From Galbibacter pacificus (GTDB lineage: Bacteria > Bacteroidota > Bacteroidia > Flavobacteriales > Flavobacteriaceae): a stretch of 64,000 nucleotides of DNA. Made by a program: the position numbers and the translations under genes. Under the pieces are notes generated by a model. That model did not search any database. It was not told where the DNA came from and saw only the letters and a list, made by a program, of their open reading frames with translations. Shown in pieces: positions 1-64,000 of this stretch (within the stretch, counting starts at the first letter, position 1; every line of letters begins with the position of its first letter). The stretch covers positions 372,001 to 436,000 of the forward strand of contig NZ_JAQSVC010000002.1 in the NCBI RefSeq assembly GCF_029603165.1, in the 5' to 3' direction.

Positions 1-381
1 CAATGGATGGTTGGCATCTACTACAATCGACGCGTCTTTTACATCGGCAACCACCAATTGTATTTCTCTTCCGTCAGGAGTTCTGGAAACAAGCCCCATT
101 CCTTTTTTTGGTTCTATGTTTTCTGGAAGTTCTGCTTTAGGGATTTCCTGGAACAATTCTTCCCTTATGTCACCATAAGCTTCTGCAGAAGGAATATTGA
201 TAGTCTTCTTTTCGTTAACCGACATGTTTAAAATTCCGTTTTCAAACCCGGGGATTAATTGTCCCTGACCAAGCGTGAATTCCAATGGTTCTCTTTCCAG
301 TGAACTGTCAAAAACTTGACCGTCCTCCAATTTTCCCGTGTAATGAACTTTAACTGTGTCGTTTTCCTTTACTTGACTCAT
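1..381 (-). CDS. FKBP-type peptidyl-prolyl isomerase, SlyD-like (partial, C-terminus outside the window)
   Basis: Reading the minus strand from the ATG at 379-381 gives an open frame to the window edge (127 codons) beginning MSQVKENDTVKVHYTGKLED and ending NHPL. The VKVHYTGKLEDGQVFDSS block is the FKBP fold start, and GQGQLIPGFENGI is its active-site loop. The EAYGDI...LFQEIPK stretch is the insert-in-flap region of SlyD-type isomerases, and the NHPL at the edge is the usual end of that flap, so perhaps 15-40 residues are missing. Family role: prolyl cis-trans isomerase and chaperone, probably cytosolic because no leader is seen. The partial status comes only from the window boundary. Confidence 0.88.
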   Translation of the reverse strand, partial: MSQVKENDTVKVHYTGKLEDGQVFDSSLEREPLEFTLGQGQLIPGFENGILNMSVNEKKTINIPSAEAYGDIREELFQEIPKAELPENIEPKKGMGLVSRTPDGREIQLVVADVKDASIVVDANHPL

Positions 382-600
382 ATATACATTTTAATTATTG
401 CCAGCATTTTTGCGGGCTTGAGTTTTTAATAAAGTGCGAAGCTAGGATAAATATATGGAACGACCATAGCGATTATGTTAAGTATTGTATAAAAGCTTCA
501 TTTCCAGTGATTTTTGATTTTTAGGCTGAAAAAAAAGCCACTTCTTTGTTAATCTTGTGTTTATCTCTGTCGAAAATTTCACTTTAAGGATAAAACTAGC

Positions 601-608
601 TAAATTTG
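601..608 (+). promoter_or_regulatory. Candidate Bacteroidetes-type -7 element (TAAATTTG)
   Basis: TAAATTTG fits the TAnnTTTG consensus 30 bp before the helicase ATG at 639. No convincing -33 TTG lies at the usual distance, so this rests on the -7 match and its position alone. Confidence 0.4.
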
Positions 609-638
609 CCCGTTTAACCATTTACCTAAAAAGAAAGC

Positions 639-2144
639 ATGTTTGCGATTGAAGAAGAAGAAAAAAAGGAGCTCTACGATTATCAAAAAGGGGCAATAGA
701 CGAGATTTTTGATCGTATACATAACAAGCCGCATAATTACCACCTTTTGTACCAATTGCCAACAGGTGGGGGGAAGACAGTTATTTTTTCTGAAATTGTA
801 CGAAGGTATATTCAGGAAAACAATAAAAAAGTGGTGGTGCTTACGCATAGAATAGAACTAAGTAAGCAAACCTCCAAAATGCTGCGTGGCTTTAACGTCA
901 AAAATAAGGTTATAAACAGCAAGGTTAAGGAATTGCCCGACCAAAAGGACTATATGTGCTTTGTTGCCATGGTAGAAACCTTAAAAAACAGGCTGAACGA
1001 CAACAAGCTGGAGATAGAAGACGTAGGTCTTGTAATAATAGATGAGGCGCATTACAATTCTTTTAGAAAACTATTGTCTTATTTTAAAAACAGTTTTATC
1101 CTTGGTGTTACCGCAACCCCGTTGAGCTCGAATATAAAGCTTCCCATGAAGGATAATTACAATGAGCTGATTATCGGGGAAGCCATAAAGACACTTATCG
1201 ACAAGGGTTTTTTGGCAAAAGCCGATACCTTTTCGTTTGATGTGGGTCTTGGGACCTTAAAAATTGGTATCAATGGCGATTATACGGTAAAATCTTCAGA
1301 GGCACTGTATTCAAACCTGGAAATGCAGGAAAAGCTGCTGCATGCATACGAAGAAAAGGCCAAAGGGACCAAAACCCTTATTTTTAACAACGGGATTAAC
1401 ACATCTTGGTATGTTTACGAAATGTTCAGGGAAGCCGGTTATCCGGTGAGGCATTTAGATAATACGCACAGCAACAAAGAGCGTAAGGCAATTTTGAAAT
1501 GGTTTAAAAACACGCCCGATGCTATTTTAAGTTCGGTAAGTATTTTAACCACTGGCTTTGACGAGCCATCTGTAGAGACCATTATTTTAAACCGTGCCAC
1601 GCGGTCGCTAACACTTTATTTTCAAATGATAGGCCGTGGTTCGCGCGTGTTACCAAATAAAAATAAGTTTAAAGTGATAGATTTGGGCAATAACGTTGCC
1701 CGGTTTGGTTTATGGAGCGAGCCGGTAGACTGGCAGCACATTTTTAGGTATCCCGATTTTTATTTGGAAAATATTAAGGACGATGAGGAAATTGAAAGCA
1801 ATTTTGTTTACGAAATGCCGCCAAAACTCCGTGAAAAATTTAAAAATACTGCCGATGTTTCTCTTAATATTGAAGAAATTTATGATGAAACTATTAAAAA
1901 AGGATTGCGTTCTAAAGTAATATTGGAACGTTCTTTGACACAGCACACCAAAATGTGCGTTGACAATAGTGATGATGCATACGAGGCGAGAATGCTGGCA
2001 ATGGAGCTAAAAGAGGATATAGACAGCCGTATAAAAAGATACTCGTATTGTATAAGCAAAAGCACCAAGAATTATAGAGATTGGCTGGCGGAAGACTATT
2101 TTAGAAAACTCAGGATGAATATCGTAAAAGAATATCAATCATAA
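639..2144 (+). CDS. DEAD/DEAH-box superfamily 2 helicase, RadD/YejH-like
   Basis: This 501-residue protein has the full SF2 helicase motif order. A Q-motif-like YQKGAI lies near residue 15, Walker A PTGGGKT at 41-47, motif Ia LTHR near 68, the DEAH box at 135-138, motif III TAT at 158-160, GFDEPS near 306, and QMIGRGSR (motif VI) at 329-336. The C-terminal 160 residues carry no motif I can name. Size and motif spelling resemble the RadD/YejH group, which in Escherichia coli aids recombinational repair; that assignment is by resemblance. It stands alone and is followed immediately by a strong hairpin terminator. A TAnnTTTG element lies 30 bp upstream of the start. Confidence 0.85.
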   Translation: MFAIEEEEKKELYDYQKGAIDEIFDRIHNKPHNYHLLYQLPTGGGKTVIFSEIVRRYIQENNKKVVVLTHRIELSKQTSKMLRGFNVKNKVINSKVKELPDQKDYMCFVAMVETLKNRLNDNKLEIEDVGLVIIDEAHYNSFRKLLSYFKNSFILGVTATPLSSNIKLPMKDNYNELIIGEAIKTLIDKGFLAKADTFSFDVGLGTLKIGINGDYTVKSSEALYSNLEMQEKLLHAYEEKAKGTKTLIFNNGINTSWYVYEMFREAGYPVRHLDNTHSNKERKAILKWFKNTPDAILSSVSILTTGFDEPSVETIILNRATRSLTLYFQMIGRGSRVLPNKNKFKVIDLGNNVARFGLWSEPVDWQHIFRYPDFYLENIKDDEEIESNFVYEMPPKLREKFKNTADVSLNIEEIYDETIKKGLRSKVILERSLTQHTKMCVDNSDDAYEARMLAMELKEDIDSRIKRYSYCISKSTKNYRDWLAEDYFRKLRMNIVKEYQS

Positions 2145-2175
2145 AAAAAGAGCCTTTTTAAAAGGCTCTTTTTTT
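2145..2175. terminator. Bidirectional rho-independent terminator
   Basis: AAAAAGAGCC-TTTTTAAAA-GGCTCTTTTTTT forms a stem flanked by A and T tracts on both sides, directly after the helicase stop. The symmetry suits the original convergent arrangement with the VWA gene, before the IS982 element entered the spacer. Confidence 0.8.
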
Positions 2176-2196
2176 GCTTTTAAGTGTTATTAAATA

Positions 2197-3197
2197 ACGT
2201 GAGTTCGATTTAAGCAACAAGTCTTTCATCAATGATTTCAAGATTTAAGGATGGTTTTTTGTCAAAGAATGAATAAGCAATCAATCCTGAAAGGAGGTTT
2301 GTTATAAAATTCTCAAAGCTTCTGTGTCTGGTGTGTTCTATTTGGCATTGGTTTTTAAGCTCATCGTTTATGGTTTCAATCAAAGCCCGTTTTCTAAGCA
2401 TGACCTTATCCTGTAAGAGCATCAGGCAATTTTTCATGTTCTTTCTAATCTTGGTTACCAAATGGACCCCATCCACAATGAGTTGTTCAAACAAGTCTTT
2501 GCCTATATACCCTTTATCACCATAAATCTTCCCAAAGATACGTTTGTGAAAACCCATGTTTTTCAAAGGCTCCCTGTCGTCAACATTCCCTTGGGTAAGC
2601 ATGAAGTCCAATATTTCCCCTCTGTCGTTGACAATTAAATGCAACTTAAAACCAAAGAACCAACCTATGGAGCATTGTCCCTTTACAGCCATGCCCTTAA
2701 AAGTCTTATGCTGTTTCTCCCTTTTTATATGGCATGCCCGTAAAGGAGTCGAGTCTATAAAGGAAATGCCAGTACAACGTCCCAGACAGCATGTTTTAAG
2801 AAATATGGCCATTGGGAGCACTGCTCTTTGTTGTAATTCAACAAAACGGTTGTAGGACACGGTCTGCGGAAACTCTCCTTGCATATGCACCTTTTGTTTT
2901 AGGCTCCTGAATTGTTTATAATGGAATAACACCATAATGGTTATTACTTCACTATCGGACAATTTTGATTTCCGGTTTCTTTTTTTGCTCGCCGTATCCT
3001 TTTCAAGAGCAGATTCATGGGTTACTTTTTCAAATTCTTTGCAGAATTCATCGATAAGATAAAAAATTTCTGTAATTTTATCAATAGAAAGCATAAGCGG
3101 AAAGTTTAGTTAAATAATTAAAAATCAGTACTTTAATTTACTAAATTTTCTGCTTTTTGTATGGGAAAACTTTACTTTTTTTATATCGAACTCACGT
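2197..3197 (-). mobile_element. Complete IS982-family insertion sequence, about 1001 bp
   Basis: Inverted ends read ACGTGAGTTCGAT at 2197-2209 and its complement at 3185-3197, bracketing one transposase gene on the minus strand. The flanks carry TAAATA at 2191-2196 and again at 3198-3203, a probable 6-bp target duplication. The boundary is ambiguous by one or two bases because TA/AA next to the ends can also be read as part of the repeat; reading it as AACGTG would leave a 4-bp AAAT duplication. The element is intact and sits in the spacer between two convergent genes, 13 bases beyond the VWA stop, so it breaks no reading frame. Confidence 0.87.
2210..3094 (-). CDS. IS982 family transposase
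   Basis: The 294-residue product matches the IS982 layout. It has an N-terminal helical region with KLSDSEVITIMVLFHYKQFR (residues 44-63) and then a DDE nuclease core. The core shows Asp114 in FIDSTPLRACH, Asp193 in YGDKGYIG, and Glu240 in RALIETINDELKNQ, followed by the HTRHRS block usual in this family. Length is typical (about 290-300), with no frameshift or stop, so it is probably active or recently so. The start is ATG at 3092-3094. It is the only gene of the element and runs opposite to the helicase. Confidence 0.93.
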   Translation of the reverse strand: MLSIDKITEIFYLIDEFCKEFEKVTHESALEKDTASKKRNRKSKLSDSEVITIMVLFHYKQFRSLKQKVHMQGEFPQTVSYNRFVELQQRAVLPMAIFLKTCCLGRCTGISFIDSTPLRACHIKREKQHKTFKGMAVKGQCSIGWFFGFKLHLIVNDRGEILDFMLTQGNVDDREPLKNMGFHKRIFGKIYGDKGYIGKDLFEQLIVDGVHLVTKIRKNMKNCLMLLQDKVMLRKRALIETINDELKNQCQIEHTRHRSFENFITNLLSGLIAYSFFDKKPSLNLEIIDERLVA

Positions 3198-3210
3198 TAA
3201 ATAATAAGTT

Positions 3211-4272
3211 TTATTTACATCCTCCGGTAAACCCGGTAGCGTCAAACTCTGTTTGGATGGCGCCTTGCTCTTCACCGCGCTTGGCTTGGATAACCAGCTG
3301 GTTAACACCGCTTCCGTCTCGTTTCGGACTACAGTATTCAAATAGGTAATAACTATTGGCTTGTCCTGCAACATTTTCAGAGATATCCTGAAAAGTATCT
3401 TCCAGCTCTTCTTTGTTGCTGGCAAATGCACTTCCGGTTTTACCAATTTGAGTCAGGACATTCTCGTCGATTTCATTACCAAGGCCAATGGTGAAAAAAG
3501 AAATATTCTCGTCGGCATTTTTTACTTTATTAATGGCATCGCTTTCGCTATAACGGGCAGCTTGATCGGTTCCATCGGTAAAAACAACTACAGATGATGC
3601 TGCCAAGATATCAAGTTCTTCGTTTTCCTGGAGTATTCCCGTTGCTATATCGGTAGATTTTATAACCGCACCGTACAAATCGGTAGATGGGTCTTGACTT
3701 ATGTCGCTTGTTATGCTGTCGATTGCGGTCGTTAACGCTGCACGGTCTGATGTTAATGCGTTTAATTCGTGCAGTTCATCGCTTCCGTCGAACCAATAAA
3801 TGGCCATTTTAAATTTTTCATCAGGAGTAGCGGGCATTACTTCTTCAACAAAACTAACCGATGCAGTTTTTAATTCTTCTAAACTGGAACTTAATACACT
3901 GTTACTTAAATCGAGTACAAGAAGCGTATTTGTATTGAATATTTGCGAATTAGGGGAAATCCTCCCGTTTGATTCGGAAGGCGATATAGGCTTGTAGCAA
4001 TTATCGTTTCGTCCTTTTTCGTAGATGCTAAAATTGTTTGCCGTTAAGTTTGATACCGGTTCGCCTTCAAGTGTATTCACCTTAAAAAATACCGAAACCT
4101 TACCGGGAAGTGTAGTATAAGTATCTTGAATAGACAGTTTTAGCTGTGGGTCTCCAAGCCCGAGGCAATCATCTACATCCGGACCGGAAGCAAAATCGTC
4201 ATCAGAAGAACCACAAGCAGTAAACATGGTTACAATACATAAAACACTCAATATAGTTTTAAATAATTTCAT
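3211..4272 (-). CDS. VWA-domain lipoprotein
   Basis: A 353-residue exported protein whose leader ends in the lipobox MFTAC (Cys20), followed by an Asp-rich linker typical of surface lipoproteins. A von Willebrand factor A domain follows. The MIDAS DxSxS appears as DLSNS at 121-125, the later Thr/Asp site as STDLYGAV near 190, and a VVVFTDGTD strand near 230. All metal-coordinating positions look intact, so divalent-cation-dependent ligand binding is likely, but the ligand is unknown. Residues 30-105 form a separate beta-rich region with LTANNFSIYE, resembling the pre-domain of other bacterial VWA proteins. The IS982 element now lies 13 bases beyond its stop and separates it from the shared terminator. 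Confidence 0.82.
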   Translation of the reverse strand: MKLFKTILSVLCIVTMFTACGSSDDDFASGPDVDDCLGLGDPQLKLSIQDTYTTLPGKVSVFFKVNTLEGEPVSNLTANNFSIYEKGRNDNCYKPISPSESNGRISPNSQIFNTNTLLVLDLSNSVLSSSLEELKTASVSFVEEVMPATPDEKFKMAIYWFDGSDELHELNALTSDRAALTTAIDSITSDISQDPSTDLYGAVIKSTDIATGILQENEELDILAASSVVVFTDGTDQAARYSESDAINKVKNADENISFFTIGLGNEIDENVLTQIGKTGSAFASNKEELEDTFQDISENVAGQANSYYLFEYCSPKRDGSGVNQLVIQAKRGEEQGAIQTEFDATGFTGGCK

Positions 4273-4433
4273 AAATGTTATCTTTTTATTGTTATTGGGA
4301 TAAACGTTTCAAAAGGATTAAAATTATATTACAATACCAAATGTTTTAGCTTTTTGTTAGGATTTTGGCCACTTTATTAAAGAGATAGGGGGATTAAAAT
4401 AAATGCATTTTCCTATCAATTCCCGATATACAA

Positions 4434-5858
4434 TCAGCAATCGCTTAAATGCACGCCAACGGCCAGACCGCCCTCGGAGGTTTCTTTATATTTCGAGTTC
4501 ATGTCTTTGGCAGTCTCCCACATGGTATTTACTACTTTGTCTAATGGTACCTTGGCATTTTTTGGGTCGGTATCCAGTGCCAGTTCGGCAGCATTAATTG
4601 CTTTTATGGCACCCATGGAATTGCGTTCAATGCACGGTACCTGCACGAGTCCGCCAATGGGGTCGCAGGTCAATCCCAAATGGTGTTCCATGGCAATTTC
4701 TGCGGCCATGAGCACTTGTTCGGGGGTTCCTCCCAATAATTCTGTTAAGGCTCCCGCGGCCATTGCCGAGGAAACGCCAATTTCTGCCTGACACCCGCCC
4801 ATGGCAGCCGAAATGGTGGCTCCTTTTTTAAAGATGCTCCCTATTTCCCCGGCAACCAAAAGGAATTTTTTTATCTCATTAAATCCTGCGTTATGGTTTT
4901 CAATAACCAGGTAATACATTAAAACAGCAGGAATAACCCCGGCACTTCCATTGGTTGGAGCCGTTACAACCCTGCCTAGCGAAGCATTTACTTCGTTAAC
5001 GGCAATGGCAAAACAACTTACCCATTTAAGAATTTGCCTGAATTTAACTTCGGTTTTTCTTATAGCTTCCAACCATTCCTGAGGCGATGAATAGGGTACA
5101 TTGCCCATTAAGCGCTGGTGGGTGTCGTATGCGCGTCGGCGTACATTGAGCCCGCCGGGAAGGTTACCTTCCGTATGGCAACCCGTATGCATGCATTCCA
5201 GCATGGTATTCCAAATACGCAATAGTTCCCGGTCTATTTCAATATCTGTCCTGAGCGACCGCTCGTTTTCCAAAACAATATCAGAAATATTGGCATTTTC
5301 CTGTTGGCAATACACAAGTAATTCTGTTCCTTTTTGGGTGGGAAAGGGAAATGTTTTAAGGGTCTTGAGATTTTCCTTGGCATGGATTAATTCTTCTTTG
5401 ACCACAAAACCACCGCCAATGGAATAATAGGTTTCTGTAATCGTTTTTCCAGAACTCAGTCTTGCTTCAAAAGTGAGCCCGTTTGCATGGAAAGGAAGAA
5501 ATTCCCGGTGAAAAACAATGTTTTCCTTATAATTAAAAGGTAAAATCTTTTCATTGTTAAAACTTAAACTGCCTTCACTTTTAATTTTTGCAACAATACC
5601 ATTAATGTCCTCAATAGGGATGTATTCAGGATCGGCACCCGAAAGGCCCAAAAGGATGGCCAAGTCGGTAGCATGCCCTTTTCCGGTTAGGGAAAGCGAG
5701 CCGTATACATGAACGGTAATTGCAGACACTTGTTTAAAATGTCCCATTTCCTTTAGCTCCGCAATCCATCTTTCGGCGGCTCTCCATGGTCCTAAAGTAT
5801 GAGAACTGGAAGGGCCCACGCCAATTTTAAGCATATCAAAAACACTTATGCACTCCAT
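4434..5858 (-). CDS. sdaA: L-serine ammonia-lyase (iron-sulfur serine dehydratase), single chain
   Basis: This 474-residue enzyme converts L-serine to pyruvate and ammonia using a [4Fe-4S] cluster. The N-terminal [12 protein letters not shown] (13-24) is the family signature. Candidate cluster cysteines are Cys356 (GGCQAEIG), Cys398 (LTCDP) and Cys409 (VPCIE). Their 42 and 11 spacing equals that of the structurally known Legionella enzyme. The chain ends exactly in Cys474 (HLSDC), matching the C-terminal cysteine that reaches into the active site in that enzyme. Alpha and beta parts are fused in one chain, as in E. coli SdaA. It is monocistronic, and a CAAATATA (-7 type, minus strand) lies 24 bp upstream of the ATG. 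Confidence 0.95.
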
Positions 5859-5881
5859 GAACGAAAACGTTTTAGCGATGG

Positions 5882-5889
5882 CAAATATA
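5882..5889 (-). promoter_or_regulatory. Candidate -7 element for the serine dehydratase gene
   Basis: On the minus strand this reads TATATTTG, an exact TAnnTTTG, 24 bases upstream of the ATG at 5858. No clear -33 TTG is visible. Confidence 0.4.
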
Positions 5890-6004
5890 CATTTTGTTAC
5901 CGAAGTTAAAAGTATAAATGTTTAAAGTTGTTGATTGGTTAATATTAAATTTAAATGAAGGTTACCTTAAAAAAATGTCAAAAGTAATTTCCAGTAGTTT
6001 AACC

Positions 6005-6454
6005 CTACCTTAAACTGGAAAAATAAACCCATACAATAAAGAATAGCTGTAATGGAACCCTAAACCAAAGATAAGTTAGTCCGTTTCCATTGTATTCCCC
6101 GGTTTGGTAATTTATATGGTTTAGGGCCGCATAGATATTGGCCGGCAAAACCAGAACAAAAAAAGCTATTAACATCCAGCCAACGATAATTCTATATTGG
6201 GGAAATAACAGTCCGATTGCCAAGCATATTTCCATAATGCCTGTTAATATTACAATTTCAAACCTGTACGGAATAAAATCAGGCAACATTTGTTGCATGC
6301 CCTTGCCAAAAGCAAAATGGCCGATTGCGGTAAAAACCAGCATAAGGGTCATTGCAATTCGTGCAGCCAATTTATAATCGATATGCCGATGTATTAATTT
6401 AAGTAGTAAAGCGGAAAACAAAAAAGAGCCTATGAGTACAATTAGCGGTTTCAT
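6005..6454 (-). CDS. DoxX-family integral membrane protein
   Basis: A 149-residue protein with four hydrophobic segments at about 3-20, 33-52, 66-86 and 90-112, plus a C-terminal one near 128-147. The second to fourth segments have the DoxX pattern: ARIAMTLMLVFTAIGHF, then MQQMLPDFIPYR, then ILTGIMEICLAIGLLFP. DoxX proteins are small inner-membrane proteins linked in some cases to quinone or redox chemistry; no activity can be assigned here. The gene lies 82 bases downstream of a Crp/Fnr-type regulator on the same strand, so the two may be co-transcribed and the regulator may control this gene. Confidence 0.8.
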   Translation of the reverse strand: MKPLIVLIGSFLFSALLLKLIHRHIDYKLAARIAMTLMLVFTAIGHFAFGKGMQQMLPDFIPYRFEIVILTGIMEICLAIGLLFPQYRIIVGWMLIAFFVLVLPANIYAALNHINYQTGEYNGNGLTYLWFRVPLQLFFIVWVYFSSLR

Positions 6455-6536
6455 TGATTGTTTTTTTAAGATGAATTTTTCAAAAAAGGTTTCTGCAAAG
6501 TTCCAATCTTTCCACGCTTTTCACAATGAACCCAAG

Positions 6537-7109
6537 TTAAGAAATACGCTTTCTTATCCGACTTAAAGCTTGTGGGGTAATTCCAATATACGATGCAATA
6601 TATTTTAGCGGAATCTGTTTAATTAATTCCGGCCTGTCTAAAAAAAGACTTAAATACCTTTCTTCCGCAGTATTTTTCAACAGTGAAATTTCCCGTTTGG
6701 ATTTTTTCAGAAACAAGTCTTCACCTGCAATCCTGCCAATGGTATTTCCAATTTGTGTTGTTTGGTATATTTCCTGAAGGTCATTGTACGTTAACCGCCA
6801 GAGAACCGTTGCTGTAATGGTTTCCACATTGTAAGTGGAAAGGGTCTGCGTTAAAAAAGAATCGTATGCACTTACAAACGAATTCGCAAATGAAAAACTA
6901 AAGGTAAGGTCGTTGTCTATTTTTGGTATATAGAAGCGCACAATACCTTTTTCAATAAAAGAAAGAGAGGTTTCTATATTCCCCTTTTTTAAAATAACGG
7001 ACTTTTTGGGGTATTCCATCCGCTTTAATTTCGAGGCAAATAGCTGCCAATCTGCATCGGTAATGGAAACGTTTTTTTCAAACTGTTTTCTAATTTCTTC
7101 CAAGGCCAT
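6537..7109 (-). CDS. Crp/Fnr-family transcriptional regulator
   Basis: A 190-residue protein with an N-terminal cyclic-nucleotide-binding-like beta barrel. The segment SVILKKGNIETSLSFIEKGIVRFYI is the usual first hairpin, split here across residues 38-62. The C-terminal helix-turn-helix is KYIASYIGITPQALSRIRKR at 169-188. The canonical cAMP-contacting RxS arginine motif is not obvious, as in many Bacteroidota members that bind other ligands or none. No Fnr-type cysteine cluster is seen. The gene precedes the DoxX gene on the same strand, and a CAAAATTA (minus-strand -7) lies 45 bp upstream. Target and effector are unknown. Confidence 0.85.
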   Translation of the reverse strand: MALEEIRKQFEKNVSITDADWQLFASKLKRMEYPKKSVILKKGNIETSLSFIEKGIVRFYIPKIDNDLTFSFSFANSFVSAYDSFLTQTLSTYNVETITATVLWRLTYNDLQEIYQTTQIGNTIGRIAGEDLFLKKSKREISLLKNTAEERYLSLFLDRPELIKQIPLKYIASYIGITPQALSRIRKRIS

Positions 7110-7154
7110 TTTTTATAGGGTTCAACTTAATACCATATGGATGTTTATCGATAA

Positions 7155-7162
7155 CAAAATTA
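7155..7162 (-). promoter_or_regulatory. Candidate -7 element for the Crp/Fnr-DoxX pair
   Basis: On the minus strand it reads TAATTTTG, matching TAnnTTTG, 45 bases upstream of the regulator start. No -33 element at a normal distance is seen. Confidence 0.35.
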
Positions 7163-7242
7163 GTATAAAAACAATTGGTGTCAGCATACGTGCGTTCCAT
7201 GGGCAATGTTTACACGGGGCCTTGGCGTGGTTCATTTTGTTT

Positions 7243-7284
7243 ATGACAGTTTGTCATTTTTTTAGGCATGGCATAAAGATTGAC
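7243..7284 (+). promoter_or_regulatory. Candidate stress operator and promoter upstream of dnaK
   Basis: ATGACA-GTT-TGTCAT at 7243-7257 is a perfect 6-3-6 palindrome, starting 93 bases upstream of the dnaK ATG. Twelve bases later TGGCA-N6-TTGAC (7269-7284) resembles a sigma-54 -24/-12 element with one departure (TTGA for TTGC). No CIRCE (HrcA) element and no TAnnTTTG element occurs in this spacer. A TGACA-GAA-TGAC sequence also precedes lon at 30770-30781. Confidence 0.4.
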
Positions 7285-7335
7285 TTTTACAAACCGAATT
7301 AAAAAAGATTTTTCAAACACTATAAAAACATAAAC

Positions 7336-9258
7336 ATGAGTAAAATTATTGGAATTGACTTAGGTACAACCAACTCTTGTGTTTCCGTAATGGAAGGGAA
7401 CGAGCCAGTAGTTATACCTAATGCCGAAGGAAAAAGAACGACTCCCTCTGTAATTGCTTTTGTTGAAGGCGGCGAGATTAAAGTTGGCGACCCGGCCAAA
7501 CGTCAAGCCGTGACCAACCCAAATAAAACTATTTATTCGATTAAACGTTTTATGGGGAACAAATTCTCGGAGTCTCAAAGAGAAGCAGACAGAGTACCTT
7601 ATAAAGTAACCAAAGGAGATAACGACACACCACGTGTGGACATAGACGGACGTTTGTATACACCACAGGAATTATCGGCAATGATCCTTCAAAAAATGAA
7701 GAAAACCGCCGAAGATTATTTGGGTCAGGATGTAACGCAAGCGGTTATTACCGTACCAGCATATTTTAACGATTCGCAACGTCAGGCAACCAAGGAAGCC
7801 GGTGAAATTGCAGGCTTAAAGGTAGAAAGAATTATTAATGAGCCTACCGCGGCTGCATTGGCTTACGGGCTGGACAAAAAAGGAGAAGACCAGAAAATAG
7901 TGGTTTTCGATTTTGGTGGTGGTACGCACGACGTTTCCATCCTTGAGCTGGGAGACGGCGTTTTTGAAGTATTGGCAACCGATGGCGATACCCATTTGGG
8001 CGGTGATGATGTTGATGAAAAAATTATAGATTGGTTGGCCGAAGAATTTAAAGCCGATGAAGATATAGACTTAAGGAAAGATTCTATTGCATTGCAACGA
8101 TTAAAAGAAGCTGCCGAAAAGGCTAAAATTGAATTGTCATCTGCAAATCAAACCGAAATCAATTTACCATATGTTACCGCTACCGCAAGCGGACCAAAAC
8201 ACTTGGTGAAAACATTGAGCAGGTCTAAATTTGAACAATTAATAGCCGACTTGGTAGAAAAAACCATCAAACCTTGCGAAAAAGCATTGAAAAGTGCTGG
8301 ACTTTCAAAAAGCGATATTGATGAAGTAATTTTGGTAGGTGGGTCTACAAGAATCCCTACCGTACAAGAAGCAGTAGAAAAATTCTTTGGCAAAAAACCG
8401 TCCAAAGGAGTTAACCCAGACGAAGTAGTTGCCGTTGGGGCCGCTATTCAAGGTGGTGTACTAACCGGGGACGTTAAAGATGTATTGTTGCTAGATGTAA
8501 CCCCGCTTTCTTTGGGAATCGAGACCATGGGCGGTGTAATGACCAAGTTAATCGAGGCCAATACAACCATTCCTTCAAAAAAATCGCAAGTGTTCTCTAC
8601 AGCCGCAGACAATCAGCCTTCTGTAGAAATACACGTACTTCAGGGAGAGAGACCAATGGCCACAGACAATAAAACCATTGGACGTTTTCACCTTGACGGA
8701 ATTCCGCCAGCACCAAGAGGGGTGCCTCAAATTGAAGTAACCTTCGATATTGACGCAAATGGGATTATAAATGTTTCTGCTAAGGATAAAGGAACCAATA
8801 AAGAACAAAATATCCGTATCGAGGCTTCTTCAGGTTTAACCGAAGAAGAAATCGATAAAATGAAGAAAGAAGCAGAAGCCAATGCCGATGCCGACAAAAA
8901 AGCCAAAGAGAAAGTAGATAAGCTTAACGAAGCCGATGCCATGATCTTCCAAACTGAAAAACAGTTGAAAGAGTTTGGCGATAAATTATCGGCAGATAAG
9001 AAAAAGCCTATTGAAGATGCTTTGGAAGAATTGAAGAAAGCATACGAATCTAAAGAAGTAGACACCATTCAACCTGCTTTGGACAAAATTAACGAGGCTT
9101 GGAAAGTAGCTTCAGAAGAAATGTACAAAGCACAGGCCGAAGCCCAGCAAAACGGTGGTGCGGCTCCAGGTGGCGATGCCCAAGGAAACGCAAATGCCGG
9201 AGGCGATGCCAAAGAAGGCGAAGATGTACAGGATGTAGACTTCGAAGAAGTGAAGTAA
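7336..9258 (+). CDS. dnaK: Molecular chaperone DnaK (Hsp70)
   Basis: A 640-residue Hsp70 with all landmarks. [13 protein letters not shown] (6-18) and the second phosphate loop [13 protein letters not shown] belong to the ATPase domain, with [11 protein letters not shown] between them. [11 protein letters not shown] follows, then the [14 protein letters not shown] hinge into the substrate-binding domain, and a charged helical lid. The Gly/Ala/Asn-rich tail ends [12 protein letters not shown], the conserved DnaK C-terminus. Neither grpE nor dnaJ is adjacent, so it is transcribed alone, between a putative stress operator upstream and a strong terminator downstream. Confidence 0.98.
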
Positions 9259-9281
9259 GCACTGATACAAATTCAATAAAT

Positions 9282-9315
9282 AAAAAAATCCCGGGTTTTA
9301 GCCCGGGATTTTTTT
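9282..9315. terminator. Rho-independent terminator after dnaK, probably bidirectional
   Basis: ATCCCGGG-(6 nt)-CCCGGGAT stem (9288-9295 with 9302-9309) flanked by an A tract before and a T tract after. It starts 23 bases after the dnaK stop and touches the stop codon of the small minus-strand ORF at 9314, so it can serve both. Confidence 0.88.
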
Positions 9316-9457
9316 ATTTCAAATAGATTCTTCCTATTTGAGCAACCAGCCACACAAATACACCTAGTATTGTGGCGTACAATCCAATTGGAATAAGAAC
9401 TTCAATCACCTTTTCGACATTTAAATATTTTCGGGGTAAAAGTATATAAACCCTCAT
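9314..9457 (-). CDS. Putative small membrane protein, 47 residues
   Basis: Minus-strand ATG at 9455-9457 to TAA at 9314-9316 encodes 47 residues. A basic/aromatic N-terminus (MRVYILLPRKYLNVEK) is followed by one clear membrane segment, VLIPIGLYATILGVFVWLVA (20-39), and a basic end, QIGRIYLK. The composition is what a real single-span protein would have, and its stop abuts the shared terminator. No Shine-Dalgarno sequence or homolog is known to me. A shorter start at the in-frame GTG (V17) is also possible. Confidence 0.5.
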   Translation of the reverse strand: MRVYILLPRKYLNVEKVIEVLIPIGLYATILGVFVWLVAQIGRIYLK

Positions 9458-9550
9458 AAATAATTGAAAAAAGTGACTACATCAATTTTGTGTAATACAA
9501 ATCTTACAAAAATAACAAAATGAAATACATTAGGTTTAGGGGAGAACGGG

Positions 9551-9682
9551 TTATTTATTACTTTTTTTAAGCATGAAAATACCAATCTCTTTGATCAACC
9601 ATATTACAATTCCTAAAACAGCAGCTAATTTTCCAATCAGAATTAAAAAATGTCCTGAATCCATGTCTATATAATTTATCAT
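9551..9682 (-). CDS. Putative small membrane protein, 37 or 43 residues
   Basis: Minus-strand frame ending at TAA 9551-9553. It starts either at ATG 9680-9682 (43 residues, MINYIDMDSG...) or at the internal ATG 9662-9664 (37 residues, MDSGHFLILIGKLAAVLG...). One hydrophobic helix spans about 20 residues (FLILIGKLAAVLGIVIWLIK), flanked by a basic tail, MLKKSNK. It sits between recQ and the other tiny ORF on the same strand, so the three could be transcribed from the recQ side. Function unknown. Confidence 0.5.
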   Translation of the reverse strand: MINYIDMDSGHFLILIGKLAAVLGIVIWLIKEIGIFMLKKSNK

Positions 9683-9764
9683 TGCAATACTATGATGATA
9701 AATATGTGGAAAGGTTGCTTAAGGGATTTACAATTATTTTTTATTTAGCAGCCAATACGGTTTA

Positions 9765-11873
9765 TTAAACGTTCTCTTTGTCTTTAAGTAGGGTTAGGCA
9801 AACACGGATGGTCCAATAATCTATGGCCTCCTCAAAATATTCGTAATATGGTTTTAGTTGCTCGGGATTTTTCAATACCTTTTTTGCTTTTTCTATGGCC
9901 TTGAGGTCTGCTTTATTGATGTATTTTATAAGATTTATATCTTTTCCCTGTTCGTATAGGGTAATAAGGTGCGAGTAAATGGTGGTTGTGCTTAACGACC
10001 TTTTTTGGGCAATTTCTTCTATAGAAAAGCCTTCTTGGTACAATTCAAGGGTTTTAAGGTGGGTATTTCCCTTTTTTTGCTCTTTTTTCTTTGTTTTCTC
10101 TTTATTGAAAGCTATTATTTCTTTAATAAACTGATATCCGTAATTTTCCAGTTTGCGTTTGCCAACCCCGCTAATTTGCATAAATTCTTCATCTGTAAGA
10201 GGGCGTTCTTTTTCAATTTCTTTTAAAGTGGCATCATTAAAAATTAAATAGGCAGGAATATCTTCTTCTCTTGCAATTTCCAACCGCAACTTCCGTAAAC
10301 GTTCAAACAAACTGTTTTTGGTAGTTTGATTGGTACTGGTTTCATTGCTGGCAGTAATTTTATCGGTAGGTTTTGTAAGCGCCACTTTTTGCGCTTCGAA
10401 TAATACTTTTTTGGCACTTGGGGTTAATTTTAGTGCATTGTGCTCATGGAATGCAATCTCAAGGTACCCAAGGTTTACCATTTGTACAATGTAATGTTGC
10501 CAGTCCCGCCATGAGATATTGTTGCCAATTCCATAGGTTTTAACGTGCTGGTAATCTTTTTCCAGCACATGTTGGTTATGCGAGCCCCTCAATACATCAA
10601 TTACAGGTCCGATGCTTTCCAGCTCCTTGAGGCGGGCAACGCACGACAATGCTTTTTGGGTAAGTATGGTTGCATCAAAAAATTGTGGCGGGTTTTTGCA
10701 TACATCGCAATTTCCGCAATCTTCCTCTAAAAATTCGCCAAAATAACTCAACAGGATTTTCCGGCGGCAGGAAAGGGCATCGGCATATTGTTTCATACGT
10801 TCCAGCTTGGCAAGCTGAACTTCTTGATTGCCACTGGTATTTGCAAAATTTTGCAACTGTACCACATCGGCATAACTATGAAAAAGAAGCGTTTTAGATG
10901 GAAGTCCATCCCTTCCGGCACGACCTATTTCTTGATAATAACCTTCTATATTTTTGGGCAGGTTGTAGTGTATTACCCAACGAACGTTCGATTTGTCAAT
11001 ACCCATGCCAAAGGCAATGGTGGCACAAACAATCGCTACGGTGTCATTAATAAAGCCTTCTTGAATTTTAGACCGTTGCGCATGTTGTAAGCCTGCATGG
11101 TATGCTTCGGCATTAAAGCCTGCTTTTTGTAGTTTATTGGCAATGGTTTCGGTGGTTTTTCTGCTAAGGCAATATATAATCCCGCTTTGGTTGGGCTTGG
11201 TTTTTATAAAATTCACAATTTGTTCCATCCGTTTGTTTCCCGGACGTACTTCTAAACTTAGGTTTTTCCGGTCGAAAGATGCCACAAACTTTTTTGCTTT
11301 CGGAATATTGAGCTGTTCTAAAATATCTTCACGCGTGGCCTTGTCGGCAGTGGCGGTCAAGGCTATAACGGGGGTAGAAGAGAAGCGGTTTTTTAAGTGC
11401 CCCAATTGTGTATATGCAGGCCTAAAATCGTGTCCCCATGCCGAGATGCAATGGGCTTCGTCTACGGCAAACAGCGAAACTTTTATCTTGTTAAAGATGT
11501 TTTCAAGTAGCGATAAGCTTTCTGGCGCAACATACAGCAACTTTATTTTATTAGTTTCTAATTGTGCATAAATATCGTGTTGCTCTTCGGGGGTCTGACT
11601 GCTATTGAAATAGCGGGCCGAAATACCGTTTATGTTCAGTCCGTCCACTTGATCTTTCATTAAGGCAATCAACGGGGAAATTACAATGGTTACCCCGTCC
11701 ATTAAAATAGCGGGAAGTTGATAACAAATGGATTTACCGCCACCGGTTGGCATAATTACCAGGCAATCTTCCCCTTTTAGAACAGTATTAATGATTTCTT
11801 TTTGAAGTGGCCTAAAAGTATCATAACCAAAAAAATCTTTTAACGATTTGTAAACAGTAGCTTCATTTGTCAT
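9765..11873 (-). CDS. recQ: ATP-dependent DNA helicase RecQ
   Basis: A 702-residue 3-to-5 prime helicase with the complete RecQ architecture. Walker A MPTGGGKS is at 41-48, the DEAH box at 138-141 with the RecQ-specific aromatic loop AWGHDFRP after it, and motif VI QEIGRAGRDG at 314-323. The RQC zinc site is Cys369, Cys386, Cys389 and Cys392. A winged helix follows, then an HRDC domain (DEEFMQISGVGKRKLENYG, about 560-580), and a final helix-turn-helix (GFSIEEIAQKRSLSTTTIYS, about 632-651) common in Bacteroidota and Firmicutes RecQ. The family acts on forks and recombination intermediates. No partner genes are adjacent. Confidence 0.96.
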   Translation of the reverse strand: MTNEATVYKSLKDFFGYDTFRPLQKEIINTVLKGEDCLVIMPTGGGKSICYQLPAILMDGVTIVISPLIALMKDQVDGLNINGISARYFNSSQTPEEQHDIYAQLETNKIKLLYVAPESLSLLENIFNKIKVSLFAVDEAHCISAWGHDFRPAYTQLGHLKNRFSSTPVIALTATADKATREDILEQLNIPKAKKFVASFDRKNLSLEVRPGNKRMEQIVNFIKTKPNQSGIIYCLSRKTTETIANKLQKAGFNAEAYHAGLQHAQRSKIQEGFINDTVAIVCATIAFGMGIDKSNVRWVIHYNLPKNIEGYYQEIGRAGRDGLPSKTLLFHSYADVVQLQNFANTSGNQEVQLAKLERMKQYADALSCRRKILLSYFGEFLEEDCGNCDVCKNPPQFFDATILTQKALSCVARLKELESIGPVIDVLRGSHNQHVLEKDYQHVKTYGIGNNISWRDWQHYIVQMVNLGYLEIAFHEHNALKLTPSAKKVLFEAQKVALTKPTDKITASNETSTNQTTKNSLFERLRKLRLEIAREEDIPAYLIFNDATLKEIEKERPLTDEEFMQISGVGKRKLENYGYQFIKEIIAFNKEKTKKKEQKKGNTHLKTLELYQEGFSIEEIAQKRSLSTTTIYSHLITLYEQGKDINLIKYINKADLKAIEKAKKVLKNPEQLKPYYEYFEEAIDYWTIRVCLTLLKDKENV

Positions 11874-11968
11874 AGGCTACAAAGAAAAGCAATACCGGAC
11901 AATCCTTAAAGTACGAATGCAAAAGAATTCCTTAAAAAGACTATTTGTAAGAATTAGAAAGCAATAAT

Positions 11969-12523
11969 TTAGTTACTTTTCTTAATCCATTCTTCTTTTA
12001 ATATTCCGTAGCAACAGGTATTACGTTTAAAACCATTGATTAAGTAAACATTTTTACGCAAAATGCCTTCTAGTTTTGCACCGAGTTTTTCAACTGCTTT
12101 TCTGGAACGAATGTTTCTTTCGTCTATCCTAAATTCCACCTTTTCAAAATTCATCTTAAAAAAGGCATAGTCCAGCATTAATTGCTTCATTGCCGTATTC
12201 AAGCCATTCCCGTGAAAGTCACGTCCAATCCATGTGGCACCAATGTGCAACACTTTATTTTCCCAGTCTATGTTCATGTAGCGGGTGCTTCCGGCATAGC
12301 GGTCCGTCCTTTTGTCAAGAATTATAAATGGAACGGCTTCGTTTTTTCTGGCAAGATCGATGGCGGTCTGTACATATTCAATAAGGGCCTGCAATGTGGA
12401 AATGTTTGAAGGGGAATATTGTAATAAATCTTTTTCTGAAGAAATGGCATATAAATTTTTGTAATTCTCCATGGTAAGCGGGGAAAGTTTTACAATTTCG
12501 TTTTCAAGGGTCGGTATATTCAT
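11969..12523 (-). CDS. GNAT-family N-acetyltransferase, RimJ/RimL-like
   Basis: A 184-residue acetyltransferase when started at ATG 12521-12523 (MNIPTLENEIVKLSPLTMEN). A longer frame reaches 12637 but would run through the divergent promoter and into the next gene, so the shorter start is preferred. The acetyl-CoA loop is the FHGNGLNTAMKQLML segment, and the family's RNIRSRKAVEKLGAKLEG block is present, as in RimJ/RimL-type enzymes that modify protein N-termini or small amines. Substrate unknown. It is divergent from the menaquinone thioesterase gene with only 37 bases between the start codons. Confidence 0.83.
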   Translation of the reverse strand: MNIPTLENEIVKLSPLTMENYKNLYAISSEKDLLQYSPSNISTLQALIEYVQTAIDLARKNEAVPFIILDKRTDRYAGSTRYMNIDWENKVLHIGATWIGRDFHGNGLNTAMKQLMLDYAFFKMNFEKVEFRIDERNIRSRKAVEKLGAKLEGILRKNVYLINGFKRNTCCYGILKEEWIKKSN

Positions 12524-12547
12524 TGCGGTTGTTGTATTTTTACGTTT

Positions 12548-12555
12548 CAAAAGTA
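12548..12555 (-). promoter_or_regulatory. Candidate -7 element for the GNAT gene
   Basis: Minus-strand TACTTTTG fits TAnnTTTG, 25 bases upstream of the GNAT ATG at 12523. It supports that start over the longer frame. Confidence 0.4.
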
Positions 12556-12560
12556 GAGAT

Positions 12561-12986
12561 ATGAATGCTGATAAAGAAAAAATTTTATCAATCATTACAG
12601 AGCGGTGCAAAAAGACGCTCATGGAAACGCTTAACATTGAGTATACCGAGCTTGGCGAAGACTATTTAATTGCCAAAATGCCGGTTACGCCCAAGGTTCA
12701 CCAACCAGATGGGGTGCTGCACGGAGGGGCAATGGTGGCATTGGCCGAAAGTGTTGGCAGTGCCGCATCGTACATTTTTTTAAATACTTCCGAGTTTTTT
12801 GTCAGGGGCATAGAAATTTCTGCAAATCATGTAAAAAGTATTCGCGAAGGCGAAGTTTTTGCCAAGGCAACAATTATTCATAAGGGAAGGACCACGCAGT
12901 TATGGGAAATCAAGATTACCGATAAAGACGGAAATCTGGTATCGGTTTCAAAACTTACCACCATTGCTTTACCAAAAGAAAAATAG
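12561..12986 (+). CDS. menI: Hotdog-fold acyl-CoA thioesterase, probable 1,4-dihydroxy-2-naphthoyl-CoA thioesterase
   Basis: A 141-residue protein from ATG 12561. An upstream in-frame start at 12471 would overlap the divergent gene and is rejected. The central HQPDGVLHGGAMVALAESVG (47-66) is the PaaI/YdiI-type hotdog signature with the catalytic acidic residue (Glu) in the helix. Position two bases ahead of the isochorismate synthase gene and one gene from menD makes hydrolysis of DHNA-CoA, a late step of menaquinone synthesis, the most likely job. The sequence alone would also fit a phenylacetate-type thioesterase, so the menI symbol leans on context. Confidence 0.75.
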   Translation: MNADKEKILSIITERCKKTLMETLNIEYTELGEDYLIAKMPVTPKVHQPDGVLHGGAMVALAESVGSAASYIFLNTSEFFVRGIEISANHVKSIREGEVFAKATIIHKGRTTQLWEIKITDKDGNLVSVSKLTTIALPKEK

Positions 12987-12988
12987 AG

Positions 12989-14065
12989 ATGAAGTTAGCT
13001 TCCGAAGCATTTTTTGATAAAATAAAAAAGCAACATAAAGAGCAAAAGCCATTTGTAATATATAATAAGCCAAACATTAATAAAATAAGCGGGTTATTGC
13101 AATTAACCAATGATGTATTTTATACTGAAAAATACACAAAGGAGGGGTTTGTTTTTGTACCTTTTAGCAATAGCGAAAAAAGCATACTTATTCCAAGGGA
13201 AAATTCCCAAGCGATGGAATGCGGGCATAATTTCTCCAATGAGGAACAACAATTGGACGGTGTTTTGTTGAAGAAAGAAAGTTTAAAAGAAAAAAAACAC
13301 ATGGCTCTGGTAGAAAATGCAGTTTCCACCATTAAGCAAACGGCCTTGCAAAAGGTGGTTTTATCGCGTACCAAAGAAATAGAACTCCCTACTTTTAATT
13401 TTATTTTGGTTTTTAAAAAGCTTGTGCAAAAATATCCAAATGCTTTTTGTTATGTTTGGTATCATCCCGAAATAGGGCTCTGGCTTGGCGCCACACCCGA
13501 GGTACTATTGGTTGCTGAAGACAGGGCGTTTAAAACCATGGCATTGGCAGGTACTCAAAAATATAATGGGAAAATGGACGTTGAGTGGGGTGATAAGGAA
13601 AAAACAGAACAGGAGCTGGTTACTGAATCTATTCTTGAAAATTTGAAAAAAATCTGTCCTAAAATAGAAGTATCCGAAGTAAAAACGATAAAAGCGGGGC
13701 CATTGCTGCATTTAAAAACAGATATACGTGGCAAAGCCAATACCGGTAATATTGGGGATATTGTTGCTTGTTTGCACCCAACGCCGGCCGTTTGCGGACT
13801 CCCAACCGAGTTGGCAAAAGATTTTATTTTGAAGGAAGAAGGCTACAACAGGGCTTATTATACGGGGTTTTTAGGAGAACTGAATTTTAAAGAAGATACC
13901 AAAAAAATAACATCCCTTTTTGTAAACTTAAGGTGCATGCAATATACAGAAGGGAAATTAATTATATATGTTGGCGGGGGGATTACCAAAGACTCTGATG
14001 CTCAATTGGAATGGCTGGAAACCGAAAATAAATCCCGGACTATGCTCGACGCCTTGTTGAAATAA
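12989..14065 (+). CDS. menF: Isochorismate synthase (chorismate-binding family)
   Basis: A 358-residue chorismate-utilising enzyme that isomerises chorismate to isochorismate, the committed step towards menaquinone. The C-terminal half has the family core: QKVVLSRTKEIELP, then a WYHPEIGLWLGATPEVLL strand pair, AGTQ, the Mg-site EQELVTESI segment, and HPTPAVCGLP with YTGFLGELN near the end. The N-terminal third is poorly conserved, as usual. It starts two bases after the thioesterase stop and is followed by menD. EntC-type siderophore synthases share the fold, but no siderophore genes are near. Confidence 0.88.
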   Translation: MKLASEAFFDKIKKQHKEQKPFVIYNKPNINKISGLLQLTNDVFYTEKYTKEGFVFVPFSNSEKSILIPRENSQAMECGHNFSNEEQQLDGVLLKKESLKEKKHMALVENAVSTIKQTALQKVVLSRTKEIELPTFNFILVFKKLVQKYPNAFCYVWYHPEIGLWLGATPEVLLVAEDRAFKTMALAGTQKYNGKMDVEWGDKEKTEQELVTESILENLKKICPKIEVSEVKTIKAGPLLHLKTDIRGKANTGNIGDIVACLHPTPAVCGLPTELAKDFILKEEGYNRAYYTGFLGELNFKEDTKKITSLFVNLRCMQYTEGKLIIYVGGGITKDSDAQLEWLETENKSRTMLDALLK

Positions 14066-14100
14066 ATCCTTCTTTTTAATGCGGAGCACACATAATTGAG

Positions 14101-14108
14101 TATTTTTG
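14101..14108 (+). promoter_or_regulatory. Candidate internal -7 element upstream of menD
   Basis: TATTTTTG fits TAnnTTTG in the 72-bp gap before menD, 29 bases upstream of its ATG. menD may therefore also be transcribed independently of the two upstream genes. Confidence 0.4.
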
Positions 14109-14137
14109 TGTATATAAAATCACCTTAGTTTATTTTA

Positions 14138-15910
14138 ATGAAGTATTCTAGCATACCTTTAGCACAGACCGTTTCGGCCTTGTGCAAAGCCAAAGGAATT
14201 GAACATATCATTATTTCTCCGGGCAGTAGAAACGCCCCGCTTACCATAAGTTTTACAGAGGACCCATATTTTAAAACATACAGTATTGTAGATGAAAGAA
14301 GCGCCGCTTTTTTTGCACTGGGAATCGCCCAGCAACTAAAAAAACCGACTGCGGTGTTGTGCACATCGGGCTCTGCATTGTTGAATTATTATCCGGCAAT
14401 TTCCGAAGCGTTTTATAGCGATATTCCGTTGGTGGTATTATCGGCCGACAGGCCTTCTTACAAAATAGATATTGGCGACGGGCAAACCATCCGTCAAGAC
14501 AATGTATACGAAAGGCATATTTTGTATTCAGCAAATTTAAAACAGGATTTACGTGAAGAAGATATGGCAATTTCTGGCGATGGGAAGAACAAACCTTTAA
14601 TGGAGGCACAGATTGGCCCTGTTAAACTTCAGCAGGCAATACAAAAAGAAAACGAAGAAGAAATCAACAAGGCGTTGAATATTGCTTTTGAAGAAAGTGG
14701 GCCGGTCCATTTAAATATTCCTTTTGAAGAGCCTTTGTACCATAAAACCGGGACGCAGTTTGTGTTTCCAGAAAATAATATGCCCAAAATAAAAAGGGAA
14801 AAACTTTCTGCTGAAGTTTTAAATCCTTACGTAGACATATGGAACAAAGCACAAAGGAAAATGATTTTGGTTGGTGTAAATGCGCCAGATTGTGTCGAGA
14901 AAGTATTTTTGGAGCAATTGGCCCAAGATCCATCGGTATTGGTATTTACCGAAACTACGTCCAATTTACACCACTCCAATTTTTTCCCCAACATAGACAA
15001 AATTATAGCTCCAATTGAAAAACTGGAAAATGCCCATGAGTTCTTCAGGGAATTGCAACCGGAAGTGCTGCTTACTTTTGGCGGGATGGTAGTTTCAAAA
15101 AAAATAAAGGCCTTTCTTAGAAAGTATCGGCCAAAGCACCATTGGCATATCGATGCAAAAAAGGCATACAATACATATTACTGTTTGGAAAGGCATTTTA
15201 AGACCACCCCAAATTTATTTTTTCAGGATTTTTTAAAGGAAGTAACACCTGTTAAAAGCGACTTTCAGACCAAATGGTTAAAAATAAAGGCAAAAAGGAG
15301 CAATGCCCACAAAGAATATATTACACAGATACCATTTTCTGATTTTAAGGTATACGAACGCGTGTTAAAAACCATTCCAGAAAATTACCAACTTCAATTA
15401 AGCAACAGTTCTACCATTCGTTATGCGCAATTATTTCAGCTTCACGAGAAGTTGCAGGTATTCTGTAACCGTGGCACCAGCGGAATTGACGGAAGTTCGA
15501 GCACGGCGGTCGGGGCAGCTTCAGCAACAAACAACCCAACCATATTGATTACCGGGGACTTAAGCTTTTTTTACGATTCTAATGCACTTTGGAACAATTA
15601 TATAAGGCCAGACTTTAGAATAATTGTTATAAATAATGGGGGTGGGGGCATTTTTAGGATTCTGCCAGGCGATAAAAATTCAGAAAATTTTGATAATTAT
15701 TTTGAAACCACGCACAATCTAAATGCAAAAGGACTTTGCAGTACATATGGATTTGAATATAAGTCTGTTGACTGCGAAACCGATTTGGAATCCAGTATAA
15801 AGCACTTATATAAAAAATCGTCTAAGCCATGTTTGTTGGAAATTTTTACCCCAAGGAAAATGAATGATGAAATTTTACTCAATTATTTTACTTTTTTGAG
15901 CAAAAATTAA
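14138..15910 (+). CDS. menD: 2-succinyl-5-enolpyruvyl-6-hydroxy-3-cyclohexene-1-carboxylate synthase
   Basis: A 590-residue thiamine-diphosphate enzyme that joins isochorismate and 2-oxoglutarate, the step after isochorismate synthase. ISPGSRNAPLTISF near residue 28 and VDERSAAFFALGIAQ near 52 (with the Glu that activates ThDP) form the PYR domain. A central domain follows. The PP domain has RGTSGIDGSSSTAVGAA near 446, GDLSFFYDSNALWNN near 473, and the glycine-rich NNGGGGIFRILPG loop. Length and motif order are typical. It is in one direction with the thioesterase and isochorismate synthase genes, probably a menaquinone operon; menB, menC and menE are outside the window. Confidence 0.96.
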   Translation: MKYSSIPLAQTVSALCKAKGIEHIIISPGSRNAPLTISFTEDPYFKTYSIVDERSAAFFALGIAQQLKKPTAVLCTSGSALLNYYPAISEAFYSDIPLVVLSADRPSYKIDIGDGQTIRQDNVYERHILYSANLKQDLREEDMAISGDGKNKPLMEAQIGPVKLQQAIQKENEEEINKALNIAFEESGPVHLNIPFEEPLYHKTGTQFVFPENNMPKIKREKLSAEVLNPYVDIWNKAQRKMILVGVNAPDCVEKVFLEQLAQDPSVLVFTETTSNLHHSNFFPNIDKIIAPIEKLENAHEFFRELQPEVLLTFGGMVVSKKIKAFLRKYRPKHHWHIDAKKAYNTYYCLERHFKTTPNLFFQDFLKEVTPVKSDFQTKWLKIKAKRSNAHKEYITQIPFSDFKVYERVLKTIPENYQLQLSNSSTIRYAQLFQLHEKLQVFCNRGTSGIDGSSSTAVGAASATNNPTILITGDLSFFYDSNALWNNYIRPDFRIIVINNGGGGIFRILPGDKNSENFDNYFETTHNLNAKGLCSTYGFEYKSVDCETDLESSIKHLYKKSSKPCLLEIFTPRKMNDEILLNYFTFLSKN

Positions 15911-15949
15911 TATTTTTAAGCATCATTAATTATATAAAAAAATTAAATC

Positions 15950-16288
15950 ATGAGTAAAAGAGACGAATTAGTTGCTAAATATGCCGCGGACCTAAAAGAA
16001 AAATGTGGTGTAACCGCAGATAAAGATTTGCTTACCAAAGTAGTCGTGGGCTTGGGTCCTGCTGTTTATAATGATGATGCTTCCACGGTTTCGGGAACCG
16101 ACCCAAAAGAAGTTGAAACGGTTAAAAATAATTTTTTGATCAAGAAACTGGGCCTTTCAGAATCCGATGGTCTTGATAAGGCAATTGATGCCGTCTTGGA
16201 AAAATATGGAAAATCCAACAGAAATAAATACAGGGCTGTTGTGTATTATTTATTGGTAAAACATTTCAAAAAAGAATCGGTTTATTAG
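15950..16288 (+). CDS. DUF2853 family protein
   Basis: A 112-residue soluble, mostly helical, charged protein beginning MSKRDELVAKYAADLKEKCG. It has the family features I know for DUF2853: a KVVVGLGPAVYNDDASTVSG turn in the middle, then EVETVKNNFLIKKLGL, and a C-terminal helical part ending NKYRAVVYYLLVKHFKKE. No catalytic motif is visible. It follows menD by 39 bases on the same strand and is closed by a terminator at 16379, so it may be the last gene of that transcript. Function unknown. Confidence 0.82.
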   Translation: MSKRDELVAKYAADLKEKCGVTADKDLLTKVVVGLGPAVYNDDASTVSGTDPKEVETVKNNFLIKKLGLSESDGLDKAIDAVLEKYGKSNRNKYRAVVYYLLVKHFKKESVY

Positions 16289-16377
16289 GCCATTAATGGT
16301 TTTACATTCGTGTTGTCATTTAAAATCACCCGAGCAAAAAACTGTTTTAATTGATTGATTTTAAGTGATATAGTTCC

Positions 16378-16405
16378 TAAAGGCATTTTTTTAATGCCTT
16401 TTTTT
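16378..16405 (+). terminator. Rho-independent terminator
   Basis: AAAGGCATT-TTTTT-AATGCCTTT hairpin followed by a T run, 90 bases downstream of the DUF2853 stop, closing the menaquinone-side transcript. Confidence 0.8.
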
Positions 16406-16507
16406 GTTTGTCAAAGTCAACAATGGGGCATATGTATTCTTAACCCGATCAGAAAAGCCCGCTTGAATGTTATTAATTTTTCTGGATCGCGCCAACAGAA
16501 TATTTTG

Positions 16508-16515
16508 TAGGTTTG
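16508..16515 (+). promoter_or_regulatory. Candidate -7 element
   Basis: TAGGTTTG fits TAnnTTTG, 52 bases upstream of the lipoprotein ATG at 16568. The -33 box is not convincing. Confidence 0.35.
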
Positions 16516-16567
16516 TTTTATAGCCTGAGTCCTATAATATGTCCAATCTAAATACCCTTTATTTAAA

Positions 16568-17320
16568 ATGAAAAAAGTAGCACTGTTAACCGCGATTATA
16601 GTTTTGTGCATTGCCAATGTTTCCTGTAGTAGAAAAGAAGATGCCTCGGCAATTATAAATAGGTCTATTGAAGCTTCGGGAATGAACAAATTGGACAATA
16701 AGAAAATTTCTTTTGTGTTTAGGGGCAAAACATATAAATCCTTTAGGAGCAACGGTAGGTTTGAATTGGAAAGAATTACTAAGGATTCCCTGACCATAAC
16801 AGATATTCTAACCAATAACGGTTTTACAAGGCTGGTAAATGGGGATAAAATACAGTTAGCAGACACGACCGCCAGTAAATATGAAAACAGTGTAAATTCG
16901 GTGCATTATTTTGCATACCTTCCTTACGGGCTTAACGGCAAGGCTGTAAATAAGGAGTTATTGCCTTCGGTAGAAATAAAAGGGGTTGCTTATTATAAAA
17001 TCAAGGTATGGTTCGACCAAGAGGGCGGCGGAAAAGATTATGAGGATAAATTTGTGTATTGGATCAACAAAGAGAATTTCAAGGTAGATTATTTAGCATA
17101 CTCATATCACGTAAACGAAGGCGGAATGCGGTTCAGGGAAGCGTATAACCGTAGAAACGTAAACGGGATCGATTTTGTAGATTACAACAATTTCAAGCCA
17201 AAATCAGCAAAAGCAAGCCTCTTCCAGCTCGATAGCCTTTTTCAGGCGGGTGGACTGGAATTATTGTCTAAGATAGCATTAAAGGATGTAAAAGTAGAAA
17301 ACGCTCCAAACGTTAATTAA
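16568..17320 (+). CDS. Predicted outer-membrane or periplasmic lipoprotein, DUF6503-like
   Basis: A 250-residue protein with a short hydrophobic leader ending in the lipobox NVSC (Cys20), so it should be lipid-anchored. The mature part begins with IINRSIEASGMNKLDNKKI and continues as a beta-rich fold with many aromatic strands (VSFVFRGKTYKSF, AYLPYGLNGKAVNKELLPSV, KVWFDQEGGG, FVYWINKENFKVDYLAYSY). This resembles a family of flavobacterial lipoproteins I know as DUF6503; the name is from memory. A LolA/LolB-like lipid-carrier fold is a plausible alternative. Its 3-prime end overlaps the convergent phosphatase gene by 8 bases. Confidence 0.7.
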   Translation: MKKVALLTAIIVLCIANVSCSRKEDASAIINRSIEASGMNKLDNKKISFVFRGKTYKSFRSNGRFELERITKDSLTITDILTNNGFTRLVNGDKIQLADTTASKYENSVNSVHYFAYLPYGLNGKAVNKELLPSVEIKGVAYYKIKVWFDQEGGGKDYEDKFVYWINKENFKVDYLAYSYHVNEGGMRFREAYNRRNVNGIDFVDYNNFKPKSAKASLFQLDSLFQAGGLELLSKIALKDVKVENAPNVN

Positions 17321-17819
17321 TGGTCAGTAGATTAACCGAAACTACCATTTTGCCTTCAAGGGTAACTATATAAAGGTTTCCGTTATTGGTATCTTCAATG
17401 TCCGTATAAGTTTCTTTCCCGATCAGCTTGTTTACAAGTTTTGGTACCGTATTGCTATGGCCCACAACCAGCACATGGTGCAAGCCTTGCGTATAAATTT
17501 TTTCAATATCCAGATTTTCGGGCGGGTAAGTGGTAATTGACAGGCCATTCTTGCTTGCTGTTGGTGTTGCCGTTTGCTTTGTTCTTGTGTAATTGGTTGA
17601 ATAAACCGCATCAAAAGGAACGTTTTTTAGTATCTCGCTCCATTTTTCTGCCCTCTCCAACCCTTTCTTGGTCAGTGCCGGGTTTTCTTCATCGGGATTT
17701 TCCCTGTTTTTTTCAGCGTGTCTTATAAAATATAATGTTGTAGTTTCTGCAAGTTTATCTTCATTGGCATTTTTGCAACCAAAGTTTAACACGCACAGCA
17801 ATAATAATATGTATTTCAT
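17313..17819 (-). CDS. Histidine phosphatase (phosphoglycerate-mutase superfamily) lipoprotein
   Basis: A 168-residue protein with leader MKYILLLLCVLNFGC; Cys15 is the predicted lipidated residue. The histidine phosphatase fold is marked by FIRHAEKN (catalytic RH at 33-34), a conserved YSTNYTRTKQTA helix near 73, and the second catalytic His121 in VVGHSNTVP. The size is that of SixA-like short members. Substrate unknown; it would act outside the cytoplasm. Its stop codon lies within the last codons of the convergent lipoprotein gene, an 8-base tail-to-tail overlap. Confidence 0.85.
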   Translation of the reverse strand: MKYILLLLCVLNFGCKNANEDKLAETTTLYFIRHAEKNRENPDEENPALTKKGLERAEKWSEILKNVPFDAVYSTNYTRTKQTATPTASKNGLSITTYPPENLDIEKIYTQGLHHVLVVGHSNTVPKLVNKLIGKETYTDIEDTNNGNLYIVTLEGKMVVSVNLLTIN

Positions 17820-18174
17820 CCATCTAAATTTTGGATAAAGATATGTTAAACCATCAAATTATGATAAATGTCATGTTTTTAGCTTCACATAAGGCGTAAT
17901 TTTGCCAAGTTTTATATTTCACATTAAAAATGCTGTTTAATTCATTCAAAATAAGGAGTTTATAAGGTTTCTTTTATGTTTTTATAATTCATCTCATTTT
18001 ATGAAACTAAAAAATAACTATGCGTTTCATCGAAAAAATAGGTTTTTAAACGAGTATTATTTTTTATTTAATATATTTGATATATGCAAAATGAACCAAA
18101 ATAGAGTTTTTTACATTTTGAATTTTGCATAGAATAGGTTTTAAGAATCGCCCAATATTTTAAAATCGAGCACT
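17820..18174. other. 355-bp AT-rich spacer with a paired 10-bp inverted repeat
   Basis: No plausible ORF. It contains TATATTTG (18072-18079, a TAnnTTTG match) and the perfect inverted repeat TATGCAAAAT (18083-18092) / ATTTTGCATA (18122-18131), both just ahead of the secreted Ig-repeat gene. The inverted repeat could be an operator, or the 5-prime leader could fold there. Confidence 0.45.
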
Positions 18175-20325
18175 ATGAAAAAAATTACTACTTACGCTGT
18201 TTTTTGTTTACTGTTAGCTTATAACAGTTATGGCCAAAAAATTTCTGCTCCTCAACTTCAGTTTGAATATGCTTGTGTTAACGATGGTTTTAATGACTTT
18301 GAAGCTACCTTTGCTTTTAATGAAAAACCTTTTAATGCAGACAATGTTTTTTTCATTGAATTATCTGATAAAAATGGAAGTTTCAACAATGCCAAGGTTT
18401 TAAAAACCGTGGAAGGTCAAAACTATTCGTTTGAATTTACCGAATCGTTTTCGTTGCCAGAAACCGTTTATGGCGAGAATTACAAAATGCGCCTCAGGGC
18501 ATCTTCGCCGACCATGATAGGGGAGGCCACCGCAGCCTTTGATGCTTTTTTTGTGCCCAACGAAGAACTTGTGCTTAACAACTTCCAGGACGTAAGCCTG
18601 TGCAGTACTTCGGGGGCTACCATTAATCTAGACAAAGACGTAGCCGATGAATATGTGTGGTATAAAAATGGTGAGATTTTAAAAGTTACTACCGAAAATA
18701 AATTGAATGTTACCGAGCCCGGCGAATATTATGCAGAGCCTTATTATGGCAACTGTACCGGAACGCTTTATTCCAACTTGGTGATTGTTACCAAGGGCGA
18801 AAATTTTGAGGTGTCTATTTTAGGAGGCGAAAACATACAAACGTGTGCCAACTCGCCGGTTACCCTTGAGGCTTCCGTAGATAACGAAAACTATATCTAT
18901 GCTTGGTACAAAAACAATGAAAAAATAGGAAACCTGCCCGAATATGCCCCTACATTGGAGATAAACAAAGACGGTGAAGGTTTTGGGGTATATCGTTTGG
19001 AGGTGACCAACGATGGCGGATGTACTTCTTCTTCTAGCGAGGTGAGCTTGCTCCAAAATAAAAATACCATTGTAGAAATAATATCGCCATTAAACGCTGT
19101 TATTATCGGGAACAACAAAGCAACGTTATCCATTGGCACCAACAACAATATTGCATCTATAAATTGGTATAAAGACGGACAATTAATGAAAGATGGCATT
19201 AATTCTTCCAGTCTTACCGTGTCCCAACAAGGGGAATATTATGCCGAGGTTTCTTCTGGGAACGATTGCGATGACGATGTAAAATCGGAAACCTTTAAAG
19301 TATACGAGCCCCTGTCTTTTACTGCCCAAATAAGAACCGATGCTTCTTATAAAGCATGCCAGACTACCAAAGCATCTTTAAAACTTACGAGTTTGAGGGG
19401 AACATTATCAAACGGAGACGAAATAACCATTGATAACGATTTCTTGCACAATTTTAATATGGTATGGCTTAAAGATGATGAAACTACACAGCAAACCGGT
19501 GCATCAATTGCGTTGGACTATAAGAAAAATGGTAAATACCAATTGCAGATAACCTACAAGGGCGAAACTTTTATGTCCAACAGCAAAGAAATGGTTCTTG
19601 GATTGCCCGACATAGCTTTGACCATAGACAAACCAATGTCTTGCATAAGCAATCAAGGAAGGCTATTGGCCACTCCGTTGGAAGGAGCTACGTACAAATG
19701 GTTTAAAAACGGGACGCTGGTGGCTTCTGGATTGCAAAATAGTTTCTCTACCGAAAATGAAGGGACTTATTATGCTGAAGTAAGTTATGGTGGCTGTGCC
19801 ATTTCTACCGAAAAAGTAGATTTAAAAAAGAACACGGAAGATTTAATAACCATATACCCCGGAGAACAGATTACCATTTCTCCCGATAGGATTATCCAGG
19901 CCAATGCAACGGGCGGAGAGAGTTACGAATGGTTGGACAGCGAAGGGAACATACTTAGTACAAATACTACCTTTAATATTCAGGAAGAAGGCACGTATAC
20001 GCTCATAGCCCAAGTGGGTAGTTGCAAGATTGAAAAAAATATCGAAGTAACTTCCAACAATGTGGTTCAAATCTCGAATGTTGTAAGTCCGAACAACGAT
20101 TCCATTAATGATAAATGGACGCTTCCGCAAAAATTTATCAACGACCCCGATACAGAGGTAATTATATGCGATTCGTATGGGTCAACTATCTTAAAAACAA
20201 ATAATTACACAAATAATTGGCCAGATTCTTCTACCAATATGAGCACGGAAACCCCTGTTTTCTACTACTTTATTAACAAAAAAGGGAAGAATATTAAAAA
20301 AGGTTCCATTACCTTAGTAAACTGA
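18175..20325 (+). CDS. Secreted Ig-repeat protein with T9SS type B (CHU_C) C-terminal domain
   Basis: A 716-residue protein with a classical leader (MKKITTYAVFCLLLAYNSYG, cleavage before Gln21). The mature part holds about six Ig-like repeats between residues 130 and 625. Each has a Trp/Tyr strand of the WYKNG type (YVWYKNGE, YAWYKNNE, INWYKDGQ, YKWFKNGT, YEWLDSEG) followed by a GEYYAE-type strand and a cysteine. The last ~85 residues, VSPNNDSINDKWTLP to the end, are the gliding-motility-associated CHU_C domain used for T9SS export and surface attachment. It is immediately followed (34 bp) by a PorP/SprF gene, the standard adhesin/partner pairing of SprB-type surface proteins. Confidence 0.88.
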   Translation: MKKITTYAVFCLLLAYNSYGQKISAPQLQFEYACVNDGFNDFEATFAFNEKPFNADNVFFIELSDKNGSFNNAKVLKTVEGQNYSFEFTESFSLPETVYGENYKMRLRASSPTMIGEATAAFDAFFVPNEELVLNNFQDVSLCSTSGATINLDKDVADEYVWYKNGEILKVTTENKLNVTEPGEYYAEPYYGNCTGTLYSNLVIVTKGENFEVSILGGENIQTCANSPVTLEASVDNENYIYAWYKNNEKIGNLPEYAPTLEINKDGEGFGVYRLEVTNDGGCTSSSSEVSLLQNKNTIVEIISPLNAVIIGNNKATLSIGTNNNIASINWYKDGQLMKDGINSSSLTVSQQGEYYAEVSSGNDCDDDVKSETFKVYEPLSFTAQIRTDASYKACQTTKASLKLTSLRGTLSNGDEITIDNDFLHNFNMVWLKDDETTQQTGASIALDYKKNGKYQLQITYKGETFMSNSKEMVLGLPDIALTIDKPMSCISNQGRLLATPLEGATYKWFKNGTLVASGLQNSFSTENEGTYYAEVSYGGCAISTEKVDLKKNTEDLITIYPGEQITISPDRIIQANATGGESYEWLDSEGNILSTNTTFNIQEEGTYTLIAQVGSCKIEKNIEVTSNNVVQISNVVSPNNDSINDKWTLPQKFINDPDTEVIICDSYGSTILKTNNYTNNWPDSSTNMSTETPVFYYFINKKGKNIKKGSITLVN

Positions 20326-20359
20326 AACTATTATTTAACCCCAAATAGTTTAGTTTTTT

Positions 20360-22339
20360 ATGACTAAAAATTACCTGCTTACTATTGGTATGCTATTGGC
20401 ATCATATGTGCTATTTTCCCAGGTTGAAAACAAGAGCACTATCGTCGATTGGAGACAGCATAACTTAACCAAATACGATAAGTTTTTGGTAAACCCGACC
20501 TATAGTTATGTGCGTAACGACACTAAAGCTGTAAGTTTTTGGAGTAGGATACAGTGGACCGGAGTTGAAAATTCCCCGCAAACATACCTTATTAGTTATT
20601 CCGGAAAGGTCGGGGAGCATTCTGGTGCTGGTCTAGGTTTGTACCAACAAAATTTAGGACTGCTTACAGATTCGGGACTTATCCTGAATTATGCTTATGG
20701 CGTACAGTTTACGGATAACGTACAATTGACTGTGGGTATGAACTCGACCCTTTTTAGAAGGGGACTTAACAAAAACGCGATCAATACGCCAGAGCCCGAT
20801 CCGGCTATCCTGGATAATCAAGATGATTTTCTTTTATTGGTAATGCCGGGTGTAAATCTTTCCGTAAGCAATTTTGATATTGGCGTTTATGCCGAAAACC
20901 TTTTCGATTATAATTTTAACGATTCTAATACTTTAACCGATTTTTCCGATAAAATATTTTCGGGCCAATTGGCATATACAAAATCGTTCGATCAAAGTGT
21001 AGGTCTTCTGGAAGATGCCAAATGGCGTACATTGGTTTATGGAAAGACCTTGCCTAACGACGATTTTCAATATGGTTTTAATTCCTTGATAGACCTTCCG
21101 TACACAGGCTGGTTCCAGGCCGGTTACAACAGCACTTTTGGAATTATGGGGGGTATTGGCGTTAAAATAGGAGACGGTATAAGCATTGGCATTAATTACG
21201 AAGCGGGCACAAGCCAAACCAATAATGCCTTCGGAAGTACTTACGAAGCCATAGCCACCATAGAACTGGGACCGAGAAAAATGCGTAAAAATCCAGCCCC
21301 GGAGGGTGGAAAAGCCGTAACATCTAAAAACGTAAATGAAGAAGACTATATTTCTTCAGAAGAAATAAAACGAAAACGTGCCGAGGACGCCAATAATATG
21401 GTTAATGATAAACTACCGGAAACCGCAGTTGTTGCCGAAACTCAAGTAGAAACCAAAGATGCTACCGAAAAATATGCTGTTTATGGAGGTGAAAGTAAAG
21501 GTAAAACCGATGGAGAAGATGAAGAAGATGGAGAAACAAAGGAAATTGCCAACAACAATACAACCAAAGAAGAAGTTGCCGGCAAACAAACTGATGCCAA
21601 TGCTCAACAGGACGGAGTAAAGGTTGAAGATGCCTCAAACAACTATGCATTGTACGGTGCAAAAGAAGAAAACAAAAGTGTGCAGGTGCCAAAAAATAAT
21701 GCGACCGAAAAAGCAGCAGTAACAACTTCGGCAGTGGCCGTGGCCAATAATGCAGGCAAGCAAACAAACAATGATGAAGAAAATAAAAACATTCCGCCTG
21801 AAACAGCCGAAACAGTCAAAGACTATAAAGTAGACGATGAAGATTATGCCAAGGATGCACAGGCCCAGTTTAATGAAACATTGAATAATACTGGTGAAAA
21901 AACAGCAACAGTAAAGACTGATAATGCCGAAAAGCAAACGCTTACCGAGGCCGAGCAGATTGAAGCCCAATATCAGGAGTTTCTGCGGCAAAGCGATTCC
22001 ATTGCCAGCACTTTAGACAGTAAAAATATAGACAGTACGGCAGTAACTACCGAAGTCTTTGGTACCGATACAAGCTATAAAACCATTGCAAGTGCACCGG
22101 GCATTGAAAAAGGGTTTTACCTTGTTGTGAATGTGTTCTCCCAAGAACATTATTTTAACGATTTTGTAGACGATTTAAGAAGTAAGGGCTTCGAACCGAA
22201 ATTCTTTATCAATCCGGAGAACAACTATTATTATGTGTATTTATATAAGGCAGACCGTTATATAACCATTAAAAGTTTGCAGCGGAATAATGTAAACAAT
22301 ACATATTTTGCCGATAAATGGGTGCTTTGGGTTAAGTAA
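20360..22339 (+). CDS. PorP/SprF-family type IX secretion protein with long C-terminal extension
   Basis: A 659-residue outer-membrane protein. Residues 1-20 are a leader. Residues 20-310 are the PorP/SprF beta-barrel, with WRQHNLTKYDKFLVNPTYSY, SFWSRIQWTGVENSPQTY and GAGLGLYQQNLGLLT as family landmarks. The remainder is unusual: a low-complexity Lys/Glu/Asn/Ala-rich linker (about 310-565) containing two related units, EKYAVYGGES near 370 and NNYALYGAKE near 427. The final ~80 residues (GFYLVVNVFSQEHYFNDFV...YYYVYLYKADRY) look like a SPOR-type peptidoglycan-binding fold. It probably localises and anchors the preceding Ig/CHU_C protein. The extension is roughly as long as the barrel itself. 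Confidence 0.87.
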   Translation: MTKNYLLTIGMLLASYVLFSQVENKSTIVDWRQHNLTKYDKFLVNPTYSYVRNDTKAVSFWSRIQWTGVENSPQTYLISYSGKVGEHSGAGLGLYQQNLGLLTDSGLILNYAYGVQFTDNVQLTVGMNSTLFRRGLNKNAINTPEPDPAILDNQDDFLLLVMPGVNLSVSNFDIGVYAENLFDYNFNDSNTLTDFSDKIFSGQLAYTKSFDQSVGLLEDAKWRTLVYGKTLPNDDFQYGFNSLIDLPYTGWFQAGYNSTFGIMGGIGVKIGDGISIGINYEAGTSQTNNAFGSTYEAIATIELGPRKMRKNPAPEGGKAVTSKNVNEEDYISSEEIKRKRAEDANNMVNDKLPETAVVAETQVETKDATEKYAVYGGESKGKTDGEDEEDGETKEIANNNTTKEEVAGKQTDANAQQDGVKVEDASNNYALYGAKEENKSVQVPKNNATEKAAVTTSAVAVANNAGKQTNNDEENKNIPPETAETVKDYKVDDEDYAKDAQAQFNETLNNTGEKTATVKTDNAEKQTLTEAEQIEAQYQEFLRQSDSIASTLDSKNIDSTAVTTEVFGTDTSYKTIASAPGIEKGFYLVVNVFSQEHYFNDFVDDLRSKGFEPKFFINPENNYYYVYLYKADRYITIKSLQRNNVNNTYFADKWVLWVK

Positions 22340-22368
22340 ACCATGGTGCAAAACTAAGTCTAAAATGC

Positions 22369-22376
22369 TATCTTTG
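22369..22376 (+). promoter_or_regulatory. Candidate -7 element
   Basis: TATCTTTG fits TAnnTTTG, 33 bases upstream of the TMEM175 start at 22410. No clear -33. Confidence 0.4.
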
Positions 22377-22409
22377 GGTTGAAGTCTTATTATTTTATAA
22401 ATTATTTAT

Positions 22410-22988
22410 ATGAATACCAACCGACTAGAAGCATTTAGCGATGGCGTGCTGGCCATTATTATTACCATTATGGTTTTGGAGATGAAAGTACCCGAAGGCG
22501 CAACTTTTAGCGCATTGTTTTCAGTATTGCCTGTGTTTCTTACCTATATAATGAGTTTTGTATATGTTGGTATTTATTGGAACAACCACCATCATTTAAT
22601 GCATGCGGTTACCAAGGTAAATGGTAGGGTTTTGTGGTCTAACCTCAATTTGCTGTTCTGGTTATCGCTTTTTCCTTTTGTAACTGGATGGATGGGAGAG
22701 AATCATTTTGAGACCAACCCAACGGTTTTATATGGTATTGTACTGTTTATGGCCGCATTGGGCTTTAAGTTACTTGTGCACAATGCCATAAAGTTGGAAG
22801 GGAAAAACTCTAAAGTAGGCAATGTGTATAAAAATGATAAAAAATTAGTAGGGTCTTTACTGTTATATGCATTGGGGATTGCTTTTTCTTTTATCGAGCC
22901 TGTTATTGGGATTGTTATGTACTCTTTGGTTGCTTTATTTTGGGTCATTCCAGATAAAAGGATAGAAAAAACCTTAAAGGAAGGTTGA
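22410..22988 (+). CDS. TMEM175-family (DUF1211) potassium channel subunit
   Basis: A 192-residue integral membrane protein with the family fingerprint at its start: NRLEAFSDGVLAIIITIMVL, with the FSDG at 9-12 that lines the pore. About six hydrophobic helices follow, and the conserved WNNHHHLMH segment joins helices 2 and 3. Bacterial TMEM175 proteins carry one repeat and assemble as tetrameric K+ channels; that role is inferred from the family. Two bases separate its context from the next gene (its TGA, one C, then ATG), so co-translation with the DUF6157 gene is likely. Confidence 0.88.
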   Translation: MNTNRLEAFSDGVLAIIITIMVLEMKVPEGATFSALFSVLPVFLTYIMSFVYVGIYWNNHHHLMHAVTKVNGRVLWSNLNLLFWLSLFPFVTGWMGENHFETNPTVLYGIVLFMAALGFKLLVHNAIKLEGKNSKVGNVYKNDKKLVGSLLLYALGIAFSFIEPVIGIVMYSLVALFWVIPDKRIEKTLKEG

Positions 22989-22989
22989 C

Positions 22990-23406
22990 ATGAAGTTGCA
23001 TACCACAAATAGCAAAAATACATTTATAGCAGTGGCCGATGATTGTCCGCTCGAAATGGCAGAAGTCCCCCCGAGAAGAGAAGGGAAAAAATCCGTGGCC
23101 AATTATCAATTTGACGTATTGTACGATCATCCATATGAATATACTTCAGACGATGTTCTGTTTTTTGTCTACGCTACAAGAAATGCAATTCCGAAGGATA
23201 AATGGGAAAAAGAGCGCCTTAAGTTTTTTTCAAAAGGACAACCTTGTTTCCGGGCTTCCCCATTAACAAAAAGATATGGTTGGGGAATACATTCCGACAA
23301 TAACGGAAAAATCGCCATCTATGGAATCGGCACAAAAGAATATGCCAATTTTATCGAAGATGCATCGGTAACCAAAACCAAGGCCATGCGCTCTAAAAAA
23401 GCTTAA
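22990..23406 (+). CDS. DUF6157 family protein
   Basis: A 138-residue soluble protein with no leader. It opens KLHTTNSKNTFIAVADDCP and carries PYEYTSDDVLFFVYATR and RYGWGIHSDNNGKIAIYGIG, the blocks I recognise from DUF6157. No catalytic residues stand out apart from a possible Cys/His set (Cys in DDCP, Cys in GQPCFRAS). The start codon lies one base after the TMEM175 stop, so it belongs to the same transcript. Function unknown. Confidence 0.8.
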   Translation: MKLHTTNSKNTFIAVADDCPLEMAEVPPRREGKKSVANYQFDVLYDHPYEYTSDDVLFFVYATRNAIPKDKWEKERLKFFSKGQPCFRASPLTKRYGWGIHSDNNGKIAIYGIGTKEYANFIEDASVTKTKAMRSKKA

Positions 23407-23536
23407 CGCCAATTGCTGGTGAGGGTATGATTGATTTACCAAGAAAAGAGAGGTGCCGTCAACTACTAAAATTCATTCATACATAAAAAAGGAACAGTTT
23501 CTACACAAATAATTGGCTTTTCACGGTAGAGAATGA

Positions 23537-23544
23537 TAAATTTG
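23537..23544 (+). promoter_or_regulatory. Candidate promoter (-7 TAAATTTG, -33 TTG)
   Basis: TAAATTTG at 23537 and TTG at 23513-23515 are separated by 21 bases, close to the spacing known for Flavobacterium promoters. The -7 lies 40 bases upstream of the CocE/NonD start. Confidence 0.55.
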
Positions 23545-23584
23545 AGTTTCTATAATCTATCTGCTAATTTATAACCTAATTCAT

Positions 23585-25423
23585 ATGAAGAAAATTCTGC
23601 TCGTATTTCTATTGGCTTCGTTCAGTTGCTTAAAAGCACAAACGGAGTACAATGTAAAAGACCATTACAACAAACAGGAGGTATTAATAACCATGCGGGA
23701 CGGCATAAAGCTGCATACCACCATTTACAGTCCTAAAGACACTTCTGTAAAATACCCGATTTTAATGCAGCGTACACCGTATAGTTGCCAGCCATATGGC
23801 GAAGACCAGTTCCGTTCCAAAATAGGGCCGAACGAAACAATGATGAAAGAAGGCAATGTAATTGTTTATCAAGATGTTAGGGGGAGATGGAACAGCGAAG
23901 GGGTTTACGACAATATGCGGGCCTATATCCCAAACAAGAAAAAAAAGGAAGTAGATGAAGCTTCCGATACATACGATACCATAGATTGGTTGGTAAAAAA
24001 TGTAGACAACAATAATGGGAATGTTGGGGTCTGGGGGATTTCGTACCCCGGTTTTTACTCAACATACGCACTTTTAAGCGACCACCCCAATTTAAAAGCA
24101 GTTTCCCCACAGGCGTGCATTGGCGATTTCTTTTTTGACGATTTCCACCATAACGGGGCTTATCTACTGAGTTATTGGCGTGCAACGGCCGTTTTTGGGT
24201 ATATGAAAGACAAACCTGCCAAAGAATCTTGGTACGCTTTTCCTGAGCTGAACACACAAGACCAGTATCAGTTTTTTCTAGATGCGGGACCGTTGACCAA
24301 CTTGGACAAGTATTACAAAGAAGACAATATTTTTTGGCAACAGTTAAAAGACCATCCTAATTATGATGAGTTCTGGAAATCGCGCGGCATTATTCAACAT
24401 TTAAAAAATATAAAACCTGCAACCATGGTTGTTGGTGGCTGGTTTGATGCCGAAGATTTGTACGGACCGCTTTCAACTTATAAAACCATAGAAAAGACTA
24501 GCAATAATTACAACACTATTGTAATGGGCCCATGGAGCCATGGGGACTGGGCAAGAAAAAAAGGGCGCCAGGCTATTGGAAACGTGTATTTTGGGGATAA
24601 TATTTCTGAATTTTTTCAAGATGACATCGAAACCAAATTTTTTAATCATTTCTTAAAAGACAACGGAAAAGGGGAGTCTGGTTTACCTGAAGCCTATGTG
24701 TATGATACAGGATTAAATGAATGGAAGAAATATGATGTTTGGCCACCGGAAAATACAGCAGATAAATCGTTCAGCATGGGTCAGAACCAAACGTTGGGTG
24801 AAATAATGACCATGCAATATTCTTATGAAGAATTTATAAGCGACCCCAAAAAGCCGGTTCCTTACAGCGAAGATATTAAAATGGTTTTTACGCCAAGAAA
24901 ATATATGACCGACGACCAGCGTTTTGCAGCGCGTAGACCAGACGTGTTGGTATTTGAAACGCCTGTTTTGGAGGAAGACATGACGGTAGTGGGCGATATT
25001 TTGGCAAAATTACAAGTGTCCACAACGGGAACTGCCGCCGATTGGGTGGTGAAAATTATAGATGTATTTCCACCCGATGCAGAAGATTTTGAAGAAACAC
25101 AAGACTATTTAAAAATGAGCAATTACCATATGATGGTGCGCAGCGAAGTAATGCGCGGCCGTTTTAGAAACAGTTTTGAAAATCCCGAACCTTTTGTTCC
25201 AAACGAAGTAACTCCGGTAAATATTACCTTGCAAGATGTGTATCATACCTTTAAAAAGGGACACAAAATGCAGGTGCAGATACAAAGCACTTGGTTCCCG
25301 TTAATCGATTTGAATCCGCAAACTTATGTAGACAATATCTTTAAAGCGAAAAAAGAAGACTTTAAAAAGCAAACACACCGTGTGTATAATTCGTCTAAAA
25401 TAGAGTTTAAGGTTTTGGATTGA
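23585..25423 (+). CDS. Secreted CocE/NonD-family alpha/beta hydrolase (X-Pro dipeptidyl-peptidase or acyl-amino-acid ester hydrolase type)
   Basis: A 612-residue protein with a leader ending near SCLKAQ (residue 19). The CocE/NonD catalytic triad is complete: Ser153 in the GISYPG nucleophile elbow, Asp288 in GGWFDAEDLYGP, and His319 in MGPWSHGDWAR. The oxyanion Tyr follows the QRTPYS block at 62-67. A jelly-roll C-terminal domain (about 415-612) with VVGDILAKLQVSTTG completes the S15-like architecture. Such enzymes cleave peptides or beta-lactam-type amides/esters; the real substrate cannot be read from sequence. A hairpin terminator follows directly. Confidence 0.9.
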   Translation: MKKILLVFLLASFSCLKAQTEYNVKDHYNKQEVLITMRDGIKLHTTIYSPKDTSVKYPILMQRTPYSCQPYGEDQFRSKIGPNETMMKEGNVIVYQDVRGRWNSEGVYDNMRAYIPNKKKKEVDEASDTYDTIDWLVKNVDNNNGNVGVWGISYPGFYSTYALLSDHPNLKAVSPQACIGDFFFDDFHHNGAYLLSYWRATAVFGYMKDKPAKESWYAFPELNTQDQYQFFLDAGPLTNLDKYYKEDNIFWQQLKDHPNYDEFWKSRGIIQHLKNIKPATMVVGGWFDAEDLYGPLSTYKTIEKTSNNYNTIVMGPWSHGDWARKKGRQAIGNVYFGDNISEFFQDDIETKFFNHFLKDNGKGESGLPEAYVYDTGLNEWKKYDVWPPENTADKSFSMGQNQTLGEIMTMQYSYEEFISDPKKPVPYSEDIKMVFTPRKYMTDDQRFAARRPDVLVFETPVLEEDMTVVGDILAKLQVSTTGTAADWVVKIIDVFPPDAEDFEETQDYLKMSNYHMMVRSEVMRGRFRNSFENPEPFVPNEVTPVNITLQDVYHTFKKGHKMQVQIQSTWFPLIDLNPQTYVDNIFKAKKEDFKKQTHRVYNSSKIEFKVLD

Positions 25424-25443
25424 TTATAAATGGATTAAGACTT

Positions 25444-25478
25444 AAAAAAGGAGCTGAATTTTTTCAGTTCCTTTTTTT
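25444..25478 (+). terminator. Rho-independent terminator after the CocE/NonD gene
   Basis: AAAAAGGAGCTGAA-TTTT-TTCAGTTCCTTTTTTT, one mismatch in the stem, 20 bases past the stop codon. Confidence 0.72.
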
Positions 25479-25618
25479 ATGGACTGAGCTCATTGTCAAT
25501 AATGCAACAAAACGTTGCCATTTTGAGCAAAAACAGTGCTTTTTAATTGTCAAAATCTCAAATAAGTTTCCCGAAATATTTTATATTCGCAATCTAACTT
25601 AAACTAAAAACATTTGGC

Positions 25619-27268
25619 ATGGCAATACTTTCCTTTGTAGGATTTACGCTTTTGGTAGCCGTAATAGCCTATATTGCAACACGAAAAACAGATGAAAATA
25701 CCTCCGATGGTTACTTCCTTGGAGGGAGAAGTCTTACCGCCGGGGTAGTAGCCGGTTCTTTACTTTTAACAAACTTATCTACCGAACAAATTGTAGGACT
25801 TAATGGTCAGGCATATACCGAAGGACTTTCGGTAATGGCATGGGAAACATTGGCTGCACTGGCAATGGTGGTTACGGCCATATTTTTATTGCCCCGCTAT
25901 TTAAAGGGCGGACTTACAACAGTTCCCCAGTTTTTGGAGACTAGATACGACAAGTCCACAAAAACCATTGCCTCGGCATTGTTTTTATTGGGGTACGTAA
26001 TTATATTACTGCCCATTGTGTTGTATTCGGGTTCCATTGCAATTTCAGATATGTTTAAAATTCCCGAACTTTTAGGGGTATCGCATACAACTTCCATATG
26101 GATATGCGTATGGGGAATTGGTATTATAGGCTCTATTTATGCAATTTTTGGAGGTTTAAAGGCCGTTGCCGTGTCTGATACCGTAAACGCAATAGGATTG
26201 TTAATAGGCGGTTTGATGATTCCTGTTTTTGGATTGTTGATGATTGGCGATGGGTCTATTACCGAAGGGATTTCTACTTTAATGACCGAGGCTCCCGAAA
26301 AATTCAAATCCATGGGGGGACCAACAAATTCGGTGCCTTTTAGTACCATTTTTACAGGGATGATGCTGGTTCAATTGTTTTATTGGGGAACCAATCAGGC
26401 CATTATACAACGTGCATTGGCAGCCAAAAATCTTAAAGAAGGGCAAAAAGGACTCTTATTGGCTGCTTTTATAAAAATTCTGGGGCCACTTATTGTGGTA
26501 TTGCCGGGAATAATTGCTTTTCAAATGTTCGGCCCAGAGCTGGAAACGCCAGACCGCGCGTATCCTTTATTGGTAAGTGCCGTTTTGCCCAAAGCATTGT
26601 TAGGGTTTTTCGCAGCCGTTCTATTTGGTGCCATTTTAAGTTCGTTCAATAGTGCCCTAAATAGTTCGGTAACACTTTTCAGTATAGATTTTTACAAGGA
26701 ATACATAAATAAAGACGCATCGGAGCTCGCCATTATTAAAAACGGAAAGTATTTTGGAATTGTCCTAGCTATCCTTTCCATGTTAATTGCTCCGCTTATA
26801 GCCAATGCACCTCAAGGGCTTTTTGGTTATTTGCAGGAAGTAAACGGATGTTATAGTATCCCGATCTTGACCATTATTGTTGTGGGGTATTTAACCAAAA
26901 GAGTGCCTGCCTTGGCCGCCAAGGTCGGTATTGTCTCCGGAAGTTTATTGTATATTATTAGCCAGTTTATTGTAAAGCCAATGATGACCAACAACGCCGT
27001 GGAAGCCGCAAAGGCATCGGGCATTACCGATCCTGATAAACTGGCCGAAATAGGCACATTGGCTTACCCGCATTATTTACACGTTATGGCAATTTTATTT
27101 GTTGCAAACATCATTATAATGTTGATTATTGGTAAAATAGCGCCAAGAAAAACAGATTTTGAACTAGAATACACACAAAAGGTAAATATAGAACCATACA
27201 AATTTTTGGTTCCGGTAGGATTGGCAATATGTGCTTTGGTTATTGCCATCTACGCTTATTTCTCATAA
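25619..27268 (+). CDS. Solute:sodium symporter (SLC5 family)
   Basis: A 549-residue inner-membrane transporter with about 14 hydrophobic helices. SSS-family landmarks are SDGYFLGGRSLTAGVVAGSLL near residue 29 (split here), TNLSTEQIVGLNGQAYTEG near 51 for the Na+ site, and the GGLKAVAVSDTVNAIGLLIG helix, which is the SSS signature. FGAILSSFNSALNSSVTLFS near 340 carries the conserved Ser/Thr pair for sodium. It most resembles the sugar (SglT/YidK-like) branch, but the substrate is not predictable. It is monocistronic, ending at a perfect 14-bp inverted repeat. Confidence 0.9.
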   Translation: MAILSFVGFTLLVAVIAYIATRKTDENTSDGYFLGGRSLTAGVVAGSLLLTNLSTEQIVGLNGQAYTEGLSVMAWETLAALAMVVTAIFLLPRYLKGGLTTVPQFLETRYDKSTKTIASALFLLGYVIILLPIVLYSGSIAISDMFKIPELLGVSHTTSIWICVWGIGIIGSIYAIFGGLKAVAVSDTVNAIGLLIGGLMIPVFGLLMIGDGSITEGISTLMTEAPEKFKSMGGPTNSVPFSTIFTGMMLVQLFYWGTNQAIIQRALAAKNLKEGQKGLLLAAFIKILGPLIVVLPGIIAFQMFGPELETPDRAYPLLVSAVLPKALLGFFAAVLFGAILSSFNSALNSSVTLFSIDFYKEYINKDASELAIIKNGKYFGIVLAILSMLIAPLIANAPQGLFGYLQEVNGCYSIPILTIIVVGYLTKRVPALAAKVGIVSGSLLYIISQFIVKPMMTNNAVEAAKASGITDPDKLAEIGTLAYPHYLHVMAILFVANIIIMLIIGKIAPRKTDFELEYTQKVNIEPYKFLVPVGLAICALVIAIYAYFS

Positions 27269-27274
27269 ATGGAG

Positions 27275-27323
27275 AATTATATTGGCCGTAACATAAAACA
27301 ATTATATGGCGGCCAATATAATT
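27275..27323. terminator. Long inverted-repeat terminator
   Basis: AATTATATTGGCCG (27275-27288) is repeated in perfect inverse as CGGCCAATATAATT (27310-27323) with a 21-base loop, 6 bases after the symporter stop. The following stretch is T-rich but not a clean T tract. Confidence 0.62.
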
Positions 27324-27505
27324 TAAACTTATTTTTCAAATTTATGTTAAAATGATTTCGATGTATCGGAAGGTGCTACCGTGGTTATTGTATGTTTTAT
27401 TTTGAAAATCTTAACGGATGATACAAAACTATTTTGCCGCAATTTAACTATCTTTATTGGTAATAGATGCCGTTATGGTACATTGATGATAAACCAATAC
27501 AGATC

Positions 27506-27964
27506 ATGAAAAAAGTATTAATTGCAATAGATTATAACCCGACGACCGAAAAAGTGGTTGAAAAGGGTTATGAATTAGCCAAAACGCTTAATGCCCAAGT
27601 TTGTTTATTGCATGTAATCAGTAATTTGCAATATTACGGAATTCAGTATCCTTCATTTATGGGCTATGATGCCATGAACGTTACATTCGACCCAAAGTTT
27701 CAGGATGAAATGAAGAAGGTAGCAAAAGACTTTTTAGACACGGCACAAAAGCACCTTAACGATAATACAGTAACCTCGCATATTTCAGAAGGCGATACCG
27801 CCGATGAAATTCTTAATTATGCCAAAGAATGGGGCGCTTCATTAATTGTTATGGGAACGCACAGTCATAGCACGTTCGAGAAGCTATTAATTGGTACCGT
27901 GGCATCGTCTGTACTGGAACACACCGAAATTCCCGTGTACATGGTCCCTATTAAAAAAGACTAA
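27506..27964 (+). CDS. Universal stress protein (UspA family)
   Basis: A 152-residue protein from ATG 27506 (MKKVLIAIDYNPTTEKV). An in-frame start 39 bases upstream is less likely because the family begins exactly at KKVLIAID. The ATP-binding motif is present as GTHSHSTFEKLLIGTVASSV, fitting G-2x-G-9x-G(S/T) with variation in the first half. Usp proteins act in stress adaptation. Two bases after its stop begins the left-handed beta-helix gene, so the two are probably co-translated. Confidence 0.9.
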   Translation: MKKVLIAIDYNPTTEKVVEKGYELAKTLNAQVCLLHVISNLQYYGIQYPSFMGYDAMNVTFDPKFQDEMKKVAKDFLDTAQKHLNDNTVTSHISEGDTADEILNYAKEWGASLIVMGTHSHSTFEKLLIGTVASSVLEHTEIPVYMVPIKKD

Positions 27965-27966
27965 GC

Positions 27967-28578
27967 ATGGATAAACAATTATGGGCCACTTTTATTGCTG
28001 ATTTCCCTTTTTTGTCGAACCCACACCAATATCCATGGGAGTTTACCAACAACATTGTAAACATATTAAAAGAAAAACAATTGTTCCTTGAGAATGATTA
28101 TGTTATTGAACAGGGAAATGCCGTGCATAATACTGCTATTGTTGAAGCAGGTGCGGTTATAAAACCTCCGTGCATTATTGGTTCAAATAGCTTTATTGGT
28201 GCCAATGCCTATTTAAGAGAGGGTGTTTTTATTGGTAACAATGTTAAAATAGGGGCCGGTTGCGAAATAAAAAGCAGTTTTATATTAAACAATTCGGCTG
28301 TTGCCCATTTTAATTATATCGGCAATAGTATTATTGGTCATGACGTAAATTTTGAAGCAGGCTCCATAGCCGCCAATCATTATAACGAACGGGAAAACAA
28401 AAAAATATGGGTTTTAATTGGGGGTAATATTATTAAAACACATGTGAAGAAATTCGGAGCTTTGGTGGGCGATGGAAGTAGGATAGGGGCCAATGCTGTT
28501 TTGTCGCCCGGTACTATGCTGCAAAAAAAATCCATTGTTAAACGGTTGGAACTTATTGAACAGGTAAATTACCATTAA
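27967..28578 (+). CDS. Left-handed beta-helix (hexapeptide-repeat) acyltransferase-like protein, LpxA/GlmU type
   Basis: A 203-residue protein. Residues about 55-195 show the isoleucine-patch hexapeptide pattern: AVIKPPCIIGSNSFIGANAY, VFIGNNVKIGAGCEIK, SIIGHDVNFEAGS, GALVGDGSRIGANAVLSPG. The first 50 residues are a short helical lead. The arrangement resembles the acetyltransferase half of GlmU-like nucleotide-sugar enzymes, but no nucleotidyltransferase domain is present. Substrate and acyl donor are unknown. It is coupled to the universal stress gene and is convergent, 16 bases apart, with the ECF sigma gene. Confidence 0.8.
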   Translation: MDKQLWATFIADFPFLSNPHQYPWEFTNNIVNILKEKQLFLENDYVIEQGNAVHNTAIVEAGAVIKPPCIIGSNSFIGANAYLREGVFIGNNVKIGAGCEIKSSFILNNSAVAHFNYIGNSIIGHDVNFEAGSIAANHYNERENKKIWVLIGGNIIKTHVKKFGALVGDGSRIGANAVLSPGTMLQKKSIVKRLELIEQVNYH

Positions 28579-28594
28579 CCTTTTTGGATTTTGT

Positions 28595-29845
28595 TTACTG
28601 CCCTTTGCTCTTTTTCAATCGCTTTATTTCTTTCGTCAATGTCTGTTTTTCCACCTTAGATTTTGTAAGGTCTATGGCTCGATTATAATGAACAATTGCT
28701 TTGTCCACATTTTTTTCTGCATATAAAAAACCCAACAGTTCATGGTAATAATTACTATGGATCAACGATAAACTTTTGGCTTCTGTAATAGCCTTTTCAT
28801 GTCCGTATACTTTGGCAAATGCAAAAGTCCTATTTAGTGCCGTTATGGGCGAATAATCAATAAGAACTAATTGGTTGTATAGGTTTAAAATATGTTTCCA
28901 CTTATTTTCAACTGCTGGTGTGGTATGCCAATAGGCAATACCTGCTTCTAAATGATATTTGGAAGTTTCATTACTATTCGTTGCATTTATCAAATAATAA
29001 TTTCCCCTTTCAATAAGCGCTTTGTCCCATAATTCCCTATTCTGTTCTTCGAACAAAATAGATTCCCCTTTATCATTGATCCTAGCTTCCAGTCGGGAGC
29101 TTTGAAAACACATTAAAGACAACAGGGCGTTTGTTTCGGGGGTATTGGTCAATGCATTATCGGTTAATAACAAAGTTAACCTGATAGCTTCCGAACAAAG
29201 CTCTTTCCTTATGGGTTTATTATTGGTTTTAGAAAAATACCCTTCGTTAAAAAGTAAATATAGCGTTTTTAAAACCGTGTTCAACCTAGATTTAATAGCA
29301 GTTTTGCTTAATGTCTGGATTTGAAAATCGTTATTTCGAAGGTTTTTTCGTGCCCTTAGCAACCGCTTTTTTATGGTTTCTTTTTTAGTTAAAAAAGCAT
29401 TGCCAATTTCTTCTAGGCTAAAACCGCAAAGAATTTGAAGTGCCAAGCAAATTTGACTTTCTTTGGAATTGTCCGGGTTACAAACGGCAAATATCATGGC
29501 CAGTTGGCTATCGGAAATCATCTGATCGCCAAACTCAAATTTGTTAAAAGGTTCGGGGTCGCCCGGCTTGAGATTGTCTTTAATTTTTGTTTCAAAAACA
29601 GCCCGGTGTTTAAAGTAATCCCTGGCTTTGTTCTTTGCAACGGTATAGAGCCATGCCGTAGGATTTTTGGGTATCCCGTTAATTGCCCAATGCTCAGATG
29701 CCTTTAAAAAAGTATCGCTGGCAATGTCTTCGGCAACTTCAAGATGCTTTAAACCAAAATGACGGCATAAAACAGCCGTCATTTTTGCATATTCCATTCG
29801 GAACAGATGCGGTAAAAGTTGATTGTATTGTTGCGTTTTTTTCAA
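28595..29845 (-). CDS. ECF42-type RNA polymerase sigma factor with C-terminal TPR-like extension
   Basis: A 416-residue sigma-70 family protein, long for an ECF factor. Region 2 (about 15-80, DIASDTFLKASEHW and PTAWLYTVAKNKARDYF) and region 4 (about 125-168, LCGFSLEEIGNAFLTKKETI) are normal. Residues 180-280 match the DUF6596 block (LYLLFNEGYFS...CSEAIRLTLLL). The rest is helical repeats resembling TPRs, ending KIVHYNRAIDLTKSK. This domain order defines the ECF42 group, in which the C-terminal extension, not a membrane anti-sigma, is thought to control activity. Its upstream neighbour on the same strand is a YCII/DGPF protein, the hallmark partner. Confidence 0.9.
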   Translation of the reverse strand: MKKTQQYNQLLPHLFRMEYAKMTAVLCRHFGLKHLEVAEDIASDTFLKASEHWAINGIPKNPTAWLYTVAKNKARDYFKHRAVFETKIKDNLKPGDPEPFNKFEFGDQMISDSQLAMIFAVCNPDNSKESQICLALQILCGFSLEEIGNAFLTKKETIKKRLLRARKNLRNNDFQIQTLSKTAIKSRLNTVLKTLYLLFNEGYFSKTNNKPIRKELCSEAIRLTLLLTDNALTNTPETNALLSLMCFQSSRLEARINDKGESILFEEQNRELWDKALIERGNYYLINATNSNETSKYHLEAGIAYWHTTPAVENKWKHILNLYNQLVLIDYSPITALNRTFAFAKVYGHEKAITEAKSLSLIHSNYYHELLGFLYAEKNVDKAIVHYNRAIDLTKSKVEKQTLTKEIKRLKKSKGQ

Positions 29846-29847
29846 TC

Positions 29848-30192
29848 TTAATCCCGTTTTAGGACTTCACGGACTTCAATATTCCCACCAACTTGGTCGA
29901 AAATAGGATTGGCTTTGGCCATTTCCACCGCGGCATCAATATTTTCGGCTTTCACGATAATATAACCACTAATAAATTCTTTAATTTCTGTATAGGGTCC
30001 GTCGGTTACCACATTATTTGCTTTAACGGTTTTTGCACTTCCGGGGGCTGGAAGCAGTGTATTGCCCTTGTCTACCAACTTGTTTTGTGCGGCTATACTC
30101 CCCAACCAATTCATCCGTTCCTGCATTTGCTCCGGCGAAGGTTTAAAGTCGGCTATATCCTTCAACCTGAAAATCAATACAAATTCTTTCAT
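29848..30192 (-). CDS. YCII-related (DGPF-domain) protein, ECF42 partner
   Basis: A 114-residue alpha/beta-barrel protein of the dimeric ferredoxin-like YCII fold. It carries the family-typical VTDGPYTEIKEFISGYIIVK block with the DGPF-like motif (DGPY) and a conserved acidic residue. It begins MKEFVLIFRL and ends with IEVREVLKRD, both usual. It lies two bases upstream of the sigma gene in the same operon. In ECF42 loci DGPF proteins are commonly regulated by or signal to the sigma factor; their biochemical activity is not established. Confidence 0.88.
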   Translation of the reverse strand: MKEFVLIFRLKDIADFKPSPEQMQERMNWLGSIAAQNKLVDKGNTLLPAPGSAKTVKANNVVTDGPYTEIKEFISGYIIVKAENIDAAVEMAKANPIFDQVGGNIEVREVLKRD

Positions 30193-30792
30193 TTTATATA
30201 TTTTTAATATTCACTTATATAACGATTGGCATTTCAATCTGGGGACAATTATTTCTTCTTCGATGCTTTTTTTTGCTCTTTAATAGTTCATAAGTCGGAG
30301 TCAAACTTTGCCCGAAAGGGTTTACTTATACTATAAAATTAGTTTAGATTTCCTAATAAGGAACTTTTTTAATCTAAAATTTTATCCTTAATCGGGTACT
30401 TTTTAATATTTCTGATTTTCCAAGTTTCAGGTTTCAAGCTATTTTTTTAAATTCCTATCAACTATCAACTATCAACTATCAACTATTATCAACAACATAA
30501 CAGCATAACAATAAGACTCAACAATTAACAGTTAACCATTAACAAATAACTAACTAATACCAAATCCCTAGTCCCTTCTCCCTAATAACAATTATCAATT
30601 CCTTATGCCGTCCAGTATCCTGCACAATAAAAACCTAAAACTAAATATTGGCACGGGTATTGCCTATACTGATTGATTTAAAGCAGAAGTATTTAATTTT
30701 TCGAGGTTAATATCGCTAAATAAGCTTCTTATAGATCATTTAAATAAAGATAAACGAATCTGTTATTAATGACAGAATGACTTATAAAAACT
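30193..30792. repeat. 600-bp spacer with a 7-bp tandem repeat and dispersed repeat words
   Basis: No gene. CTATCAA occurs four times in tandem at 30455-30482. CAAGTTTCAGGTTTCAAG sits at 30421-30438. AACATAACAGCAT-type words lie near 30493. Copies of these words occur at 40441-40870 and 49461-49490, so they belong to a family of dispersed intergenic repeats. The last 30 bases carry the putative lon operator. Confidence 0.6.
30770..30781 (+). promoter_or_regulatory. Weak stress-operator-like sequence upstream of lon
   Basis: TGACA-GAA-TGAC lies 12 bases ahead of the lon ATG. It shares the TGACA-N3-TG core with the perfect palindrome ahead of dnaK but is only a partial palindrome. Confidence 0.3.
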
Positions 30793-33243
30793 ATGAGTAA
30801 CAACAAATTTTTAAACATTGACAGTTTGTCATTGCAAAATATTGATGATGATGCCGAGTTGATTCCATTAATGACTCCTGAAGACGAAGAGGAAATCAAT
30901 AATGAGGTTTTACCCGAAACACTGCCCATTTTGCCCTTGAGAAATACCGTGCTTTTTCCGGGCGTGGTAATTCCAATAACCGCAGGAAGGGACAAATCCA
31001 TCAAATTAATAAAAGATGCATCAAACGGGAGCAAGGTAATAGGTGTGGTCTCTCAAAAAGACGAAACCGTTGAAGACCCAGATGTGGCCGACCTAAACAC
31101 TACCGGGACCGTTGCAAGGATTTTACGCGTATTAAAAATGCCCGATGGGAACACAACAGTGATTATTCAAGGGAAAAAGCGTTTTAAAATAGAAGAAATA
31201 ACAGCTACCGACCCTTATTTTACCGCAAAAATTAAAGGTCTTCCGGAAGTGAAGCCGGAGAAAGACGGGGAAGAGTTTAACACGATTATCGATTCTATTA
31301 AAGATTTGGCGCTTCAAATTATCAAAGAGAGCCCAAATATTCCTTCGGAAGCTTCTTTTGCCATTAAAAATATTGAAAGTAATTCCTTCCTTATCAATTT
31401 TATTTCTTCCAATATGAATCTGGAAGTACTCGATAAGCAGAAGCTTCTTGAGAACAATAATTTAAAGGAGCGTGCAATGGCCACTTTGAAATATATGAAC
31501 ATTGAGTTTCAAAAATTGGCCCTTCGTAACGATATCCAATCAAAAGTGCGGTCGGACCTCGATCAGCAACAGCGTGAGTATTTCCTTCATCAGCAAATGA
31601 AAACCATCCAGGAAGAACTTGGTGGTGGCTCTTATGAAGAAGAGATTGAACAAATGCGAATCAAGGCCAAAAAGAAAAAATGGGATGCCAAGATTAAAAA
31701 GCATTTCGAGAAAGAGCTGGCCAAGTTACAACGCATGAATCCGCAAGTTGCAGAATATTCAATACAACGCAATTATCTTGACCTGTTTTTGGATTTGCCC
31801 TGGAACAAGTTCTCAAAGGATAAATTCGACCTGAAACGTGCACAGAAAATTTTGGATAACGACCATTATGGACTGGAAGATGTTAAAAAAAGAATTATAG
31901 AATATTTGGCGGTATTAAAGCTGCGAAACGATATGAAATCGCCCATTTTATGCCTTTATGGACCTCCGGGAGTTGGTAAAACCTCCTTGGGGAAATCCAT
32001 AGCTGAAGCTTTGGGCAGGGAATATGTTAGGATTTCCCTCGGTGGCTTAAGAGACGAAGCAGAGATACGCGGCCACCGAAAAACATATATTGGTGCCATG
32101 CCTGGAAGGATTATCCAATCGCTTAAAAAAGCAGGGACCTCCAATCCTGTATTTATTTTGGACGAGATCGATAAATTGTCGGTAAGCCATAGTGGCGATC
32201 CCTCATCGGCCATGCTAGAAGTATTGGACCCCGAACAGAACAAAGAGTTTTACGACAACTTCTTGGAAATGGGTTACGATCTATCTAAAGTAATGTTTAT
32301 TGCAACAGCCAACAATTTGTCGCCAATTCAACCTGCATTACGGGATCGGATGGAAATTATCAACGTTACCGGTTATACCATTGAAGAAAAAGTAGAAATT
32401 GGTAAAAGGCACTTATTGCCAAAACAGTTGGAAGAACACGGACTTACCGGTAAGGATTTAAAAATTGGCAAAAAGGAGCTTGAAAAAATAGTAGAAGGCT
32501 ATACCCGCGAATCTGGGGTAAGGGGGCTGGAAAAGCAAATAGCCAAAATGGTACGTTATGCAGCCAAGTCCATAGCCATGGAAGAAACATACAATATAAA
32601 GGTTACGGCCAAAGACGTGGAAGACGTTTTAGGTCCGCCGAGATTGGAACGCGACAAATACGAAAACAACGACATTGCAGGCGTGGTTACAGGCTTGGCC
32701 TGGACGAGCGTAGGTGGTGATATTCTTTTTATTGAATCCATTCTTTCCAAAGGAAAAGGAAATTTATCCATTACCGGAAATTTGGGGAAAGTTATGAAAG
32801 AATCGGCTACCATTGCCATGGAATATATAAAGTCCAATGCCGATAGTCTGGGCATCGACCCCGAAGTGTTCGATAAGCACAACGTACATATCCACGTGCC
32901 CGAAGGAGCAACCCCAAAAGACGGCCCAAGTGCCGGTATAACCATGCTCACCTCTTTGGTTTCCTTATTTACCCAGAAAAAAATAAAGAAAAGCTTGGCC
33001 ATGACCGGAGAAATTACGCTTAGGGGCAAAGTATTGCCGGTTGGTGGCATAAAAGAAAAAATATTGGCAGCAAAAAGAGCCCGTATAAAAGAAATTATTT
33101 TATGCGAAGACAATAAAAAAGACATTGAAGAAATTAAAGAAGAATACCTAAAAGGCCTTACCTTTCACTATGTAAAGGAAATGAGCGAAGTAATCGATAT
33201 TGCAGTAACCAATGTTTCTGTAAAAAATGCCAAAAAATTATAG
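30793..33243 (+). CDS. lon: ATP-dependent Lon protease
   Basis: An 816-residue AAA+ serine protease. The N-terminal substrate-binding domain begins after a 45-residue acidic lead with [18 protein letters not shown]. Walker A GPPGVGKT is at 390-397 and Walker [11 protein letters not shown] follows. The proteolytic domain has the Ser-Lys dyad Ser713 in [10 protein letters not shown] and Lys756 in [11 protein letters not shown]; the spacing of 43 equals E. coli Ser679/Lys722. Degrades damaged and regulatory proteins in the cytosol. It is transcribed alone, with a large hairpin behind it, and a partial TGACA palindrome 12 bases ahead. Confidence 0.97.
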
Positions 33244-33272
33244 GTATTATTTTTTGAATAAATAATTGAATG

Positions 33273-33357
33273 AAAATTAGCAAAATTCAACGTTCAGTAT
33301 AGTTTGAAAACTAACAAACTCATTTTAGAGAACCGTTCAATTTTGCTAATTTTTTTA
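33273..33357 (+). terminator. Branched inverted-repeat terminator between lon and cmk
   Basis: AAAATTAGCAAAATT (33273-33287) pairs with AATTTTGCTAATTTT (33339-33353), followed by a T-rich run. The loop of about 50 bases contains a second small hairpin, AGTTTG...CAAACT, so the transcript end could form a multi-branched structure. Confidence 0.6.
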
Positions 33358-33403
33358 TTTTTACAGAACAATCAACAATAACTAACCGGGCAAAAGCAAA
33401 TAC

Positions 33404-34093
33404 ATGAAAAAAATAACCATAGCCATCGATGGCTATTCTTCCACGGGAAAAAGTACCATTGCAAAAAAACTGGCAAAAAAACTTGGTTATGTTTATGTAG
33501 ACACTGGCGCCATGTACCGCGCGGTAGCCTTATATTGCCTGGAGAATCATCTCATTAAAGAAAACGAAGTTTTAAAGGAGGAGCTAATCGAAAAACTGCC
33601 CGAGATAGAGCTTTTGTTTAAAATAACGCCACAAACCGGGAATGCCGATATTCACCTTAACGGAAAAAATGTTGAGAAAGATATCAGGACATTAAGGGTT
33701 TCTAATGTGGTTAGTATGGTGGCGGCCGTTTCGGAAGTGCGGAAAAAATTGGTACAGCAACAACAAAGAATGGGAGCCCATAAAGGTTTGGTAATGGACG
33801 GGCGTGATATTGGTACCGTTGTTTTCCCAGATGCCGAGCTGAAAATTTTTATGACGGCTTCTCCAGAAAAAAGAGCCATACGCCGCTATAAGGAACTTAT
33901 TGACAGGGGCGATAACGTAATTTATGATGAAGTGCTAAAAAACGTTCAAAATCGCGACCATATTGATTCTACCCGTAAAGATTCCCCATTAAGGGAAGCA
34001 AATGACGCCGTTAAAATAGACAGCACAAATTTAGACTTGGAAGAAACTTATAAAAAGTGCCTTCAATTGGCATTACATGCTATTGAGGGGTAG
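33404..34093 (+). CDS. cmk: (d)CMP kinase
   Basis: A 229-residue nucleoside monophosphate kinase that phosphorylates CMP and dCMP with ATP. The P-loop is GYSSTGKSTIAKKLAKKLG at 9-27, followed by YVDTGAMYRAVALY, the CMP-site motif. MDGRDIGTVVFPDAELKIF near 129 and the RDHIDSTRKDSPLREANDAV segment are also conserved. In many Bacteroidota GYSSTGKST replaces the GPAGSGKST of E. coli, and this protein follows that form. It is separated from lon by a terminator, so it should have its own promoter, although none is convincing by eye. Confidence 0.95.
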   Translation: MKKITIAIDGYSSTGKSTIAKKLAKKLGYVYVDTGAMYRAVALYCLENHLIKENEVLKEELIEKLPEIELLFKITPQTGNADIHLNGKNVEKDIRTLRVSNVVSMVAAVSEVRKKLVQQQQRMGAHKGLVMDGRDIGTVVFPDAELKIFMTASPEKRAIRRYKELIDRGDNVIYDEVLKNVQNRDHIDSTRKDSPLREANDAVKIDSTNLDLEETYKKCLQLALHAIEG

Positions 34094-34304
34094 GTTAGGT
34101 TGGTGAATTCTTGTTTGGCTAAGTTTTAACTCAAATATTTAATAAATACTAATGAAATTTTTTCATTATTTCATTCATCTTCGAAATTAAGTTCCTTTTG
34201 ATTTTTAGCTTGTAACCAACTCATTACACCCTTTAAATACATTTTTATCCCATAAAATAATGGCGTAACAATACTGTTTATATAATTTTGAATGTTTATT
34301 TACA

Positions 34305-34823
34305 TTAACCAATAAGCTCGCGTATTTCCTTTTTAATATATCCAAGGGCCGTATACGATGGGGCTTGCTTTTCCATAAGCTCGTTAAGTACTTCTTCCCT
34401 AAGTTTATTGGCATTTTCGGCATTCATTCCGGCTTTTCTTATAAGCTGAATGGTGGCGTTTTTGGAGGTTTTAATAACGTTCCAGCACTCGTCCGTAATG
34501 TATATTTGTTGGGCTAGGTTATGGTCGAATTCACTTTCAATTGAAGCAATCAACAGTCCTTCATATTGGTTTTTATCTGCACTTTCGGGGGCTACCCTTA
34601 GCAGTAATTTAGAAGGGTTGATGCGTTCCAGGAACAGAGCCATGCGTTCGTATGCCTGTAAGCGCAAGGGGAGTGCCGTTTTTTCGGTTTCCCTGTGCAA
34701 TAAATAGCGCCTGCGCCCTTCCTCGTTTTTGGTATGAAGGCTAAAAAAATAATATGCAATGGCACCTGTTACCACTGCCGGCAATACATAAAATAAGAGT
34801 TCTATAATTTTGTATTCGTTCAT
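34305..34823 (-). CDS. Conserved membrane-anchored protein of unknown function
   Basis: A 172-residue protein with one N-terminal membrane span (LLFYVLPAVVTGAIAYYFF, residues 9-27), then a soluble helical domain rich in Arg/Leu/Glu: LPLRLQAYERMALFLERINP, SIESEFDHNLAQQIYITDECW, LREEVLNELMEK. It looks like a small inner-membrane protein with a cytoplasmic helical domain; similar proteins are common in flavobacteria, but I do not know a function. It is the third gene of a minus-strand operon, 11 bases after the FMN glutamate-synthase-like gene. Confidence 0.72.
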   Translation of the reverse strand: MNEYKIIELLFYVLPAVVTGAIAYYFFSLHTKNEEGRRRYLLHRETEKTALPLRLQAYERMALFLERINPSKLLLRVAPESADKNQYEGLLIASIESEFDHNLAQQIYITDECWNVIKTSKNATIQLIRKAGMNAENANKLREEVLNELMEKQAPSYTALGYIKKEIRELIG

Positions 34824-34834
34824 GGGGATTGTTG

Positions 34835-36439
34835 TTAATAGCGTATTTGTTTGTTTTTAAATTTATCCATGGCACCTTCTGTGGTATAATGGCCACCTAA
34901 GTGTGGGCAATGTAATAAACTTTCTGTTCCCTCAAAAGGAACTTTTACTTTATTATAACCATATACATTTGCCAATGGCTGGGTTAAACTTTTGTCGCCT
35001 AGATTTATGTCCACATCTTCCATGGTTAACTGGCTTGGGTGCTCGTAACCGCAAGCATGTGTTATTTCAATAAGTTCTTTTTTAAAATTTTTAAAGTAAT
35101 AACTCACGCGTTCTGCTTTATCTTCAATGTTTATACCAGATTGCAGCCACTTGTTCTGGGTTGCCACACCGCTTGGACATGTATTGTTATGACATACTTT
35201 GGCCTGTATGCAACCAATGCTCAACATGGCTTCCCGGGCAACATTTATAAGGTCGGCACCCATGGCAAATGCCATTGCCGCTTTTGATGGGAAACCAAGC
35301 TTGCCGCTACCAATAAATACGATACGGTCGGTTAGTTCGGCATCTTTAAAAACCCTGTACAGATCGCTAAATGAATATACCCACGGAAGGGAAACATGAT
35401 CGGCAAAACTCGGTGGAGCAGCACCTGTACCGCCTTCGCCGCCGTCTACGGTAATGAAATCGGGGCCTTTATTGGTTTTTTTCATGATTTCTGCCAGTTC
35501 TTTCCATTGGTCAAGTTTTCCAACAGCGGCCTTTATTCCAACGGGCAAGCCGGTTTCATGGGCAAGGAGCTCTATAAATTCCACCATTTCCTCGACATTG
35601 GAAAAAGCCGAATGATTTGGTGGCGACAATACATCTTTTCCCATTGGAACATGGCGTATCTCGGCTATTTCCTTGGTGATTTTAGATGCGGGCAAGACCC
35701 CGCCTTTACCCGGTTTTGCCCCTTGCGAAAGTTTTAGTTCGATGGCTCTTACCTGTGGATATTCTTTAACTAAGGCTTTAAGCTTTTCTAATGAAAAATT
35801 TCCTTGTTCGTCCCTAACGCCAAAATATCCGGTACCGATATGAAAAATAACATCGGCTCCTTTTTTATGATAGGGAGAAAGGCCGCCCTCGCCGGTATTG
35901 TGGTATGCATGTGCCAAATAGCAACCTTTGTTTAAAGAAGCTATGGCCCTTGCCGAAAGCGAACCGAAGCTCATTGCCGATACATTGATAACCGAGGCAG
36001 GCCTGTATGGACGTTTTCTTTTATTGTATCCACCGATTAATTTGGCGCAGGGCAAAAAATAAGGATCACTGGCATTGGGGTGCCCCATTTTTATTTTGAA
36101 GGGCATCATGGCATTATTTATAAAGACATAATGAGATTCATGAATATCCCTGTCTGTACCAAAACCTTCATAATTGTTTTCGTTTTTTGCAGAAGCGTAT
36201 ATCCAACCTCTTTCAATTCGGTTAAAGGGAAGCTCCTCACGGTTATTTGCAACAATATATTGCCGTAATTCCGGACCTATGCTTTCCAGCATATACCTAA
36301 TGTGCCCAACCACGGGAAAGTTATGGGTAATAATATGCTTTTTATTAAAAAAAACATCCCTAATTGCAATAATCACCAAAACGATAAGGATCCATCCCCA
36401 CCAGGGAATATTTCCCAAAAAATCTAAAATTGTTTCCAT
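34835..36439 (-). CDS. FMN-binding glutamate-synthase-family protein
   Basis: A 534-residue protein with an N-terminal membrane segment (WWGWILIVLVIIAIRDVFF, 13-31) and then the FMN-binding TIM barrel of glutamate synthase. Landmarks are GEGGLSPYH (FMN phosphate), LKLSQGAKPGKGGVLPASKI, and VDGGEGGTGAAPPSFADHV near 322. A cysteine set, CIQAKVCHNNTCPSGVATQ near 419, fits the 3Fe-4S site. It lacks the amidotransferase domain, so glutamine hydrolysis would need a partner; the true reaction is unknown. Its ATG follows the M20 peptidase TAA with no gap (TAAATG), indicating translational coupling. Confidence 0.87.
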   Translation of the reverse strand: METILDFLGNIPWWGWILIVLVIIAIRDVFFNKKHIITHNFPVVGHIRYMLESIGPELRQYIVANNREELPFNRIERGWIYASAKNENNYEGFGTDRDIHESHYVFINNAMMPFKIKMGHPNASDPYFLPCAKLIGGYNKRKRPYRPASVINVSAMSFGSLSARAIASLNKGCYLAHAYHNTGEGGLSPYHKKGADVIFHIGTGYFGVRDEQGNFSLEKLKALVKEYPQVRAIELKLSQGAKPGKGGVLPASKITKEIAEIRHVPMGKDVLSPPNHSAFSNVEEMVEFIELLAHETGLPVGIKAAVGKLDQWKELAEIMKKTNKGPDFITVDGGEGGTGAAPPSFADHVSLPWVYSFSDLYRVFKDAELTDRIVFIGSGKLGFPSKAAMAFAMGADLINVAREAMLSIGCIQAKVCHNNTCPSGVATQNKWLQSGINIEDKAERVSYYFKNFKKELIEITHACGYEHPSQLTMEDVDINLGDKSLTQPLANVYGYNKVKVPFEGTESLLHCPHLGGHYTTEGAMDKFKNKQIRY

Positions 36440-37723
36440 TTATTCTGTTAAATAATCATTTACTATTTGTGTAAAAGCCTTGACCCCAAGCAGGAGTCCG
36501 CTTTCATCAATATAAAAATCGGGAGTATGGTGTGGTGCCGCTTCTGTAGCATTTAACGGCTTTCCGCCCAAAAAGAAATAAAACCCGGGAACCTTTTCCT
36601 GAAAAAAAGAAAAATCTTCACCGCCCGTAGTTGCCTTAACCAGTTCTACATGTTCTTTTCCCGCCACTTTTTCTAACGAGGGCAACATTTTATCGACCAA
36701 TTTTTCATCGTTATAAGTTACTGCGGTAAAATTTTCAATTTCAATGGTGGCTTCTCCGCCATAGGCTTTAGCAATTGTAGGAACCATTTCTTTCATCCGT
36801 TTTAAAATCAGGGTGCGCATGTCGGGGTCCAAAGTCCTTACCGTTCCAATAAGTTCGGCGGTTTCGGGGATGATATTAAAACGTACACCGCTGGTAATTT
36901 TTCCAACCGTAATTACTGCGGCTTCGTCTACCAATCGGGCTTCGCGGCTTATTATTGTTTGTAGCCCGTCTATTATTTTTGCCGAAATCAATATGGGATC
37001 GACACCGCTCCAAGGTGCCGAACCGTGGGTTTGTTTGCCTTTTACGTTTATTACAAAGCGTTCTACTGCCGCCATAATCCCGCCGGGCTTATAACGAATA
37101 GTACCAACAGGGGTTTCAGAGTTGATATGGAGCCCGAATATTGCATCTACTTTTGGACTTTCTAGTACGCCTTCCTTAATCATTAATTTTGCACCGCCTT
37201 CTTCACCCGGTGGCGGGCCTTCTTCGGCGGGCTGAAAAATAAACTTAACCGTTCCGGCAAAATCATTGTGCTTGCTTAATATTTCTGCTACGCCCATCAT
37301 AATGGCAATATGCGTATCATGCCCGCAAGCATGCATAACCCCTGTTTCTTTTCCCAGAAAAGTATCTTTAACAACAGACTTAAATGGTAAATCGTTACGT
37401 TCGGTAACGGGCAAGGCATCAATATCGGCCCTAAGAGCAATTACCTTTCCCGGTTTTTTTCCTTTTAAAATGCCAACAACACCTGTTTTTGCTATTCCCG
37501 TGGTTACCTCCATGCCAAGACTTGTGAGGTGTTCGGCTATTTTTTTTGAAGTATTAAACTCACGGTTGGACAATTCGGGGTGCTCATGAAAATACCTGCG
37601 CCACTCTATTACTTTACTTTCTATATTATCGATATCATTATTGAGCGAAGTTTGCGAAAAAACATGTGCAGATAAAGTAAATAGGATTAATAGCGCTATA
37701 TATTTTTTAAACACTTGTCTCAT
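36440..37723 (-). CDS. Exported M20-family amidohydrolase (N-acyl-amino-acid or hippurate hydrolase type)
   Basis: A 427-residue metallopeptidase with a leader (YIALLILFTLSAHVFS, cleavage near 23). The M20D metal site is intact: MHACGHDTHIAIMMG (metal Cys/His), PAEEGPPPGEEGGAKLM (catalytic and metal Glu), FGLHINSETPVG, and a final APHHTPDFYIDESGL His. A dimerisation domain (about 220-330) includes HGSAPWSGVDPI. It should remove acyl groups from amino acids in the periplasm. It is the first gene of a three-gene operon, directly coupled to the FMN glutamate-synthase-like gene, suggesting an amino-acid salvage function. Confidence 0.9.
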   Translation of the reverse strand: MRQVFKKYIALLILFTLSAHVFSQTSLNNDIDNIESKVIEWRRYFHEHPELSNREFNTSKKIAEHLTSLGMEVTTGIAKTGVVGILKGKKPGKVIALRADIDALPVTERNDLPFKSVVKDTFLGKETGVMHACGHDTHIAIMMGVAEILSKHNDFAGTVKFIFQPAEEGPPPGEEGGAKLMIKEGVLESPKVDAIFGLHINSETPVGTIRYKPGGIMAAVERFVINVKGKQTHGSAPWSGVDPILISAKIIDGLQTIISREARLVDEAAVITVGKITSGVRFNIIPETAELIGTVRTLDPDMRTLILKRMKEMVPTIAKAYGGEATIEIENFTAVTYNDEKLVDKMLPSLEKVAGKEHVELVKATTGGEDFSFFQEKVPGFYFFLGGKPLNATEAAPHHTPDFYIDESGLLLGVKAFTQIVNDYLTE

Positions 37724-38091
37724 ATTTTGTTTACGTTTGGCGGTTAAAATTAGTAATATTTTCGATTTCAGGGTTGGATTTTTTCATTTAGTATGGCATT
37801 CATCATAAGGCGCTTTATATTTCCAGATGTTTTCCCAATATAAGGATTTATTATAAGTTTTACTTTGGGAAAACTACGATCTTGATATAGCCCGTAATGA
37901 TTGTTGTTGAGTTCGTTTATAAAAAATAAAAGCATCATCATTAAAATACCGTTTAATTGATTAAATTGACATCCCAAGTAATATTTGGTTCATGTTTATG
38001 GAGCGGTCCCTGATTGTTGACTAATCCAAAAGATAAATGTATTTTTGGGCTTGCATCCGGATATTTTAATATCAAAAAAAAGAAAACTACA
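37724..38091. other. Spacer with the uvrD promoter
   Basis: A 368-bp AT-rich region between divergent genes. Only the candidate uvrD promoter (38017-38047) is recognisable. A 69-codon minus-strand frame at 37768-37977 has no support. Confidence 0.4.
38017..38047 (+). promoter_or_regulatory. Candidate promoter of uvrD (-33 TTG, -7 TATTTTTG)
   Basis: TATTTTTG at 38040-38047 is an exact TAnnTTTG, and TTG at 38017-38019 precedes it by 20 bases, within the normal range. It lies inside the longest in-frame ORF extension, so translation must begin further downstream, at TTG 38092. Confidence 0.6.
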
Positions 38092-40422
38092 TTGGAAAAG
38101 TATTTAGCAGAGTTGAATGAGGCGCAACGGGCGCCCGTGTTGCATAAAGACGGCGCATTAATGGTTATTGCAGGTGCCGGTTCGGGCAAAACAAGGGTAC
38201 TTACCTATAGAATTGCATATTTGATGAACCAAGGCGTAGATGCTTTTAATATACTGTCGTTAACCTTTACCAACAAGGCAGCCCGTGAGATGAAAAAACG
38301 TATTGCCAATATTGTTGGGAATAGTGAAGCTAAAAACCTTTGGATGGGGACTTTTCATTCGGTTTTTGCAAAAATATTACGAATAGAGGCCGATAAGCTG
38401 GGATATCCAAGCAATTTTACCATTTACGACACGCAAGATTCGCAAAGGCTCATTAATTCCATAATCAAGGAAATGGGGCTGGACAAAGACGTATATAAAT
38501 ACAAACAGGTACAGAGCAGGATTTCTTCTTATAAAAATAGCTTGATTACCGTAAAAGCTTATTTTAACAACCCCGAGCTTATGGAAGCCGATGCCATGGC
38601 AAAAAAACCACGTCTGGGGGAAATATATAATGAATATTGCGAGCGGTGTTTTAAGGCCGGGGCAATGGATTTTGACGACCTTTTGCTTAAAACCAACGAA
38701 CTGCTAAACCGTTTCCCGGAAGTGTTGATGAAATATCAAGAGCGTTTCAGGTATATTCTGGTAGACGAGTACCAAGATACCAATCATTCGCAATATCTTA
38801 TTGTAAAAGCATTGTCGGACCGTTACCAAAACATTTGTGTAGTTGGAGACGATGCCCAGAGTATTTATGCATTCCGCGGGGCAAATATCAACAACATTCT
38901 TAATTTCCAAAAAGATTATGACGATGTTACCATGTACCGTCTGGAACAAAATTACCGGTCTACAAGAAATATTGTAAATGCGGCCAATTCGGTTATTGAA
39001 AAAAATAAAAGTCGGTTGGAGAAGGTCGTATGGACTGCCAACGACGATGGAAACAGCATAAAAGTACATCGTTCGGTAACCGATGCCGAAGAAGGCCGTT
39101 TTGTAGCTTCTACCATTTTTGAGACCAAAATGCAGGAACAACTTAAAGATGGTGATTTTGCCGTATTGTACCGTACCAACTCGCAATCACGGTCCATTGA
39201 AGATGCCTTGCGCAGAAAAGATATTCCATACCGAATTTATGGCGGGCTCTCGTTTTATCAGCGCAAGGAAATAAAAGATGTATTGGCTTATTTAAGGTTG
39301 ATATTAAACCCGAAAGACGAAGAAGCCTTGGTGCGCGTTATTAATTATCCTGCCAGGGGAATAGGACAAACAACCATACAAAAACTGACCATCGCTGCAA
39401 ACCATTACAAGCGGTCCATTTTTGAGGTAATGGAAAACCTGAACAGAATAGACTTAAAGATTAATTCGGGGACCAAACGAAAACTGGAGGATTTTGTAAC
39501 CATGATAAAAAGTTTTCAGGTAACCAATCAATCTGCCGATGCCTTTGTGTTGGCAGAGCATGTAACCAAAAAAACCGGATTGTTACAGGAATTTAAAAAA
39601 GATGGAACTCCAGAGGGGATTGCCCGTATGGAAAACATAGAAGAACTGCTAAACGGTATCCAGGATTTTGTTGAAGGCCAAAAAGAACTGGCCGATGCCA
39701 GTGGCGATTTATCCGAGTTTATGGAAGATATAGCCTTGGCAACAGATATGGACAAAGACGCCGGGGACGACGACCGGGTTGCCTTGATGACAATTCACCT
39801 GGCAAAAGGACTTGAGTTTCCCTATGTTTTTATAGTGGGGATGGAAGAAGACCTTTTTCCGTCGGCCATGAGCATGAACACCAGGAGCGAACTAGAAGAA
39901 GAGCGCCGTTTGTTTTACGTTGCATTAACAAGGGCCGAAAAGCAGGCTTACCTTACCCATGCACAAAGCCGATACCGTTGGGGGAAATTAATCGATGCAG
40001 AGCCCAGTAGGTTTATCGAAGAGATAGACGATACATATTTGGAACATCTTACACCACCTATGGATAGCGGTTACCGTTATAAACCATTAATAGATTCGGA
40101 TATTTTTGGCGATGTTGATAAAAGCAAACTCCGTTTGCGCAAACCTTCGGCGGGCACGCCGCCTTCTCATCATAAGCCATCGGAGGAAAAACTAAGGAAA
40201 TTAAGGAAGATTAAACCCGATATTGGCGAGCCCGTGGCCAACAACAACCTATTTGACGACGACCTTGTTGTGGGCAACAAAGTTGAGCACTCGCGTTTTG
40301 GAAAAGGGGAAATCGTTAAGATCGAAGGTGTTGGCAACGATAAAAAAGCAGAGATAAGATTTGACAACGGCGGCATAAAAAAATTGCTTCTCCGTTTTGC
40401 AAAACTTGATGTTATTGGGTAA
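38092..40422 (+). CDS. uvrD: UvrD/PcrA-type ATP-dependent DNA helicase (SF1A), TTG start
   Basis: A 776-residue helicase when started at TTG 38092 (MEKYLAELNEAQRAPV). The upstream frame to 38014 has no ATG and includes the likely promoter, so TTG is preferred. Motif I is GAGSGKT at 28-34, with LTFTNKAAREM next. Motif II is LVDEYQDTNHSQY, III is GDDAQSIYAFRGA, IV QNYRSTRNI, V TIHLAKGLEFPYVF, and VI FYVALTRAEKQAYLTHA. The C-terminus has the Tudor-like patch VEHSRFGKGEIVKIEG, which binds RNA polymerase in PcrA/UvrD. It functions in nucleotide excision repair and fork processing. Confidence 0.92.
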   Translation: MEKYLAELNEAQRAPVLHKDGALMVIAGAGSGKTRVLTYRIAYLMNQGVDAFNILSLTFTNKAAREMKKRIANIVGNSEAKNLWMGTFHSVFAKILRIEADKLGYPSNFTIYDTQDSQRLINSIIKEMGLDKDVYKYKQVQSRISSYKNSLITVKAYFNNPELMEADAMAKKPRLGEIYNEYCERCFKAGAMDFDDLLLKTNELLNRFPEVLMKYQERFRYILVDEYQDTNHSQYLIVKALSDRYQNICVVGDDAQSIYAFRGANINNILNFQKDYDDVTMYRLEQNYRSTRNIVNAANSVIEKNKSRLEKVVWTANDDGNSIKVHRSVTDAEEGRFVASTIFETKMQEQLKDGDFAVLYRTNSQSRSIEDALRRKDIPYRIYGGLSFYQRKEIKDVLAYLRLILNPKDEEALVRVINYPARGIGQTTIQKLTIAANHYKRSIFEVMENLNRIDLKINSGTKRKLEDFVTMIKSFQVTNQSADAFVLAEHVTKKTGLLQEFKKDGTPEGIARMENIEELLNGIQDFVEGQKELADASGDLSEFMEDIALATDMDKDAGDDDRVALMTIHLAKGLEFPYVFIVGMEEDLFPSAMSMNTRSELEEERRLFYVALTRAEKQAYLTHAQSRYRWGKLIDAEPSRFIEEIDDTYLEHLTPPMDSGYRYKPLIDSDIFGDVDKSKLRLRKPSAGTPPSHHKPSEEKLRKLRKIKPDIGEPVANNNLFDDDLVVGNKVEHSRFGKGEIVKIEGVGNDKKAEIRFDNGGIKKLLLRFAKLDVIG

Positions 40423-40900
40423 TTGAAGAAGATATATTAATAGTGAAGATGCTACGTTGTTATGCAGCTATGCCTTCAGTGTTGTTAGCGATAGGGGATT
40501 AGTTATATTGTTAATTGTTAACAGTTAATTGTTGTTGACTATTTACAGTTGACAATTATCCATTAGCTATTCAAAATCACAGTCACTTCGACGCAAGGGG
40601 AAGTCGCATACTTTGATGCTACGTAGTCATGCTGTTATGTTATTATGTAGCTATGCCTTTACCATTGTTGTTAGGGATTAGTTGGAGCCCTAAACGTGAC
40701 TGAAACCTTGCTCGTTGATCTTTGTTAGGTGAACTTTGAACCTCTCAACTCTGGACACTCAACTCTCAACAACATAACAGCATGACAATGAATCAAAAAC
40801 CTGAAACCTAAAACAGACACCCAAACTCTGAACTAAAAAAATCCTTCCTCATTAACTTATTGACTCGTTATAGCCAGTACCTAGTGATTTATTTTATAAT
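40423..40900. repeat. Repeat-rich spacer with dispersed and inverted repeat words
   Basis: ATGCTACGT occurs at 40449 and 40616. AACATAACAGCATGAC (40771-40786) has an exact inverse copy at 40626-40641. AAAAACCTGAAACC (40795-40808) reappears inverted at 49470-49483. AACATAACAGCAT-type words also occur near 30493. No coding potential. Confidence 0.6.
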
Positions 40901-40929
40901 TATGAGCAGCTAAGTTTCTATTGTTGATT

Positions 40930-41045
40930 TTTTTGCGTTAGGGATAGAAGTGTAAAGCCCGCAAATCCCAGCGTGAGCATTGGGGTTGAGGACTTGTAAC
41001 GGATAGCCCGACCCGACATTTAGGAAGGGTAACGCCCCGATAGTA
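40930..41045 (+). ncRNA. Probable structured RNA, possibly the Flavo-1 motif
   Basis: GCGTTA (40935-40940) pairs with TAACGC (41030-41035), enclosing GGGATAGAAG, an internal CCCA...TGGG hairpin, and a GGATAGCCCGACCC run. From memory this GCGTTAGGGAT...GGATAGCCCGAC...GGGTAACGCC pattern recurs between genes in flavobacteria and matches a Rfam family I believe is Flavo-1; I could not verify the name. It is not a tRNA, rRNA or tmRNA, and no leader function for the ars genes downstream is evident. Confidence 0.55.
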
Positions 41046-41144
41046 AATAGTTGGGCCGCTTCTAATTGTATCAAGCAACATCAAAAATTATTTAGCCTTG
41101 CGTGTCGATTAAATTTTTTATGATAACTTCCTTGCTTGATAATC

Positions 41145-41177
41145 ATATTAATTGTAATATTGCAATAAACAAATTAT
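41145..41177 (+). promoter_or_regulatory. ArsR operator 1, upstream of arsR
   Basis: The core TTGTAATATTGCAA (41152-41165) is a near-perfect palindrome. The 33-bp region matches 28 of 33 bases of a second copy at 41530-41562. It ends 5 bases before the arsR ATG at 41183, so ArsR should repress its own gene. Confidence 0.65.
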
Positions 41178-41182
41178 ATGTT

Positions 41183-41518
41183 ATGGGAATTACCAAATCA
41201 GAAATATATACCAAACAGCAAAACGAAATTGCACAAATAGCCAAGGTAATAGGGCATCCTGCTCGTGTGGCCATTCTTGAGCATCTTTTTAAGGCCCAGT
41301 CCTGTATTTGTGGAGATTTGGTGGAAGAAATAGGTTTGGCGCAGCCAACTATTTCGCAACATTTAAAAGAACTTAAAAACATGGGGTTCATTAAAGGTAC
41401 TATTGAAGGCACGAGTGTTTGTTATTGCATAGATGAGACCAATTGGGAATCCATGCAGCAGGTACTTACTTCGTTTATCACCCAGAATCCTTCTTCAAAA
41501 AATAAAAATTGTTGTTAA
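41183..41518 (+). CDS. arsR: ArsR-family arsenical-responsive repressor
   Basis: A 111-residue winged-helix regulator from ATG 41183. The frame continues to 41102, but that extension would place operator 1 inside the coding region. The metal-sensing CxC lies in the recognition-helix lead: SCICGDLVEE with Cys41 and Cys43, the position of ELCVCDL in E. coli ArsR. The DNA helix is LAQPTISQHLKELKNMGFI. Two further cysteine pairs, VCYC (80-82) and the terminal NCC (110-111), may strengthen arsenite binding. It is the first gene of the ars operon and lies downstream of a possible structured RNA. Confidence 0.92.
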   Translation: MGITKSEIYTKQQNEIAQIAKVIGHPARVAILEHLFKAQSCICGDLVEEIGLAQPTISQHLKELKNMGFIKGTIEGTSVCYCIDETNWESMQQVLTSFITQNPSSKNKNCC

Positions 41519-41529
41519 AAAATTTGATT

Positions 41530-41562
41530 CTATTAATCGTAATATAGCAATAAATAAATAAT
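41530..41562 (+). promoter_or_regulatory. ArsR operator 2, between arsR and the DUF6428 gene
   Basis: Matches operator 1 at 28 of 33 bases, with core TCGTAATATAGCAA (41537-41550). It ends 9 bases before the DUF6428 start at 41572, so the distal genes probably have a separately repressed promoter. Confidence 0.65.
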
Positions 41563-41571
41563 AAAATTACC

Positions 41572-42045
41572 ATGAAACTATCAGCATTAAAATTAGCATT
41601 GCAAAGCAGGGAACAAATTGCTTTTAAACTACCAAACGGGACATTGGTACCCGCACATTTCCACGTAACTGAAGTAGGGCATATACACAAAAAGTTTATC
41701 GATTGTGGAGGAACCGTTCGTGAAGAAAGCCGAATTGGACTTCAATTATGGAGCGCTAATGATTACAACCATAGATTGCACCCAGAAAAATTGATACACA
41801 TTCTTGAACTATCTGAAAAGGTATTAAAACTGGAGGATCATGAAATTGAAGTAGAATACCAGGGAGAAACCATCAATAAATTTGGGCTGGATATTGAGGG
41901 TGATGTTTTTGTCCTTACCGGAACTGAAACAGATTGTTTGGCAAAGGCCGCATGTGGCATACCGCAACAAAAAAAGAAAGTTTCCTTGTCCGACCTTCAA
42001 AATGAAAAAAGTACATGTTGTACGCCAGAATCAGGTTGCTGTTAA
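41572..42045 (+). CDS. DUF6428 family protein of the arsenic operon, Cys-rich tail
   Basis: A 157-residue soluble protein that opens MKLSALKLALQSREQIAFKL and carries VPAHFHVTEVGHIHKKFIDCGG, a His/Cys-rich stretch, then ESRIGLQLWSANDYNHRLHPEK. These are DUF6428 features seen mainly in Bacteroidota ars loci. The last 11 residues, STCCTPESGCC, hold four cysteines as two vicinal pairs, a plausible thiol site for As(III), echoing the NCC end of ArsR. It may bind or hand over arsenite; this is inference. It has its own operator immediately upstream. Confidence 0.8.
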   Translation: MKLSALKLALQSREQIAFKLPNGTLVPAHFHVTEVGHIHKKFIDCGGTVREESRIGLQLWSANDYNHRLHPEKLIHILELSEKVLKLEDHEIEVEYQGETINKFGLDIEGDVFVLTGTETDCLAKAACGIPQQKKKVSLSDLQNEKSTCCTPESGCC

Positions 42046-42063
42046 TCAATAAAAAGCTAACAA

Positions 42064-42675
42064 ATGTATTTGAATTTACAAGAAAAAATTGCTGAAATTA
42101 CTCTGCTTGAGGTTACCAAAGAACGCAAAGAAATATTTAAACCTTTAATTGAGTATGTAAATGTTAATTATTCTAAAAACAAGAGAGTTACAATTAATTT
42201 TATTTGTACACATAATTCACGCAGAAGTCATTTGGCACAAGTTTGGGCACAAACCATGGCATATCATTTTGGTATTAAAAAAGTAGCCTGCTATTCGGGA
42301 GGGACCGAAGCAACCGCTGTGTTTCCAATGGTGACAAGAACTTTAAAAGAGCAAGGGTTTCGAATACAGACCCTTTCAGAAGGTAAAAATCCGGTATATG
42401 CTATTAAATATGCAGAAAATGAACATCCTATAATTGGCTTTTCTAAGCGTTACGACGATGTTTTTAACCCCGAAAATGGTTTTGCGGCCATCATGACATG
42501 TTCTCAAGCCGATACCGGGTGTCCTTTTATTGCTGGTGCGGAAAAGAGGATTCCCATTACGTACAACGACCCCAAAGAATTTGATGATTCGCTCGAACAA
42601 GCCAAAAAATACATGGAACGTAGCAACCAAATAGCTGTGGAAATGTGGTATGTTTTTTCACAAATTAACAAGTAA
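42064..42675 (+). CDS. Arsenate reductase, low-molecular-weight tyrosine-phosphatase type
   Basis: A 203-residue protein whose first 40 residues precede the phosphatase loop CTHNSRR (Cys48 to Arg54, fitting CX5R), followed by [32 protein letters not shown] and the [19 protein letters not shown] block with conserved cysteines (two within five residues) fit the thioredoxin-linked reductase group; the Asp needed as general acid is likely in [11 protein letters not shown]. It would reduce As(V) to As(III) for export by the next gene. It overlaps the ACR3 start by one base (TAATG). Confidence 0.87.
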
Positions 42676-43724
42676 TGACTCAAGACGGTATACAAAAGCG
42701 CACCTTAAGCTTTCTAGATAAAAATCTGACTTTTTGGATATTTGGCGCCATGATTTTAGGAGTTTCTTTAGGGTATTTTTTTCCTATGTTGCCTAATTAT
42801 ATTAATTCTTTTAATCGCGGTACCACAAACATTCCTATTGCAATAGGCTTAATTTTAATGATGTACCCACCATTGGCAAAGGTGAATTATAAACTTTTGC
42901 CCAAAGTTTTTAAGGATGTAAAAGTATTGTCCGTTTCTTTGGCATTAAATTGGTTAATAGGTCCTTTTTTAATGTTTTTTTTGGCCATACTATTTTTGCA
43001 AGACTATCCAGAATATATGGTAGGCTTAATTCTTATAGGACTTGCAAGATGCATAGCAATGGTACTGGTATGGAATAATTTGGCAGAGGGGAGTAGCGAA
43101 TATGGTGCTGGTTTGGTAGCACTTAACAGTATTTTTCAAATATTTGGATATAGTTTTTATGCTTGGCTGTTTATTACCAAGTTGCCTCCGCTTTTTGGTT
43201 TGCATGGTGCTATTATAAATATTTCTATTGCAACCATAGCAAAAAGTGTCGCTATTTATTTGGGCATTCCGTTTCTGGCAGGGATAATAAGCAGAAGCAT
43301 CTTTACTAAAATTAAAGGAGAAGTATGGTACACACAAAAATTTATTCCTTTTATAAGTCCGCTAACGCTCATTGCCTTGCTGTTTACTATTGTTGTTATG
43401 TTTTCCCTAAAGGGAGCACTTATAGTTAAAATCCCTAGAGATGTAATGCTAATAGCAATACCACTTATTTGTTATTTTATCATCATGTTTTTTATAGGCT
43501 TTTTTATATGCAAGGTTAGGGGGATTGAATATGATAAAAATGCGGCTATTTCCTTTACTGCCGCCGGCAATAACTTTGAGCTTGCCATTGCGGTTGCAAT
43601 AGCAATTTTTGGCTTAAACTCCGGGCAAGCGTTTGTAGGTGTAATTGGTCCTTTGGTAGAAGTGCCTGCACTCATTATATTGGTAAGAATTGCCTTTTGG
43701 CTCCGTAAGAAATATTATTCGTGA
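42675..43724 (+). CDS. arsB: ACR3-type arsenite efflux transporter
   Basis: A 349-residue protein with about ten membrane helices of the bile-acid/arsenite transporter fold. Family residues are present: [45 protein letters not shown] (the ACR3 cysteine in the LARC motif, needed for arsenite transport), and [20 protein letters not shown] near the end. It exports As(III) produced by the preceding reductase, driven by the proton gradient. Its ATG overlaps the preceding stop (TAATG). The ACR3 group is more exactly named acr3; arsB is used here as commonly applied. Confidence 0.92.
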
Positions 43725-43800
43725 ACCTATTTTCAAACTATTCTTTTTAGCTGTACTTTAGTGGTTGTATAACTATTTGTAAAAGCTTAAATTTTTTATT

Positions 43801-45081
43801 ATGAAAAGAACAATAAGTGTTTTATGCTTATCCTTCTTGGTGTTTGCATGTAAGCAAAACCCGAAAAAAGAGGCTTCTGAAGCAACAACTGAAGCCGTAA
43901 AAGACAGTACCCCAACCGTGAAAACAGCCATAGGAAGTATGGAATTACCCGCCCCATATGCTACGCGGTCTATTTCTAAAAACAGTAAAGTGGTAGCCTG
44001 GCCCGAAAACAAAACGCCACAGGCACCCGAAGGCTTTACCGTAACCAGGTTTGCCGACGGTTTAAAACACCCGCGATGGACATACATAGCCCCCAACGGA
44101 GATATTTTTGTTGCAGAAGCAAATACAGGCAAGGACAGTGCCAACCAAATTACACTTTTAAGGGATACCAACAACGATGATGTTGTGGACGAACGGCATG
44201 TTTTCCTGGAAGGCCTTCATCAAAATTTTGGAATGCTGGTTTTGGACGGTTATTTTTATGTAGCCAACACCGATGGCTTAATGAGGTTTCCATACAAGGA
44301 AGGAGATAATAAAATTACTTCCGAAGGAGAAAAAATAACCGATTTACCAGCTGGTGGCTATAACAACCATTGGACCAGGAACATTATTACAAATGATGCA
44401 AAAGATAAAATTTTTGTTTCGGTAGGTTCTGGCAGCAATGCCGGTGAAAATGGTATGGAATATGAAGAAAACCGGGCAGCTATTTTAACGGTAAACCCCG
44501 ATGGAAGCAATAAAGCTGTTTTTGCCAGCGGTATCAGGAACCCGGTTGGGATGGACTGGAACCCCGTAACAGGAGAACTTTGGACCGCCGTAAACGAACG
44601 CGATGGACTGGGCGATAATTTAGTGCCCGATTATATTACCAGTGTAAAAAAAGGTGGATGGTATGGCTGGCCGTTTAGTTATTATGGGGCTGTAAACGAT
44701 CCGCGTTGGGAAGAAGACCCACATCAAGATATGGTAAACAAGGCTATTGTTCCCGATGTGCCCGTGGGAAGCCATACCGCTTCATTGGGGCTTGTTTTTT
44801 ATACCGCCGATCAATTTCCGGGGGAATATAAAAACGGCGCTTTTGTTGGGCAACATGGTTCATGGAACCGTGCCAATTTTGCGGGGTACAAGGTTTTGTT
44901 CGTTCCTTTTAAAGACGGTAAACCGCAACAACCAAAAGATTTTTTAACGGGCTTTATTAAAAGTGATGAAGATGCCGAAGTATACGGCCGCCCGGTAGAT
45001 GTTAGCGTTACGCCAAACGGTGCACTCTTGGTAAATGATGATGATTCTGGAATTATCTGGAAAGTAACGGCCAATAAATAA
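43801..45081 (+). CDS. PQQ-dependent sugar dehydrogenase-like lipoprotein (sorbosone/glucose dehydrogenase family)
   Basis: A 426-residue protein with a leader ending in lipobox VFAC (Cys17) and a Lys/Glu-rich linker to residue 40. The rest is a six-bladed propeller of the sGDH type, with FADGLKHPRWTYIAPNGDIFVAEAN, LPAGGYNNHWTRNI (the catalytic-loop His region), ASGIRNPVGMDWNPVTGELWTAVNERDGLGDNL, GSHTASLGLVFYTADQFP and FVGQHGSWNRANFAGYKV. It oxidises aldoses at the cell surface if PQQ is available; no pqq genes are in the window. It is closed by a strong terminator. Confidence 0.9.
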   Translation: MKRTISVLCLSFLVFACKQNPKKEASEATTEAVKDSTPTVKTAIGSMELPAPYATRSISKNSKVVAWPENKTPQAPEGFTVTRFADGLKHPRWTYIAPNGDIFVAEANTGKDSANQITLLRDTNNDDVVDERHVFLEGLHQNFGMLVLDGYFYVANTDGLMRFPYKEGDNKITSEGEKITDLPAGGYNNHWTRNIITNDAKDKIFVSVGSGSNAGENGMEYEENRAAILTVNPDGSNKAVFASGIRNPVGMDWNPVTGELWTAVNERDGLGDNLVPDYITSVKKGGWYGWPFSYYGAVNDPRWEEDPHQDMVNKAIVPDVPVGSHTASLGLVFYTADQFPGEYKNGAFVGQHGSWNRANFAGYKVLFVPFKDGKPQQPKDFLTGFIKSDEDAEVYGRPVDVSVTPNGALLVNDDDSGIIWKVTANK

Positions 45082-45098
45082 CAAAAATTAATTTTAAG

Positions 45099-45145
45099 AC
45101 TGCTTCTTAAATAACTTTTCAAAACGTTTAAGAAGCAGTTTTGTT
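45099..45145 (+). terminator. Rho-independent-like terminator after the PQQ dehydrogenase gene
   Basis: A perfect 13-bp stem ACTGCTTCTTAAA (45099-45111) with TTTAAGAAGCAGT (45127-45139), a 15-base loop, then TTTTGTT. Confidence 0.75.
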
Positions 45146-45165
45146 ATAATATACCATATACCCTA

Positions 45166-46170
45166 ATGCGCATTTATTTTATAGTTTTTCTTTTATTTAG
45201 CGGAAGTTTTTATATAAGGGCTCAAGATTATACTAGAGCGTCCGATTTTAAGGAATATTATCCAATTGCCGAGCGGCCTTATATTATGGGCGGCGTAGGC
45301 AATAACCCATACGAAACGATGCTTTTTGATGCCAAACCAGTGGTTTATTACAGTTTTTATAACGATATCAGAAAAGCGCTCAGCAGTGATACCATTACGC
45401 CGGGATATGCTGTATATGCAAGTTTTCAGCCACAGCTTAGGATGTACAACGAGACCTCCAAGCCTATCAAAACGCCTTCATATAAAATATTATTTGGATG
45501 GCAGCCCATTATTAAAACCCAAGAAAACAACTTTTTAACTTTAGCTATCGAGAGCGGTCATTATTCCAATGGGCAGTCTAAAAGCGCTTTTAGTGAAGCG
45601 TATGATGACGAATCTGAGGAAAGCAAGGAAATTTATAAAACAATTACGGATAACACGGATTTGTCTGAAATGTTAAACAGGCAAAGTGGTAATTTTTCAA
45701 CCAACCTTACACGATTGTCCATAAACTACCGTATCAATCATTTTGATAAAAATAACAGGCCTAATCGCATCCACTCTTTTACATTGGCTTATCAATTATA
45801 TCATGACAGGTTTTTGGGCATATTTAATTTTGGTGGGTACAATCCAGAAGATGTAGATATCTATGGAAGGCACCAATTGGAATTTAAGTATGAATATTCT
45901 GCTTATTGGAACAAAATGAGGTATGTTGTGGGGCAGGATGTTTTTGTTCATTTTGGGGCACATCCATCTACCGAACCGTACAGGGTGCAATCAAGGGCGA
46001 TTTTATTTCCATGGGATACCGATTTAGGGTTTATAGCTCAATTTTCGGCCGGGTTTGATGATTATAACTATCGTTTTGTAGATAGTTACGCCCGGTTCTC
46101 GGTTGGAATTACCTGGGATTGGTTTACTCCTTTTATTATAAAGCCTTCCAAGCCAAAAGGCTCCAAATAA
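45166..46170 (+). CDS. Outer-membrane phospholipase A (PldA/OMPLA family)
   Basis: A 334-residue exported beta-barrel with leader MRIYFIVFLLFSGSFYIRAQ. The OMPLA active-site signature HxSNG is seen as GHYSNG with His132 and Ser134, the positions of E. coli His142 and Ser144. The C-terminal strand pair FIAQFSAGFDDYNYRFVDSY is the barrel end of that family. Many alternating hydrophobic stretches fit 12 strands. It would hydrolyse phospholipids in the outer leaflet. The catalytic Asn is not assigned with confidence, and the region around 138-165 is acidic and longer than in E. coli. Confidence 0.72.
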   Translation: MRIYFIVFLLFSGSFYIRAQDYTRASDFKEYYPIAERPYIMGGVGNNPYETMLFDAKPVVYYSFYNDIRKALSSDTITPGYAVYASFQPQLRMYNETSKPIKTPSYKILFGWQPIIKTQENNFLTLAIESGHYSNGQSKSAFSEAYDDESEESKEIYKTITDNTDLSEMLNRQSGNFSTNLTRLSINYRINHFDKNNRPNRIHSFTLAYQLYHDRFLGIFNFGGYNPEDVDIYGRHQLEFKYEYSAYWNKMRYVVGQDVFVHFGAHPSTEPYRVQSRAILFPWDTDLGFIAQFSAGFDDYNYRFVDSYARFSVGITWDWFTPFIIKPSKPKGSK

Positions 46171-46204
46171 AAAAACGCCTTATTTATCAAAAAATAAGGC
46201 GCTT
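46171..46204 (-). terminator. Terminator for the minus-strand OmpA-like gene
   Basis: CGCCTTATTT (46176-46185) / AAATAAGGCG (46192-46201) with a T run on the minus strand, so it serves the OmpA gene best. Confidence 0.75.
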
Positions 46205-46245
46205 GAATTTAAAGTGTGTGCTAATTCATTCTAATTCATCATTGC

Positions 46246-47079
46246 TTAATCATTAGAAGCCATTAGGGCAAAGAACTTGTTTATATTTGGTAACAATACA
46301 ATGCGTGTTCTTCTATTTTTGGCCCTGTCTTCTTTGGTATCGTTGCTTACAAGCGGTTGAAATTCCCCTCTCCCGGAAGCAATCATTTTTTCTGGAGATA
46401 CGTTAAACTGGTCCTGTAATTTTCTAACAACCGAAGTAGCCCTTAAAACACTTAAGTCCCAGTTGTCCTCAACTTTTGCGTTGTGTATGCTTCTGGCATC
46501 GGTATGTCCTTCTACCATTACTTCGATGCTTGGCTCCGAATTAATCACATCGGCCAATTTTTGAAGGATATCGTCGGCCTTGTTGCTTACGCGGTAGCTT
46601 GCCGTATTGAATAGTAATTTATCTGAAATGGAAATCATTACAACGGTTTCATCAATGTCGATAGCAATATCTTCATCTTCGTTAAGGCTACTGTTGCTCA
46701 TTGATTTTTGAAGGTTGTATGAAATGGCCAAATTCATGGAATCTTTTAAGGTCTCGGCACCGCTAAGCAAAGAAGGGTCTACGTTTTGCAAAGTTTTGCG
46801 CATTTCCTTTTTGGTGTTTTCAGAAATAACCGCAGCATCGCCAACAGTAACAAATTGACTGTTGTTTTCCTCTGTCAGGCTGCTTATTTTATTGTTGTAC
46901 TCATCGACCCTTTGTTGAATTTCGGCAAATTTGCCTTCGAGCTCTTCGTTTTCAACCTGGCTTTTTTGTAGCTGACTTTGAAGTTCGCTATTTTGGTCCT
47001 GTAGTTCAACATATTTCTTTTTCGATACGCACGACGTCAATAATGCTATCGTTATTAAAGTTATTGCTGTTTTTTTCAT
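46246..47079 (-). CDS. OmpA-family lipoprotein with coiled coil
   Basis: A 277-residue lipoprotein with leader MKKTAITLITIALLTSC (lipid Cys17). Residues about 20-75 form an amphipathic coiled coil (QDQNSELQSQLQKSQVENEE). The OmpA C-terminal domain (about 145-265) binds peptidoglycan through EGHTDARSIHNAKVEDNWDL, in which Asp and Arg contact diaminopimelate, and ends ENRRTRI-like (AKNRRTRIVLLP). It tethers the outer membrane to the cell wall. Its transcription ends at the hairpin at 46171. Confidence 0.9.
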   Translation of the reverse strand: MKKTAITLITIALLTSCVSKKKYVELQDQNSELQSQLQKSQVENEELEGKFAEIQQRVDEYNNKISSLTEENNSQFVTVGDAAVISENTKKEMRKTLQNVDPSLLSGAETLKDSMNLAISYNLQKSMSNSSLNEDEDIAIDIDETVVMISISDKLLFNTASYRVSNKADDILQKLADVINSEPSIEVMVEGHTDARSIHNAKVEDNWDLSVLRATSVVRKLQDQFNVSPEKMIASGRGEFQPLVSNDTKEDRAKNRRTRIVLLPNINKFFALMASND

Positions 47080-47338
47080 AATGTTATTTTAAGTGATTCT
47101 GATATATCTACGGTTGTATGCATAAAATAGATTATTAAAAAAAAGTTAAAATGATACAATTCAACTGAAGTATCCTGCTTTTTATCGATGTAAAACCAAC
47201 GCTGGACCTTGTATAAGAATATGTTTTTCAAGTAATTAATTTTTGGTTTTCCCGCATTAAGGTTATAAGAAATATCTTAACTTGCCAATTCGTTTTTATC
47301 GTAATTTTTTAGACTTTTTTAAATACAAATCCGCTTAA

Positions 47339-48061
47339 ATGATAAAATTCTTCAAAAACAAACGGAAAGAATTCCTTAAAAAGGACAAGCTTGTCAATTA
47401 CCTTAAATATGCCTTTGGGGAAATAATTTTAGTGGTGGTAGGGATATTAATTGCTGTCTCCATTAATAACTGGAACGAAGACCGGAAACAAAAAAAGAAT
47501 ATAAACAATATATTGGCCATCGTGGCAGAAGATATTAAAAACGATACCATTGAAGCAAATAAAATCCTTAAATCTTATAATGATAAAAAGGCTTATTTTT
47601 TGAAGATTATGAACGATGGGTATACAAAAGAAGAATTTATGGATTGTAAATCGTGTCCGTATTTAATTACCAACTCGTATCCGTTTACCATAAATAAGAG
47701 GGGCTACGACCTCCTAAATGAGTATGCCGATTATTCTGAAGCCAATCAAGACAGTTTGGTATTCCAAATTAATAACTTCTATACTACATCCATTCAAAAC
47801 GTAAACAGGATACACAACTTTATAGATGATGATATACGGAGCAATATGAAGGAATGGAGCGACAAATACCCATGGTTTTTAAAATTATTCAATGGGGAAA
47901 TAGACAAAAACAGTTACGATTACTTTTATGCAGACCCAATTTATAAAAATAAAGTAGTGTATCATTATGCGCTTATTTATAGAAGTTTTATTCCGGTTTT
48001 GGAAGGGTTTAATGAGAAAAGTAAAGTATTGCTGGAAAAAATAGACGGCCGTTTAAAATAA
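47339..48061 (+). CDS. DUF6090 family membrane-anchored protein
   Basis: A 240-residue protein beginning MIKFFKNKRKEFLKKDKLVN, basic, followed by one membrane helix GEIILVVVGILIAVSINNWN (residues 27-46) and a charged helical region to the end. This N-terminal helix plus INNWNE is the DUF6090 signature, abundant in Flavobacteriia. A pair of cysteines at CKSC near residue 104 is notable. No function known. It stands between the OmpA lipoprotein and an MFS gene, 258 bases from its divergent neighbour, without an obvious promoter. Confidence 0.85.
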   Translation: MIKFFKNKRKEFLKKDKLVNYLKYAFGEIILVVVGILIAVSINNWNEDRKQKKNINNILAIVAEDIKNDTIEANKILKSYNDKKAYFLKIMNDGYTKEEFMDCKSCPYLITNSYPFTINKRGYDLLNEYADYSEANQDSLVFQINNFYTTSIQNVNRIHNFIDDDIRSNMKEWSDKYPWFLKLFNGEIDKNSYDYFYADPIYKNKVVYHYALIYRSFIPVLEGFNEKSKVLLEKIDGRLK

Positions 48062-48101
48062 ATTAAGGGTAAAGATCATCCTCAATTGTTTTTCATATAT
48101 G

Positions 48102-48109
48102 TACCTTTG
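48102..48109 (+). promoter_or_regulatory. Candidate -7 element for the MFS gene
   Basis: TACCTTTG fits TAnnTTTG, 43 bases upstream of the GTG start at 48153. A TTG occurs 13 bases upstream, closer than normal spacing. Confidence 0.4.
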
Positions 48110-48152
48110 CTATTTTTTAAAATGTTTATAATATTCTTTAACAATTTTACTT

Positions 48153-49424
48153 GTGAAAAAGAACGATCCCTACGCAGCATTACGTTACAAAGAGTTTAAT
48201 ATATTTCTTATTGTTAGGTTTGCCATGGTATTTGCCTGGTCCATGCAGTTTGTGGTCATAGAATGGGAAGTGTACAGCATTACCAAAGACCCGCTTTCAC
48301 TGGGTATTATTGGGCTCATGGAAGTAATCCCGGCGGTTTTGCTGGCATTGTTTGCCGGCCATATTGTTGACCAAAAGGAAAAGCGGAACCTGTTGATAAA
48401 ATGTATTTTGGGCTTTTCTGTAATTAGTTTAGGCCTGTTTTTGCTTACTTGGCCTACCGTCGTGGGCGGATGGTCTACTAAATTGGTGTTGTATGCCATT
48501 TATTTTTTAGTGTTTCTTGGCGGTATTGTACGTGCCTTTTTAGGTCCCACTATTTTTTCATTATTTTCATTGATCGTGCCTAAAAAAGTATATCCAAACG
48601 CGGCCACATGGAGCAGTTCGGTATGGCAAATGGGTGCGGTTTTGGGACCTGCTTTGGCAGGTTTTAGTATTAATTGGATTGGCGTGCATTGGTCTATGTG
48701 CCTTATCTTTGGCTTCTCGCTCATTGCTTTTGTCAATCTGTTGCAAATTCCCATAAAACCAATATTAAACCCTAAAATTGGTGAGAACGTATTTAAAAGC
48801 TTACGCGAAGGCGTAAAATTTGTGTTTACTACCAAAATAATCCTTGGTGCAATTACCTTGGATATGATTGCCGTTCTTTTTGGCGGGGCAGTTGCGCTGC
48901 TTCCTGTTTTTGCACAGGATATTTTGCATGTGGGCTCTCAAGGGTTTGGTATTCTTCGTGCCGCACCGGCCGTAGGTGCCTTGATAACCATGTTTACTTC
49001 GGCATATTTTCCGTTGAACAAAAGTGCAGGGATGAAGCTTTTGGGCGCCATATTCGGGTTTGGGATTTGTATTATTGTGTTCGGACTTTCAGCATGGTTC
49101 TGGGTTTCTGTACTGGCGCTGTTCTTTAGCGGGGTTTTCGATGGTATTTCAATGATTATCCGCCAGACAATCCTTCAGCTCCGTACTCCAGACCACATGC
49201 GGGGCCGTGTGGCTTCGGTAAATTCTATGTTTGTAGGTTCTTCAAACGAATTGGGTGCCTTTGAAAGTGGTTTAACCGCCCGGTTAATGGGTACGGTAAC
49301 AGCCGTGGTTTTTGGGGGTACAATGACACTTGTTACGGTATTGACAACGGGAATTGTTTCTCCTGCATTTAGAAAATTGGACTTGCGTAAAGACATTGCT
49401 GAAAGTGAAAACGAGGAAGGATAA
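48153..49424 (+). CDS. MFS transporter, EntS/TetA-like efflux type, GTG start
   Basis: A 423-residue membrane protein with 12 hydrophobic helices. Start is GTG at 48153 (MKKNDPYAALRYKEFNIFLI). The MFS loop motif between helices 2 and 3 is GHIVDQKEKRNLLI, the canonical GxxxDRxxRR form with variations. Later VASVNSMFVGSSNELGAFESGLTARLMG is a helix-11 glycine-rich stretch typical of the enterobactin-exporter-like MFS_3 group. Substrate unknown; siderophore or drug export is a guess from the subfamily. It is followed by dispersed repeat words at 49461-49490. Confidence 0.85.
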   Translation: MKKNDPYAALRYKEFNIFLIVRFAMVFAWSMQFVVIEWEVYSITKDPLSLGIIGLMEVIPAVLLALFAGHIVDQKEKRNLLIKCILGFSVISLGLFLLTWPTVVGGWSTKLVLYAIYFLVFLGGIVRAFLGPTIFSLFSLIVPKKVYPNAATWSSSVWQMGAVLGPALAGFSINWIGVHWSMCLIFGFSLIAFVNLLQIPIKPILNPKIGENVFKSLREGVKFVFTTKIILGAITLDMIAVLFGGAVALLPVFAQDILHVGSQGFGILRAAPAVGALITMFTSAYFPLNKSAGMKLLGAIFGFGICIIVFGLSAWFWVSVLALFFSGVFDGISMIIRQTILQLRTPDHMRGRVASVNSMFVGSSNELGAFESGLTARLMGTVTAVVFGGTMTLVTVLTTGIVSPAFRKLDLRKDIAESENEEG

Positions 49425-49460
49425 AAGTAAGTGCCTTCACTTAAAATAGTTTAAGGGTTT

Positions 49461-49490
49461 CAAGTTTCTGGTTTCAGGTTTTTAGTTTAA
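49461..49490. repeat. Short dispersed repeat copy
   Basis: CAAGTTTCTGGTTTCAGG at 49461 matches CAAGTTTCAGGTTTCAAG at 30421 (16 of 18). GGTTTCAGGTTTTT at 49470 is the inverse of 40795-40808. Confidence 0.55.
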
Positions 49491-49543
49491 AGGCTTCAGA
49501 AAAAGCAGCTTCTTTTGCAATTCCATTGCACTACATGCTTGTA

Positions 49544-49551
49544 TATATTTG
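49544..49551 (+). promoter_or_regulatory. Candidate -7 element for the P-type ATPase gene
   Basis: TATATTTG fits TAnnTTTG, 51 bases upstream of the preferred ATG at 49603 (and 21 bases before the GTG alternative at 49573). Confidence 0.4.
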
Positions 49552-49602
49552 TTGTTCAATTGATAAAATAGTGTGGAATTGGCTTCAAAAGAAAAAATTC
49601 AA

Positions 49603-51543
49603 ATGAAAGACTTGCAAAAGGATTGCTGTGGAAACGGCGACCATAATCATGATTCTCACGAACATGAACATGGCGGCGACCCAAATGCATTGAAAACGTA
49701 TCTTCCTGGTATTGTTAGTTTTGTTATGCTAATTGCGGGAATATTGTTGGATTATTTCAATATTTCTTTTTTTAAAGGATGGATACGTATTGCCTGGTAC
49801 GTTCTTGCATATTTTCCCGTGGGACTTCCTGTAATTAAGGAAAGCATAAACAGTATTAAAAAAGGCGATGTATTTACCGAGTTTTTTTTAATGACCATTG
49901 CAACTTTGGGAGCTTTTGCCATAGGCGAATATCCCGAAGGCGTCGCGGTCATGCTTTTTTATACGGTTGGCGAACTGTTCCAGAGTGCTGCCGTAAACCG
50001 TGCCCGCGGAAACATAAAGGCGTTGCTGGACGTGCGCCCTCAAGCGGCCACTGTATTTAGGAACGGCAATTACAGCACCGTTAATCCGGAGAAGGTTGAA
50101 GTTGGCGAGAAAATTCAAGTAAAAGTAGGTGAGAAAATTCCGTTGGACGGGGTTTTGTCAACCGATAAAGCTTCTGTAAACACTGCTGCAATTACTGGTG
50201 AAAGTAAGCCTGATGCCCTAAAAAAGGGGGAGAAGGTTTTTGCTGGAAGTATCAATTTGGAAAATGTTATAGAAATTGAAGCTACAAAAGCATTTAAAGA
50301 CAGTTCTGTGGCACGCATTCTGGAAATGGTAGAAAACGCAACGGCCAGAAAGTCCAAAACCGAATTGTTCATCAGAAAATTTGCACGTATTTATACGCCC
50401 ATTGTAGTGTTTGCGGCGATTGGACTCACTTTTATTCCGTACTTTTTTGTTTCTTCTTATGTTTTTGAAGACTGGTTGTACCGGGCACTTATTTTTTTGG
50501 TAATTTCTTGCCCGTGTGCCCTGGTAATTTCCATTCCGCTTGGTTATTTTGGCGGATTGGGAGCGGCTTCCAAAAACGGAATTTTATTCAAAGGTGCTTC
50601 CTATTTAGATGCCATTACAACAATCAATACGGTGGTAATGGACAAAACGGGCACCGTTACGCATGGTGTTTTTAATATTCAGCAGATAAAACCAGAAGAA
50701 CTGCCTGAAGATGAGTTTATGAATTATTTAATTGCACTGGAAAAACAATCTACGCACCCAATAGCAAAAGCAATTAGTAGTTACAATCTGAAAACCGACT
50801 TGTACAAGGCCACCCAAGTTGAAGAAATCTCTGGAAAAGGCCTAAAAGGAACTGTAAACAATAAAGTTGTATTGGCGGGGAACAAAGAGTTAATGAAAGC
50901 CCATAAAATTGCTTTACCTAAAGATGTTGAAACTATTGTGGAGACCGTAGTTTTTGTTGCTATTGACGCTCAATATGCGGGCTTGGTTGTTATTGCAGAC
51001 GAGGTAAAAGAAGATGCCGCGAAAACAATTTCCGGATTGCACAACGTTGGCATTCAAAAAATAATGATGCTCTCCGGAGACAAAAATAGCATTACGCAAA
51101 AAGTAGCTTCGCAGTTAAAAATTGATGCGGCCAAAGGCGGGTTATTGCCCGAAGATAAATTGCAAGAAGTAGAAATCCTTAAAAAAGAAGTCAATACCAA
51201 AGTTGCCTTTGTTGGCGATGGCATTAACGATGCACCTGTATTAGCGGCCAGCGATGTTGGAATAGCCATGGGCGGACTGGGAAGCGACGTAGCCATAGAA
51301 ACCGCCGATGTAATTATACAAACCGATCAGCCTTCCAAGATTTCAACGGCCATAAAAATTGGTAAATCCACACGAAAAATTGTTTGGCAAAATATAATTT
51401 TGGCATTTGGCATAAAACTTATTGTCTTGATAATGGGAGCTGGCGGCATTGCTACCATGTGGGAAGCCGTTTTTGCCGACGTTGGCGTTGCCTTTTTGGC
51501 AATTTTAAATGCAATTAGATTACAGCGGATGCAATGGAACTAA
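49603..51543 (+). CDS. zntA: Heavy-metal-translocating P1B-type ATPase (Zn/Cd exporter, ZntA/CadA-like)
   Basis: A 646-residue ATPase. ATG 49603 (MKDLQKDCCGNGDHNHDSH) is preferred over the GTG ten codons upstream. The N-terminus is a His/Asp/Cys-rich metal stretch, HNHDSHEHEHGG, without an HMA domain. Six to eight membrane helices hold the metal-site SCPCALVISIP (Cys303 and Cys305); the phosphorylated Asp347 is in DKTGTVTHG, STHPIAKAI carries the HP motif, and GDGINDAPVLAASDVGIAM is the hinge. The CPC site and His-rich tail point to Zn2+/Cd2+/Pb2+ export, not copper. Its last 29 bases overlap the convergent pseudouridine synthase. Confidence 0.9.
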   Translation: MKDLQKDCCGNGDHNHDSHEHEHGGDPNALKTYLPGIVSFVMLIAGILLDYFNISFFKGWIRIAWYVLAYFPVGLPVIKESINSIKKGDVFTEFFLMTIATLGAFAIGEYPEGVAVMLFYTVGELFQSAAVNRARGNIKALLDVRPQAATVFRNGNYSTVNPEKVEVGEKIQVKVGEKIPLDGVLSTDKASVNTAAITGESKPDALKKGEKVFAGSINLENVIEIEATKAFKDSSVARILEMVENATARKSKTELFIRKFARIYTPIVVFAAIGLTFIPYFFVSSYVFEDWLYRALIFLVISCPCALVISIPLGYFGGLGAASKNGILFKGASYLDAITTINTVVMDKTGTVTHGVFNIQQIKPEELPEDEFMNYLIALEKQSTHPIAKAISSYNLKTDLYKATQVEEISGKGLKGTVNNKVVLAGNKELMKAHKIALPKDVETIVETVVFVAIDAQYAGLVVIADEVKEDAAKTISGLHNVGIQKIMMLSGDKNSITQKVASQLKIDAAKGGLLPEDKLQEVEILKKEVNTKVAFVGDGINDAPVLAASDVGIAMGGLGSDVAIETADVIIQTDQPSKISTAIKIGKSTRKIVWQNIILAFGIKLIVLIMGAGGIATMWEAVFADVGVAFLAILNAIRLQRMQWN

Positions 51544-52105
51544 GCGTTTCCACATCGCCGGGCTGTAAGTTTTCTAAATAAATATCACCAATGCGTACAC
51601 GTACTAGCCGCAGGGTAGGGAACCCCACCGCAGAAGTCATTTTTCGCACTTGGCGGAATTTTCCTTCGGTAATTGTAATACTTATCCAAGTGGTTGGTCC
51701 GTGGCGTTCATCGCGTATTTTCTTTTTCCGGGTTGGTAGGGAAGGAGTATCAATTTGCTTTGCCTTACAAGGTTTTGTTAAGTATTTCTCCCCTTTTACC
51801 CCAATTTTAACGCCGTTGCACAAGGTTTCAATGGCTTCATTGGTAATGGCACCATCAACCAAGGTATAATATTCTTTTTCAATGCCGCTTTGGTTAACGG
51901 TGTTGCTTAGCTTTCCGTCTGTAGTCATCAGTAAAAGCCCTTCCGATTTTTCATCGAGCCTTCCAATGGGCATAATTCCATCCGGGAAATTGTACAGGTC
52001 TTTTAAAAAACGCTTTTTGCGGGCTTGGCGCTCATCGTTACTGTACATTTGACTTATGTAACCATATGGTTTGTAAAGTTTAAAATGTGTGTGGGATTTT
52101 GCCAT
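51515..52105 (-). CDS. RluE/RsuA-family pseudouridine synthase
   Basis: A 196-residue enzyme without an S4 domain, as in RluE. YKPYGYISQMYS starts the core, and the catalytic Asp is in the conserved MPIGRLDEKSEGLLLMTTDG motif (Asp50). KEYYTLVDG and EGKFRQVRKMTSAVGFPTLRLVRVRIG complete the RluE/RsuA core. It converts a uridine in rRNA, probably 23S, to pseudouridine. Its 3-prime end overlaps the convergent P-type ATPase gene by 29 bases. Confidence 0.9.
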   Translation of the reverse strand: MAKSHTHFKLYKPYGYISQMYSNDERQARKKRFLKDLYNFPDGIMPIGRLDEKSEGLLLMTTDGKLSNTVNQSGIEKEYYTLVDGAITNEAIETLCNGVKIGVKGEKYLTKPCKAKQIDTPSLPTRKKKIRDERHGPTTWISITITEGKFRQVRKMTSAVGFPTLRLVRVRIGDIYLENLQPGDVETLSSIASAVI

Positions 52106-52376
52106 TTTAAGTAAAAACTGAGCTTTTATGTTAAAAACTTACGCCGAAATTACTAAAAATATCCAGTACGGGGTTCTTCCCTAGGAAAAATCCCTTTTTT
52201 AAATAGGTAACACCCTGTTACATAGTCTTTTTAAGTTGCATACATTCGTAATGTTCAAAAAGAAAAGTTTGCCTAAACTATTTCTACTACTACATTTTTT
52301 TTAAAAACCCGACCCCGTTTTTAACACTGCTCTTTTTTAAAATTTGTTCGATCAAAATAAACTAAACAAATATATT

Positions 52377-55300
52377 ATGGCTTCCGTTCAATTCAGTTTC
52401 ACATCAGAAGGCGATAACCGTCAACCAGAATTCAATAGTATTATAATTGAAGTAAATATCCCGAAATTTTCGTATAACATTAGTCGGAGTCAGATTTTCC
52501 GTTACGCAAGCGGTTTCGAATCTTTTAAGGTTTCGCATGATGTTGAAGACGAAACGTATAAAGTAAACGTGCCGTTAAATAAATTGACAGGAACGGAAAT
52601 GGAGGACATTTACGGGTTTTTCCTATATCATTTTATAGATATTTTAAAAGAAGAGGGCGTTAATATCAACGATTATTCGTTCAAGTTTACCATTACGACC
52701 AAGGACGATTTAAATCAGGTTATTTCTACCAAGGAATTTGAAGGGATTTATTATTTGAAGTCGCTTTATTCGTCTGATTTTGACAGAAAATACCATCAAG
52801 AAGAATATGCAAGATTTCTAAGCACTTATGGCGACATTAACTCTAAAAAGAAAGATGCACTAAACGTAAAAGGGCTTGCCAACTTGGCCGATCAATACAA
52901 TAAACGTGTTTTTATAATAAATAAAGAAGCTTACGAGCTGTTTAAATATATTTTTGATGCCATTTATCCAGAAAGGAATGTTTCTGATGATTTTGTGCTT
53001 AATTTCATACAAATTCTTGTAGATCTTAATGGCGAGCACCCAAAACTAACCGAAGCCGAATTTACTATTGGATACACGCAATTGGCCGATTTCCTTAAAA
53101 AAACCGAATATAACATCAGCAAAGAATTTTTTGATTATTTAAAGGAAAATTTCAACAAATTGTTCGATTTCCCCATTGCTATTCCTGAAATTCAAACCTT
53201 GACCATTGGTGGAAAACTGGAAATTATTTCAGAAGAAGAAGTAGTTCAGGGGGATTTGGATTTTTACGATTTGTCGGTCGAATATTTACAGGTAAACGGA
53301 ACCCCCAAGATTTTAAAATACAATTGGACCGAAGCAGGAAATACCATTGACGATAATACCATTGATTTTAACTTTAATGATGACGAACCATTATTGACCA
53401 ATAATATCTCCGGGCCAGTTTCGGTAAAGGTAAAAGGGTACGATGGTGCAGTTCTTTGGGAAGAAAAATTCAATAAAGATAACGACGAGCTTCAAAACCT
53501 CGATATAAAAATACGCAAATACCCCGCCGGTACCATTGAAGTAGATCCGCAAACCGGAAAACCAAAAAGTACCAAACGGTTGCGTGGAAAAGTGCTTCAG
53601 AATGGAGATAAGTATAATTTAAACGAGCTTACGGTAATTGTTCAGGCAAAAAAAGACGGCGACGAACTTTACAGGATAGTAGGTTCTGCAACCACCGATA
53701 AATCGGGGAACTTTTCGTTGGATTATCCTTATGGCGATTATATAGAGGCCCAGGCAATGGTATCGTTAATGCCAAGTAGTCCGGTAGATTTGGTTGTAAA
53801 TCCCGATGATTCCAACGAAACCATTTCAGACGATTTTATTTTCTTGCTTTTAATAGATGAAGAAGTGGTGGTAACCAATACCGAAACCGACGAACACGAT
53901 GATTGCGATTGCCATGCTACCAAAAAGGCAAAGAGACTGCCCGACCAGGCAGATCTTATTAATTCAGACGAGTATACCCAGGATATTGGCGGTTCCTGCA
54001 TCAACCTTTCCACCCCAAATAGAACCCTACGCGAATATAGTTACAATGCCATTGTGCGCATATCCGACCCCGAAGTGGCAAATTATGTGTTGCAAAAAGT
54101 AAATTTCCGGGGAAAAATACAGTACAATTTAGTAGGCGGAAGAAAAACGCTTGACCGGAAAGAAGTAGACCTGGACAACCCAATTCGCTGGGAAGACGCC
54201 CCCGATGCCAAAGAAAACCTGTCCATGTACCAAGCTGTTACGGTGGCTACGGGGCATATACTTCATTATAAATCGGTTTTTAAAGCCGATGGTTACTCGT
54301 TGGGAGATTTGGTATATTCGTTGCCATTGGCGCCCGGGCAGAAAAAACAAATTGTGGTATTTGAGTCATCTCATTCCCTTTCCGGTGCCGAGTCGCAATC
54401 CATCTCACAAGGAGAGAGCCTTTCGGCAGAATTGATTAGCGACCGCTTCATTACCGATCAATTAAGTGGGGGTATTAACGAAAACATGAGCGGTAGGAGC
54501 AAGGCCCATACCTCGGGAATGTCGGCAGGTTTGGGCGTTGGGGTTTCCTACGGCGGCATTGGTGCGTCTTTGGGGGTTGCCGGAGGTTTTTCAAATTCAA
54601 ATTCGTCTGCCTCTCAAAACAGTTCAAGGAATATCTCTCAGTTTTTTGGGGAAAAGCTAAGGCAATCGTTAATGCAAAATGCAGAAAGCTACAGGCAATT
54701 AAATGCATCTGTGGTAACAACGGTTACCGAAGGGCAAGACTATGGTGTAACGGCCGAGACCATTGCCAACCATAACCATTGCCATTCCCTTACCATGATG
54801 TATTTTGAAGTGTTGAGGCATTATGCAATATACCAAGAGCTCAGCCATGTAGAAGAGTGTGTGTTCGTGCCCTTGTTAATGACCAATTTTTCAACAGAAA
54901 ACATTCATAAATGGAAAGACATTTTGGCACAGAACCTATTGCCAATTCCTTCAAATACATATTTAAGGACATTTTCTTTTTTAAGGAGACAGCACCCTTT
55001 ATTAAAAGCTTTTGATGCCAACGAACGCATAAAAACAAATTACGCAAGGGTAGATTTTCCAGACCAGACCTATGCCGATGAAGTTATAACAGAACTTACC
55101 GGATATATGAAACTGAATATCCATATTCCAAGGCCCAAAACCCGGTTTGACAGAATCCTGTCTTTCCCCGTAATAAAAACAAAGGTAACTGTAGATGCGG
55201 GTGTAGATGTACCGGGCACCATACGCCAAAACATCAAAGACACCATTGTGGGGGCAGTGGTTCCCTGTGCTGCAAAAGGCCCAAGTATAAAAAGGAATAC

Positions 55301-58300
55301 CACAACTACCGAAGTTTTAACCCGGGGACAGATATTTGATATGTTTATGACCTTGGATGCTAATTATGAAACTGTTCCTCCCGCTCAATGTATCCGTGTT
55401 AATTTTGATGGATCCAATGGGGTAAATGTATTTAAGAATTTTATCAGCATTGTTTTTGATGGTGACGATGTTCCAACCCAAATGGATTTCTTTGCAGGAA
55501 TGGAAAAAGAGAAAAAGCTTTGGGAAGCATATGCCAAGATATTGGATATGGACCTTGAAGAACTTTTTAGTTATTTTAATGGAAATGTAATTGCCGATTG
55601 GGACAGGATATTTAACGAACACATAGCACCGCAAATTGTAAGCAACTTGATAAAAGATAATATTGGAAGTGGTGGGGCAAGGGTTTCCATTACGCCACTT
55701 GGTGATGTGGACCTTACGGAAGAGCAAAAATATAAAGGAGGGAATAGGATATTAAAATATTACATAAAAGATAACGGCCTTCCCACAAACAAAACCCGTA
55801 AATCCATTGATGAAATAGAAATTGATTTTACTTCGCCGTTAACCGGGGAATATCACGATCTGTTTTTTAATTACGTAACCTTTAAACTAGATAGCATCCA
55901 GATTAATTACAGAAGCGATTACCATTCGTCAACTTTGGTAAACAGGCGGCTTGTAAACGACTTACATGATGATGTACCGAATATCAATACGCCATTGAAT
56001 TCACTCGAAAAGAAAAACCCCAGAAAAGAAGATGAATACCTTGTAAACGAGCTCATTGAGCATTTAAACAGTAATTTAGAGCATTATAATAAAATATTGT
56101 GGTCAAATTTGGATCCGGACAGACGGTACATGCTCCTCGATGGCTTCAATATACAAACATATACTTCAACAGGACATAAATCGGTGATGCGCAGCTTGGC
56201 ATCGGTGGTAAAAAACGAATTGACTACCATTACGGGGAATTCTTTGGTTTTTCCAGTAGCCGAAGGATACCGCGTAGGAAGAAACAACATGCTTGAAGAA
56301 ATTGGCGATAATGTATTTATAGAAACATCGCTGTTTGATTATTACAAGCCCCTTACCCCAATACCTCCATATAGGGTAAGCGTGCCAACCCGTGGCGTAT
56401 TTATGGAAGCCATACAAGGCAATTGCGATGCCTGCGAAATGGTAAAAGAAAACTCATCTCAGGATTGGGATAAGTTTAGGACCGAAGAGCCTACTTCAAT
56501 AGCTCCTGTGGTAACCCCAACGCCAACCGTAACCGAATACAAGCCCGAGTATAAAGATTTTGCCACTCCAATGGTAAATATACAAAATGCGCCCGATGCT
56601 CCGGCACCGGGGGCCGGTTTATCCCAATTATCAGAATTGTTAGGGAAATCAGGCGTGTTTAACGATATTACCGGATTGGCAGGAAATCAGGAAAATGCCA
56701 TGAAAACTTATCTTTCCAATCAGGAAAATGCAAAGGCTTTTGCAGAAATGGCAAAAAGCCTGGCAACCCAGCAACATAATACCCAAAATTCTCAAAACAT
56801 TGCCGATGGTATTTCGCAGGCACGCCGTGATGGTAATATAAGCGATGAAGACGCACAAAATTTAACGCGTCAACATTTGCAACAGCAAATAGACGGAGGG
56901 GAAAGCGCAAGGGAAACTCAGCAATTTGAGCGCGAACAAAGTAGGCCTTCATTATCCCAAACAGCTTCCGATGCCGTAAACCGTGGTCAATCTGTACAGG
57001 CACAGCGTACCGATGCCGATGGCACCCATGAATCTATAAGCGTAAGGCCACCCGAAGGCTCTCAACCTGTTAACGTAAATTATACTGTTGAAGGGTTAAT
57101 ACAGCCGTCTATGGGTTGTTGGGCAACGGTAGCTACCATGATGATGAATTGGAAATTACACAGCTCGAACCCAATTCCGGAAATACTAAGAATGGCCGGA
57201 GAAAATTTGACCCCGCCAAACGAAAATTACTATGTAACTATGTTCGACAATGCTACCGGGTTAGCAGCATCAGAAAAAAATCAATTTATAAGCGCGTTGA
57301 ACATGCAGGCCATGCCACCGGCAAGTTATACAATTCAGCAATATTACGAGTGGTTAAGCAATTATGGACCATTATGGATTACTATAGATGCCGATCCTAC
57401 AGGTGGGTTCTCGCCGCATGCATTGTTGCTATTTGGAATGTCTGGAGATTTAAACAATCCAGACGATGTTACCTTTAAATTTATAAATCCTCAGGACGGG
57501 CAAGAACAATTTGAGTATTTTGATGATTTTATTGAAATGTTCGAACAAATGGCTACAGACAACTCTGGAGACCTGTTTCTACAAGTGGTAAGATTTAATG
57601 AAAGACTTTCCTTGGTTTCTGAAGGGCAAGCTTCGGGGGCGGGAAATCAATGGGATATCCCTGCCGATACCGTTATGAATTTTGCCATACAGGTAGCCCA
57701 TGATGAATTTAATACTTGGTGGACAGGAGGTTTATTGGACAATAATAATGACGGCATAGAAAAAGTTACGGAATATTGGTTGCCTTTCTATTCTGTTTCT
57801 GGTGCCGAAAGCACCGCAAGGCAAACAGAGCCCAGTCAAGTAGCGTGGAGTGCTGCATTTATTTCTTATTTATTATTAAGGGGCTATTTGCATGCCGTTG
57901 TAGCCAATTATCCAGAATTGGCTACACACAATGGCTTGGACCTAGAAGATTACAACACGCTAAGCAATACCCAAAAACGAACACTTTTGCGCCATGCAAA
58001 AGATAATTTGGAAAGGTTGGGAATCTTTAAAGCCGGCGGAAACCATGTAAGGTACATTGCTCAAAGTATGCAATTACAGCATAATTCCATTACTTTACTG
58101 GACCCAACCACAGAACCCGTACAATTGGGAGATTTAATACTAAACGGTCGGGATGGAGCTACATATAGCATTAATGGCAATGGTAGGATTAGCCCGTCCA
58201 GTGGCTCCAGCCATGTGGATGTTGTAGTTGAGATAATTCAAATTGAAGATGCCAATTTTGCAAGGCTTGTGGGTGGAAACACTACAAATACTTCAGATAG

Positions 58301-58526
58301 GGTAGCGTATAAATTAAGGCCGCTTGATAGTGCTGGGCGATTGATAAACGAAAGTAGCCTGAATGATGTTCCCATGGATGCATTAGGGCAAAATGTAAGA
58401 GACCACATGAGCGCATTAAGCAGCGGTTATTATTCCATTAGCGATGTCTCTGGCATAATAGAAGGAGCCAATGCATATGAACGCATTATTATAGGCGAAA
58501 CAAATATAATTGCTAGATTTACATAA
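52377..58526 (+). CDS. Giant 2049-residue protein with papain-like cysteine peptidase and DUF2272-like C-terminal domains
   Basis: The preferred start is ATG 52377 (MASVQFSFTSEGDN); the longer frame begins at a TTG 33 bases upstream. There is no leader or membrane helix. Residues 400-470 resemble a carboxypeptidase-regulatory beta-sandwich. A Cys/His-rich HDDCDCH lies near 510. Residues 640-1000 form a core containing YSLPLAPGQKKQIVVFESSH, a Gly/Ser-rich stretch near 715-745, and NHNHCH at 798-803 before MYFEVLRHY. After a Gln/Asn-rich linker (about 1440-1540) a papain-like domain shows Cys1581 (MGCWATVA), His1681 (FSPHALLLFG) and Asn1704 (INPQDG). DUF2272-like WSAAFISYLLLRG (from 1824) and GSSHVDVVVE follow. 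Function unknown; see findings. Confidence 0.85.
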   Translation: MASVQFSFTSEGDNRQPEFNSIIIEVNIPKFSYNISRSQIFRYASGFESFKVSHDVEDETYKVNVPLNKLTGTEMEDIYGFFLYHFIDILKEEGVNINDYSFKFTITTKDDLNQVISTKEFEGIYYLKSLYSSDFDRKYHQEEYARFLSTYGDINSKKKDALNVKGLANLADQYNKRVFIINKEAYELFKYIFDAIYPERNVSDDFVLNFIQILVDLNGEHPKLTEAEFTIGYTQLADFLKKTEYNISKEFFDYLKENFNKLFDFPIAIPEIQTLTIGGKLEIISEEEVVQGDLDFYDLSVEYLQVNGTPKILKYNWTEAGNTIDDNTIDFNFNDDEPLLTNNISGPVSVKVKGYDGAVLWEEKFNKDNDELQNLDIKIRKYPAGTIEVDPQTGKPKSTKRLRGKVLQNGDKYNLNELTVIVQAKKDGDELYRIVGSATTDKSGNFSLDYPYGDYIEAQAMVSLMPSSPVDLVVNPDDSNETISDDFIFLLLIDEEVVVTNTETDEHDDCDCHATKKAKRLPDQADLINSDEYTQDIGGSCINLSTPNRTLREYSYNAIVRISDPEVANYVLQKVNFRGKIQYNLVGGRKTLDRKEVDLDNPIRWEDAPDAKENLSMYQAVTVATGHILHYKSVFKADGYSLGDLVYSLPLAPGQKKQIVVFESSHSLSGAESQSISQGESLSAELISDRFITDQLSGGINENMSGRSKAHTSGMSAGLGVGVSYGGIGASLGVAGGFSNSNSSASQNSSRNISQFFGEKLRQSLMQNAESYRQLNASVVTTVTEGQDYGVTAETIANHNHCHSLTMMYFEVLRHYAIYQELSHVEECVFVPLLMTNFSTENIHKWKDILAQNLLPIPSNTYLRTFSFLRRQHPLLKAFDANERIKTNYARVDFPDQTYADEVITELTGYMKLNIHIPRPKTRFDRILSFPVIKTKVTVDAGVDVPGTIRQNIKDTIVGAVVPCAAKGPSIKRNTTTTEVLTRGQIFDMFMTLDANYETVPPAQCIRVNFDGSNGVNVFKNFISIVFDGDDVPTQMDFFAGMEKEKKLWEAYAKILDMDLEELFSYFNGNVIADWDRIFNEHIAPQIVSNLIKDNIGSGGARVSITPLGDVDLTEEQKYKGGNRILKYYIKDNGLPTNKTRKSIDEIEIDFTSPLTGEYHDLFFNYVTFKLDSIQINYRSDYHSSTLVNRRLVNDLHDDVPNINTPLNSLEKKNPRKEDEYLVNELIEHLNSNLEHYNKILWSNLDPDRRYMLLDGFNIQTYTSTGHKSVMRSLASVVKNELTTITGNSLVFPVAEGYRVGRNNMLEEIGDNVFIETSLFDYYKPLTPIPPYRVSVPTRGVFMEAIQGNCDACEMVKENSSQDWDKFRTEEPTSIAPVVTPTPTVTEYKPEYKDFATPMVNIQNAPDAPAPGAGLSQLSELLGKSGVFNDITGLAGNQENAMKTYLSNQENAKAFAEMAKSLATQQHNTQNSQNIADGISQARRDGNISDEDAQNLTRQHLQQQIDGGESARETQQFEREQSRPSLSQTASDAVNRGQSVQAQRTDADGTHESISVRPPEGSQPVNVNYTVEGLIQPSMGCWATVATMMMNWKLHSSNPIPEILRMAGENLTPPNENYYVTMFDNATGLAASEKNQFISALNMQAMPPASYTIQQYYEWLSNYGPLWITIDADPTGGFSPHALLLFGMSGDLNNPDDVTFKFINPQDGQEQFEYFDDFIEMFEQMATDNSGDLFLQVVRFNERLSLVSEGQASGAGNQWDIPADTVMNFAIQVAHDEFNTWWTGGLLDNNNDGIEKVTEYWLPFYSVSGAESTARQTEPSQVAWSAAFISYLLLRGYLHAVVANYPELATHNGLDLEDYNTLSNTQKRTLLRHAKDNLERLGIFKAGGNHVRYIAQSMQLQHNSITLLDPTTEPVQLGDLILNGRDGATYSINGNGRISPSSGSSHVDVVVEIIQIEDANFARLVGGNTTNTSDRVAYKLRPLDSAGRLINESSLNDVPMDALGQNVRDHMSALSSGYYSISDVSGIIEGANAYERIIIGETNIIARFT

Positions 58527-58558
58527 TTTTAATGGTATACCATTATTGCTTCAATTAG

Positions 58559-58633
58559 AACTCGTCTTAACTTTTTTAATCAACCCACCAGAATAACCCT
58601 TGTCGGGCAGGGTGGAAAGAGTTAAGATGAGTT
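58559..58633. repeat. 75-bp inverted-repeat element
   Basis: AACTCGTCTTAACT (58559-58572) and AGTTAAGATGAGTT (58620-58633) pair over 14 positions with one G-T. CCACC (58585-58589) and GGTGG (58611-58615) form an inner stem. It lies 32 bases after the giant gene stop. The expected T tract after the stem is absent on the plus strand, so it is not a standard terminator. Confidence 0.6.
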
Positions 58634-58683
58634 TATAATAAAAAAAACTACAAGCCTATGAGTGCCTTCAACAAATTAAAACA

Positions 58684-59247
58684 ATGAACTTAACTATAAA
58701 CAACAATTTTTTTGTTATTACCGGCGGGCCCGGTGTTGGAAAAACAACGTTGCTTAATGAACTAAAAAATAAAAATTTGGTTGTTGTACCCGAGATAGCA
58801 AGAGAACTTATAATTGAGCAGAAGCATAATAATGGAGAAGCCCTTCCATGGAAAAACACAGAATTGTACAAACAATTACTATTTGACCGATCTATTAAAA
58901 GCTATAAAGAAGTTGAAAAGGAACATGCCGGTTCTGTTCCGGTTTTCTTTGATCGTGGGTTTCTGGACACGCTTTGCTATGCCAAATTGATTAATTCAAA
59001 AATAAACGGGCACATGCATGGGTACGGTAAAAAATTACGGTACAACAAAAACGTTTTTATACTTCCGCCGTGGAAAGAAATATACATAACCGATGGCGAA
59101 AGAAAACAAAATTGGGAAGAAGCTTTATTGACCTTCAAGAAAATGGCAGAGACGTACAAAGAATATCATTATACCATTAATGAAGTCCCAAAGAAAAGTC
59201 CAAGCGAAAGGGCTAATTATATTTTAAAATGCATTAATGCCCAGTGA
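58684..59247 (+). CDS. AAA_28-type P-loop ATPase/kinase
   Basis: A 187-residue protein with P-loop TGGPGVGKTTLLNELK at residues 13-28 and VVPEIARELIIEQ, the AAA_28 second motif. SVPVFFDRGFLDTLCY follows, in which the Asp may act in catalysis. The later part (KEYHYTINEVPKKSPSERANYIL) resembles small-molecule kinases of the NadR/thymidylate-kinase-like group. It has no leader, so it is cytosolic. Substrate unknown. It follows the inverted-repeat element downstream of the giant gene and may or may not belong to that transcript. Confidence 0.8.
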   Translation: MNLTINNNFFVITGGPGVGKTTLLNELKNKNLVVVPEIARELIIEQKHNNGEALPWKNTELYKQLLFDRSIKSYKEVEKEHAGSVPVFFDRGFLDTLCYAKLINSKINGHMHGYGKKLRYNKNVFILPPWKEIYITDGERKQNWEEALLTFKKMAETYKEYHYTINEVPKKSPSERANYILKCINAQ

Positions 59248-59344
59248 ATTAATAAAAACAACACAATGTATAACTTATTTTGATTAACGGGGCAATCGTT
59301 TAGATTTTTATTATCTTTATGCTATAACACCAATTAAGGATAAC

Positions 59345-59719
59345 ATGAAAAAGTTACTTTTTATAGCATTAATAATGCTTCAGTTTTCTGTATCGGCACA
59401 AGAAGAAACAGCCCCACAAAATATGTCTTATAACGATATGTTGAACAAACAGGTAGAACAGCTTCAGCTAACAGGTGCCGAAAAGGACAGTTTTATAAGC
59501 ATCAGCAAAAAATACTATGACAAGGCAGTTGAAGTAAAAAACAGCAGTGTTTCCAGAAACGAAAAATTTCAAGAACTAAAATCGCTCATGAAGGGTAAGG
59601 ACGATGAGCTTCAAGCAGCCCTTTCCCCTGCAAGTTATAGCACTTACAAAGAAATGCAGAAAGAAAACAGGGAAAAGGTAAAAAGAGCCTATAGGCATTT
59701 AAATGCCATTCATGAATAA
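59345..59719 (+). CDS. Exported Spy/CpxP-like helical protein
   Basis: A 124-residue protein with leader MKKLLFIALIMLQFSVSAQ, then about 100 residues of highly charged helices: LTGAEKDSFISISKKYYDKAVEV, DDELQAALSPASYSTYKEMQKENREKVK. The pattern of LTGAE-type helix starts and STYKEMQK resembles LTxxQ periplasmic chaperone-like proteins (Spy/CpxP); I do not see exact LTxxQ repeats. Probably a periplasmic stress protein; function inferred from resemblance. No promoter is clear. Confidence 0.65.
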   Translation: MKKLLFIALIMLQFSVSAQEETAPQNMSYNDMLNKQVEQLQLTGAEKDSFISISKKYYDKAVEVKNSSVSRNEKFQELKSLMKGKDDELQAALSPASYSTYKEMQKENREKVKRAYRHLNAIHE

Positions 59720-59807
59720 TATTTATAAGTGGATATATTGTTGTTGACTTTTTTAAAAGTAAATAAAACACTTAATTTGTAAGTGAAATCCATAATTAAT
59801 ATTCAAA

Positions 59808-61085
59808 ATGAAGGTTAAAAAATATGCATCCATGTTGATGCTTTTTGTGGCAATAATTAACCTAAGTGTACTATCTGCCCAAACACTGCCCGAAACAAGT
59901 CCTGAAGCTGTTGGAATATCTTCAAACCGACTTACTTATTTAACCAAAACCTTTAACGATTTTGTAAAAGACGATGCCTTGCCGGGTTCTGTTTTATTAG
60001 TGGCAAGACATGGAAAAATAGCCTATTACAAAGCTTTTGGTAAAAAGGATATCGAGAAAAATGTTCCTATGAAGAAAACCGATATGTTCCGTATAGCTTC
60101 TCAAACAAAAGCCATTGTAAGCGTTGGGATCATGATGTTGCAGGAACAGGGAAAACTATCCATTACAGATGAGGTGGGAAAATACATTCCAGAGTTTAAA
60201 AAAACAACGGTTGCCGTTGCCAAAGAAGACGGCTCTTATAATGTGGTAGCTGCCAAAAGAGCCATTACACTACGCGATTTATTAACGCATACCTCGGGGA
60301 TTGGATATGGTAACGGTATTGCAGCCGATAAATGGAAAGAAGCCGGGATTCAAGGCTGGTACTTTGCCGATAGAAAAGAACCTATTTTGGAAACCGTAAA
60401 AAAAATGGGGAACCTTCCTTTTGATGCCCAGCCCGGTGAACAGTTTGTATATGGGTATAGCATTGATATTTTAGGTGCCATTATTGAAGTCGTTTCAGGA
60501 GAAACATTAAATGACTTTTTACATACGAACATTTTGGGGCCTTTAAAAATGAACGATACCTATTTTTATTTACCAAAAGACAAAAAAGACAGGCTTGCCG
60601 TGGTATATTCCCCTTCTGGAAACGGATTGGAAAAAGCCCCAAATCCCGGTGGGATGGTAGGCCAGGGAGCCTATGTAGACGGCCCCCGAACAAGTTACTC
60701 GGGCGGTGCCGGATTAGTAAGCACGGCCAGCGATTATGCACGCTTTTTACAAATGATGCTCAATAAAGGAACGTTAAACGGTGCCCGTATATTATCGAGA
60801 AAATCGGTTGAATTAATGACTGTAAACCATCTTAGAAACATTAAGTTTCCCTGGGCAGACGGCACGGGCTTTGGCCTGGGCTTTACGGTGGTAGAAGACC
60901 TTGGTGCAAGGGGAACAATGGGCTCTGTTGGCGAATATGGATGGGGCGGGGCATATCATTCTACCTATTGGGTCGACCCAAAAGAAGATATGGTTGTGGT
61001 TTATTTAACACAAGTCATCCCTACAAAAACCATGGAAGATCATGAAAAACTACATTCGTTAATTTATCAGGCTTTAGAGGAATAA
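59808..61085 (+). CDS. Secreted serine hydrolase, class C beta-lactamase/esterase family
   Basis: A 425-residue protein with a leader (cleavage near AQ 24-25). The SxxK motif is RIASQTK with Ser98 and Lys101. A Tyr is supplied by the QFVYGYSIDILG segment, and TYWVDPKEDMVVVYL closes the family's C-terminal sheet with HST in place of the KTG box. TSPEAVGISSNRL at the start of the mature part is also common in this family (EstB/D-aminopeptidase-like). Probable substrates are esters, D-amino-acid peptides or beta-lactams, which sequence cannot separate. Confidence 0.9.
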   Translation: MKVKKYASMLMLFVAIINLSVLSAQTLPETSPEAVGISSNRLTYLTKTFNDFVKDDALPGSVLLVARHGKIAYYKAFGKKDIEKNVPMKKTDMFRIASQTKAIVSVGIMMLQEQGKLSITDEVGKYIPEFKKTTVAVAKEDGSYNVVAAKRAITLRDLLTHTSGIGYGNGIAADKWKEAGIQGWYFADRKEPILETVKKMGNLPFDAQPGEQFVYGYSIDILGAIIEVVSGETLNDFLHTNILGPLKMNDTYFYLPKDKKDRLAVVYSPSGNGLEKAPNPGGMVGQGAYVDGPRTSYSGGAGLVSTASDYARFLQMMLNKGTLNGARILSRKSVELMTVNHLRNIKFPWADGTGFGLGFTVVEDLGARGTMGSVGEYGWGGAYHSTYWVDPKEDMVVVYLTQVIPTKTMEDHEKLHSLIYQALEE

Positions 61086-61111
61086 GAAAGGGTTTGAAAA
61101 TAAAGGACTTA

Positions 61112-61119
61112 TAAATTTG
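61112..61119 (+). promoter_or_regulatory. Candidate -7 element for the AraC-family gene
   Basis: TAAATTTG fits TAnnTTTG, 25 bases upstream of the ATG at 61145. A TTTG lies 15 bases upstream, shorter than the usual spacing. Confidence 0.4.
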
Positions 61120-61144
61120 CTGCATATAATAAATGTAGATAGTA

Positions 61145-62203
61145 ATGAATGTAAACTCGGAGTTTTATAATCATTTAGGTTTTTTATTTGGTAGTATTGG
61201 CGTAATTCTTGGCGTTTTCTTTGGAATTATCATGATATTTCGCAAAGGAAAATTTACTGCCAACGCAAACATTTTTTTGGGTCTTTACCTACTTTGTTTC
61301 GGCTTGCGGATGGGAAAATCATTGTTTCATTATTACTATTTTATTGAAACAGCAATTCTCAATATTTTTTTGAGTATTTTTTTGGTAATTGGGCCATTGG
61401 TTTGGTTGTATTGCTTTCATCTTATAAAAAATAAAACTAAGTTGAATACGCTTTACACATACCTTCATTTTATTCCGTTCTTTCTTTCCGTTATACTCAG
61501 TGCTTATATTCCGGCTATTTATCAACCTTATTCATGGGTATTTTACTTTTTTATTTTTGCACATGGCCTCATGTACTCTTTGTATGCTCTGTATTGGGTT
61601 TTGAGGAGTCAGCGGTTTTATGAGAATGTTTCCAAAGGGAAAATAGTTAAAAATTGGCTTACAATATTTATTGCTTCCACGATTGTTATATATATCAATG
61701 CGGTATTAATTTATTTTAATATTGTTCCGTTTTACCCAAGTAGTTCGTTTGTTTTTTCTGTGGTTTTATTGATTTTAATTATTTGGGGCTTTTATAGCTT
61801 TGATGTTTTTTCTTCGGATATGGAAAAGTATAAAAATTCATCATTGAACAAGGATGCGGCTTTGGATTATTCAAATGAATTAAAACGTCTAATGAATGAT
61901 GATAAACCATTTTTAAACCCGGAGCTTACCTTAACATCGCTTAGCAAAACCTTAGGGATAACATCTAAACAATTATCGCAAATAATAAATCAGGTTGAAG
62001 GCAAAAATTATTCGCAATACATTGCAGAACTTCGGGTTTATCAAGCTGTCGAACTACTTAAAACCAATAAATACAAGCACTATACTATGGCTGCAATTGC
62101 TTACGAATGCGGATTTAGCAGTATTTCATCATTTAATATTGCCTTTAAAAAAATTACCGGAAAGACCCCCGTTCAATATAAACAAACTGTTAAAGTTTAT
62201 TAA
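61145..62203 (+). CDS. AraC-family regulator with N-terminal membrane domain
   Basis: A 352-residue protein. Residues about 10-230 carry seven hydrophobic helices (GFLFGSIGVILGVFFGIIMIF, ILNIFLSIFLVIGPLVWLYC and others), so it is a membrane-embedded receptor of the kind common in Bacteroidota. The cytoplasmic C-terminus (about 245-350) is an AraC-type double helix-turn-helix: LTSLSKTLGITSKQLSQIIN, then MAAIAYECGFSSISSFNIAFK and TGKTPVQYK. It should switch transcription in response to a signal at the membrane. Its target may be the neighbouring secreted hydrolase; this is only inferred from position. Confidence 0.88.
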   Translation: MNVNSEFYNHLGFLFGSIGVILGVFFGIIMIFRKGKFTANANIFLGLYLLCFGLRMGKSLFHYYYFIETAILNIFLSIFLVIGPLVWLYCFHLIKNKTKLNTLYTYLHFIPFFLSVILSAYIPAIYQPYSWVFYFFIFAHGLMYSLYALYWVLRSQRFYENVSKGKIVKNWLTIFIASTIVIYINAVLIYFNIVPFYPSSSFVFSVVLLILIIWGFYSFDVFSSDMEKYKNSSLNKDAALDYSNELKRLMNDDKPFLNPELTLTSLSKTLGITSKQLSQIINQVEGKNYSQYIAELRVYQAVELLKTNKYKHYTMAAIAYECGFSSISSFNIAFKKITGKTPVQYKQTVKVY

Positions 62204-62286
62204 AATATCCCATTTTGTTTTCCTAAATCATGATTTAAATAGATTTAACAGCATGATTAGATGATTTTCGTGAAAATTTCACGCGT

Positions 62287-63867
62287 ATGTTTTTCATTTG
62301 GTTTATTTATTTTCTTTTTATTCAATTGGTACATTTTTTATCGACATGGAAATTATATAAAATGGCCGGAAGAAAAAGTTGGGAAGCCGCAACCCCTATA
62401 TACAATGCCGTTATTTTAATGAAAATTATAAACCGGCCAACATGGTGGGTGATATTATTGTTTGTTCCCATTGTCAACTTAATCATGTTTCTGGTAATAT
62501 GGGTTGAAACTATAAGGAGTTATGGTAAAAACACTCTATTGGATACATTTTTGGTTGTATGTAGTTTAGGATTGTATGTTGCATATCTAAACTATTTTTC
62601 AATGGATTTATCATATATAAACAAAAGGTCATTGAAACCTAAAACATCCATCGGTGAATGGATAAGTTCTATGTTATTTGCCATTGTAGTTGCAACAATA
62701 GTGCATACATATCTTGTTCAACCGTATGTAATACCTTCATCTTCACTTGAAAAAACGTTACTTGTTGGAGATTTTTTATTTGTAAGTAAAATTAATTACG
62801 GAGCAAGGATTCCATTAACAACAATTGCTTTCCCGATGGTTCACGATACCATTCCAGTTATTAATTGCAAGTCGTATTTATTTAACGATGCTATTTCTAA
62901 AAAGGAAACATCATGGTTTAATAAGTTTCAGCTCCCGTATTTGAGGTTGCCTGGTTTTCAACGAATAAAACGAAACGACCTTGTAGTGTTCAACCAACCT
63001 GCTGATACGCTTTTGGATATGAGCAACTTTCATCCAAACAGAAATTATTACAAGCCAATAGACAAAAAAACAAATTTAATTAAACGTTGTGTCGGTTTAC
63101 CTGGAGATACATTGTCCATTATCAATGGATATGTTTTTATAAATAATAAAAAATCAATACTGCCAAAAAATGCAAGGCTACAATTTGCATATTTTGTAGA
63201 AACCAAAGGAGGTAAGCTTACTCCAAAATATATGTACGAACGTTTTGGGGTTACCGACTGGTTTGGAGAAATTAAGCCCAGCTTATATTATTTTAAGTCA
63301 TTAACCAACAAAGCCGTCAAAAAGCTATTGAAAAACCCAAATGTTGTTGCCGCCAACAGAGACATGGTACAAATGGAAACCATTGTCCAAAAAGTTTTTC
63401 CATATTCGGGAGCATATAAAAATACTGTAAATCAATTTGAAGCAGTTTATATTCCAAAAGCAGGAAGAACCATTCAATTAAATAAAGGAATATTGCCGTT
63501 GTATAAAAGGGTAATTGAAGAATATGAACATAATGAATTAAAACTAAAAGGGAATCAAATATTTATCAATGGAAAAGAAGCAAAAACATATACCTTTAAA
63601 CAGGATTATTACTGGATGATGGGCGATAATAGGGATAATTCTATTGATTCCCGCTTTTGGGGTTTTGTTCCTTTTGACCATATTATTGGAAAACCTGTTC
63701 TTATTTGGTTCAGCTGGAATAAAAATGAAAAAGGGATTATAAAAAAAATACGTTGGAAGCGATTGTTGACTTCAGTTGAGGGTTCGTCAAAATCGTACTT
63801 TATATATTTTGCAATATTAACCCTTGCATACTTGGGCTATACAGCTTTTAGAAGAAATAGAAAGTAA
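62287..63867 (+). CDS. lepB: Signal peptidase I
   Basis: A 526-residue membrane peptidase that removes Sec leaders. An N-terminal domain with about three helices (1-110) precedes a further span near 125-142. The nucleophile is Ser153 in PYVIPSSSLEKTLLVGDF, matching box B with Leu for Met after Ser. The general base Lys266 is in LIKRCVGLPGD, and box E is GDNRDNSIDSRFWGFVP near 462. About 95 residues separate boxes C and D, with a further ~170 before box E; this long insert and a C-terminal membrane span are usual for flavobacterial LepB. ATG 62287 follows 83 bases after the AraC gene. Confidence 0.9.
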   Translation: MFFIWFIYFLFIQLVHFLSTWKLYKMAGRKSWEAATPIYNAVILMKIINRPTWWVILLFVPIVNLIMFLVIWVETIRSYGKNTLLDTFLVVCSLGLYVAYLNYFSMDLSYINKRSLKPKTSIGEWISSMLFAIVVATIVHTYLVQPYVIPSSSLEKTLLVGDFLFVSKINYGARIPLTTIAFPMVHDTIPVINCKSYLFNDAISKKETSWFNKFQLPYLRLPGFQRIKRNDLVVFNQPADTLLDMSNFHPNRNYYKPIDKKTNLIKRCVGLPGDTLSIINGYVFINNKKSILPKNARLQFAYFVETKGGKLTPKYMYERFGVTDWFGEIKPSLYYFKSLTNKAVKKLLKNPNVVAANRDMVQMETIVQKVFPYSGAYKNTVNQFEAVYIPKAGRTIQLNKGILPLYKRVIEEYEHNELKLKGNQIFINGKEAKTYTFKQDYYWMMGDNRDNSIDSRFWGFVPFDHIIGKPVLIWFSWNKNEKGIIKKIRWKRLLTSVEGSSKSYFIYFAILTLAYLGYTAFRRNRK

Positions 63868-63966
63868 CATTATAATGTTAATATTTCCCTAAAATCTAAG
63901 TTAATGTTTGTTTTTTGCAAGTAATCCTATGACAATATTTATTAACTTAATCAAAAAATAAAGAAT

Positions 63967-64000
63967 ATGGCCGACTTTAAACTTAACATTAACGGAGAAT
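63967..64000 (+). CDS. Start of an unidentified gene (partial), perhaps a 2Fe-2S oxidoreductase small subunit
   Basis: Only 11 codons are seen: ATG 63967 then MADFKLNINGE. The F-x-L-x-I-N-G opening is usual for the small 2Fe-2S subunit of isoquinoline/aldehyde oxidoreductases, but this is too short to be more than a guess. Confidence 0.3.
   Translation, partial: MADFKLNINGE

What the first reader, a model, noticed from the sequence alone, without database searches (positions are those of the whole stretch)
52377..58526. 2049-residue leaderless protein joining a papain-like protease, a DUF2272-like module and an unassigned conserved core
Seen: one uninterrupted frame with no leader and no membrane helix. 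The papain-like triad is Cys1581/His1681/Asn1704 with 100 and 23 residue spacing, all intact. A WSAAFISYLLL / GSSHVDVVVE module follows it, the pattern I know from DUF2272, an NlpC/P60-like fold. The middle part has YSLPLAPGQ...IVVFE and NHNHCHSL...YFEVLRHY, which I recall as conserved in very large uncharacterised proteins of actinobacteria and others, though I cannot verify this here. Inference: a large cytosolic or non-classically exported scaffold that could be self-processed by its own protease domain and that handles peptidoglycan or protein substrates. It has no SprB-type CHU_C domain, so it does not belong to the T9SS pair.
Basis: partly seen in the sequence, partly recalled or inferred. 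Interest (0 to 1): 0.8.

Follow-up and report, generated by a model that had tools for sequence, protein, structure and literature searches.

The report
Leaderless carrier with swappable enzyme payloads
This very large bacterial protein belongs to a widespread, unnamed family in which one constant carrier is fused, often through a built-in papain-like protease, to an interchangeable enzyme that often attacks the cell envelope, so it looks like a modular weapon or lysis device whose way of crossing a membrane is still unknown.

Summary
The frame and the motifs are real: 52377-58526, 2049 residues, Peptidase_C70 (1565-1720, E 1.8e-19), DUF2272 (1884-1994, E 4e-10), no leader. The "unassigned core" (about 506-1366) defines an unnamed family in ten phylum-level groups, rare in its own phylum (8 of 395 genomes, itself included). 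The C-terminus is a swappable payload: 76 payloads fall into 33 sequence clusters, and those with Pfam names are mainly peptidoglycan hydrolases. Two tandem Segetibacter genes share 4751 identical bases, then carry different payloads. C70 sits between carrier and payload in 26 proteins; in eight two-gene operons it stands alone at the end of the second gene, the payload on the first. Glu-Gly follows C70 in 22 of 26: the likeliest cut is near residue 1750, not 1540. The core model has very long beta hairpins around a Gly-rich tip and weakly recalls beta-pore toxins, which proves nothing yet. The window's genome shows neither a contractile sheath nor T6SS. Best reading: a leaderless, polymorphic-toxin-like effector of new architecture; delivery unknown.

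The parts
52377..58526 (+). Whole gene, 2049 residues, no leader
52377..53876 (+). N-terminal region, residues 1-500; beta sandwiches of Ig/CnaB type at about 277-500
   Evidence: AlphaFold mean pLDDT 80.8, 31 sequences; Foldseek best hit pilin BcpA E 8.5e-6, other hits mostly pilins, adhesins, antibodies and receptors, low TM-scores
53892..56474 (+). Conserved carrier core, residues about 506-1366
   Evidence: 86-row alignment; found with many different C-termini
54315..54365 (+). Core motif YSLPLAPGQ...IVVFE (residues 647-663)
54369..54746 (+). Helix / Gly-rich amphipathic tip / helix segment (residues 665-790), membrane-insertion-like
   Evidence: hydrophobic moments over the alignment; the model draws long strands here instead, with pLDDT mostly under 50 at 684-774
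54768..54824 (+). Core motif NHNHCHSL...YFEVLRHY (residues 798-816)
55089..55988 (+). Internal variable cassette, residues about 905-1204
   Evidence: 25-42% identity to L003 and L014 between flanks of 78-90%; column profile
56379..56438 (+). Core-closing motif SVPTRGVF...CDACE (residues 1335-1354), a similar motif also in the short stand-alone cores
56475..57056 (+). Ala/Gln/Ser-rich linker, residues 1367-1560, after which payload or protease is joined
57069..57596 (+). Peptidase_C70 papain-like domain, residues 1565-1740 (Cys1581 57117-57119, His1681 57417-57419, Asn1704 57486-57488)
   Evidence: PF12385 E 1.8e-19; catalytic conservation
57618..57629 (+). Ser-Glu-Gly-Gln 1748-1751, candidate processing site or hinge
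   Evidence: Glu-Gly after C70 in 22 of 26 C70+payload proteins (22 of 23 that could be anchored), shuffles mean 3.9, max 12
57654..58523 (+). Payload: DUF2272 (NlpC/P60-like), residues 1760-2049, Ser1825 and His1946
   Evidence: PF10030 E 4.4e-10 over 1884-1994; Ser in 8 of 8, the His motif found by pattern in 5 of 8
58684..59247 (+). Downstream AAA_28 gene; part of the stretch absent at the empty site of a congener, not shown to belong functionally

Best explanation
The protein is a leaderless modular effector. A constant carrier (adhesin-like beta sandwiches plus the conserved core) holds a swappable enzyme at its C-terminus, here a DUF2272 cell-wall hydrolase-like domain, joined through a papain-like C70 protease that cuts just behind itself, near residue 1750, to free the payload. 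Shown by sequence: carrier and payload are separate, exchangeable modules; C70 lies between them or on the partner gene; the payloads that have Pfam names act mainly on cell envelopes. Inferred: C70 is a releasing protease. Inferred more weakly: the core inserts into a membrane through its long beta hairpins and passes the payload across, after the protein leaves its maker by lysis or an unknown route.
For: Swap at a sharp joint: two tandem Segetibacter genes (L020) are identical over 4751 bases and differ from the next base on, one with C70+payload, one with a DUF2272 payload alone. The window protein and L002/L033 are 79-97% alike per 100 residues from 401 to 1700 and 23-27% after 1800. Payloads: 76 in 33 sequence clusters, 21 of them single; on the quick core tree the 46 rows in 9 shared clusters need 15 changes (8 would do) and C70 presence 11. 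Of 91 C-terminal regions Pfam names C70 in 35, Amidase_2 8, DUF2272 8, and one each of GH25, M23, M15_4, muramidase, Amidase_6. Rosetta evidence: 26 proteins have core-C70-payload, while eight two-gene operons have core+hydrolase-like payload, then core+C70 at the very end; seven of the eight pairs form two parallel clades. Split payloads: a same-strand caspase-like (3 loci) or tyrosinase-like open frame (3 loci) starts within 15 bp of the end of payload-less cores (one gene of each scanned with Pfam). Glu-Gly motif. Long hairpins and Gly-rich tip; 48 of the top 50 Foldseek hits are beta-pore toxins. No leader-like N-terminus in 96 of 97 by a crude hydrophobicity test.
Against: No immunity-type neighbour recurs in three or more loci (pairs were not listed), unlike classic polymorphic toxins. 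No Foldseek hit of the core reaches E 1e-3, TM-scores are 0.03-0.18, and the hairpin tip has pLDDT under 50; model (strands) and moments (helices around the tip) disagree. Binary_toxB_2 matches only 4 of 86 ribbon regions, best 0.0072, below its cut-off. No export route is known. The Glu-Gly motif may be only a recombination joint, and the sequences are related. Many payloads have no Pfam name; some (tyrosinase-like, OmpA, two that look like nucleases by eye) do not fit one target. No activity has been tested.
Confidence: 0.55

Rival explanations
1. A one-chain holin-endolysin: the protein stays in its maker's cytosol, an internal signal makes the core pierce the inner membrane, and C70 frees a wall-cutting payload into the maker's own periplasm, giving programmed lysis (for example on phage attack).
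For: No leader, no recurring secretion genes alongside and no recurring immunity gene, which lysis of the self would not need; the Pfam-named payloads are mainly wall-cutting; helix-hairpin-helix DNA-binding domains at the N-terminus of some relatives; caspase-like genes beside three cores.
Against: PADLOC finds nothing in the protein. Tyrosinase-like, lipase-like, OmpA and metallopeptidase-like payloads do not suit self-lysis. The N-terminal region resembles surface adhesins.
Confidence: 0.17
2. A cargo effector of a contractile injection system (eCIS/PVC or T6SS).
For: Toxins with OmpA, NlpC/P60 and caspase-like domains are described for PVC systems (PMC3482391, passages). A sheath is found in 22 of 45 carrier genomes, 14 over the cut-off, against 74 and 51 of 296 drawn from the window's phylum.
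Against: Sheath 0 of 3 and VipB 0 of 3 in the window's genome and its two closest carriers; VipB in 12 of the 45 carriers searched. No N-terminal HExxH as in the PVC peptidase. No tail genes among the neighbour groups that recur.
Confidence: 0.08
3. A cytosolic or cell-surface housekeeping scaffold (wall recycling, storage or matrix) whose C-terminal enzymes vary by ordinary domain shuffling.
For: Adhesin/pilin-like folds at the N-terminus; OmpA and PG_binding_1 in two each of 91 C-termini; payload-less cores exist.
Against: Rarity and patchiness (2 of 98 other relatives; 8 of 395), identity out of step with RpoB, a recent payload swap and dozens of unlike payloads are the marks of conflict systems rather than housekeeping.
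Confidence: 0.12

Closest known systems
Polymorphic toxin systems (Zhang et al. 2012, PMC3482391; passages read)
   Same: Constant front, variable C-terminal toxin exchanged by recombination, papain- or caspase-like releasing peptidase next to the toxin, very wide phyletic spread
   Different: The core matches no trafficking module in Pfam or NCBIfam; no leader or secretion system recognised; no recurring immunity gene; Pfam-named payloads act mainly on the envelope; 'AvrRpt2' and 'DUF2272' do not occur in the part of that text that is held
Peptidase_C70 (AvrRpt2-type, PF12385)
   Same: Domain family match with Cys/His/(Asn or Asp) kept
   Different: PMC10318531 (passages) describes C70 proteins as peptidases of plant-pathogen interactions, for example a type III effector; here it is an internal module of a 2000-residue carrier
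DUF2272 (PF10030), NlpC/P60-like
   Same: Family match over cut-off; Ser in place of the catalytic Cys
   Different: Here one of several interchangeable payloads
Binary-toxin B components / beta-barrel pore-forming toxins
   Same: Long beta hairpins around an amphipathic Gly/Ser-rich tip; 48 of the top 50 Foldseek hits are of this kind
   Different: No significant sequence or structure match; payload covalently attached; Pfam-named payloads mainly aimed at bacterial envelopes
eCIS-associated toxins (PMC8213781; passages)
   Same: Include a peptidoglycan-cutting antibacterial toxin
   Different: No sheath found in the window's genome, no DUF4157 match

Membership tests
Peptidase_C70 | Match over curated cut-off | tested here: met
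   70.5 bits against 19
Peptidase_C70 | Catalytic Cys, His, Asn/Asp kept in relatives | tested here: met
   Cys 35 of 35, His 34 of 35 (one truncated), Asp 27 and Asn 7 (window counted once)
Peptidase_C70 | Triad adjacent in a three-dimensional model; proteolysis | not tested
DUF2272 | Match over curated cut-off | tested here: met
   40.1 bits against 27
DUF2272 | Serine in place of the papain-like Cys | tested here: met
   Ser in 8 of 8 members of the payload cluster
Polymorphic toxin | Constant front with C-terminal domain exchanged by recombination | tested here: met
Polymorphic toxin | Releasing peptidase beside the toxin domain | tested here: met
   architecture only; activity not tested
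Polymorphic toxin | Dedicated immunity gene next to the toxin | tested here: inconclusive
   No immunity-like neighbour recurs in three or more loci; a same-strand ORF of 60 residues or more starts within 200 bp downstream in 45 of 95, not examined one by one
Polymorphic toxin | Known N-terminal trafficking module | tested here: not met
   In the window's protein no Pfam match over a cut-off besides C70 and DUF2272, and no NCBIfam match
eCIS/PVC effector | Contractile sheath in the genome | tested here: not met
   0 of 3 incl. the window's genome; 22 of 45 other carriers
eCIS/PVC effector | DUF4157-type metallopeptidase | tested here: not met
   No Pfam match in the window's protein; a motif search of the family finds HExxH in 12 proteins, all 82-165 residues from the C-terminus
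T6SS effector | T6SS sheath gene VipB/TssC in the genome | tested here: not met
   0 of 3; 12 of 45 in all, the three included
T9SS cargo | C-terminal sorting domain | tested here: not met
   No match in Pfam or NCBIfam
Binary toxin B component | PF17475 over cut-off | tested here: not met
   16.5 bits against 25; listed for 4 of 86 members at E up to 10
Beta-barrel pore-forming toxin | Pore-type fold | tested here: inconclusive
   Foldseek best E 1.2e-3, prob 0.15, TM under 0.2
Anti-phage defence | Known defence family | tested here: not met
   PADLOC 0 families for the protein

The most novel reading that the evidence does not exclude
A self-contained delivery protein found across many bacterial phyla: one chain that carries its own adhesin-like targeting part, a beta-hairpin membrane translocation pore, an internal variable recognition cassette (905-1204), a releasing protease and an exchangeable enzyme, needing no secretion apparatus to cross the target membrane; in effect a single-chain AB-type toxin aimed at bacterial envelopes.
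Probability: 0.22. Interest if true: 0.93.

Novelty: new variant of a known kind. Interest (0 to 1): 0.74.

Why it matters
An uncharacterised carrier shared by Flavobacteriaceae, Chitinophaga, Myxococcota, Streptomyces, Mycobacterium, Nitrospira and others would join a protease family described from plant-pathogen effectors, many kinds of wall-cutting enzyme and many unclassified domains into one system. Its C-termini are a catalogue of new candidate lytic enzymes, the C70 placement gives a directly testable release step, and if the core really crosses membranes it would be a delivery device independent of injection machines.

Tried and rejected
Obligate contractile-injection cargo: rejected for the window's organism. 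Phage origin: no relative in IMG/VR (0 of 21 candidate stretches); the one hit in the phage set is an unverified faecal scaffold without annotation, treated as probably bacterial, my inference; a short core found no phage record either; the viral Foldseek search gave nothing under E 1e-3; PHROGs gave scattered weak matches, best E 0.00027, at most 8 of 86 members for one family. Solved homologues by sequence: none convincing (the only hits were a tail-fibre chain at E 0.023 and an antibody chain at 0.89). Homology to binary-toxin B components: not supported. The Pfam names that recur in the ribbon region (DUF6414 29 of 86, C19orf12 12, MAM1 11; best E 0.0027, 0.00018, 0.0011) look like composition matches of the Gly-rich hydrophobic hairpin and were not followed. 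A first payload count (44 clusters of 87; 38 of 75) included 11 ends that are linker only; the counts used here leave them out (76 in 33). Rows dropped before counts: L042, L064, L076 and L078 (split or truncated) from the 89 candidates for the core alignment; 5 of 96 C-termini under 150 residues from the Pfam count; 3 of 26 C70+payload proteins could not be anchored, and none of the three shows Glu-Gly in the stretch printed. The sheath and VipB searches used 45 and 42 of the 79 scanned loci's genomes, chosen by me, mostly isolates.
Full report
OBSERVATION. The frame at 52377-58526 is open over 2049 residues. Pfam gives Peptidase_C70 at 1565-1720 and DUF2272 at 1884-1994, both over the curated cut-offs, and a sub-threshold Binary_toxB_2 (E 0.072); NCBIfam and PADLOC give nothing. 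The strongest 19-residue hydrophobic window is 1.36, and there is no leader-like N-terminus.

A FAMILY DEFINED BY THE CORE. The whole protein has relatives in 2 of 98 other genomes around it: one congener (71% identical) and one of another genus, 81% over residues 1-1835 and then different. Searched against plasmids, the whole protein finds 28 records of nine genera at 23-31% identity; all match parts of the core except Rhizobium, which matches C70 alone. One scan of 84,980 species genomes with a single peptide pattern of the core, hence a lower bound, gave 147 relatives among 158 candidate stretches; 79 loci were kept, in Bacteroidota, Pseudomonadota, Myxococcota, Bacillota, Actinomycetota, Acidobacteriota, Chloroflexota, Nitrospirota, Verrucomicrobiota and a Melainabacteria bin (groups as; several are metagenome bins). 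It is rare: 8 of 395 genomes of the window's phylum, its own included, 4 of the 8 being short stand-alone cores (frames of 318-499 residues), and 2 of 296 in the phylum of Streptomyces, the centre genome included. In a quick core tree the ten groups need 28 changes where 9 would do (quick method, long branches flagged). Between the window's genome and four carriers, identity of the big protein does not follow a 1091-residue RpoB piece: its congener has RpoB 97.6% but the protein 71.2%, whereas G027, Cellulophaga and Zhouia have RpoB 89.9-92.9% and the protein 77.2-77.5%. In congener G001 the neighbours on the two sides of the stretch 52106-59807 lie next to each other in the same relative orientation, so the stretch with this gene is absent there. 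All seven genomes searched hold the neighbouring pseudouridine synthase gene; within the roughly 1.5 kb fetched, the big gene is beside it only in G004.

THE C-TERMINUS IS A SWAPPABLE PAYLOAD. Of 96 C-terminal regions, the 91 with at least 150 residues were scanned: Peptidase_C70 in 35, Amidase_2 in 8, DUF2272 in 8, PETase-like 3, Beta-lactamase2 3, C39_2 3, OmpA 2, PG_binding_1 2, and one each of GH25, M23, M15_4, DUF5675, muramidase and Amidase_6. Many have no Pfam name (for example 11 of the 20 C-termini and downstream genes scanned singly). Twelve family proteins carry HExxH near the C-terminus, and 9 of the 11 members of the largest payload cluster have an HExxH, so they look like metallopeptidases. 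Two (L026, L009) look to me like PD-(D/E)XK nucleases by eye, recalled and not tested; L026 falls in that same largest cluster, so single-linkage clusters are rough. Counting as payload what follows C70, or a C-terminal region of at least 250 residues, gives 76 payloads in 33 clusters, 21 of them single; 11 further ends are linker only. The sharpest case is Segetibacter (L020): two tandem genes are identical over 4751 bases and differ from the next base, where the linker ends; one continues into C70 plus a payload, the other straight into a DUF2272 payload. Caveat: a shotgun assembly.

WHERE C70 SITS. C70 follows the linker. In 26 proteins a payload of 218-545 residues follows; in eight it is at the very end (13-17 residues left), and these eight are all second genes of two-gene operons whose first gene has the core plus a payload without C70; the seven first genes aligned share a G-H-S-R-G-G motif of hydrolase type, although Pfam named none in the one scanned singly. 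The ninth short one, L025, is truncated. In the tree the first and second genes of seven of these pairs (Mycobacterium, Streptosporangiales-type, Acidobacteriota) form two parallel clades; the Nitrospira pair lies outside them on long branches. So the pair is old and kept. Two other tandem loci (L020, L052) are arranged differently. Fused in one place and split in another, protease and payload probably work together. Behind the last strand of C70 a Glu-Gly appears in 22 of 23 anchored C70+payload proteins (22 of all 26) against 3.9 on average and at most 12 in 2000 shuffles, over several unrelated payload clusters. I take it as the likely cut or hinge (window Ser1748-Gln1751), knowing that related sequences inflate the count. 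In six loci whose core ends in a bare linker, a same-strand open frame starts between 15 bp before and 13 bp after its end: caspase-like in L046, L070 and L089 (the last two with two such genes each), tyrosinase-like in L047, L048 and L072; one gene of each group was scanned with Pfam.

THE CARRIER. AlphaFold of residues 505-1480 (86 sequences) gives mean pLDDT 70.1, pTM 0.51, and six consecutive strands of 24-32 residues at 624-832, with pLDDT mostly under 50 at 684-774. Hydrophobic moments over the alignment suggest instead helix 675-702, beta-type amphipathic tip 703-744, helix 745-786. The two disagree; a segment that changes from helix to hairpin would reconcile them, which is my inference. 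Foldseek finds no hit at E 1e-3 or better, but 48 of the top 50 are beta-pore toxins; long hairpins match long hairpins, so this is a lead only. The N-terminal 520 residues model well (80.8) and resemble pilin, adhesin and Ig-like sandwiches, again at low TM-score. A second variable module lies inside the core at about 905-1204. Some relatives begin with a helix-hairpin-helix domain (HHH_3 E 1.2e-17 in L079, 1.4e-9 in L073, below cut-off in L044).

DELIVERY. No leader (1 of 97 family proteins has an N-terminal 12-residue hydrophobicity over 2.0; start codons were guessed as the first Met), no secretion or immunity group among neighbours that recur in three or more loci, no contractile sheath and no T6SS in the window's genome or its two nearest carriers. 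A sheath is commoner among carriers (22 of 45 at E 0.001, 14 over the cut-off) than in a draw from the window's phylum (74 and 51 of 296), but the carriers span many phyla, so that comparison is not matched. Release by lysis followed by self-insertion, or self-lysis from within, remain the two live options.

VERDICT. A polymorphic-toxin-like effector family of new architecture with a new carrier. The modular swap is shown by sequence; protease release is a well-supported inference; membrane crossing is a hypothesis. PMC10318531, PMC3482391 and PMC8213781 were seen as passages; all other papers only as search listings.

Noticed in passing
L068, L071, L077, L084, L085, L057, L067, L088: Eight two-gene operons: core + hydrolase-like payload (about 700 residues), then core + C70 at the very C-terminus; seven of the pairs are old parallel paralogues.
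   Followed up: partly
L100:979-2337, L101:1213-2709, L102:1078-2478, L103: Short cores without payload (frames of 453-499 residues; L103 split over two frames) in genomes of the window's phylum, with NPNxCHAxTY and LPTPG...CLD-type motifs.
   Followed up: partly
L079, L073, L044, L082, L090, L048, L055 N-termini: Helix-hairpin-helix (ComEA-like) domains or motifs at the start of leaderless family members; DNA binding would be unexpected for an exported toxin. Pfam-tested only in L079, L073 and L044.
   Followed up: partly
52377-58526, residues 905-1204 (55089-55988): Second variable cassette inside the core, diverged in L003 and L014 between strongly conserved flanks; could be a target-recognition part.
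   Followed up: no
L042 (8846-13828), L076 (3145-7802), L025: Family genes broken into two frames or cut short, fitting a fast-turnover gene.
   Followed up: no
L026 and L009 C-termini: Payloads that by eye look like PD-(D/E)XK nucleases; not tested.
   Followed up: no
52106-59807: Stretch with the big gene, an AAA_28 gene and a 124-residue ORF is absent between the same neighbours in congener G001.
   Followed up: partly
62287-63867: Signal-peptidase S26 protein of 526 residues with a DUF5684 domain in front.
   Followed up: no
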